Below the pieces are notes generated by a model. The model was not told the origin of the DNA and ran no database searches. It worked only from the letters and a program-made list of their open reading frames with translations. Below, piece after piece: positions 1 through 28,971 of a DNA stretch of 28,971 nucleotides. A program made the position numbers and the translations under genes. The stretch spans positions 1-28,971 of the IMG/VR virus record IMGVR_UViG_3300006163_000013, one strand, 5' to 3'. The DNA is from a virus. Numbering within the stretch: the stretch's first letter is position 1; the number at the start of each line of letters is the position of its first letter.

Positions 1-140
1 TAGAAGTGTGCAGGGGGTCCCCCAGGGCCTCCCCAGGGCGCAGAACCCCAGGGAGAGCCCTTTCCGGCCTCCAGACCTGGGGTTTTAATAGGCCGGGGGC
101 CCAGGTTTGGGGTCTGGGCCCCCGGCAAGGGTGAGGTAGT
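1..140. other. GC-rich non-coding end with CCCCAGGG repeats
   Basis: No minus-strand ATG or GTG start is available in the first 91 bases, so I see no gene here. The stretch is packed with short G/C runs: CCCCAGGG occurs at 20-27, 31-38 and 46-53, GGGGGTCCCCC is self-complementary at 13-23, and a perfect hairpin lies at 92-126. It follows the last gene of the leftward transcript and looks like an untranslated structured tail. Confidence 0.5.
92..126 (-). terminator. GC hairpin after the last gene
   Basis: A 13-bp perfect stem, GCCGGGGGCCCAG paired with CTGGGCCCCCGGC, has a 9-base loop. It lies 14 bases past the stop of the gene at 141-392. On the minus strand it is followed by CTATTAAAACCCC, not a T run, so it is not a canonical intrinsic terminator. 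It could act as a U-less terminator or an RNA end-protecting structure. Confidence 0.45.
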
Positions 141-392
141 CTAGCGTGGGACGAAGAGCGGGCCCCGGAGCGGCCGATACTCGCAGGTCTGCTCCGTGCG
201 GCCGGTCGGGTCGACCTGGACCCCGGTGAACCGGCACTCCGGGCAGACCCGGCCGCGGAACGTCGTCTTGCCGCCGAGCCGGTGGAGCTTCTCGATGGCG
301 AGCTCGTAGTCCCTCTCTGGCAGGACAGCCTCCAGGAGGACGATCAGTCCGCTCCGCGTGCAGGCCACCGGGACGTCGGCGAAGGCGCTCAC
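141..392 (-). CDS. Small hypothetical protein
   Basis: This 83-residue protein of unknown function starts at a GTG that overlaps the TGA of the upstream gene (GTGA at 389-392), which implies translational coupling. The C-terminal half carries a CPEC pair (about residues 50-53) and a further Cys (about 70), which may be a partial zinc ribbon. It is the last gene of the run, and a strong GC hairpin follows its TAG. I do not recognise the family. Confidence 0.6.
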   Translation of the reverse strand: MSAFADVPVACTRSGLIVLLEAVLPERDYELAIEKLHRLGGKTTFRGRVCPECRFTGVQVDPTGRTEQTCEYRPLRGPLFVPR

Positions 393-748
393 AGCTTCGA
401 CAGCTCCTCGCCGGAGACGGCCCGGACGGTCTTGACCTCCAGGACCTCGACCTTCGTGATCTCGACGTTCTCGTACTCCTCGCGGTCGAAGTGCTCCTTG
501 ACCCGACGGAGCAGCGCGTCGGCGGTCCCGGCGGAGATCGTGTTCCCCTGGTCGTCGGTCAGCGGATCGTCGACCGAGTGCGTGGTCGTGGTCTCGATCT
601 TCTGGATGCCGGTGCCGATGTACTTGCCCTGCTCATCCTTGGGGAGCTCGATCCCCTGATCGTTCACCAGCAGCGGCCTCGCCGCCGAGTTGAGCATCCC
701 CTTTCGGTACGTCGTCTTTTTGTGGACCACTGCTTGGAACAGCGACAT
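389..748 (-). CDS. Hypothetical protein
   Basis: This 119-residue protein is unrecognised. It is soluble and charged, with no membrane segment. The ATG at 748 is preceded by a very good GGAGGAG Shine-Dalgarno, which supports this start. Unusually, the start lies 116 bases inside the 3' end of the preceding gene (633-1025) in another frame. A later ATG at 697 would shorten the overlap but has a poor ribosome site. Confidence 0.65.
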   Translation of the reverse strand: MSLFQAVVHKKTTYRKGMLNSAARPLLVNDQGIELPKDEQGKYIGTGIQKIETTTTHSVDDPLTDDQGNTISAGTADALLRRVKEHFDREEYENVEITKVEVLEVKTVRAVSGEELSKL

Positions 749-1025
749 TCGACTCCTCCTTCTTCTTCCGTTCCTTCTCCATCGCGGCCATCATGTGCTT
801 CGCCGAGATCGCCGGGCCGTTGAAAACGGCGATCGGTCTGCGCGAGATCACCATCGCCTCGATCACGTCGTCGCCGTTCGACTTCGACTCGGCGAGCAGG
901 AGCGCTCGGTTCTTTGCCGTGAAGACTCCGCCGTTCTGCTCCTCCTCGACCCGCTTCCAGCCGCCGGTCGTGTTGAGCCAGATCTCGAAGTCCTCACGGT
1001 CCTCGGGCTTCCCTTTGCGTCCCAT
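633..1025 (-). CDS. Hypothetical protein with Lys/Glu-rich tail
   Basis: This 130-residue unknown protein starts at the ATG at 1025, five bases after the TAA of the upstream gene, with GGAG 9 bases upstream. The first ~90 residues look like a normal globular protein (W-, F- and I-containing). After a Lys/Glu-rich stretch the last ~39 residues are Gly/Ala/Pro-rich and overlap the next gene, so they may be coding only because no stop happens to occur. Longer readings of the frame upstream of 1025 are antisense-like and rejected. Confidence 0.55.
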   Translation of the reverse strand: MGRKGKPEDREDFEIWLNTTGGWKRVEEEQNGGVFTAKNRALLLAESKSNGDDVIEAMVISRRPIAVFNGPAISAKHMMAAMEKERKKKEESNVAVPSSGPQKDDVPKGDAQLGGEAAAGERSGDRAPQG

Positions 1026-1030
1026 GGTCG

Positions 1031-1351
1031 TTACTCCGACGACGGACGCTTCGAGCGTCCGCGCCCCCGGCCGAACGGTCCGTGCTCGACCGGCGTCTCG
1101 GTCGGCTCTTCCGGCTGCTCCTGAGCCGTCTCGTCGATCTCCGGCGGCCTGATGGCCTCCGGATCCGGCGAGAACTCGCCGACCGGGATCCACACCATCG
1201 GCTTCGAGTGATCGACGTCCCAGGAAGCGAACAGCCCTTCGTCGCCGTCCTTCCGGTACGCCAGGATCGAGCCGTCCTCCGGCTCGGCGCCCTCGACCAG
1301 TCGCTGGCCGGGCAGCGGCTGCAGAAGAACCTGAATACCCGGATTCGTCAT
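1031..1351 (-). CDS. Hypothetical acidic protein
   Basis: This 106-residue unrecognised protein starts at the ATG at 1351, which has an excellent GAGGAGGG Shine-Dalgarno. The N-terminal ~70 residues look folded (ILAYRKDG and FASWDVD segments). The remainder is Pro/Glu-rich and ends in a basic GRGRGRSKR stretch, suggesting a disordered tail. The 115 bases upstream hold a GC hairpin and an AT-richer leader. Confidence 0.65.
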   Translation of the reverse strand: MTNPGIQVLLQPLPGQRLVEGAEPEDGSILAYRKDGDEGLFASWDVDHSKPMVWIPVGEFSPDPEAIRPPEIDETAQEQPEEPTETPVEHGPFGRGRGRSKRPSSE

Positions 1352-1426
1352 GTCGCCCTCCTCTTGCTTGAAGAATGATCGTAAACGAAGTACAGTGAAC
1401 TAGCGCCTAAGTTACCCTCTCTCTTC
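1352..1426 (-). other. AT-richer leader upstream of the last four genes
   Basis: This spacer between the 1427-1462 hairpin and the gene starting at 1351 is noticeably AT-richer than its surroundings. It contains TACGAT as a possible -10 box on the minus strand, but I find no well-placed -35 match, so a promoter is only possible. Confidence 0.25.
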
Positions 1427-1462
1427 GGTCCCGGGACGCCGTGAAACCGGCGCCCCGGGACC
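1427..1462 (-). terminator. Strong GC hairpin after gene 1467-1910
   Basis: A 15-bp stem with one mismatch (arms GGTCCCGGGACGCCG and CGGCGCCCCGGGACC) has a 6-base loop and begins four bases after the TAG of the upstream gene. No T run follows on either strand. Its placement four bases after a stop is the same as for the hairpin at 15,200-15,241. Confidence 0.5.
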
Positions 1463-1466
1463 ACCC

Positions 1467-1910
1467 CTAAGTGGTCACCAGATTCGCGTCCAGGTACGTC
1501 ATCAGGGATTCCTTCGACTCGTGGACGCGCGTCTCGTTCCGTGGCTCCTTGTACAGGACCGGATCCTGCGAGGTCAGCTGCACCGCACGCTGGACGAAGT
1601 CCGGGAACATCACCTTGAAGGCATCGCGGACCTTCTCGCGATCGGCGCTGCCCTTCCAGTCGTCGCCGACCTCGGAGTCCCGGAACGACCGCAGGACGGC
1701 GCCGATGCCGTCGATCATCTTGTCGACGATCTCGTCGGGCTCCATCCCCTCGAACGGGCTCGGCGCCGGACCGATCGCAGGCTGCAGGTCCTGCTTCGGT
1801 GTCTCCTGGAGCACGGTCACGTATCCGTTGTCGAGCTTCGTCACGGTGACGACGAGGCTCGGCCGGGAAACGTGATGTCCTACGTACGCCGATTCCGCTG
1901 GATTGAACAT
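1467..1910 (-). CDS. Hypothetical protein
   Basis: This 147-residue protein of unknown function has an ATG at 1910 preceded by GGAGAAGG, ten bases after the TAA of the upstream gene. The N-terminal ~35 residues (VVTVTKLDNGYVTVLQE) read as beta strands. The middle is acidic and helical. There are no Cys clusters, which is unlike its zinc-binding neighbours. A strong GC hairpin follows the stop, so this may end a transcript segment. Confidence 0.65.
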   Translation of the reverse strand: MFNPAESAYVGHHVSRPSLVVTVTKLDNGYVTVLQETPKQDLQPAIGPAPSPFEGMEPDEIVDKMIDGIGAVLRSFRDSEVGDDWKGSADREKVRDAFKVMFPDFVQRAVQLTSQDPVLYKEPRNETRVHESKESLMTYLDANLVTT

Positions 1911-1920
1911 TTCCTTCTCC

Positions 1921-2409
1921 TTACTCGTCGCACTCGTGAGCCTTGAGGCACTTCATACAGAGCGGCTTCTCGCAGCCGATGCACTTCGAGATCGCGTTCT
2001 TCCCGCAGCTGCAGGCGTAGCCGACGTTGTGCCGCGGCTGCCCGGACGCGGGCTGCAGGCCGACGCCCAGGATGCCGCCGATCTGCTTCAGGACCTCCGG
2101 CAGATTGAGGGGGCCTGGGGCGTTGTGCTGGATGTTCCTGGTCCTAGGCGCCTGTCCCTTGATGTTCTCCTCGACGGTCAGGTTGTACTGGCTCTGGAAC
2201 GTCTGGCCCATCATGAGCGGCCGGACGCGTGCCCGGATCGGATCGTCGTACTTCTGGACGCAGTCCAGGCACATACAGAGCGGGCAGACCTTCTCCGCAT
2301 AGGCGCCGGTCTGGCGGTCCTGGATGAAGCACTTCTTCGGGCTGTCGTGATGCGGATTCTGACAGAGCTGGCACTGCATGATGATCGACTCGCCGAAGCT
2401 GCCGGTCAT
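1921..2409 (-). CDS. Cys-rich zinc-finger protein
   Basis: This 162-residue protein has two metal-binding-like regions. The N-terminal half carries CQLC (residues 13-16) and CPLCMCLDC (about 42-50). The C-terminus (about 133-160) has CSCG, CIGC, CMKC and HEC in close succession, resembling a treble-clef or B-box-like finger. The middle contains a segment rich in Q/N/P. The ATG overlaps the upstream stop by four bases (ATGA). The C-terminal finger shares the local motif GKNAISKC with QKSAISMC in the protein at 27,033-27,551. Its role is unknown; nucleic-acid or protein binding is likely. Confidence 0.7.
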   Translation of the reverse strand: MTGSFGESIIMQCQLCQNPHHDSPKKCFIQDRQTGAYAEKVCPLCMCLDCVQKYDDPIRARVRPLMMGQTFQSQYNLTVEENIKGQAPRTRNIQHNAPGPLNLPEVLKQIGGILGVGLQPASGQPRHNVGYACSCGKNAISKCIGCEKPLCMKCLKAHECDE

Positions 2410-2753
2410 TTCCCCCTCCGGTGGATCTGGCTCTGGATCCGTTTGGCGCGTCGATTTGCCTCACGCTCGGAGTACGGGCCGGTGATCTCGATCGGCTCCA
2501 GCTTCCGGTTCAGGACCATCACGTTGAAGCGGGTCCGGCAACGGTGCTTCCGCTCCTCGTGCGGACAGACCGACGGCACGACCGCGACCAGGACCTTCTG
2601 GAGCGCGGCCTGCATCAGCGGATCCTTGCGTTTGGTCTTCTGGTAGCAGCCGCGGCAGAGCGGACCGAACTTCTCGCTCTCGGTCAGCAGCATCGTCTCG
2701 CAGCTGAAGCAGTACTCCTCGGACGCCTTCATCTTTCTCGTCATGGTTTCCAT
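2406..2753 (-). CDS. Zinc-ribbon protein
   Basis: This 115-residue protein has CFSC (about residues 15-18) and CRGC (about 33-36), forming a four-Cys ribbon. A second Cys/His group, CPHEERKHRC, follows about 30 residues later. The C-terminus is basic (RRAKRIQSQIHRRGK), consistent with nucleic-acid binding. I chose the ATG at 2753, just past the TAG of the ATPase gene; an alternative in-frame ATG lies at 2744. The stop overlaps the next start (ATGA). Function is inferred only from the motifs. Confidence 0.65.
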   Translation of the reverse strand: METMTRKMKASEEYCFSCETMLLTESEKFGPLCRGCYQKTKRKDPLMQAALQKVLVAVVPSVCPHEERKHRCRTRFNVMVLNRKLEPIEITGPYSEREANRRAKRIQSQIHRRGK

Positions 2754-2754
2754 T

Positions 2755-4158
2755 CTACATTTTCCTCAGGACGATCTTCTGTCCGTTGTCCTCGGCGAGC
2801 TGGTTCCGGAGGATCCAGCCGATGTAGTCGTACGAGGTCGTCCTGGCGACTCCGGCGATCGTGGCGAGCTGAGCGCGGGTCGCCTCTCCGTTCTCGATCA
2901 GATGCTCCAGCATCTTCTTCATGCCGACCTTCGGGGCCTTCTCGAGCCAGACGAGCCAGGAGCTGCGGTCCGCGACGCTGGACTTCTCGGCGCCGAGATT
3001 CTCGAAGAGCGCTCGAAGCGAATCGTACTGAGGCCGGAGCGTCTCCCGGACCACGCTGAGACGACGCTCGGCGCTCTGCGCGGCCCGACGCTCGTTCGCC
3101 AGCTGCTCGTGGAGCTGCTGGACCTTCTGCTTCAGGTTCTCGTTCTCGGCGACCAGGGCGAAGTGCTGTGGATCCGGGATCCGGACCTCCGGCTTCAGCT
3201 TTTCCGGCTTCGACTTCTCCGGCTTCGGGCCGGGGACCGGCGCCAACGTCTTCGTGAGTTCCCGCTTCGCGCGGTCAACGAAGGCCGCCATGTCGCCGAG
3301 CTTGATCGCGCCCTTGTTCAGACCGATCTTCTGCATCTCGCGCGGGTGAAGTGTCCGGCGCTTCCGGAAGAGGAACTTCTCGAAGCGTTCCTCGCCAGGA
3401 GACCAGTACCACGCCTCGCCGGGCTTGAGCGAACCAAGCTCCTTGAAGCAGTCGGCGACGCGCTCGTCGATGTCCTTCGCCTCGATCCAGTCCTTGATCG
3501 TATCCCGATCCTTCTTGTGCGTGATCCCCATGACGATCAGAGCGTCGCACTGCGAGAGGACGTCCTTGTCCATCGTCGCCGGACGCTGGCAGGCCGCCAG
3601 GATCCCGTAACCGTAGTTCCCGCCGATCGTCGCCAGCTGTGAGACAGCGGTCTTACAAACGTTGGCGGCGCCGCCCATAGCCTTCTGAGGAATCAGGACC
3701 GGGCACTCCTCCAGGACGACGAGCGGCGGCGCGTCCGGCTTCGACCGCATGAGCCGATTCGAGAAGTCCGTCATGAACTTCCTGGTAGAGTTCCGCGGCT
3801 CGAAGGCGACGTCGATAACCGAGCAGATCGGCTCGGAGACAAGCAGCTCGGCCATGCGCTCGCCCTGGTCCTTCTCGAACGGGAGGTCCGCGTGGTTTCC
3901 GCCGATGATGACGACCTCGAGCCCGGACGGACGGCCATCCGGTAGAACCCGAAGACCCCAGAGATTGTTCGCCGGGTCGACCGCGATGAAGGGTCGGCCG
4001 AGCTGGGCCATGTCCTCCAGGATGTCGCCCAGGCCGTACGTCTTCCCCTTCTTCGACTGCGCCAGCAGCGCGATCTTCCGATCGCTCAAATCCTCCGGAA
4101 GATGGAACGGACCGTGTCCATGTCTCCCAAAGACTGTTCCGATCTCCAGTACGGGCAT
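2755..4158 (-). CDS. HerA/DUF87-like P-loop ATPase with winged-helix tail
   Basis: This 467-residue ATPase of the HerA/FtsK superfamily probably forms a ring-shaped motor on DNA. The P-loop is AQSKKGKT (residues 33-40), which lacks the usual first Gly. A DPANN motif lies at 61-65. The Walker B is LVVLEE (146-151), with Glu where Asp is usual, and the conserved QRP is at 191-193 followed by a DxDVLSQCD stretch. After a Pro/Lys linker (~305-330) comes a coiled coil (~333-380), then a winged-helix-like domain (~412-465) with a likely HTH around LATIAGVARTTSYDYI. The start at 4158 has AAGGAG upstream. It lies directly downstream of a tyrosine recombinase. Possible roles are DNA translocation, packaging or defence-related processing; the specific role is unknown. 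Confidence 0.8.
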   Translation of the reverse strand: MPVLEIGTVFGRHGHGPFHLPEDLSDRKIALLAQSKKGKTYGLGDILEDMAQLGRPFIAVDPANNLWGLRVLPDGRPSGLEVVIIGGNHADLPFEKDQGERMAELLVSEPICSVIDVAFEPRNSTRKFMTDFSNRLMRSKPDAPPLVVLEECPVLIPQKAMGGAANVCKTAVSQLATIGGNYGYGILAACQRPATMDKDVLSQCDALIVMGITHKKDRDTIKDWIEAKDIDERVADCFKELGSLKPGEAWYWSPGEERFEKFLFRKRRTLHPREMQKIGLNKGAIKLGDMAAFVDRAKRELTKTLAPVPGPKPEKSKPEKLKPEVRIPDPQHFALVAENENLKQKVQQLHEQLANERRAAQSAERRLSVVRETLRPQYDSLRALFENLGAEKSSVADRSSWLVWLEKAPKVGMKKMLEHLIENGEATRAQLATIAGVARTTSYDYIGWILRNQLAEDNGQKIVLRKM

Positions 4159-4178
4159 ACCTATCTCCTTCTTCTTCC

Positions 4179-4976
4179 CTACCTGAGTTTTCCCATGAGT
4201 CCGACGACCTTCTCCTGTTCGGTGTGGACGTAGATCTTCGCCAGCTCCAGCGACGACCAGCGAAGCTGCTTCCGGACGTAGTTGAAGTCGAACCCGGCGG
4301 CGATCAGGCGGCTCGCCCTGGTGTGCCGCATGATGTGGACGAGCCCGGCGCGGTCCGGCTTCACCTTATCGAGGATCTTCTCGAAGACGTGCTGGAAAGT
4401 CCTCTTGGCGATCGGGAAGAGGAGTTCGTCGGCGTCGAGCTTCTTGATCCAGACGAGCAGCTCCTTCGCGAGCGTCCCGCTGTTGTCCAGGTCGACCGGC
4501 AAGAGGGGATGACCCGCCTTCTTCAGCGTCGGCATCCGGATGATCGAGATCGGCCCAGGCCGGATCTCGATGTTTCGCTTCCGGACGAGCAGCGTCTCGC
4601 CGCATCTGGCGCCGGTCTCGAGCGTGAAGCGGATCGCGATGCCGTAGAGGGCTTCGACCTCGTAGGTCTTCTTCAGCGTCTTCCGATACTCCTCGTCGTT
4701 CAAGAATTTCCTGGAGTCGATTTCCGCCGTGATCATCGACGAGGCGCTGCCCTTCGTCCACTGGCTTCGACAGCACTTCTCGACGCAGACGATCAACTTG
4801 TCCTTCCGACCTGGGATCTGGAGCGTCTTCCGCTGGCAGACGTGGTCCGGAGAGGTGCAGGTCCTGGCGCGATCGCGGCCGAGCGTGTAGCGTGCCTTGA
4901 ACGGCTTCGAGCAGACGTGACAGACCGCGTCGATGCAGTAGTCAGGGTCCTGGGGCGGTTCCTTCTTCTTTTTCAT
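4179..4976 (-). CDS. Tyrosine recombinase/integrase with Cys-rich N-terminus
   Basis: This 265-residue site-specific recombinase retains the catalytic signature: Arg124 in TGARCGE, a likely beta-hairpin Lys at 152-153, HIMRHTR (His214, Arg217), Trp240 in LRWSS at the His/Trp position, and the nucleophile Tyr249 in KIYVHT. In place of a normal core-binding N-terminus it has about 75 residues with eight Cys (14, 19, 22, 40, 47, 64, 68, 69), suggesting one or two zinc ribbons that bind DNA. The ATG overlaps the upstream stop (ATGA). No attachment site could be identified beside it. It could integrate the element, resolve dimers or invert segments. Confidence 0.85.
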   Translation of the reverse strand: MKKKKEPPQDPDYCIDAVCHVCSKPFKARYTLGRDRARTCTSPDHVCQRKTLQIPGRKDKLIVCVEKCCRSQWTKGSASSMITAEIDSRKFLNDEEYRKTLKKTYEVEALYGIAIRFTLETGARCGETLLVRKRNIEIRPGPISIIRMPTLKKAGHPLLPVDLDNSGTLAKELLVWIKKLDADELLFPIAKRTFQHVFEKILDKVKPDRAGLVHIMRHTRASRLIAAGFDFNYVRKQLRWSSLELAKIYVHTEQEKVVGLMGKLR

Positions 4977-5245
4977 TTCCTAAGGATAGTCGCGTACCCT
5001 GGAGTGTTCTCGCCCATGTAGGCGCCGATGACGTTGAACTCGAAGTACTCTTCGGCGCCCTCCCGGCCCATGCCGTCGCGCTTCATCAAGATCTCGATAC
5101 ACTTCTTCCGATCGTAGAGAGCGATCGTCCGGTTGAAGATCTGCACGTAGCCCACCAGGGCGTCCTCGAAGCCATCAGCCAGGAGCGCCTCGTCGTTGGC
5201 GCTCGAGAGCTCCTCCTGGATCTCCTTGAATTTCTCGTCGACCAT
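4973..5245 (-). CDS. Conserved small phage protein, function unknown
   Basis: This 90-residue protein resembles a small protein family common in phages and bacteria. The recognisable core is an ALYDRKKCIEIL segment followed by RDGM, GAEEYFEFNVIGAYMG and GENTP. The start ATG at 5245 overlaps the TGA of the sigma-factor gene (TGATG), with a GGAG site upstream. An earlier in-frame ATG at 5278 would sit inside the sigma gene and is less likely. The family has no function that I know of. Confidence 0.75.
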   Translation of the reverse strand: MVDEKFKEIQEELSSANDEALLADGFEDALVGYVQIFNRTIALYDRKKCIEILMKRDGMGREGAEEYFEFNVIGAYMGENTPGYATILRK

Positions 5246-5730
5246 CACTCCGCCTTTACGTACTCGATGAATCGCCATAGACGCTCCTTCGCGCGGAAGA
5301 ACCTCGTGAGGACGGTGTTGAGCTTGGTCCTGGTCCGCTTCGCGATCTCCGGGAACGGCAGCTGGTCGACGATCCGAAGGGTTACGATCCGGCGCCAGCC
5401 CCTCGGAAGCTTCGCGACGACCTCATCGAAGACCTTCATCGCCTCCCTTGAGACGGCCTCCGCGAAGGCGCTCCTGGCCGCCTGCTCGTGGCAGATCTCC
5501 AGGTAGGCGTTCTCGTTCTGGTGGTGTCGGAGCCAAGTGATCGCGGAGTTTCGGACAGCCATCTTCAGGTACGCTGCGATCTTCGACTTCGGAACCTTCA
5601 ACGGATCAATCCGCTGGGCGCACTTCGAAATCGCGTCGGCGACGACAAGGTCGGCCGCGCCGCTGTCCTTTGTGATCGATCGAGCGTACGTGTGAAGCCG
5701 GAACTGGACGAGGGGCGTCACGACGGCCAT
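5245..5730 (-). CDS. ECF-like RNA polymerase sigma factor
   Basis: This 161-residue protein has the two-domain layout of group IV sigma factors. A sigma-2-like helical region (~5-75) contains AADLVVADAISKC and the helix ending KSKIAAYLKMAVRNSAITWLR. After a short linker a sigma-4-like HTH (~102-155) contains KLPRGWRRIVTLRIVDQLPF and PEIAKRTRTKLNTVLTRFFR. It would direct host RNA polymerase to its own promoters or alter host transcription. The start at 5730 overlaps the upstream stop (TGATG). The longer in-frame extension to 5964 is antisense to the upstream gene and is rejected. No anti-sigma gene is adjacent. Confidence 0.75.
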   Translation of the reverse strand: MAVVTPLVQFRLHTYARSITKDSGAADLVVADAISKCAQRIDPLKVPKSKIAAYLKMAVRNSAITWLRHHQNENAYLEICHEQAARSAFAEAVSREAMKVFDEVVAKLPRGWRRIVTLRIVDQLPFPEIAKRTRTKLNTVLTRFFRAKERLWRFIEYVKAE

Positions 5731-6281
5731 CACGGCGTCGCTCCCCCGCCAGAGGCAAAAGGGGCGGAGACCGGACCTCCGGCGGCCTGCAGCTTCTCCA
5801 CCTCGACGATTGCGGCGTCCAGGCCGCGGATCTCGGCTTCGAGCGTCGCCTTCCTGGCCCGCATGGCGGCCAGCGAGAGCTCGTAGACCTGGGACGGCGT
5901 CGGCGGGACGGCGAGGACCGGCCGCGAGCGCTTCTTCGGCGCCACGTACGGCTTCCCGTCGCACTCAGCGACATGCTTTTCGAACTTCTTTCCGAGCTTC
6001 AGGTACGGCTTCCCGCACTTCAAGCAGATCCCGGCGGGTCCAGCGGTCGGCTCCGGGATCGAGATCGGAACGAACGCCGTCCTGGGGCCCGTCGAGGTCT
6101 GCGCTCCCGGATCCGGCAGCGACGACGGCAGCGGCGTCGACCAGAAGGTCTCCCCGCAGAAGGAGCATTCGAAGCGCTGCTTGTCGGCGTCTCGAACGAG
6201 CGGTATGCAGGAGTTCCGCTTGCAGCGCGGGCACGTCGGCGTGATCGCGGCGGTGCTGTTTGCCACTCTCTCTTCTCCCAT
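5730..6281 (-). CDS. Double zinc-finger protein with C-terminal helix
   Basis: This 183-residue protein has two metal-binding modules. A four-Cys ribbon near the N-terminus has CPRC (17-20) and CSFC (39-42). A C2HC-type finger (CLKC, then H and C about 20 residues later, ~86-107) follows a Pro/Ser/Thr linker. The C-terminus (~133-168) is a probable coiled coil, followed by a flexible Gly/Pro tail. A GTG at 6266 with GGGAG upstream is an alternative start. It is coupled to the sigma factor by TGATG, so it may belong to the same regulatory unit; that is inference. Confidence 0.65.
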   Translation of the reverse strand: MGEERVANSTAAITPTCPRCKRNSCIPLVRDADKQRFECSFCGETFWSTPLPSSLPDPGAQTSTGPRTAFVPISIPEPTAGPAGICLKCGKPYLKLGKKFEKHVAECDGKPYVAPKKRSRPVLAVPPTPSQVYELSLAAMRARKATLEAEIRGLDAAIVEVEKLQAAGGPVSAPFASGGGATP

Positions 6282-6321
6282 CCCCGGTCACTTCGGTTCA
6301 GGGGGAAGTGTAACACCGCTT

Positions 6322-6345
6322 TGCACAGTTGTCCACTACTGTGCC
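6322..6345 (-). repeat. Divergent copy (G) of the 24-base junction element
   Basis: The minus strand reads GGCACAGTAG, then four bases, then ACAACTGTGC and A. The arms GCACAGT and ACTGTGC form a 7-bp stem. It begins just after the TGA of the gene at 6347-6538 and matches the 12-14 kb copies in length, first seven bases and overall symmetry. No T run follows, so it is not a standard terminator. Confidence 0.45.
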
Positions 6346-6346
6346 A

Positions 6347-6538
6347 TCAATTTTTCACGGATCTTTTCAGAAAAAGGACTGGTTGTGAATCGAGCGGCAG
6401 GACGCTGATCTCCTTGGCGTCGTACAGACCGTCCCAGGAGCTCGGCACCAGCTTCCCGTCTTTGAACTTGAAGTATTTCGGCCCACGAGCGCTGTTATGC
6501 TCGCAGGGGGTTTGCTTCTTACAGATCGAGCAAATCAT
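6347..6538 (-). CDS. Small zinc-ribbon-like protein
   Basis: This 63-residue protein begins MICSICKK, with CSIC at 3-6 and a further Cys-His at 13-14 (PCEH), a small metal-binding knuckle. The remainder has a basic FKFKDGK segment. The ATG at 6538 lies two bases after the TAA of the upstream gene. The longer frame upstream is antisense-like. The base composition around 6.3-7.1 kb is AT-richer than most of the window. Confidence 0.55.
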   Translation of the reverse strand: MICSICKKQTPCEHNSARGPKYFKFKDGKLVPSSWDGLYDAKEISVLPLDSQPVLFLKRSVKN

Positions 6539-6540
6539 TA

Positions 6541-6729
6541 TTAGGCGACGCGCTTCAGGCCGCCGGTCTTGTGGCGTACGGTCGTTCCGTCTCGAGGACG
6601 CTGCTGGATCGGCCTCCACGCCTTGAACTTGTCAACGAACCGAGGGACGCGCGGAGCGGCGCCGTTTTCCCAGCGATGCCACCAGTAGGTTCCGAACCAC
6701 GGGTCTACCTGCTTCGTGTTGATGTGCAT
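6541..6729 (-). CDS. Small basic hypothetical protein
   Basis: This 62-residue basic protein is rich in Trp (WFGTYWWHRW near the N-terminus) and ends in HKTGGLKRVA. The ATG at 6729 has only a weak ribosome site, so the start is uncertain. It sits tightly between two small genes on the same strand. No family is recognised. Confidence 0.5.
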   Translation of the reverse strand: MHINTKQVDPWFGTYWWHRWENGAAPRVPRFVDKFKAWRPIQQRPRDGTTVRHKTGGLKRVA

Positions 6730-6753
6730 CTAATCGTCCGCAGAGAAGATTAC

Positions 6754-7011
6754 CTAGACCTCGAAAAAGCCGGTACGACTTGCGGTAGCCACACCGAACA
6801 CGAACGGATTTCCGTTCCCGTCGACACGGATTTCACCGACGCTATACGTTTCTCCGTTCACCGATGACTTGATGAGCGCCTGATCAGTCGCGATCTTTCT
6901 TGACCTGTGGCGGGAGATGAGTCGTCTAGAGCGGCTATGTATAAGGAGCCATTTGTTCTTCGGAATACGGCCATCCGAAGTTAGAAGCGCGACGGCGGGG
7001 TCTTCGCTCAT
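6754..7011 (-). CDS. Hypothetical protein
   Basis: This 85-residue protein starts at the ATG at 7011, with AGAGAGG five bases upstream. The frame continues upstream to 7194, but that part is Arg/Ser/Pro-rich and crosses a structured gap and the previous gene, so it is rejected. The N-terminal half is basic (SRSRRLISRHRSRK), and the C-terminal half looks like beta strands (YSVGEIRVDGNGNPFVFGVA). Function is unknown. Confidence 0.55.
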   Translation of the reverse strand: MSEDPAVALLTSDGRIPKNKWLLIHSRSRRLISRHRSRKIATDQALIKSSVNGETYSVGEIRVDGNGNPFVFGVATASRTGFFEV

Positions 7012-7141
7012 ATAACCTCTCTTAATCTTCCACCAAGAAGATTCCCTAGGAGGCGGTCGACGCGCTGTATACCGGCGTACGACGGCGCACCGGCCTGCGC
7101 TGCTCCACGCGCCAGGAGGTCGACCGCTTTCTACAGAACCT
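7012..7141 (-). other. Structured non-coding gap with two inverted repeats
   Basis: This 130-base gap in an otherwise gapless run holds two inverted repeats. A 7-bp hairpin (AATCTTC / GAAGATT, 7024-7043) lies just upstream of the Shine-Dalgarno of the gene at 6754-7011. A 9-bp pair, GCGGTCGAC (7053-7061) and GTCGACCGC (7119-7127), encloses a GC-rich interior. I see no convincing small gene and no tRNA signature. It may be a leader RNA, a protein-binding site or a small RNA. Confidence 0.4.
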
Positions 7142-7333
7142 TCACCTCGGAAGCTTTCGGAGTCGATCGACGTCGATCTTGACCTGCTCGACACCGACCA
7201 CCTTCATTTCTCCGTTCGTTGTGATCGAGATGACGGCCGACACCTTGCCGTCTTTATCCGTGCTCAACCCCATCAGAAGAGCGGGCTCGTTCTGGTAGGT
7301 AGCGTACGGGAAGGTCACGAACGTCGAAACCAT
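7142..7333 (-). CDS. Small hypothetical protein
   Basis: This 63-residue protein starts at the ATG at 7333, whose first base is shared with the TAA of the PP-loop gene (TAATG), so the two are translationally coupled. The composition suggests a small beta-rich domain: two strand-like segments (VSAVISITTN and MKVVGVEQVKID) precede a basic end. It is the last member of the coupled GP88/PP-loop run. Function is unknown. Confidence 0.6.
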   Translation of the reverse strand: MVSTFVTFPYATYQNEPALLMGLSTDKDGKVSAVISITTNGEMKVVGVEQVKIDVDRLRKLPR

Positions 7334-8667
7334 TACAGCGGCCCCCCGCCGGACCCCGCTACCTTCCCCAGGGCTCCGGCGGGAAGCTTCCACTGCTCGC
7401 CGCGGGCGACGATCGCCAGCTCCTCGGGATACTCCTCCTCCAGGGCCAAACGCAGGTTCTCCGGATCGTCCGGCACGAAGCTCCGGCCGCGTCCAGCCTG
7501 ATAGGCGATGTCACCTCCGGCCTGGACGGTGTGGCCGAACTTGTGCTCGTAATCGAGGATCGCCTTGAACTGTTTCGGGTCGACGGCCTTGACGCTCGCC
7601 CACTGGTTCGGCGAGCCGAAGATGCAGGGGAAGCAGCTGACACGGCCCCAGCCCAGGTAGTAGGCCGGGTGCGGCCGGACCCGGAACTTCTTGATGATCC
7701 CCCAGACGTCCGGCTCCATCCAGTCCAGGATCGATCGCCAGTGGTCGACGCGGCGCCGCTTGTTGGTCGAGCGGTGCTCGATGATCTCGGCGTAACCGGC
7801 CCGGTTCGCGCTCTCCTCGCGCCGCTCGCCCGTGATGAATAGGAACTTCCCGTCCTTGAAGCGATCGGTGTTGTTGAAGGCAAGGTTGGCGACGTCGATC
7901 TTGAGCAGGCTCGAACACCAGCGGGTCATCAGATTTGCGACCGGGTTCGGGAACTTCAGTCGCGTGCCGACGGTTCCGCCGCCCCCGGCCTTGCCGACCT
8001 GCCCGTGGTCGACGCCGTCCGGCACGAGCTCGAATCCGACCGGCATCGTCGTCCGGTTCACCTTCGTGATCTCGCCCTCGAAGCCCTGCTCGCGCCACTG
8101 GAAGTAGATCGGGATGTCCAGCGCCTTCGCGATGGCCCGGCAGTAGCTCTCGGTGCAGGGCCAGTCGAAGAAGCGCGGGTCGACGCCAGGGCGCCCGTCG
8201 ACCGACTGGTGCCAGATCTCGATCCGGTCCTTCGGCGCCCCGGCCTCGAGCAAAGAGAGCAGGCAGGCGAGCGAGTCCTTGCCGCCGGAGAAGCTGACGA
8301 TGATCGTGTCGTACTCGTCGAGCGGCAGGAGCGTGCTCGTGTTCTCCTTCCGCTCCTTGTCCTGGCCGATCAGGCGCGTCTTGACCGGCGCCTTGAGACC
8401 GGCCCACCACTGCTGCCAGAGCGCCCAGGTCTCGTGGTCGCTCCACTCGCGCAGGAGGTCCTCGACGTCGAGGCGCCCGCGGGCGTGCTGGAGCTTGAAC
8501 TTCGCGATCTCTCGGGCTTCCGGCGGGAACTTCGCCAGCGCCTTGAAGGGTCGGCCGCCGTCCGGGTCGTCGTACGAGACGACGATCTCCGTCTCACCAG
8601 GGGGGTTCGACTCGACCAGGGCGAGCGTGCCGCCCTGGATCCGACGTTCGTAGAGGATGCGGCTCAT
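7333..8667 (-). CDS. PP-loop ATPase, PAPS-reductase/DndC-like
   Basis: This 444-residue enzyme of the adenine-nucleotide alpha-hydrolase (PP-loop) superfamily adenylates a substrate, often for sulfur chemistry. The PP-loop is SFSGGKDS (125-132). Other family features are RWCSSLLK (249-256, Cys251), ITGERREES (278-286) and a CFPC pair (345-348), and the RPHP segment at 331-334. These Cys could ligate a metal cluster, as in phosphoadenosine phosphosulfate reductases and DndC. The ~115 residues before the PP-loop are extra. The start overlaps the upstream TGA (TGATG). No DndD/E partners are nearby, so classical DNA phosphorothioation is unproven. Another base-modifying or sulfur-assimilating role is possible. 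Confidence 0.8.
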   Translation of the reverse strand: MSRILYERRIQGGTLALVESNPPGETEIVVSYDDPDGGRPFKALAKFPPEAREIAKFKLQHARGRLDVEDLLREWSDHETWALWQQWWAGLKAPVKTRLIGQDKERKENTSTLLPLDEYDTIIVSFSGGKDSLACLLSLLEAGAPKDRIEIWHQSVDGRPGVDPRFFDWPCTESYCRAIAKALDIPIYFQWREQGFEGEITKVNRTTMPVGFELVPDGVDHGQVGKAGGGGTVGTRLKFPNPVANLMTRWCSSLLKIDVANLAFNNTDRFKDGKFLFITGERREESANRAGYAEIIEHRSTNKRRRVDHWRSILDWMEPDVWGIIKKFRVRPHPAYYLGWGRVSCFPCIFGSPNQWASVKAVDPKQFKAILDYEHKFGHTVQAGGDIAYQAGRGRSFVPDDPENLRLALEEEYPEELAIVARGEQWKLPAGALGKVAGSGGGPL

Positions 8668-8954
8668 CAGCGTGCCCAGGCCGCCTCTTCCGGCTCGTAC
8701 TTCCCTTCCTCGGTGGTGTCCTCGATCCAGGAGGCCGCGGTCTCGATCCAGTCGGCGGCCTGATCGTCGGTCAGGCCGTAGGAACGGGCTGCCTCGACCC
8801 AGTCCTTCTCGGAGTAGTTGAGCAGCATACCGTTACTGGACAGGACCTCCAGGAACTCGTCAAGCTTGGCGATCGGAGGGTTCGGATAAACGCCGCCGCG
8901 GCGCTCGCCTCGCTCCTCCATGAACTCGTCGAGCTCCTCCTTCAGCGTGTTCAT
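8667..8954 (-). CDS. Small acidic hypothetical protein
   Basis: This 95-residue acidic, mostly helical protein (many Glu; motifs DWVEAARSYGLTDDQAADWI) lies between the GP88-like and PP-loop genes. Both junctions are TGATG overlaps, so the three proteins should be made together. The frame extends upstream but only as an antisense-like shadow of the GP88 gene. It has no catalytic motif and may be a small partner of one of its neighbours. Confidence 0.65.
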   Translation of the reverse strand: MNTLKEELDEFMEERGERRGGVYPNPPIAKLDEFLEVLSSNGMLLNYSEKDWVEAARSYGLTDDQAADWIETAASWIEDTTEEGKYEPEEAAWAR

Positions 8955-10057
8955 CAGTGGCTCCTGTACGAGACGGCCATGTCGGTGTGGACCCAACAGA
9001 CCCGGCAGTCCTTCTCGCCCTTCGGGCCGCCCGCGTTGGCGCAGGTGTGGCCGTCGTGCTGGTAGGCCGGGCAGATCCAGTCGGCGAGCTTCTCCTTGAC
9101 CGGGTCGAGCTCGATGTCGTGCGCCGAGGAGCCCTGGTCGAAGCCGTCGATCTCCGGAGCGACGTCGGCGAAGTGGAGCGCCGACGGCCGGACCGACATG
9201 TTCTCCGGCGCCGGGTTCGCGCGGACCATGTCGTTGAACTTCGGGAAGGTCCACATGCGGGTCGGCGCCCAGAAGTTCACCTCCGGCATCGCGCGGGCGA
9301 CCAGGACCCAGAGCAGGTAGGTGTTTGGCGAGAGCGTGAAGTCGCCGGAGTCGTGGATCCGGAAGAAGGCGGGGTTCTCGCCGGACTTCTCGCGGACCTT
9401 CGTGTTGCCCTGGTGATATCGGAGGGCCTCGACCATCTTGTCCGCGGCGCCCTCGAGACCGTACTGCTGGACCATCCCGCGGAGCCAGATCCAGCGGGCC
9501 GTCTGCGAGTACTGCGAGGTCCGGTGCATGTAGTTCGACTTCCCGGCGTAGCAGAACTGGCAGATCCAGTCCGGCTTCGAGGCGGGCCGCTGAGCTACGA
9601 CGCCCTGCTTGAGAGCGACGTTGTACTGGGCGCCGCTCTTAAAGAGCTCGGCCGACGCGCAGGCGCCGCCGACCGAGGGCGGCCCGGCCGGGATCGACCA
9701 GGACGCGGCCGACATCTTCGAGGTCTTCGTGAAGAGCGACGGCGCCGTCAGGACGAACTCGTCCAGGTGGGCGTGGTGGATCTTGACCGCGCCGCCCTTC
9801 TTCTTCACGACCTTCGGCATCTTCGTCTTCGGGTCGATGTCGGCCTCGGTCATATACGAGAAGCGAAGCGCCGGAGTGAGCGTCAGGACCGGATCCTTCC
9901 CGCGGCGGGACTCGACGTCGAAGGTGTGACCTTCGAGCATCAGGTAGGCCTCGTTCCGGTTGATGACGGTCCGCTGGAGGAAGGGCGACGGGTTCGAGAA
10001 TCCGACGAAGCGGATCCCGGAGCCGTCTCGCTCGGTGATGATCTCCTGGTCGTCCAT
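8954..10057 (-). CDS. GP88-like (Gene product 88) phage/plasmid protein
   Basis: This 367-residue protein matches my recollection of the GP88 family: SIPAG (121-125), ICQFCYAG (165-172), FRIHDSGDF (232-240), NFWAPTRMW (261-269) and a C-terminal Cys set (329, 339, 351, 354). With Cys133, 166 and 169 there are seven ordered Cys, suggesting metal or Fe-S binding; the CxxCYA motif recalls radical-SAM-like proteins. The family is found in phages and plasmids, and its reaction is not known to me. The start ATG at 10,057 has GAGAGAGG upstream. It is TGATG-coupled to the small protein and then to the PP-loop enzyme, suggesting a joint role. Confidence 0.7.
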   Translation of the reverse strand: MDDQEIITERDGSGIRFVGFSNPSPFLQRTVINRNEAYLMLEGHTFDVESRRGKDPVLTLTPALRFSYMTEADIDPKTKMPKVVKKKGGAVKIHHAHLDEFVLTAPSLFTKTSKMSAASWSIPAGPPSVGGACASAELFKSGAQYNVALKQGVVAQRPASKPDWICQFCYAGKSNYMHRTSQYSQTARWIWLRGMVQQYGLEGAADKMVEALRYHQGNTKVREKSGENPAFFRIHDSGDFTLSPNTYLLWVLVARAMPEVNFWAPTRMWTFPKFNDMVRANPAPENMSVRPSALHFADVAPEIDGFDQGSSAHDIELDPVKEKLADWICPAYQHDGHTCANAGGPKGEKDCRVCWVHTDMAVSYRSH

Positions 10058-10170
10058 TAGCCTCTCTCTCGCATAGAAGCTCTATTTTTCCTAGTGGACC
10101 AGGATAGTTCAAGCCTTTTCAGTCCGACCTGGATCTCGGCGTGTACACGATCAGAACGCGACTTTCCCAT
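10057..10170 (-). CDS. Possible 37-residue basic ORF
   Basis: This short frame begins at an ATG inside the 3' end of the HNH gene and ends with TAATG at the GP88 start. It fills the otherwise empty 10,058-10,150 gap. It is basic, has no recognisable domain and has a weak ribosome site. It may be a coupling leader peptide or simply non-coding spacer. Confidence 0.25.
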   Translation of the reverse strand: MGKSRSDRVHAEIQVGLKRLELSWSTRKNRASMRERG

Positions 10171-10576
10171 GAGCTTCGAGATGATGCTTTCTGCACAGCC
10201 ACCAGATATCCAAAGGCTTCGAATAATCTTCGTGATGCGCCTGAGATTTCTTTGACTTACAGATCTCACACGGAAGTCTCTTTAACCGCCCATCTCGAAG
10301 AGCGTTATTAACTGCCGCCCTCGCGGCGTACTGTTCTCGATGTAGCTTTCTGCGCTTTTTCTGATTAAGGCGTTTCCAGGTAATCCGTGTAGATGTCTTC
10401 TCTCTTTCCTTCTCGTAAGAAATGTAGTAGCTACGCCTACGACGGTAGTTCGATCGAACGTCTGACTTCGCGCACTCTTTACACTTATTCAATCTACCGT
10501 CAGCCATTCTTCGGTGGCGATAGAACGATCTGATGGACCTCTCCTCGCCACACCGAAAGCATCGTTTCTTTTTCAT
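10151..10576 (-). CDS. HNH endonuclease-like protein
   Basis: This 141-residue protein belongs to a common phage HNH-type family. An N-terminal ribbon has CFRC (6-9) and CKEC (32-35) with the usual FYRHRRMADGRLNKC context. A very basic middle follows (~44-100). The C-terminal HNH-like core has CEIC (103-106), AHHEDYSKP (113-121) and WLCRKHHLEAH. It probably nicks or cuts DNA and may be a homing-type gene. The gene is clearly AT-richer than its neighbours (many AGA, AAA and ATA-type codons on the coding strand), suggesting recent acquisition. Its ATG overlaps the upstream TGA (TGATG). Confidence 0.75.
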   Translation of the reverse strand: MKKKRCFRCGEERSIRSFYRHRRMADGRLNKCKECAKSDVRSNYRRRRSYYISYEKEREKTSTRITWKRLNQKKRRKLHREQYAARAAVNNALRDGRLKRLPCEICKSKKSQAHHEDYSKPLDIWWLCRKHHLEAHGKVAF

Positions 10577-10833
10577 CAGAATGGCACGTCGATATCCGAC
10601 ATCTCCTCCTGGGTGTAGACCTCCTCCTTTCGACCGACCAGCCCCCAGACGTACCGACCCTTCCAGCGCTTGCAGAAGAGCCGGTAGACGCCCTCCGTCA
10701 TCCGGACGCGATCGTAGGTCATCGTCTCCTGATTCCACGGCAAGACGATATGGACGCCGATCGCTTCCAGCTCGATCCGGTCTATCTCCCGGCCGCCGAC
10801 CCAGCCGCTGTAGACGATGACGAGCTTAGGCAC
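10576..10833 (-). CDS. Small hypothetical protein
   Basis: This 85-residue protein starts at a GTG directly after the TAG of the cupin gene. It opens with a hydrophobic strand (KLVIVYSGWVGG) and continues with mixed alpha/beta-like sequence (YRLFCKRWKGRYVWGLVGRKEEVY). It is coupled to the HNH gene by TGATG. No family is recognised. It could be a small immunity or accessory protein for the HNH enzyme, but nothing in the sequence shows that. Confidence 0.55.
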   Translation of the reverse strand: MPKLVIVYSGWVGGREIDRIELEAIGVHIVLPWNQETMTYDRVRMTEGVYRLFCKRWKGRYVWGLVGRKEEVYTQEEMSDIDVPF

Positions 10834-11463
10834 CTAGAGAAGCCGATCCTTTGCAGCCGACACAACCGCAGCGACGAGTGCTGGATCCGGACGATGCCCG
10901 AACGCCATGACCGGCGCGTGCGCGACAGGGTAGAGCAGGCGTGCCTTCACGTCTTCCCGCTGCCGGTGCTTCTCGACGACCGTGACCGCCACGTCGTCGT
11001 TCTTCGGTAGAGGTGAATGGTGGAATTTCCCAGCTGGAAACGAATAGCTCTGGCCCTCCTCGATCATGTAGAACTCCCGACGAACCGAGTAGCGGCCGAC
11101 GATGGGCGCCGTCGGACCGTGGTAGTCGGTGTTCGCCGCGGCCCTGGCGTGCGTGAGCGCCAGCATGACGTGGTCGCCGTTCGGATCCGGCGTCTCGTTC
11201 AGCTCCTCGTGCAGGACCCTGCCCGCAAGGACGTGCGAGACCATGTCGAACCGGTGGTCGTGGACGTCGCCGCTCACGTCCATCCCTGGCTTCAGGAGCC
11301 GTCGGGACCAGATGTGGATCCGGATCTCCGGTTCGGCGTGCTCCTTCACGTACCCCTGGAGGACGCCGATCCCGTGGTGACGAAACTCGATCCGGTCGAG
11401 CGACGCCAGGACGATGCCTCGCATTGCGGAGACCGCTGGATTGAGGAAGATCTTCGTGTGCAT
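10834..11463 (-). CDS. Cupin-like protein
   Basis: This 209-residue protein has a double-stranded beta-helix signature: HDHRFDMVSHVLAG (68-81) as the first cupin motif with His68 and His70, and SFPAGKFHHSPL (141-152) as the second, with His148 and His149. These could ligate Fe or another metal, as in small-molecule dioxygenases and isomerases. Phage cupins of this type are usually uncharacterised. The start ATG lies two bases after the TAG of the Tat-signal gene. The substrate cannot be predicted. The longer frame to 11,523 is rejected because it overlaps that gene. Confidence 0.65.
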   Translation of the reverse strand: MHTKIFLNPAVSAMRGIVLASLDRIEFRHHGIGVLQGYVKEHAEPEIRIHIWSRRLLKPGMDVSGDVHDHRFDMVSHVLAGRVLHEELNETPDPNGDHVMLALTHARAAANTDYHGPTAPIVGRYSVRREFYMIEEGQSYSFPAGKFHHSPLPKNDDVAVTVVEKHRQREDVKARLLYPVAHAPVMAFGHRPDPALVAAVVSAAKDRLL

Positions 11464-11465
11464 TT

Positions 11466-11801
11466 CTAGTGTTGTCCACAACAGCATGTCGTTGATCCGT
11501 GTGGCAGAGCTCCGCAGCAGCACCTGGATCCGCGGCCACCGTTAGCGGTAACCTTGATCTCCCCTCCCTCCGGAAAGATGATAAACATTCTCTGGCCCCA
11601 TCCCCCTGCTCCACCCCCACCGTCGCCGAGCTTCCAGCCGTTGAGGTTGAGTTCCTGGTACTGTTTCCAGTGCGCCGCCGAGCAGCTGCCGCTCTCGAGG
11701 TGGAGGGTCGAGTCTCCGTCGCCGAAAAGCTTCTTCGGAAGCGGGATGTGCCGGATGACCGGGAGAGCCGCCAGGATCCGGAGAAATCCACGTCGATTCA
11801 T
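11466..11801 (-). CDS. Tat-signal, Cys-cluster exported protein
   Basis: This 111-residue protein begins with a twin-arginine-type signal: NRRGFLRILAALPVI, where RRxFL followed by a modest hydrophobic stretch fits Tat export. After about residue 28 the mature part has a Gly run (GDGGGGAGGWG), a strand-like MFIIFPEGGEIKV, and a C-terminus with two CCC clusters (RCCCG and TCCCGQH) separated by about 10 residues. Cys triplets suggest metal binding or a disulfide-bonded tip. I know no such family. It lies between a zinc-ribbon gene and the cupin gene on the same strand. It could be a secreted metalloprotein or a surface moron-type product. Confidence 0.6.
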   Translation of the reverse strand: MNRRGFLRILAALPVIRHIPLPKKLFGDGDSTLHLESGSCSAAHWKQYQELNLNGWKLGDGGGGAGGWGQRMFIIFPEGGEIKVTANGGRGSRCCCGALPHGSTTCCCGQH

Positions 11802-11811
11802 CAGCGACTCC

Positions 11812-12093
11812 TCACTTACATAGCCACCACTCGAGCCAACGAGCGAACCTCAGGAGCACGAGCCGGATCCTGGGGCCGCGGCACTCCCGGTAGCAGACCG
11901 AGCAGTACGGCGGGTTCCCGAGAATATTCATAGAGCAGTGGTCGCAGGCGCACGTCACCACAGCAAACCCTCCAGGCATCGAGCGGCAATAAGAACAGCT
12001 GCTAAGGCAGTCATTGCAGTTCACCCAGCGGATGTGCTTTGGCTTTCCGCAATGGCAAGCGTCTACGTATGGATCACCCACCCTGAAAGGCAT
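11812..12093 (-). CDS. Cys-rich multi-zinc-finger protein
   Basis: This 93-residue protein has about 15 Cys in CxC, CxxC and CxxxC spacings (CHCGKPKH, CNDCLSSCSYC, CACDHC, CSVCYREC), enough for three zinc sites. It ends in a hydrophobic/basic helix (IRLVLLRFARWLEWWLCK) that could be amphipathic and touch a membrane. Its ATG lies inside junction element A, right after the stop of the upstream gene. The function is unknown. Confidence 0.6.
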   Translation of the reverse strand: MPFRVGDPYVDACHCGKPKHIRWVNCNDCLSSCSYCRSMPGGFAVVTCACDHCSMNILGNPPYCSVCYRECRGPRIRLVLLRFARWLEWWLCK

Positions 12094-12112
12094 TCTTCAG
12101 CCTTTCTGTGCC
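12089..12112 (-). repeat. Junction element copy A
   Basis: The minus strand reads GGCACAGAAAGGCTG then AAGAATGCC. The arms are GGCA and TGCC. The element holds the last codons and TGA of the upstream gene and the ATG of the downstream gene. AGAAAGG within it can serve as Shine-Dalgarno. Confidence 0.75.
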
Positions 12113-12297
12113 TTATAGGGCCCGATCACCCTTGCGGGGACGACGAATACTCGTCCGCTGCCTTCGCAGAGCTGGCAACGTTCCCAGTCGTTATGACCGA
12201 TCTCCGTCTTGAATCGCGCGTGAAAGGTCAGCACTACCCCGCGCCCATCGCACTTCGGGCACTCGCAAACGTTCAGACCTTCTTCACGTTCCGGCAT
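12097..12297 (-). CDS. DnaJ-type zinc-finger small protein
   Basis: This 66-residue protein has two CxxCxGxG repeats, CPKCDGRG (13-20) and CQLCEGSG (41-48), the layout of the DnaJ cysteine-rich domain but with only two repeats. It probably binds one zinc and may act as a small RNA- or protein-binding factor. It starts at an ATG inside junction element B and ends inside element A with the C-terminal residues AQKG. Confidence 0.65.
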   Translation of the reverse strand: MPEREEGLNVCECPKCDGRGVVLTFHARFKTEIGHNDWERCQLCEGSGRVFVVPARVIGPYKAQKG

Positions 12298-12316
12298 TCT
12301 TCACCTTTTCTGTGCC
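12293..12316 (-). repeat. Junction element copy B
   Basis: The minus strand reads GGCACAGAAAAGGTG then AAGAATGCC. It is nearly identical to copy A. It contains the TGA of the 54-residue gene and the ATG of the DnaJ-finger gene. Confidence 0.75.
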
Positions 12317-12465
12317 ACAGGTTCCGCGTGCCAAGAATCTCGGCAACCACAAATCGTTGACCCCGGCTCCTCCTTGCATATCACGATTTCAAGGCACGGA
12401 AACACGCCCGGTTCAGCACCGGAAATGTCTTTATAATCGTGACCGCAGATTGGGCACTTCGGCAT
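12301..12465 (-). CDS. 54-residue Cys-rich protein
   Basis: This short gene is easily missed. It begins MPKCPICGHDY and carries CPIC (4-7), single Cys at about 24 and 30, and CGC near 39-41, plus a final His. This suggests one zinc ribbon. Its ATG lies in junction element C and its TGA in element B, exactly as for its neighbours, which supports it as a real gene. The C-terminus is AQKR, encoded by the element itself. Confidence 0.6.
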   Translation of the reverse strand: MPKCPICGHDYKDISGAEPGVFPCLEIVICKEEPGSTICGCRDSWHAEPVAQKR

Positions 12466-12484
12466 TCTTTACCTCTTCTGTGCC
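12461..12484 (-). repeat. Junction element copy C
   Basis: The minus strand reads GGCACAGAAGAGGTA then AAGAATGCC. It contains the TAA of the gene at 12,469-12,924 and the ATG of the 54-residue gene. GAGG within it can act as Shine-Dalgarno. Confidence 0.75.
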
Positions 12485-12924
12485 AACCTCTTTGCGATCC
12501 GGAACGGAGTAACCCAAACGACAGGGATCTTCTGACTCTGCCTGTACTGCTCCGCGTACCACCGAAGCCTATGCAATCCGTCTTCGACGACGATCTCCGG
12601 ATAGGGTCCACCGGGAGGAGCCGACAAGAAAATCGGCCACAGAGAATCTGGGTCGTCCTGAGCCCACGCTGGAGGCCACTGATAATCGTCTTTTGATTCT
12701 TGATGCGCGACGAGATCACGCAGGAATTCTTTAACGGAGCCGCCGTAGATGCGGGCGGCCTCCTTCAGGAGCCAGCCCAGCGACACGAAGGCGTAGCCGT
12801 AGGTTTGGCGTTCGGCTATTCCGCCCAGGTGCTCATCGACGGCCATCTTGAATTCTTCTGGGAGGTCGTCGTACGACGTTGCTTCAACAACTTTCGCCTT
12901 CGCCATCTTTACCCTCTTTGGCAC
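12469..12924 (-). CDS. ParB/Srx-fold-like hypothetical protein
   Basis: This 151-residue protein has a C-terminal segment (YPEIVVEDGLHRLRWYAE, then KIPVVWV; ~108-138) that resembles the nucleotide-binding strand-helix-strand of ParB N-domains (DGxHRL followed by a V-rich strand). The N-terminal ~75 residues are helical. If correct, it could bind CTP/ATP or DNA, but this is a motif resemblance only. The GTG at 12,924 sits at the start position of junction element D, as ATG does in copies A-C. An ATG at 12,906 preceded by AGAGGG is an alternative. Confidence 0.55.
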   Translation of the reverse strand: MPKRVKMAKAKVVEATSYDDLPEEFKMAVDEHLGGIAERQTYGYAFVSLGWLLKEAARIYGGSVKEFLRDLVAHQESKDDYQWPPAWAQDDPDSLWPIFLSAPPGGPYPEIVVEDGLHRLRWYAEQYRQSQKIPVVWVTPFRIAKRLAQKR

Positions 12925-12943
12925 TCAATCTGCCTTCTGTGCA
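12920..12943 (-). repeat. Junction element copy D
   Basis: The minus strand reads TGCACAGAAGGCAGA then TTGAGTGCC. It holds the TGA of the upstream gene and the GTG start of the downstream gene; GTG replaces the ATG of copies A-C. Confidence 0.7.
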
Positions 12944-13197
12944 GTCTCTTTAAGTACCTTCATCTGCCACTTCCAGTGAGCAACGTGATCAAAGTCCAAC
13001 TCTACGCGCCAGCGGCCATCGACGTCGGACGGAGCTCCGCGCTCCGAATGCTGCTCACGCATCATACGCCAGTTGGACGGTGGGAGTTCGTAAGCGGCTG
13101 GATCGTAGTTGAAGCTCGGGTCGAACTCTTCGACCTCAAGCGGCAGGCGCACAAAGGCGGCGGTCATCAGAATGACGAACGCGAGAGATCTAATCAC
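12925..13197 (-). CDS. Small protein with N-terminal signal or anchor
   Basis: This 90-residue protein starts at a GTG that overlaps the upstream TGA (GTGA). The N-terminus (MIRSLAFVILMTAAFVRLPL) is a basic-then-hydrophobic segment typical of a Sec signal peptide or membrane anchor. The remainder is polar and aromatic, without Cys. The C-terminal AQKAD falls in junction element D. It is probably located in or across the inner membrane. Function is unknown. Confidence 0.6.
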   Translation of the reverse strand: MIRSLAFVILMTAAFVRLPLEVEEFDPSFNYDPAAYELPPSNWRMMREQHSERGAPSDVDGRWRVELDFDHVAHWKWQMKVLKETAQKAD

Positions 13198-13424
13198 TTC
13201 ATTTCCAGTGTCATCACCAGGGCGTACGGACCGTGTCCCGGCTTCTGAGACAGCACTTCCCGGAAGATCACCCAGTCGCTGCACCAGCAGCAGCGCAGAC
13301 TCCGCTCGTCCTTCGCAGGCCTTATTCCGTCATCTATACAAAAGCAGTGAGGAAGCCCGAGTTCCGGCACCGCCGGGTGAACATGCTTACCGCACGAGGT
13401 CAGGATCTCGACTTGCTTTGACAT
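13194..13424 (-). CDS. Cys-rich hypothetical protein
   Basis: This 76-residue protein has several Cys and His (SCGKHVH, PHCFC, RCCWC), suggesting one or two metal sites. The ATG at 13,424 is chosen because the upstream in-frame ATG (13,460) lies inside the previous gene. The ribosome site is weak. The next gene overlaps its stop (GTGA). No family is recognised. Confidence 0.55.
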   Translation of the reverse strand: MSKQVEILTSCGKHVHPAVPELGLPHCFCIDDGIRPAKDERSLRCCWCSDWVIFREVLSQKPGHGPYALVMTLEMK

Positions 13425-13431
13425 AATAGCT

Positions 13432-13788
13432 CTACCGCGTAGTCGGGAAACAGTTCCCACAGGTGACGACCTTTCCCGCCGTGTGCATCACCCGGCTACC
13501 GTCGTTCCGCCAGCCGCAGGAACCGCAGACCTGGACTTCATCAACCCGCTTTTCGGCCTGCTTCAGATGCTCTCCCCGTTGCCAGCGTCGGAGAAGTTCT
13601 TTGGCATCGCACCGAACGGCGATTGGGTACTTTTCAGAGTCAACTATCTTGGTCAAAATCTCCATGGCGCCTGAGAGCATTTCGTTGGCTACGCCGTTCT
13701 GAAGTTCTGTCTCTTTCTTGGCGGCGTCGTACCCCTCCTGCCAAGTCTTTTCGATTAGCGCGTTGAATTCGTTGTCAGTCATTTCCAT
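13432..13788 (-). CDS. Helical protein with C-terminal zinc ribbon
   Basis: This 118-residue protein is helical over about 85 residues (EFNALIEKTWQEGYDAAKKE and later EILTKIVDSEKY), then ends in a ribbon with CGSC (88-91) and CGNC (110-113). The ATG at 13,788 lies about 26 bases past junction element E, with an in-frame ATG two codons later. It may bind nucleic acid or a partner through the ribbon. It is unrecognised. Confidence 0.6.
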   Translation of the reverse strand: MEMTDNEFNALIEKTWQEGYDAAKKETELQNGVANEMLSGAMEILTKIVDSEKYPIAVRCDAKELLRRWQRGEHLKQAEKRVDEVQVCGSCGWRNDGSRVMHTAGKVVTCGNCFPTTR

Positions 13789-13814
13789 CGTTTCACCGTT
13801 GCTAAGGCTCTACT

Positions 13815-13838
13815 GGCACACTATTCGGCTTCTGTGCC
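13815..13838 (-). repeat. Junction element copy E
   Basis: The minus strand reads GGCACAGAAGCCGAA then TAGTGTGCC. It has a 6-bp stem (GGCACA/TGTGCC), stronger than in copies A-C. It begins in the TAG of the gene at 13,838-14,146, but the next start codon lies 26 bases beyond it. Confidence 0.65.
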
Positions 13839-14146
13839 TACAGCAGCCCTTTCTCCCTCATCCGATTCTCTACCGCCTTCTCCAGGTTGACGCTGGACTC
13901 GGACGCCATCTTCATGGCGCAGATCACGAGGTCGGCGAGGTACTTGTCGCAGCCGTAGAAGCTGACCGACGGAACGATCTTCGCTCCGTTGTGGTCGTGG
14001 TCGTCCGCGGCCCCGGCGATCTTCCCGGTCGCCTTCGTCGCGTGGAAAAGAGCGTGCTTGAACATGAACGCCGGATCCGGATTGTTCTGGAAGACCGGCT
14101 CGACGGTCCACGGCTTCATCTTGGACTGGAGCTCTTGCATCGTCAT
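13838..14146 (-). CDS. Hypothetical protein
   Basis: This 102-residue protein begins at an ATG with an excellent AGGAGG five bases upstream, itself just downstream of junction element F. The sequence is alpha/beta-like, with aromatic and His/Asp-rich segments (FKHALFHAT, DDHDHNGAK, SVSFYGCDKYLADLVICAM). DDHDH could bind metal. No family is recognised. Confidence 0.6.
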   Translation of the reverse strand: MTMQELQSKMKPWTVEPVFQNNPDPAFMFKHALFHATKATGKIAGAADDHDHNGAKIVPSVSFYGCDKYLADLVICAMKMASESSVNLEKAVENRMREKGLL

Positions 14147-14157
14147 ACCTTCCTCCT

Positions 14158-14181
14158 GGCACTCTTTAGGTCTTCTGTGCC
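14158..14181 (-). repeat. Junction element copy F
   Basis: The minus strand reads GGCACAGAAGACCTA then AAGAGTGCC, with a 5-bp stem (GGCAC/GTGCC). It begins in the TAG of the gene at 14,181-14,471. AGGAGG and the next ATG follow immediately after it, so here it is upstream of the ribosome site. Confidence 0.7.
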
Positions 14182-14471
14182 TACGACACGGAATCTGCGA
14201 ACATCGACGCCTGCTCCCTGGTCGTGAAGCCTTGAATCGCGCGATGCGACCAGCCGTACCACCTCTTTTCCTTCTCGTTGAATCCGATCGAGCAGACCAA
14301 GGATTTCGGAGTTCGGAGCTCGAATCGCGTGATGCCGTACTTCTTAACCAGCGCGTCGGCGAACTTCGGATCGCCGATGAAGTGGCCTTCGTGATTCTGA
14401 GCCTGCTTCATGCTCATCCGGGCGCGACCGACACCGACGCTCACGGTGACGACCTTGTATGGTTTTTCCAT
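14181..14471 (-). CDS. Hypothetical protein
   Basis: This 96-residue soluble protein shows beta-strand-like sequence at the N-terminus (YKVVTVSVGVGRARM) and a C-terminal half rich in Trp/Phe (RWYGWSHRAIQGFTTREQASMFA). There are no motifs that I can assign. It starts at an ATG at 14,471, nine bases after the stop of the 45-residue gene, with GGGGGAC as ribosome site. Confidence 0.6.
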   Translation of the reverse strand: MEKPYKVVTVSVGVGRARMSMKQAQNHEGHFIGDPKFADALVKKYGITRFELRTPKSLVCSIGFNEKEKRWYGWSHRAIQGFTTREQASMFADSVS

Positions 14472-14480
14472 CCTGTCCCC

Positions 14481-14618
14481 CTACGCCTTGTATGTGATCT
14501 CGATCTCAGTGAAGCCCTGGTAGATCAGGGCGCAGATGACACCCATCGTGACTTCCTGAACCGTGGTGATCGTCACGGACAGCTCAGCCTTGATGCCCTT
14601 GATCACGAGCTCCTTCAT
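14481..14618 (-). CDS. 45-residue hypothetical protein
   Basis: This short gene starts at an ATG that overlaps the upstream TGA (ATGA at 14,615-14,618). The protein alternates strand-like segments (ELSVTITTVQEVTM and EIEITYKA) around a hydrophobic GVICALIY stretch, so it may be a tiny beta-sheet protein. The coupled overlap and clean codon use support it as real. No function can be assigned. Confidence 0.55.
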   Translation of the reverse strand: MKELVIKGIKAELSVTITTVQEVTMGVICALIYQGFTEIEITYKA

Positions 14619-14848
14619 AGCTGTCCCTTCTTCTTCAGCCAGCGATGCAGGTTACGGACGCAGCTGCCGCAGAGGTCCTTCGCCCTGAACTCGATCCGAT
14701 TCCCCTGGATGACCGGCAGCGGGATCGTCACACCTCGGCTGACCTTGTTGTCGCCTGGGACTTCGAGCGGCTTCGACTCGGCGAACTTCCTCTCGCAGCG
14801 ATCGCAGAAGTAGGTCGTCGTCCGGGCCTCCTGGTCGGTTTTCCTCAT
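14615..14848 (-). CDS. Zinc-ribbon protein
   Basis: This 77-residue protein has CDRC (15-18) and CGSC (60-63), a split four-Cys ribbon with a ~40-residue insert, and a basic C-terminus (HRWLKKKGQL). It probably binds zinc and nucleic acid. Its ATG overlaps the stop of the 34-residue membrane protein (ATGA), and its own TGA overlaps the next ATG. Confidence 0.65.
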   Translation of the reverse strand: MRKTDQEARTTTYFCDRCERKFAESKPLEVPGDNKVSRGVTIPLPVIQGNRIEFRAKDLCGSCVRNLHRWLKKKGQL

Positions 14849-14949
14849 CGGGACTTCCTCCGACGATCGGCGGCGCAGAGGAGCGCCCAGACCAGGACCC
14901 CGACAGCGAGCCCCAGGACGGCCGGGATGAACGGCGAGAGCTCCGGCAC
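14845..14949 (-). CDS. 34-residue single-span membrane protein
   Basis: This very short gene has a GTG start with AAGGAG upstream and a TGA overlapping the next ATG (ATGA). The product is a single hydrophobic helix (FIPAVLGLAVGVLVWALL) followed by a basic end (CAADRRRKSR), giving an N-out/C-in topology by the positive-inside rule. It could be a small membrane peptide of the kind phages use to alter the host envelope. No specific function can be shown. Confidence 0.55.
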   Translation of the reverse strand: MPELSPFIPAVLGLAVGVLVWALLCAADRRRKSR

Positions 14950-14952
14950 GGT

Positions 14953-15150
14953 CTACTCCTTCCCACCCATGAACGCCTTGATGCCCTTCACGATGATCCC
15001 GGAGATCTTGTTCTGGTCCTTACCCTCGCCGAGCTCGATCGCCTTCTGGACGATCTCCAGGAGATCGTTCTTCAAGCCCTTCCTTGACGCATCGTCGCGA
15101 CTGTACCTCTCGACGAACACGTCGACCTGCTTCATCAGATCCGTCAGCAT
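14953..15150 (-). CDS. Small helical hypothetical protein
   Basis: This 65-residue soluble, amphipathic, helical protein (MLTDLMKQVDVFVERYSR, then LKNDLLEIVQKAIELGEG) ends in GIKAFMGGKE. The ATG has a GGAGG site eight bases upstream. It is the first gene after the GC hairpin that follows the GT4 gene, so it may head a new transcript segment. Function is unknown. Confidence 0.6.
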   Translation of the reverse strand: MLTDLMKQVDVFVERYSRDDASRKGLKNDLLEIVQKAIELGEGKDQNKISGIIVKGIKAFMGGKE

Positions 15151-15199
15151 CGCATCCTCCGTGCTATAATCCGATCAACCACCCAACCCAGTCCCGCAT

Positions 15200-15241
15200 G
15201 GGGAGGGGTCGCGTCCAGCTGTCCTGGCGCGGTCCCTCCCC
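15200..15241 (-). terminator. Strong GC hairpin after glycosyltransferase gene
   Basis: A 14-bp stem with two G-T pairs (arms GGGGAGGGGTCGCG and CGCGGTCCCTCCCC) continues through a bulged T into CCAG/CTGG with a 5-base loop. It begins four bases after the TAG of the glycosyltransferase gene. No T run follows, so termination is possible but not of the classical type. Confidence 0.55.
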
Positions 15242-15245
15242 TACC

Positions 15246-16250
15246 CTAAAAGTTGTCCAAGCAGATCCGGTTCCACTCCTCGATCAGCCGCGGCAGCACC
15301 ACGTCGGACCTGAAGCGCTCGGCGTTCCGGCAGGCGGAGTCCGCGGCGTCCTTCCAGTCCGCGTCCTTCCAATCGAGAATCGACCGGATAACTCCGGCGG
15401 CGCCGACCGGCGAGAGGTACCGGATACCCTCCGGACCGAGATACTCCGCGACGCCAGGGATAGCCGGATCCCCGTCGCGAACGAGCACGACGGCGCCGGT
15501 CGCCTGGGCCTCGGCGATCGAGATCGGCATCCCGAACGGGTGCGACTTCTCGTCGTAGGTCGACATGTAGATCCCGGCGTCGCGCACCAGGGCGGAGACG
15601 TCGGCCCGCGAGAGATTCGTCAGGATCTTGACATGGCCGCCCTGTAACTGATTCAAAGCTCTCATCTTTTCGACGATAGTCGACTCCAGGCCGACGATCA
15701 TGTTCATCGCCAGCGTGAACCTCGCGAACTTCGCGAGCTGGTTCCCGACGTCAATGAAGTCCTCCAGGCGCTTCGTCGGCAGACCGGCCGAGACGCGGAC
15801 GACCAAGTTCCGGTCCTTCGGGCTCCGGTAGTAGAGGGACGGGTCGTACGCGACCGGCATCGGCTCGATCTCGACGTCGTTGGCCCGACGGGCAAGATGC
15901 GGGAAAGCGAAGATCCGCCGGACCTTCGAGCTGCCGATCAGCCTCGCAGCGAGAGCGTCGTCCCAGTCGAACGAGTGCGCCCGGATCGTCGTCGATCCGT
16001 TATCCGGGAGCTGGTCGAGGTAGTAGGCGGCGGTCGTCATGTGATGAATGTGGATCACGTCCGGACGGAAGGCGCCGATCGCTGCCGCCAGCGAGTCCCG
16101 GTAGACCTGCACCCGCGGCGTGTCTCCGTACCCTGCTCTTGGCGACCAGACTGCGACACTGATCCCGCGGCCGATCACGTAGGACATCTCAGCGTCGACG
16201 TACGCCTCGGAGTTCTGCGGGCAGTAGGCCAGGACGTACAAGACCTTCAT
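15246..16250 (-). CDS. GT4-family (GT-B) glycosyltransferase
   Basis: This 334-residue GT-B enzyme transfers a sugar from a nucleotide donor. The N-terminal Rossmann half has FRPDVIHIHH (61-70) and IRAHSFDWD (89-97). The C-terminal half opens with VSAGLPTKRLEDFI (153-166), where Lys160/Arg161 fit donor phosphate contacts, and has PFGMPISIAEAQATGAVVL (238-256) with Glu247 in the usual acidic site; the first Glu of the EX7E pair is not obvious. The ATG overlaps the GT2 stop by four bases (ATGA), so the two enzymes are probably made together. A GC hairpin follows the stop. The acceptor is unknown. Confidence 0.8.
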   Translation of the reverse strand: MKVLYVLAYCPQNSEAYVDAEMSYVIGRGISVAVWSPRAGYGDTPRVQVYRDSLAAAIGAFRPDVIHIHHMTTAAYYLDQLPDNGSTTIRAHSFDWDDALAARLIGSSKVRRIFAFPHLARRANDVEIEPMPVAYDPSLYYRSPKDRNLVVRVSAGLPTKRLEDFIDVGNQLAKFARFTLAMNMIVGLESTIVEKMRALNQLQGGHVKILTNLSRADVSALVRDAGIYMSTYDEKSHPFGMPISIAEAQATGAVVLVRDGDPAIPGVAEYLGPEGIRYLSPVGAAGVIRSILDWKDADWKDAADSACRNAERFRSDVVLPRLIEEWNRICLDNF

Positions 16251-16834
16251 AGGCAGTGCTTCCTCCGGATCGCCTCGCGTGCCTCGGCTTCCGGCACCAT
16301 GGCGCTGATTCCCTGGTCAAGGATGTACTTCGAGAACAGATGCCTGGGAACGTAGACGCCCCGGCCACCGCTGGCGACTATGGTCAGCCAGAGGTCCCAG
16401 TCCTGGAAGCGGTGGATCGCCGGGTCGAACCCAAGGAAAGCGCTCCGGCGGATCATGCTCGTCGTGTCGATGTAGTTTTCTCGGCGCAGACGGTCGGCGT
16501 TCCACTTCCCAGGGCAGACTTCCGGACTACTCTTGAATTGATCGTTCAGCGTGTAGTTCGAGTAGGCGAACGTCGCCTCCGGCTTCGACTCCAGAGCGGC
16601 GATCATCGCGGTCAAGATGTCGTTTTCGACCTCTGAGTCGTCGTCGACGAACAGCAGGTACGGCTGCGTCGCTGCGAGAGCTCCGGCATTCCGCTTCTCG
16701 TTGCTGCCGCCCTCACCGTGAACGACGATGATCTGGGCCGCGCCAGCTCTCTGCACGGACGGGATGCAGCGGCAGGTCAGGAAGTTGTACCTGGAGTCGA
16801 TCGTCGGGATCACGACGCTGACGGGATGGCTCAC
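16247..16834 (-). CDS. GT2-family (GT-A) glycosyltransferase
   Basis: This 195-residue protein is a short GT-A enzyme. It has the N-terminal PVSVVIPTIDSR strand (4-15), EKRNAGALAATQPYLLFVDD (46-65) with the metal-binding VDDD at 63-66, and a RFQDWDLWL segment (~142-150) in the catalytic-base region. There is no membrane segment. It starts at a GTG that overlaps the upstream TGA (GTGA). It is shorter than most GT2 enzymes but has the whole catalytic core. It pairs with the following GT4 gene. Confidence 0.8.
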   Translation of the reverse strand: MSHPVSVVIPTIDSRYNFLTCRCIPSVQRAGAAQIIVVHGEGGSNEKRNAGALAATQPYLLFVDDDSEVENDILTAMIAALESKPEATFAYSNYTLNDQFKSSPEVCPGKWNADRLRRENYIDTTSMIRRSAFLGFDPAIHRFQDWDLWLTIVASGGRGVYVPRHLFSKYILDQGISAMVPEAEAREAIRRKHCL

Positions 16835-17010
16835 TTCTTCTCCGCCGCCTTCTCTTTTACAGGCCGGATAGCATTCTCCCCAGCCACCATCGCATCGTTG
16901 ACGACAGCCCAGTCGGTGACGCCTTTTGGCCTTGAGCCGTGCTCCTTCATCAACTCTTTACAGGCCTTGATCAGGCCCTTCACTACTTCCTTCCACTCGT
17001 CCTCGGTCAT
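16831..17010 (-). CDS. 59-residue Lys-rich small protein
   Basis: This short gene has an ATG at 17,010 and GGAAAGGAT upstream. The product is highly charged and helical (MTEDEWKEVVKGLIKACKEL at the start, PVKEKAAEKK at the end). The TGA overlaps the GTG of the GT2 gene, coupling it to the glycosyltransferase pair. It may be a small helical partner of its neighbours; no family is recognised. Confidence 0.6.
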   Translation of the reverse strand: MTEDEWKEVVKGLIKACKELMKEHGSRPKGVTDWAVVNDAMVAGENAIRPVKEKAAEKK

Positions 17011-17039
17011 GGTGTTCTATCCTTTCCGGATTGAAGTAT

Positions 17040-17495
17040 CTAGTCGGAACCGCCAGACTCCACCGACGGAGCTTTTCCCTCGGTCGAGGTAGGACGGTCC
17101 CGACTAGATGCTTCGCTGGTACTATGTAGCCGGACCTTGAACTTCATCCGTTCCCATCGGGTCTTGAAGGCATCCTGCGCCAGTGCGACCATCTCGTCGA
17201 AACTGAAGCTCCCATCCGCGACGTAGACGCTGCAACAGGCGGGGCGCGTGTCAATCGTCCGATCCCAGAAGGCCAGCGCCGTCCATCCGTCTTTGTGGTG
17301 GAGGATCGCATCTCCTTCGATCTCAGGCCCGGTCCGCTTCCATACTTCGTCAGGAGAGATGTTCGGACACAGGCCCCCATCTAGGAAGTTCGTCCTCCAT
17401 GGGCCGATCCGGTCGGGCCAGATCACGCGATGGCTCTGGTCGTGGAGGTAGTGACCCGCCTCGTTCAGCGGGCCGAAGTAATACACGTTTGTCAC
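17040..17495 (-). CDS. Conserved phage-type hypothetical protein
   Basis: This 151-residue protein starts at a GTG overlapping the upstream stop (GTGA). The core includes WPDRIGPWRTNFLDGGLCPN and DGWTALAFWDRTIDTRPACC, followed by FSFDEMVALAQDAF and a Thr/Ser/Gly-rich tail. I have an impression of similar phage-encoded proteins but know no function. The longer frame to 17,642 is antisense-like and rejected. It is co-directional and coupled with the next small protein. Confidence 0.6.
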   Translation of the reverse strand: MTNVYYFGPLNEAGHYLHDQSHRVIWPDRIGPWRTNFLDGGLCPNISPDEVWKRTGPEIEGDAILHHKDGWTALAFWDRTIDTRPACCSVYVADGSFSFDEMVALAQDAFKTRWERMKFKVRLHSTSEASSRDRPTSTEGKAPSVESGGSD

Positions 17496-17677
17496 GAAGC
17501 CTCCACGTCCTTTTCGATGGGACGGGCATCGAGCGAGAAGCCCATGGCAGCGGCGATCCGGAGCTGGCCCTGGTAGTGGCGATCGCAGGACTCCGTCGTC
17601 TTTCCGGGCCAGAAGACCGTCACCGTGGCCTTCTCCGGACACGGGACGTCGCCCTTGTCGAACGACTTGCAGTTCAT
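17492..17677 (-). CDS. Small Cys/His protein
   Basis: This 61-residue protein begins MNCKSF and has an early Cys pair (3, 13) and a CDRHYQGQLRIAAAMGF segment (31-47) containing Cys-His, which may form a small zinc site. Proteins with this short conserved segment recur in phage genomes in my experience, without function. The ATG has GGAGAT seven bases upstream. Confidence 0.6.
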   Translation of the reverse strand: MNCKSFDKGDVPCPEKATVTVFWPGKTTESCDRHYQGQLRIAAAMGFSLDARPIEKDVEAS

Positions 17678-17688
17678 CGCAATATCTC

Positions 17689-18321
17689 CTATTTACTCGG
17701 CGCCTTGCCCGTCCACTCGAGACCGAGCGTCTTGAGGCCGCTCGCGCTTTCCAGGAACTTGTCGACGTCGTCCTGCTTCAGCATCTCGGAGAGCTTCTCT
17801 GCGGTCCGCTCCATCGCCTCATGAACCTTCCTGGAGAGCTCTCGGAGCTGGGTCCAACGATCGTGCGTGTACGGAAGGATCCGGCCGCTCCCGCGGTGGC
17901 TCATCACTTCGCCGGGCTCGCCGCCGTCCAGGCGGTCGGCGGTCTTCGCGGCGTCCTCCTTCACCCAGCCGGAGCCGAAGGAGCCCTCGTTCACCTCACC
18001 GACCTTCCACTGCCGGAAGACGTCCTTCCCCTTGTGACGGGACCGGAAGGCGCGGCTGTAGCTGATCCGGATCTCACTGTAGATCTCCGTCTCGACCAGG
18101 ATGACCGGCGACCACTTGAGCTCGCTCCAGCCCTTCGCGTAGACCGTCGCCTCTTCGATCAGCGCCGTCAGGTTCTTTCCGGTGAAGGTCTTATCCCCAA
18201 CCTCGACAGAGAAGTTCGGGCTTTGCCGACTGGAGTGGTACCGAATGATGAGCTTCGGTGAATTCCAGTCGCCGATCTGAATCTCGTCGATCTTCTTCCC
18301 TTGCTCGTGGCCGCGAGTCAT
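17689..18321 (-). CDS. Hypothetical protein
   Basis: This 210-residue protein is beta-rich in its N-terminal part (PKLIIRYHSSRQSPNFSVEV, VILVETEIYSEIRIS) and helical in its C-terminal part (LRELSRKVHEAMERTAEKLSE). There are no Cys clusters or signal. The start ATG has GGAGA upstream. It is separated by 37 bases from the DUF3310 gene. No family is assigned. Confidence 0.6.
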   Translation of the reverse strand: MTRGHEQGKKIDEIQIGDWNSPKLIIRYHSSRQSPNFSVEVGDKTFTGKNLTALIEEATVYAKGWSELKWSPVILVETEIYSEIRISYSRAFRSRHKGKDVFRQWKVGEVNEGSFGSGWVKEDAAKTADRLDGGEPGEVMSHRGSGRILPYTHDRWTQLRELSRKVHEAMERTAEKLSEMLKQDDVDKFLESASGLKTLGLEWTGKAPSK

Positions 18322-18358
18322 AAAGTCTCCGTGTATACGCCTACTTCCAGCTCCACCC

Positions 18359-18838
18359 TTATCGATTCATGTGGAGCTTCGACTTCCTGGGGATGACGCT
18401 GAGCGCCTTGAACGCCTTTTCGAACTTCTTCGTGGAGTTTTCGGGCTTCTTACCGCTGGGGCGGCCGACATCGAGACTCTTGATCTTCCTGGAGAGGTAC
18501 CAGGACGCCTTCTCCAGGTCCTCGACCGTAGGGGATCCGACCTTCTTCCCGGCGCGGCAGATGTACCGGAGCAGGGTTCCGATGTAGAAGTCCTTGTCGT
18601 ACCCCCAGGCCTCGATGACCTTGATCGCCTCGTAGGGGTTGTCGGCGCCGCCGTAGTGGGCGCTGGCGAACTTCCCGTCGGACCCGGCCTTCCTCACCGT
18701 CGCCGTCGCGTTCGACAGGATCCGGACCGCCTTCGCCCGGACACGGCAGCTGCTCTTGTTGTGCTCCGCCCTCTTTGCGGGATCGTAATCCTCACCGCAC
18801 GCACGGCATGTCCACATCGTCTTTCTTCTCCTGGGCAT
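18359..18838 (-). CDS. DUF3310 protein with N-terminal zinc finger
   Basis: This 159-residue protein has the DUF3310 core: HYGGADNPYEAIKVIEAWG, then DKDFYIGTLLRYICRAGKK and VEDLEKASWYLSRKI. This family includes T7 gp1.7, linked to nucleotide (dTMP/dGMP) metabolism. It is preceded by a finger with CRAC and later H and C (residues ~11-31). I chose the ATG at 18,838 because AGGAGG is seven bases before it; the ATG at 18,844 is only one base from that site. It lies next to thyX, so a role in dNTP supply fits. Confidence 0.8.
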   Translation of the reverse strand: MPRRRKTMWTCRACGEDYDPAKRAEHNKSSCRVRAKAVRILSNATATVRKAGSDGKFASAHYGGADNPYEAIKVIEAWGYDKDFYIGTLLRYICRAGKKVGSPTVEDLEKASWYLSRKIKSLDVGRPSGKKPENSTKKFEKAFKALSVIPRKSKLHMNR

Positions 18839-18850
18839 GGTCATTCCTCC

Positions 18851-19660
18851 TTAGATTTTCGAATGCCTCGGTATCCACTCACCCTTATCGTTCTTCCCGA
18901 AGTCCTGGAGAAGTCCAGGCCAACGCTCGGTCGCGATCCACGCGATCTTGTCGAAGACGTACCGGATCTCGACCTCGGCCGACTCCGCCGTCCGCATCGC
19001 CAGGACGTGCCGGAGCGACCGGAAGTTGATCGTGATCCCGATCGTGGTCGCCATCCCCTGGGGAGCGAAGCGCCGGATGAAGCTCGTCCACTTCTTCTTG
19101 TATTCGAAGTTCCGTCCCGGGTCGTCGAGGCCGAGCTTCGCGGTCAGAAACTTGCAGAAGTTCTCGTCGGCCTCGAACTTACGCTCGCACTCCCTGACGA
19201 TCTCGTCCGACAGCTCCGGATCCTCCGGCAGCCAGAGCCCGAAGTCGTCCATCCTGACGTAGCGAAGGGACTCCTGGGACGGCGACATGCCGATCCGGTG
19301 CCGGACCAGCTCGTGCGTGAAGACGCGCGAGACATCCTTGATGATCCAGTGCGTCGTGCCGTGCTCGCAGACCGAGCCGTGCTTCGACTTGAGGATGTTC
19401 TCGATGTACTCCTTGTTGCCCTCCCGGATCTTCGTGATGTTCTTGTTGTGCTCGCCGACCCCGAAGGACCGGTAGCAGAGGCGCCCCATGAGCTCGGTCA
19501 GGAGCTCCGAGGCGCTCGTCTCGGACGGCTGATCGGCGACGTTCTTCTGGTACCAGTCCTCGCCGACCTCGCCGTAGGCGTCCTGGAGGTACCGCTCGAT
19601 CTCGTTCTCGTCGATCGCCGACTCGCCGACGAGGTAGACTTCCGGCTGAACTCGATGCAT
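18851..19660 (-). CDS. thyX: Flavin-dependent thymidylate synthase (ThyX)
   Basis: This 269-residue enzyme makes dTMP from dUMP using FAD, NADPH and methylene-tetrahydrofolate. The signature VRHRIGMSPSQESLRYVR (119-136) contains the RHR and S-x-RY elements; there are eight residues between RHR and Ser, where the textbook motif has seven. A SVCEHGTTHW segment (96-105) and a late INFRSLRHVLAMRT segment (211-224) fit the family. The start has AAGGAGAAGAGGG upstream. Adjacent DUF3310 suggests a nucleotide-metabolism pair that supplies dTTP during replication. Confidence 0.92.
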   Translation of the reverse strand: MHRVQPEVYLVGESAIDENEIERYLQDAYGEVGEDWYQKNVADQPSETSASELLTELMGRLCYRSFGVGEHNKNITKIREGNKEYIENILKSKHGSVCEHGTTHWIIKDVSRVFTHELVRHRIGMSPSQESLRYVRMDDFGLWLPEDPELSDEIVRECERKFEADENFCKFLTAKLGLDDPGRNFEYKKKWTSFIRRFAPQGMATTIGITINFRSLRHVLAMRTAESAEVEIRYVFDKIAWIATERWPGLLQDFGKNDKGEWIPRHSKI

Positions 19661-19676
19661 ACCCTCTTCTCCTTCC

Positions 19677-19907
19677 CTAAGGCACGAACGGCTCCAGCTC
19701 GTCCGCGAAAAACCTCTGATTTCCGATCGCCAGCGTCGCCTGCCTCCGTCCGTCGAGTTGCGTCAGATACACCGTTCCGAAAAAGATCGGACCCCAGGAG
19801 GTTGACCCGTTCCTCGACACCGGGACGAACCTTGCCAGGGTCTTTCCCTGGGGCGCATGGATCCAACACCTGTACGGCACCCCAAGCCGTACTTCCTCCG
19901 GTCGCAC
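19677..19907 (-). CDS. Small hypothetical protein
   Basis: This 76-residue protein starts at a GTG with GAGGGAG upstream. It reads as a beta-barrel-like fold (VPYRCWIHAPQGKTLARFVP, WGPIFFGTVYLTQLDG, RRQATLAIGNQRFFADEL). There is no motif that I recognise. It sits between the XRE regulator and thyX. Confidence 0.6.
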   Translation of the reverse strand: MRPEEVRLGVPYRCWIHAPQGKTLARFVPVSRNGSTSWGPIFFGTVYLTQLDGRRQATLAIGNQRFFADELEPFVP

Positions 19908-19952
19908 ACTCCCTCTTCTTCCCTCCGTTCCCCACCCCTCCGCGTTCGCGCT

Positions 19953-20255
19953 CTACCCCCGGCCCATCGCCTCCGAACGACCGGCGACGGTCGCCTCGGC
20001 GAGGATGTCCTGGAGGAAGACGAAGCGAAGCCCCTTCGGCAGCTTCTCGAAGGCCGACCGCGCCAGCAACTCGTGGTAGTCGAGGTCGAGCACCTTGGCG
20101 ATCTTGGCGACGACCTTCGGCGACGGTGGCGGGTTGCTGCCGTGCTCGATGCCGCAGATGTACCCTTTGAAGGTCCCCGAGGCGGACGCCACCTGATGGA
20201 GGCTCAGACCTTTCTTAATCCTGGCGGCACGGACGATCTCTCCGAAGCGTTGCAT
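19953..20255 (-). CDS. XRE-family HTH transcriptional regulator
   Basis: This 100-residue protein has a helix-turn-helix of the Cro/C1 type over residues ~4-60: FGEIVRAARIKKGLSLHQVA, then SGTFKGYICGIEHGSN and KVVAKIAKVLDLDYHELL. It probably binds DNA as a dimer and may repress nearby promoters. The ATG at 20,255 has GAGGGAAC upstream; a longer frame to 20,285 lacks support. No obvious operator was found beside it. Confidence 0.8.
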   Translation of the reverse strand: MQRFGEIVRAARIKKGLSLHQVASASGTFKGYICGIEHGSNPPPSPKVVAKIAKVLDLDYHELLARSAFEKLPKGLRFVFLQDILAEATVAGRSEAMGRG

Positions 20256-20294
20256 ACCGTTCCCTCTTTCTTCTTCCCATCCCAACCCTAGACG

Positions 20295-20870
20295 CTACTT
20301 CTTCTTAAACCTGAGCGCGTTGTCGTCTTTGGCGATCGGCTTGGTGTTGCGTTTCTCCAGCTCCGCGACGCGAGCTTCGGCCCGCTTCGCCCGGTCCTGG
20401 GCGTCGATCATCGACCGGACGGCGTCGAGACGCTCGCGATCGTGCTTCTCGGTCTGCTCGTACGCGGCGTCCCGGCCCCGCTGCATCGTCTCGATCGTGT
20501 TCTGCATCACGACGATCTTCTGCTCGGCGACGGCGGCGCGTCGGAGGATGATCACCTCGTTCTCCTGGAGTGCTGCGATCCGCTTGCGGAGCTCGAGCAG
20601 CTCGCGATCCTTCTTGCCGACCTCGACCCGAAGGCCGTCGACCTGCTTCCCGAGCTCAGCGTCGGTCCGCTGCATCTTGAGGCGGACGTTCTCGGTCTCC
20701 AGCTTCAGGGTTCTGTCGTTCAGAGCCTTGACGCGCTCCCTGGCGGCGCTCAGGTCACCCTCGGTCGACTTCAGAAGTTTTCCGATCGCATCGAGCTGGA
20801 TCGCCTGATTGATCTCATTCGTGGTCGGACCGGCCATCCGTGCGGCGGCCTCTGCGAACGCGTCTGCCAT
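20295..20870 (-). CDS. Coiled-coil protein
   Basis: This 191-residue protein is mostly one long helix of Leu/Ile heptads from about residue 25 to 175 (EGDLSAARERVKALNDRTLK, then DRELLELRKRIAALQENEVI and beyond), with a basic end (RFKKK). It is probably an elongated dimer: a structural, scaffold or SMC-arm-like protein. Nothing points to one enzyme. The start has GAGAGGG upstream. Confidence 0.7.
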   Translation of the reverse strand: MADAFAEAAARMAGPTTNEINQAIQLDAIGKLLKSTEGDLSAARERVKALNDRTLKLETENVRLKMQRTDAELGKQVDGLRVEVGKKDRELLELRKRIAALQENEVIILRRAAVAEQKIVVMQNTIETMQRGRDAAYEQTEKHDRERLDAVRSMIDAQDRAKRAEARVAELEKRNTKPIAKDDNALRFKKK

Positions 20871-20888
20871 TGTCTCTACCCTCTCTTC

Positions 20889-21659
20889 CTATTTCAGACT
20901 GGTCATCGACACCGTCGAGACCTTCCAGGATCCGCCTGCCGCACAAACGAACAGGCGACGCTTCTCCGGAACAGGGATGTCCCCGAAGGCCGTCACAGCC
21001 TTCCAGTCCAGGCGGCTCTTCCAGAAGTCCTTGCCGTCGAGCTGGACGAGCACGGCGTCCCGCCGGACCGAAACCTTGACGGTCCGGGCCTTCCCAGGAC
21101 GGAAAATCTGGCCGTCGGTCTTCGTGGCGTACTGACCGCCGATCATCCCGAACATCGAGCAGCCGCAGTTGAAGGCGTCGAATAGGAACGTGCCGGTCAC
21201 GTCCCCCTGGACGATCCCGATGTCGAATCCGAAGTTCCCGGAGACGCGCTCGATCGAGAGCGTCAAGTCGTACTCCTCGGGGAGCTCGTGGTCGAACGAG
21301 ACGGAGACGCGGGAAGGGTTCTCGCCCGTGTTGACGAGCGTCTTGCCGACGTGCTTCCAGGCGCCGTTCGTCGTCTCGACCTTCGCCTTCAAGAGGAGGT
21401 CCGTCGTGACGCACCGTTTGGGGTCCATCGAGAAGGACGCACCCGTGAGCGCCTTCCCCTCGGGCGCCGCGTCCTCCATCGAGAACCGCTCGATCTCGGA
21501 CTTCCGGAAGGTGAGCCTCTTTCCGTCCTTGGTCTCGACGGTGTAGGCGTCCCCGTCCGTCGAGACGGACTTCCACTGGATCCGACGACCGTCACGGAGA
21601 ACGAGCTCATCCGCGGCGCAGGGAAGAGCGAGCAGCGCGACCATCACCATCGTTCTCAC
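20889..21659 (-). CDS. Secreted beta-sandwich protein with Planctomycete-like N-domain
   Basis: This 256-residue protein has a Sec signal peptide (RTMVMVALLALPCAA, likely cut after residue 16). The mature protein opens with LVLRDGRRIQWKSVSTDGDA, continuing into VETKDGKRLTFRKSEIERF. This small beta domain is one I associate with secreted proteins of Planctomycetota. The next ~180 residues look like a jelly-roll or LamG/DUF1080-like carbohydrate-binding module (LTLSIERVSGNFGFDIGI, GTFLFDAF, VQLDGKDFW). There is no clear catalytic residue. It starts at a GTG; an ATG lies at 21,650. It is probably acquired from a host and could act in the periplasm or at the cell surface. Confidence 0.65.
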   Translation of the reverse strand: MRTMVMVALLALPCAADELVLRDGRRIQWKSVSTDGDAYTVETKDGKRLTFRKSEIERFSMEDAAPEGKALTGASFSMDPKRCVTTDLLLKAKVETTNGAWKHVGKTLVNTGENPSRVSVSFDHELPEEYDLTLSIERVSGNFGFDIGIVQGDVTGTFLFDAFNCGCSMFGMIGGQYATKTDGQIFRPGKARTVKVSVRRDAVLVQLDGKDFWKSRLDWKAVTAFGDIPVPEKRRLFVCAAGGSWKVSTVSMTSLK

Positions 21660-21671
21660 GAGGCACCTCTC

Positions 21672-21797
21672 TTATTTCTTATGATCCCAGTCACGACGCT
21701 TGCACTTCGGGCATTCGACCGGCTTTCCCTTCTTCCGGCCGATCCACTCGTACAGGCACTGAAGGCACTTCCAAACCGGCAGAGAGATACTTTTCAT
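21672..21797 (-). CDS. 41-residue zinc ribbon
   Basis: This short gene is easily missed. The product has CLQC (11-14) and CPKC (30-33), a minimal four-Cys ribbon of rubredoxin-like size, with basic surroundings (GRKKGKP and KRRDW). Its ATG lies about 10 bases downstream of the -10 of the strong promoter, so it is the first gene of that transcript. It probably binds nucleic acid or a partner. Confidence 0.6.
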   Translation of the reverse strand: MKSISLPVWKCLQCLYEWIGRKKGKPVECPKCKRRDWDHKK

Positions 21798-21805
21798 ACT
21801 ATCAT

Positions 21806-21834
21806 CATATATACCGCCATTCGGCTGGTGTCAA
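21806..21834 (-). promoter_or_regulatory. Consensus-like sigma70 promoter
   Basis: On the minus strand a perfect -35 TTGACA (21,829-21,834) is followed after 17 bases by TATATG (21,806-21,811), in an AT-rich run that also offers TATGAT at 19-base spacing. The -35 contains the TGA stop of the glycosyltransferase gene. It would drive the zinc-ribbon and secreted-protein genes and the long block below, with a very short leader. Confidence 0.7.
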
Positions 21835-22586
21835 TCTAAAAAGTGAACCCCCGCCCCGACCCCACTCTCAGCCCAGCGACGAATCGGATCCGGCCACGGG
21901 CAGGCTCCCTCAACGACCGTGCCATTCGGCCAGCCGTCGATCGTCGCCTCGGCCGTCTCGGTGAAGTGCTTCTTCGCGCCGACGGCGTAGTGGAGGTGGT
22001 AATGCATCGGCCGAAGGACGCGGACCTCCTGGAAGAGCATCTTCTTCGGCGTGAGAATCGGGTGGTGCTCGGGGTTCCCGTTGTACTTCTTGGCGACCTC
22101 CCAGGCGAGATTCCGGATGACGCCGACCTCTGCCCGGACATCCCAGGCACGCATGTGCCACTCGGACGGGCCGAACCGTAGCGCCAGATCGTTCCTCCAG
22201 TGGATCGTCTCGAAGGTGAAGATCTTTGGGACGATCCCGCCGCGATGCAGATCGAAGAGCATCGCGAGCTCGTCGACGTCGTAGTACTCGTCGCAGTCGA
22301 GGTGGACCAGGAACTCCGTGTCCGGGAAGTTGTCGAGCGCAAGTTTCCGGGCGTCCTCAAGTGCCGTCGCGAGCCGGAAGGTCTTCCAGTCCCCGGACCC
22401 GTACTTCTGCTCGTAGTCCCTGGTCCAGGAGACGCTGCCAGGGAGACGGCGGAACTGACGCTGCTCCTGGGACACGTCCAGAACGAGGTGACAACCGACT
22501 CTGGCGTGATGCTCGATCGAGCCCAGAAGGAAGTCGTACTCCTCGCCGCCGCCGCAGACCGTGAAGAAGCAGATCTTCGGAATCAT
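21831..22586 (-). CDS. GT-A glycosyltransferase, GT2/GT92-like
   Basis: This 251-residue enzyme has a GT-A core: PKICFFTVCGGGEEYDFL at the N-terminus and FLVHLDCDEYYDVDEL (92-107), with DCDE at 97-100 as the metal and nucleotide-sugar site. A C-terminal half rich in His and Trp (HYHLHYAV, WPDPIRRWAE) could shape the acceptor site. It is coupled by ATGA to the methyltransferase. A promoter sits over its stop codon. Its substrate is unknown. Confidence 0.7.
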   Translation of the reverse strand: MIPKICFFTVCGGGEEYDFLLGSIEHHARVGCHLVLDVSQEQRQFRRLPGSVSWTRDYEQKYGSGDWKTFRLATALEDARKLALDNFPDTEFLVHLDCDEYYDVDELAMLFDLHRGGIVPKIFTFETIHWRNDLALRFGPSEWHMRAWDVRAEVGVIRNLAWEVAKKYNGNPEHHPILTPKKMLFQEVRVLRPMHYHLHYAVGAKKHFTETAEATIDGWPNGTVVEGACPWPDPIRRWAESGVGAGVHFLD

Positions 22587-23164
22587 ACGCGAACCCAGCA
22601 GCTCTGGAAGTGATCGAGCAGGCAGATGAATCGATTGTCCCTGAGGAAGCGTTTGGCGAGCTCTCCCTTGCCCCCGCCGATCGGATCGTTGTCGTCAATC
22701 AGGACGCAGGCTTTCGGACCAAGCTTCGGCATGGCGGCCTGCAGCTCTCTTGAGGCGTGCAGTTGCGCCGGAGCCGGGTTGCCGCGATCGTAGTCGAACG
22801 AGTCCAGGTAGAGCAGGTCGATCCGCCCCATGAAGGACTTCAGGAACTCCACGGAATCACCGACGACCAGGGTGATGAACTCGCTCGGCTCCACGAAGTG
22901 CCGGGCCGTCTCAACGTGCCGAGGTTCGATGTCGACGGACCAGAACCAAGTGTTCCCCCTCCTCTTCGCGAAGTCGGCGAACAGTCTGGTCGACGCCCCG
23001 TCCTGGTAGCTTTCGCTCCTGATGCACCCGGTCTCGACGATGTTGGATCCGCCGGTCTGGAACGTCCAGTTGAGCGCCATCTGGAACGTGGACCAGCGAT
23101 CGTGGATCCGGCTCCGGTAGAACTCGGCGAGCTTGTCTCTGAAGTCGAACACGTCTTCGATCAT
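22583..23164 (-). CDS. SAM-dependent methyltransferase
   Basis: This 193-residue class I methyltransferase has motif I around SNIVETGCIRSE (40-51), motif II around FWSVDIEPRHVETA (73-86), LVVGDSVEFLKSF (98-110) and DLLYLDSFDYDRG (115-127). The later VLIDDND resembles the Methyltransf_24-type enzymes that methylate glycans and are often found with sugar genes. The ATG overlaps the stop of the GT9-like gene (ATGA). It may cap or decorate the sugar made by the adjacent enzymes. Confidence 0.7.
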   Translation of the reverse strand: MIEDVFDFRDKLAEFYRSRIHDRWSTFQMALNWTFQTGGSNIVETGCIRSESYQDGASTRLFADFAKRRGNTWFWSVDIEPRHVETARHFVEPSEFITLVVGDSVEFLKSFMGRIDLLYLDSFDYDRGNPAPAQLHASRELQAAMPKLGPKACVLIDDNDPIGGGKGELAKRFLRDNRFICLLDHFQSCWVRV

Positions 23165-24087
23165 TTCACCCCTCCGTCCTTCAATGTGAGATCGAGGAAT
23201 TCTGAAAACCGACTCTCCGTGTAGTTGCTGTGGGAACAGTACATATTCTCGGGGTACGCGAGGCCGTACCCATAGCCGTGCAGATCAAGTCGCTTGCACT
23301 TCTTGTAGTCGTCCCACTCGTGATTCGTGGCGACGAAGAAGGTCGGCTTCCTCATCCGCCAGGAGGCGTGCATGATCGCGCTGTTGCAGACGACCGTCGC
23401 CACGGACCGGCGGACGGTCTCCAGGCTCCCCGACACGCTGAAGCGATCGATGGCCGAGAGGACGCCATCGAGCTGCGGCGGATCGGCTTCGTTGTGGGCG
23501 GTCGACGGCTTGTGGTCGTCGAGGATGACGTTCGTGTACCGCTTCCCCAGGAAGATTGGCGTGAGGCCGCGCTTCAGACAGACCGACGCCACGCTCGTGT
23601 AGATGTGCGACGGAATAGACCTGCCCTCCCCCTTGCCGTTGCTGGCGGTGACGGAGAAGGCGACGAACTTCTCCGGGAAGGTGTCCAGGACGGCCCGGTC
23701 ACTCTCGGAGAACCTCGGCTTGTACGGGACCGGATCCAGGACGGGGTGATGGAAGAACGGCTTCGGCGGGAGCCCGTGCCTTCTCCGGTAAACCTGATCG
23801 AAGCAGTCGTGGAAGCCCAGGGAGAGAATGACGAGCTGCGTGGACAGGTGGTGGTAGAGGAACAGGTCCGGGGCGTCCGGATTGTGACAGAGGAGCACGA
23901 TCACGGCCCGATCCCCCGGCTTGAGCGCGTCGAGCTTTCGAAAGACGTCCGTCGTGACGACGCCGTTAATGACGTCGCCCAGGCCGCCGGAGAACTCGAA
24001 GTAGATGCCCTTCTTGATGGCCGACGGGATCGAGGCGAGGACCTCCGGATGTCCGCCGTTCGGACTGTCGTAACTCAGGATCAGCAT
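23161..24087 (-). CDS. GT9-like (GT-B) glycosyltransferase
   Basis: This 308-residue protein resembles heptosyltransferase/ADP-heptose-type GT-B enzymes. A first glycine loop, FSGGLGDVINGVVTTDVFRK (32-51), is followed by a hydrophobic strand (RAVIVLLCHN). The C-terminal donor half has PTFFVATNH and, before it, SVSGSLETVRRSVATVVCNS with a VCNSAIMH signature. The start at 24,087 overlaps the preceding gene by 7 bases. It is a likely paralogue of the protein at 24,479-25,309. Confidence 0.65.
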   Translation of the reverse strand: MLILSYDSPNGGHPEVLASIPSAIKKGIYFEFSGGLGDVINGVVTTDVFRKLDALKPGDRAVIVLLCHNPDAPDLFLYHHLSTQLVILSLGFHDCFDQVYRRRHGLPPKPFFHHPVLDPVPYKPRFSESDRAVLDTFPEKFVAFSVTASNGKGEGRSIPSHIYTSVASVCLKRGLTPIFLGKRYTNVILDDHKPSTAHNEADPPQLDGVLSAIDRFSVSGSLETVRRSVATVVCNSAIMHASWRMRKPTFFVATNHEWDDYKKCKRLDLHGYGYGLAYPENMYCSHSNYTESRFSEFLDLTLKDGGVK

Positions 24088-24467
24088 GGATGAGATTTCT
24101 CCTCGATGATGGCGGACCCGAGCGCGAGATTAACCGTCTTCTTGATCTTGGCTCGCCGGTCATTGCTCAGGTACACGTCACGGGCGAGCGAGATAAACGC
24201 GTCGTCGAAACGCAGCTCGGCTTCGTGAGCACGAATCTTGTCCTCAACGTCCCACAGCCGCGTATTGACGGAAGTCAGCGCCTTCTCGCACTCGGCCAGG
24301 ATCGGATGGAACGGCACATCGTGGTTCCAGACATGCTCAAGGGCCGAGAGCTCCCGCTGGACGTTCGACACCTGCGCGAGGTTTGTGATTCGGACGGACT
24401 TGATCCGAAGGATGGTGATCTTGTCGAGCAGCTCTCCGGGCGAGATCGGAACAAGGATGTCTTTCAC
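24081..24467 (-). CDS. DUF6165-like protein
   Basis: This 128-residue helical protein starts at a GTG with GGAGGG upstream. The N-terminal signature PISPGELLDKITILRIKSVR (7-26), followed by NVQREL, matches my memory of the DUF6165 family, which is found with glycosyltransferase and polysaccharide genes. It has no catalytic motif and may be a small accessory or regulatory partner. The longer frame upstream is antisense-like and rejected. It lies between two GT9-like genes. Confidence 0.65.
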   Translation of the reverse strand: MKDILVPISPGELLDKITILRIKSVRITNLAQVSNVQRELSALEHVWNHDVPFHPILAECEKALTSVNTRLWDVEDKIRAHEAELRFDDAFISLARDVYLSNDRRAKIKKTVNLALGSAIIEEKSHPC

Positions 24468-24478
24468 CTGCCCTCCAC

Positions 24479-25309
24479 CTATCGCTTGCGAAGCCAGTCG
24501 CGAAGACGGTTTTTTGTATATTGAGAAAAGTACATGTGGTCCGCGTCGGGCCGATTCATCCCCTGCATGTAACCGACGGGGCCACCGGGGAGGTACAGGT
24601 CCCCAGTCACTTTGTCGTAGAGCAGGAACACGGGCCTCTTCTCGCTCCACGCCATGTTCATCGACGCACTGTGCGCCGTCATGACGCCCGCCGAGAGCTT
24701 GATCGCTTCGATGGTCCCGGGTACCGAGAGCTTATCCACGCTGTCGTAGACGCCGGGCACGATCTTGATGTCGTTGGAACGCCCATCCTTGAAGTAGTGC
24801 CTCAGTCCAACCACGAGGACTTTGAAGCCCATTTCGATGGCTGTTGACGCCATCTCCTGCCGGATTTCCGCTGGGATGCTCTTCTCCTGGGTGCTGGCTG
24901 TCGCGGCGAGGACGACGAACTTCTCCCTGCGAAGCTGGTAAAGAAGCTCGAGATCGTTTGGAGACGGGTAGAACGTGAGCGTCTCCGAGGGGGCGTAGGG
25001 CGGGCACGGCGTTTCCCTGGGAATGCCGTGAGCTACGCGCCACTCCTGGTTCTCCCACGGATGGAATGAGGTCTTGAAGCCCAGGTCGATCACGTCGATC
25101 TGATCGCGCTTCGGATGCCACTTCCAGATTTCCGCAAGACCAGGACTGTGGCTCATGAGAACGATCTTGGCGCGATCCCCAGGGGGGATCACGTCGAGAA
25201 GTTCGTACCAGACTTTCCCTGAAAAGTACATCCTGAGGATCGCGTCCCCGAGCCCGCCGACGTACTCCTGGTACGAGAAGATGTTCTCGGTCGATTTCTT
25301 GTGCTTCAC
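24479..25309 (-). CDS. GT9-like (GT-B) glycosyltransferase
   Basis: This 276-residue protein begins at a GTG overlapping the TGA of the upstream GT4 gene (GTGA). It has YVGGLGDAILRMYFSGKVW (~16-34), matching the GGLGD loop of its neighbour, FVVLAATASTQEKSIPAEIR in the middle, and GVMTAHSASMNMAWSEKRPV in the donor half. The two GT9-like enzymes probably arose by duplication and may act in sequence. The much longer frame reading upstream to 26,413 is a shadow of the GT4 gene. Confidence 0.65.
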   Translation of the reverse strand: MKHKKSTENIFSYQEYVGGLGDAILRMYFSGKVWYELLDVIPPGDRAKIVLMSHSPGLAEIWKWHPKRDQIDVIDLGFKTSFHPWENQEWRVAHGIPRETPCPPYAPSETLTFYPSPNDLELLYQLRREKFVVLAATASTQEKSIPAEIRQEMASTAIEMGFKVLVVGLRHYFKDGRSNDIKIVPGVYDSVDKLSVPGTIEAIKLSAGVMTAHSASMNMAWSEKRPVFLLYDKVTGDLYLPGGPVGYMQGMNRPDADHMYFSQYTKNRLRDWLRKR

Positions 25310-27036
25310 GGCTGCACCTCGATCAGGCGTCGTGTCACGTTCGCCGCGGTGGAGTCCCAGGTGAACGGCGAGAGCCGGTCGTTGAGGAGATAGACCTTCG
25401 AGCGGATCTTGTAGCCGCCGTCCCGGACCGCCAGCATCGCATCGGCCAGATTTCTCGTGGCCTTCGTCCGGAGGAGCGAGAACTCCATGCCGACGTACCA
25501 GGGCGAGACCGACTCCACTTCCGGCAGTCGCCCGACGCCGTCGACGTCGAAGACGAAGGCGTCCTCGCCAAAGATCTCCGGATGGACGGAGTTCCGCGGG
25601 ACGATGACCGGCTTCAGGCACGCCGACGCCTCGTGGGCCGGGAGATTCCAGCCCTCGCCGATCGAGGCGCAGACGTAGGCGTCGGAGGCCGCGTAGATCC
25701 CGGACATCTCGTGCTCGTTGAAGCGGCCCTCCAGGACCCAGACCCGAACCTTGCTCCTGGCGACATGCGCCGACAGCTTCGCCGTCCAGGCCGTCGGCCC
25801 ATGCGTGGTTGCAATGACGAGGTCGACGTCGGCCCGGGAACCGAAGGCCATCGCCAGGGCGTCGGCCGCGACCTCGAAGCCCTTCCTGGGCGACGGAAGG
25901 CCGACCGACAGGAAGACGAATCCGGACGGAGACGCGACGGCCCCACGTTTGCCGGTCGAGAGCAATCGACAGGGCGGCAGCTTCCGGCGTTTCTGCGGCC
26001 GGTAGACCGCCCGGTCGATGCCGAGCGGGACGACCGAGATCGGCACGCGGATGCCGCTCTCCTTGAAGGTCGAGGCGTTCCACTCCGTGCAGACCCAGAG
26101 CTCGTCGTACGAACTGTTCACCTGCTTCGCCATGTCGACGTGGACCCGGTTGTGCGTCTCCATGAGCGTCCAGTTGATCCGGTGTCGGCCGACCGGCGGC
26201 CGGAAGTCCGGCCCGAAGAAGCGCAGGAACGGCGCCCGCGGTCCGACCAGGGTCGACTTGTACGGATCGAGACGCGCCCTGGTGTACTCGTCGACCAGGA
26301 CCTGCTCGGCCGACGGCGCGTCGAGCCGGACGGAGACCGAGTTCGCGACCCGCAGCAGCGTCTCGCGGTTGATCTTCCCGTAGCTCGCGTAGCTGTAGAA
26401 GTGGCCGTTCCAAAGGACCTCCGGCCCGCGCGACCGGTGGACCGGCGGGGGTGGAGGCTCCGGCGCCGGATCAACCTTCTTTATCGGCTCCGGCGCCGAG
26501 ACCTTCTCCTTCGTGAACGTGCCGAACTCGACGACAGGATCCGCGATCGGATCGATCTGGCGCATCTCGGCATTGACCCATACCCAGGTCCTCGGCAGGA
26601 AGAGGAACTTCGCCTCCCGGACCTCTGCCAGGGCGATCGCGAGGTTGACCGCCTCGCGTCCTGGGGCGAGTGCATTCCTGGCGCACCAGCGGTCGAGCAC
26701 GCGGAGCGCCGATGGTGTGCGCTTGAAGAGGACAGACCGGAGAGATACCCTGCCGATCCCATCGAACGGGCAGGCGTTCTGCGGCGTCCGGCTGATCCGG
26801 TCGACGTGCGCGGCGACGTCCCAGCTCGCGTCGTACATGACGGGATACGTCCTGGCAGAGTGGATCCGACCTCCAGGCTCGATGAACAGGAAGCCATGCT
26901 TCTCATTCTTGAAGTGATCCATCGCGGCGCAGATCGCATCGGCGACCGGCAGTTCAGGCGGTTCGTACGCGACGGTCCAGTCGCGCATTTTCCCGAGGGT
27001 CGGCGACGGAGCCCCCTTGAAGGTGACGACGATCAT
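25306..27036 (-). CDS. Two-domain glycosyltransferase, C-terminal GT4
   Basis: This 576-residue protein has two parts joined by a Pro-rich linker (PEPIKKVDPAPEPPPPPV). The N-terminal ~165 residues (VTFKGAPSPT..., HGFLFIEPGGRIHSARTYPV) recall a GT-A-like fold, but I see no clear DxD. The C-terminal ~330 residues form a GT-B GT4 enzyme: FVFLSVGLPSPRKGFEVAAD, then SGIYAASDAYVCASIGEGWN followed by LPAHEA, with Glu/His in the expected catalytic E..HE region. The ATG at 27,036 overlaps the upstream stop (ATGA). It heads the 27-21.8 kb block and may be a chain-building or bifunctional enzyme. Confidence 0.75.
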   Translation of the reverse strand: MIVVTFKGAPSPTLGKMRDWTVAYEPPELPVADAICAAMDHFKNEKHGFLFIEPGGRIHSARTYPVMYDASWDVAAHVDRISRTPQNACPFDGIGRVSLRSVLFKRTPSALRVLDRWCARNALAPGREAVNLAIALAEVREAKFLFLPRTWVWVNAEMRQIDPIADPVVEFGTFTKEKVSAPEPIKKVDPAPEPPPPPVHRSRGPEVLWNGHFYSYASYGKINRETLLRVANSVSVRLDAPSAEQVLVDEYTRARLDPYKSTLVGPRAPFLRFFGPDFRPPVGRHRINWTLMETHNRVHVDMAKQVNSSYDELWVCTEWNASTFKESGIRVPISVVPLGIDRAVYRPQKRRKLPPCRLLSTGKRGAVASPSGFVFLSVGLPSPRKGFEVAADALAMAFGSRADVDLVIATTHGPTAWTAKLSAHVARSKVRVWVLEGRFNEHEMSGIYAASDAYVCASIGEGWNLPAHEASACLKPVIVPRNSVHPEIFGEDAFVFDVDGVGRLPEVESVSPWYVGMEFSLLRTKATRNLADAMLAVRDGGYKIRSKVYLLNDRLSPFTWDSTAANVTRRLIEVQP

Positions 27037-27551
27037 CGGCGACCGCCGCTCTTCTTTTTCTGGTCGGATTTCTTCTGATGCTTTCCATTCCGCTTTGCGT
27101 CCAGGAGAGAACCGGCGCCGATAGAAGTCGCAACGATCCCGCCGACCATGACGTCCCACTTGTCCAGCGTCTCTTCCTTCTTAGGGGCGCGTTCACGAGA
27201 ATTCCTGGCGCCGTCGCACTTCGCTTCGTGGATGGTCGAGCAGGCCGTTCCGCCGTCGTAGCCGTAGTTCTGGTGGACGTAGGCGTTGCAGGCGGGGCAC
27301 ATCGAGATCGCAGACTTCTGGCAGCTGACGCAGACCTTCGAGGCCGACGGAAGCAAGCACGGCTCGACGACTGCGGTTGGATTCCCGAGGCCAGGGCTGC
27401 TGATCTTCGTGGCGATCTCGACCACCGTCGGAGGATCGATTGACCGGCCACGCTTGACGCAGGATTCATGAGCAAGGTTCATCTTGTCGTCGGAGAGCAT
27501 GGACTCACCGACCTGGATATCAAAACCGCAGACCGCGCAGGTGAACGGCAT
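27033..27551 (-). CDS. Double zinc-finger protein with possible membrane segment
   Basis: This 172-residue protein has a LIM-like first finger (CAVC 5-8, then His and Cys ~27-31) and a second Cys-rich module (CVSC, CPAC, VHQN, then CSTIHEAKC; ~74-111). A moderately hydrophobic stretch (VMVGGIVATSIGAGSLL, ~134-150) could be a membrane helix, followed by a very Lys-rich tail. The QKSAISMC motif parallels GKNAISKC in the protein at 1,921-2,409. It is coupled by ATGA to the large glycosyltransferase. Confidence 0.6.
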   Translation of the reverse strand: MPFTCAVCGFDIQVGESMLSDDKMNLAHESCVKRGRSIDPPTVVEIATKISSPGLGNPTAVVEPCLLPSASKVCVSCQKSAISMCPACNAYVHQNYGYDGGTACSTIHEAKCDGARNSRERAPKKEETLDKWDVMVGGIVATSIGAGSLLDAKRNGKHQKKSDQKKKSGGRR

Positions 27552-27566
27552 CTCTTCTTCCCTTTC

Positions 27567-27842
27567 TTAAATCTCGAGCAGATGAGCGACGACCGACGCG
27601 ACGTCCTCGGCGTCATCCGGATCCTTCGGCGGGGTCTCGCCCAGCTCCAGGATGACGTGATGCAGCTTCGCGTCGACCGGGAACTCCGGCTTGCCGAACG
27701 AGTCGAGCGGCCAGCCGGTCAGCTTTCCGTTCGTCGTGAGGTCGTGCTCGATCCACCGACAGAGGAAGCAGGTCTCCTTCTTGGAGCGAACGAGCTCCGC
27801 GAGAGCGGCCGACCCCTCTACTTGCCGAAGGACTTCGCCCAT
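27567..27842 (-). CDS. Small protein with CxxC
   Basis: This 91-residue protein has a CFLC pair (25-28) and a later His (HDL, HHVIL), with a short acidic C-terminus (DDAEDVASVVAHLLEI). It may bind one metal ion. The ATG at 27,842 has GAGGAG upstream and overlaps the preceding gene by 25 bases. No family is recognised. Confidence 0.55.
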   Translation of the reverse strand: MGEVLRQVEGSAALAELVRSKKETCFLCRWIEHDLTTNGKLTGWPLDSFGKPEFPVDAKLHHVILELGETPPKDPDDAEDVASVVAHLLEI

Positions 27843-28033
27843 TTTCTCCTCGCTTCCTGCTCGCGCTCGTGGATCTCTTCGCCGACGCGGTGGAACTCGC
27901 TCAGATCCTTCTCGACGTAGTCGCCCTGGGTGATCCTTTTCTCGAGGGTGGCGTACTGGCGACGTAGCTTGTCGAGCTCGGTCCAGCCACGCGGAGTCTT
28001 TTCCCTGGGCCCGAAAAGGTCTCCTTGAGCCAT
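27818..28033 (-). CDS. Small coiled-coil-like protein
   Basis: This 71-residue charged, helical protein begins MAQGDLFG and continues with KLRRQYATLEKRIT and EFHRVGEEIHEREQEARRKW, suggesting a short coiled coil. I chose the ATG at 28,033 (AGG six bases before it) over a GTG at 28,054. Function is unknown. Confidence 0.55.
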   Translation of the reverse strand: MAQGDLFGPREKTPRGWTELDKLRRQYATLEKRITQGDYVEKDLSEFHRVGEEIHEREQEARRKWAKSFGK

Positions 28034-28066
28034 CTCAAACCTCGTCGTATACACGGTCAGATTTTT

Positions 28067-28303
28067 TCAAAGGTCACACTCGATGTCGTAGTCGTGAGCC
28101 ATTCTTCTAAGGATGTCGAGCTGACCCTGGGTCAGCGGCTCTCTCTTCTTGTTGAGCTGTGTCAGAACGTTTTGAAGGAAGTCCGCCTCCCAGGCCGTCA
28201 CATCGACCTCCATCGAGTCGAGCTCGCGGACGAGCTCCAGCTGGCGCTCGATCGCCTCGGCGATCGCCTTCTCGATGTCCTCGAACGGATTGTCCGTGGT
28301 CAC
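28067..28303 (-). CDS. Small helical hypothetical protein
   Basis: This 78-residue protein starts at a GTG overlapping the upstream TGA (GTGA). It is acidic and helical (MTTDNPFEDIEKAIAEAIER and the following VRELDSMEVDVTAWEADFL). No catalytic motif or Cys cluster is present. Its function is unknown. Confidence 0.6.
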   Translation of the reverse strand: MTTDNPFEDIEKAIAEAIERQLELVRELDSMEVDVTAWEADFLQNVLTQLNKKREPLTQGQLDILRRMAHDYDIECDL

Positions 28304-28752
28304 AGACCGACCTCCTGGATCCTGACGATCGACTCCAGCGCCACCGCGTAATCGGCGGTCCCTTCGAGCGCAGCGAGATCAAGGAACGTCTGGAGGCACG
28401 TCCCGTTCCGGCCGACGCGGATCGGCGCCCTAGCGCCGGGCACGGTCTTCAGGATCGTGAGCTCGGTGGCGTCGAACATTTTCTGGTCCATGCACTCGAG
28501 GACCAGGAAGCCCTCCGAGCCGGACAGGTTGTGGGGGTACTTCCCGTCGTGGAGCTCGCGGACCAACCCGAGCCACCTCTTCTTTGCCGTGCAGAAGTCG
28601 TTTGGAGTCTGGCAGGGGCAGATCCCCGACCACTCAGAGACGCAGCGAACCCCGCCGCGCCAGAGCTGGCCGAGGATCTCCGCGCCGCGAACGAGTCGCT
28701 GCGGGATCATCATCTTCTGCTTGGCGGCGATCGCGTCCTGGATCGAGCTCAT
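28300..28752 (-). CDS. Hypothetical protein
   Basis: This 150-residue protein has an ATG at 28,752 overlapping the HNH stop (ATGA). The N-terminal half is helical (QRLVRGAEILGQLWRG). A central cluster, CPCQTPNDFC (45-54), could bind metal. The C-terminal half is mixed alpha/beta. I do not recognise it. Its coupling to an HNH gene may be only operon position. Confidence 0.55.
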   Translation of the reverse strand: MSSIQDAIAAKQKMMIPQRLVRGAEILGQLWRGGVRCVSEWSGICPCQTPNDFCTAKKRWLGLVRELHDGKYPHNLSGSEGFLVLECMDQKMFDATELTILKTVPGARAPIRVGRNGTCLQTFLDLAALEGTADYAVALESIVRIQEVGL

Positions 28753-28971
28753 CGTTTACCAGCCTTTCTCTTTTCCGAAAAGTCCCTCATATTGTCGGTA
28801 TGCGTTCCTTTGAAGAGGTGATGTGGATTTACACATGGAGGATTGTCGCAGCTGTGACAGACCTCCAGGTCCCCAGGGTCGTCGTAGTTGTTGTTGATGT
28901 AAAACGAGAGGCGGTGAGCTCCGACGAACACGATGTACGCTCTCTTGAAGTAGTACTTTTTGAAAACTCCG
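28749..28971 (-). CDS. HNH endonuclease, 5'-truncated by window edge
   Basis: The 3' end of an HNH nuclease gene (HNH_3-type) is present. Its frame is open to the window edge, so the start lies beyond base 28,971. The visible C-terminal part contains the conserved VGAHRLSFYI, VCHSCDNPPCVNPHHL (Cys pairs with the NPHHL His) and FKGTHTDNMRD, the usual end of this fold. It probably cuts DNA as a homing or accessory nuclease. The local base composition is AT-richer than the window average. Confidence 0.7.
   Translation of the reverse strand, partial: GVFKKYYFKRAYIVFVGAHRLSFYINNNYDDPGDLEVCHSCDNPPCVNPHHLFKGTHTDNMRDFSEKRKAGKR

Follow-up and report, generated by a model that had tools for sequence, protein, structure and literature searches.

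Layout of a repeated element

Why should one 24-base element recur at six consecutive gene junctions of a viral genome? The question arises from the window analysed here, the 28,971 bases of IMG/VR record IMGVR_UViG_3300006163_000013 (designated G000 in comparisons), for which an initial annotation had described six minus-strand copies of the element and a divergent seventh, and had suggested that they couple translation, process mRNA or bind a phage regulator. All seven copies lie where they had been placed (Table 1). The 5' sequence said to be common to the six, GGCACAGAA, is exact in five of them, while the copy at 12,920 starts with TGCACAGAA and differs at the first base. The copies, lettered A to F in that annotation, are referred to below by slot: F, E, D, C, B and A are slots 1, 2, 3, 4, 5 and 6.

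A comparison of copies genome-wide shows that the site is a 24-bp imperfect palindrome made of a 9-bp arm (KGCACWSWA), a 6-bp spacer and an inverted 9-bp arm, and this 9+6+9 layout is found in 81 distinct sites. The element is enriched in the window, where GGCACAGAA with at most one mismatch has 13 matches against 5.6 expected, and where a model of the 24-mer built from the arms only finds 7 sites against 0.6 in shuffles. With the same arms-only model, relatives of at least 31 kb carry 9-18 sites (about 1-2.4 in shuffles), and across contigs of at least 28 kb the count is 4-18 each (about 0.6-2.4 in shuffles). The array sites are directional, since most (30 of 39) combine an AG-type half with a TC-type half, and they stand in direct orientation throughout.

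Table 1. Sites, recombinase and accessory genes in the window (array spacers are written between the two arms).
Feature	Position	Strand	Description
Half site	1..12	.	TAGAAGTGTGCA at contig end; intact form TGCACACTT-CTATCA-TTCTGTGCC in G001 and G034
Tyrosine recombinase, 265 aa	4179..4976	-	PF00589, E=1.3e-14; proposed enzyme for the sites
Non-array site	6322..6345	-	GGCACAGTA-GTGGAC-AACTGTGCA; follows stop codon; G001 has the same site, homologous on either flank
Gene after slot 6	11812..12093	-	Start within site
Slot 6 site	12089..12112	-	GGCACAGAA-AGGCTG-AAGAATGCC; encodes AQKG-stop, Shine-Dalgarno, ATG
Slot 5-6 cassette gene, 66 aa	12097..12297	-	Cys-rich, DnaJ/anti-TRAP-like (weak match)
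Slot 5 site	12293..12316	-	GGCACAGAA-AAGGTG-AAGAATGCC; encodes AQKR-stop, Shine-Dalgarno, ATG
Slot 4-5 cassette gene, 54 aa	12301..12465	-	ORF
Slot 4 site	12461..12484	-	GGCACAGAA-GAGGTA-AAGAATGCC; encodes AQKR-stop, Shine-Dalgarno, next gene's ATG; against G001, a 24-bp island amid unrelated genes
Slot 3-4 cassette gene, 145 aa	12469..12906	-	No Pfam match; none found in relative search
Slot 3 site	12920..12943	-	TGCACAGAA-GGCAGA-TTGAGTGCC; G001 homology ends 2 bp past site
Slot 2-3 cassette	12925..13788	-	Three ORFs
Slot 2 site	13815..13838	-	GGCACAGAA-GCCGAA-TAGTGTGCC; spacer identical in 8/9 array contigs; deleted in G001
Slot 1-2 cassette gene, 102 aa	13838..14146	-	Site-less relative in G027 (86% nt)
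Slot 1 site	14158..14181	-	GGCACAGAA-GACCTA-AAGAGTGCC; spacer identical in 9/9 array contigs; G001 homology breaks at downstream edge
Gene before slot 1	14181..14471	-	Resembles Thoeris inhibitor Tad6; PF25188, E=4e-24

Each slot keeps its own spacer

Relatives were gathered from IMG/VR by a pattern scan for the element and by protein searches. Conservation at the junctions of related phages, which the initial annotation had put forward as a check, was borne out: the element lies at gene junctions in eight other IMG/VR contigs, which together with the window give nine array contigs (G000, G001, G002, G003, G017, G018, G019, G028 and G029). G017 and G028, both of about 70 kb, have direct repeats at their ends (124 and 127 bp, respectively), like circular assemblies.

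In reading order, the window copies carry six distinct spacers, from GACCTA in slot 1 to AGGCTG in slot 6 (Table 1), and these six occur at array positions in unchanged order across the nine contigs. Slots 1 to 5 are present in nearly all of them (G001 lacks slot 2 and G029 ends after slot 2), slot 6 is present in five, one of its copies having a 1-bp insertion, and a search for sites from the arms alone revealed no other spacers inside the array. Pairwise counts of mismatches within slots, in which G001 was left out and related phages were treated as independent, gave 0/732 for the spacer against 166/976 for the inner arm and 111/1220 for the outer arm, so that the arms change by 9-17% around an invariant centre. 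G028 and G029 were recovered by protein and not by site, which makes them fair tests of the spacer-order rule, and both obey it; G031, also recovered by protein, has only slots 4 and 5 and keeps their order. Intact duplicate spacers within one genome were absent from eight genomes, which is near chance given the approximately 0.24 expected, and the additional copies of slot spacers that do occur are damaged.

We found no close DNA match in phage records, and searches with the recombinase or with a conserved structural-region protein returned no close phage isolate and no cultured relative. A scan of genome contigs for the element gave nine stretches, none of which (0/9) has a slot spacer, and we therefore name no host. 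Nor did we find, in the open-access full-text literature, a report of tagged sites of this type in phages.

Homology between phages ends at the sites

Backbone identity between the window and G001 is about 96%. In slots 1 and 3 it ends where the site ends on its downstream side, and in slots 4 to 6 the site alone is shared amid unrelated DNA, with a few adjoining bases in slot 4. Over all phage pairs, homology is one-sided in 100/107 comparisons at sites, against 369/742 (50%) at ORF starts in the same span and 407/1261 (32%) at random points. The ends of homology blocks fall no more than 10 bp from a site in 63 cases where 24.7 are expected, an expectation that disregards the location of sites between genes, for which the gene-start control of one-sidedness does allow. 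That the sites are boundaries of exchange is well supported by these alignments.

The genes between the sites are almost wholly different among the phages. For slots 1 to 5, 13 of 79 predicted proteins have a detectable relative in another of the listed array regions, and several of these are related only within the near-twin pair G000/G001. The cassette products that could be named are GroES (G017), a cpYpsA SLOG protein (G003) and DUF6884 (G018). In a partial comparison, no near-identical cassette recently shared between phages was seen. One homologous gene occupies slot 4 in G017 and slot 1 in G028, which suggests that any address rule is not absolute and that genes can change slot over longer times.

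Outside the array, homology is one-sided at 83/89 sites (93%). Here, some sites keep one homologous flank while the spacer has changed (G017 at 10,746 and G018 at 53,394 share a flank at 95% and differ at 5 of 6 spacer positions), and one of two inverted blocks in G028, of 5 kb, is flanked by sites with non-matching spacers; both observations count against exchange governed by spacers. So does a third, that several non-array sites are placed like operators, 7-9 bp upstream of a promoter-like TTGACA or beside TATAAT. Together with the palindromic arms and fixed spacing, and with the precedent of cluster A mycobacteriophages, whose stoperators are many repressor sites distributed genome-wide, this last observation fits a reading of the elements as operators or stoperators, in which a phage regulator would bind the arms as a dimer and junctions would merely be where the sites fit. 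We consider this quite unlikely, because it leaves unexplained both why slot-specific spacers are kept across phages whose neighbouring genes are unrelated and why homology is one-sided at 93% of non-array sites; moreover, no regulator was recognised among the core proteins checked, most of which are unnamed. The earlier suggestion that the element binds a phage regulator or serves mRNA processing thus stands in part: a phage protein probably binds the element, and the data favour a recombinase over either of those two roles.

Translation signals and the hairpin reading

The initial annotation had described an AQK-stop coding end that overlaps the start of the next gene. In slots 4 to 6 this is so; in slots 1 to 3 the more likely start of the following gene lies 14-27 bases farther along and has a ribosome site of its own. 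In the frame GCA CAG AAR, translation through any of the window's six spacers meets a stop codon within the site. A link to translation likewise holds for half of the array, as the sites of slots 4 to 6 supply a Shine-Dalgarno sequence and the ATG or GTG of the next gene, whereas those of slots 1 to 3 supply no ribosome site.

The arms had also been said to pair as a complementary RNA stem. A covariation check on the 81 distinct sites shows none, and position pairs 6/19 and 7/18 are anti-complementary, being paired in 22 and 20 of the 81 against 39.5 and 35.6 in shuffles. In folding, four of the six window copies do no better than shuffles, and the copies of slots 1 and 2 beat most of them. 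Rfam returned no match. The proposed likeness to the start-associated sequences (SAS) of cluster K mycobacteriophages did not hold, as their 13-bp motif GGGATAGGAGCCC has no match in the window even with up to two mismatches. A hairpin for translation coupling or RNA processing, that is, a new start-associated sequence, would account for the overlap of stop, ribosome site and start in slots 4 to 6 and for the better folding of the two copies. We nonetheless regard it as highly improbable: to the missing covariation and the anti-complementary pairs, which rule out an RNA hairpin as far as covariation can, are added the slots that have no ribosome site, the many sites that lie away from gene starts, and the consideration that interchangeable ribosome sites would not retain six distinct cores in a fixed order.

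A candidate recombinase and a proposed exchange of cassettes

Conserved arms around partner-specific spacers typify the sites of tyrosine recombinases, pdif sites among them, and for this reason we propose exchange by such an enzyme. The window encodes one (Table 1), in which R124, K152/K153, H214, R217, W240 and Y249, a complete catalytic set, are invariant across seven phages. Of ten window proteins tested, it was the only one that each of the first seven phages carries. Searching ten contigs with PF00589 gave exactly one match each in nine, and no match in G029, a 28.5-kb fragment. Among solved structures, those most closely related to the enzyme are XerH, IntI4, XerD and XerA; its AlphaFold model is poor (pLDDT 59), and we therefore relied on sequence evidence alone. 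This co-occurrence suggests that the PF00589 enzyme of the phage acts on the sites.

We think it probable that the elements are address-coded recombination sites, at which the phage's own recombinase would exchange cassettes slot by slot. The tyrosine recombinase would bind the two inverted 9-bp recognition arms, and crossover in the 6-bp spacer would take place only between sites with matching spacers, as it does in the Xer/pdif and Cre/lox systems. Along the accessory operon, every junction has a spacer of its own, common to the matching junction of related phages, and in a mixed infection the cassette between two sites could move into the corresponding slot of a second phage. Slot-specific shared spacers would thereby make slot-matched exchange possible while preventing recombination between neighbouring slots, and hence deletion, within one genome. 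As the sites include a stop in frame, to which those of slots 4 to 6 add a ribosome site and start codon, a cassette would be expressed wherever it was placed, which would explain the expression signals noticed in the initial annotation. That spacer identity is a requirement of the enzyme, and that exchange occurs during coinfection, we infer.

Exchange of cassettes at conserved boundary sequences by ordinary homologous or single-strand-annealing recombination, through a Sak4-like protein or host RecA, would also account for the mosaic pattern and the one-sided homology; tags would then block pairing between neighbouring slots, and the arms would have another use, for example as translation signals. 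The phages do encode a Sak4-like annealing protein (seen in G018), which could recombine short homologies and so also counts against the recombinase proposal, lambda Red reportedly recombines diverged sequences with high efficiency (PMC2327257), and the right-hand exchange point between the window and G001 may be intragenic, as identity there climbs from 73% to near-complete. However, annealing gives no reason for six perfect middle bases where the arms change by 9-17%, palindromic arms common to all slots would favour mispairing, and the non-array sites have the same arms. We therefore consider annealing unlikely, and exchange by the phage's tyrosine recombinase remains the preferred reading.

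Comparison with known systems

In heterospecific cassette exchange with Cre/lox and Flp/FRT, matching spacers choose the partners and orthogonal sites hold the order of cassettes. Those systems are engineered and use sites with 8-bp spacers, whereas the six tags of the phage operon are apparently natural.

The pdif modules of Acinetobacter Rep_3 plasmids, acted on by XerC/XerD, resemble the phage sites in layout, with two arms and a 6-bp spacer, as also in the XerC/XerD dif site (PMC9947245). Their arms vary, sites with identical or near-identical 6-bp spacers recombine, and modules are replaced by others with the same flanking spacers (PMC13141974, PMC9947245). The corresponding boundaries of exchanged modules share a spacer, which is also what we find within slots and between the window and G001. 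In contrast, pdif sites are 28 bp long (11+6+11, with XerC and XerD arms) and those of the phage 24 bp, the sequences of the arms differ, host XerC/XerD acts on the former and a single phage-encoded recombinase is proposed for the latter, and pdif sites alternate in orientation whereas phage array sites all point one way along the operon. Distinctive of the phage array are a fixed tag per slot, kept across species, and sites that carry expression signals.

Integrons, including those reported in phages (PMC9892861), likewise combine a tyrosine recombinase with an array of gene cassettes. Their attC sites fold as single-strand hairpins, for which the phage sites give no support, with two anti-complementary pairs; and their cassettes are added at one attI, whereas slot order in the phage array is fixed. 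Cluster K SAS, like the element, are short repeats at junctions ahead of genes from different families, but in the extended SAS the arms are 17 bp long and the spacer varies in length (PMC3203893). Stoperators of cluster A resemble the phage sites in that they are numerous, bind protein and lie in short gaps between genes; they differ in being asymmetric repressor sites (PMC9283540), and slot-specific tags and one-sided homology belong to the phage sites and not to the stoperator system.

Implications

How genes are swapped with clean edges in mosaic phage genomes is a long-standing question. With fixed tags bounding changing genes and a candidate enzyme encoded alongside, it becomes possible to test directly whether mosaicism can arise by a site-specific route. 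We see about an even chance that the arrays represent natural address-coded exchange, in which a lineage would share orthogonal sites (approximately 12 or more per genome) and its members would trade accessory genes into the right slot, ready for expression. If this is true, genetic engineering would gain a set of orthogonal recombination sites from nature, and the arrays would be a place to seek anti-defence genes.

Genes in the window and in the array of G017

The ECF-like sigma factor gene is present in the window and in its relative G001, and none was found in the remaining five phages tested. Directly upstream of slot 1, the first array site, lies a gene resembling Tad6, a type I Thoeris inhibitor, ahead of which G001 carries one additional gene. 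The array of contig G017 has a GroES-like gene as cargo.

Protein family matches of the three genes
Gene	Location	Strand	Match
ECF-like sigma factor	5245-5730	-	Sigma70_r4_2, E=3e-9
Tad6-like	14181-14471	-	PF25188, E=4e-24
GroES-like	L031 (G017):7789-8076	-	PF00166, E=2.6e-24

Sequences and rearrangements at the sites

A sigma70-like TTGACA lies 7-9 bp downstream of the sites at G002 5399, G003 26412, G018 53394 and G017 10746, and TATAATCGTAC adjoins other sites. Between phage contigs G018 (61129-66143) and G028 (47738-53681) a 5-kb block with sites at both borders is inverted, as is the adjoining block; the spacers of the bordering sites do not match.

The window contig terminates within a site (positions 1-12, TGCACACTTCTA...), and the related contig G034 (L115), 94-99% alike to G001 over most of its length, starts at position 1 with that same site. 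Very GC-rich interrupted palindromes (GGGGGTCCCCC, CCCAGGG) adjoin a site at window 12-60 and G001 22640-22690, and such a palindrome could have caused an assembly break at the shared end. Alternatively, this end could reflect population variants at the site.
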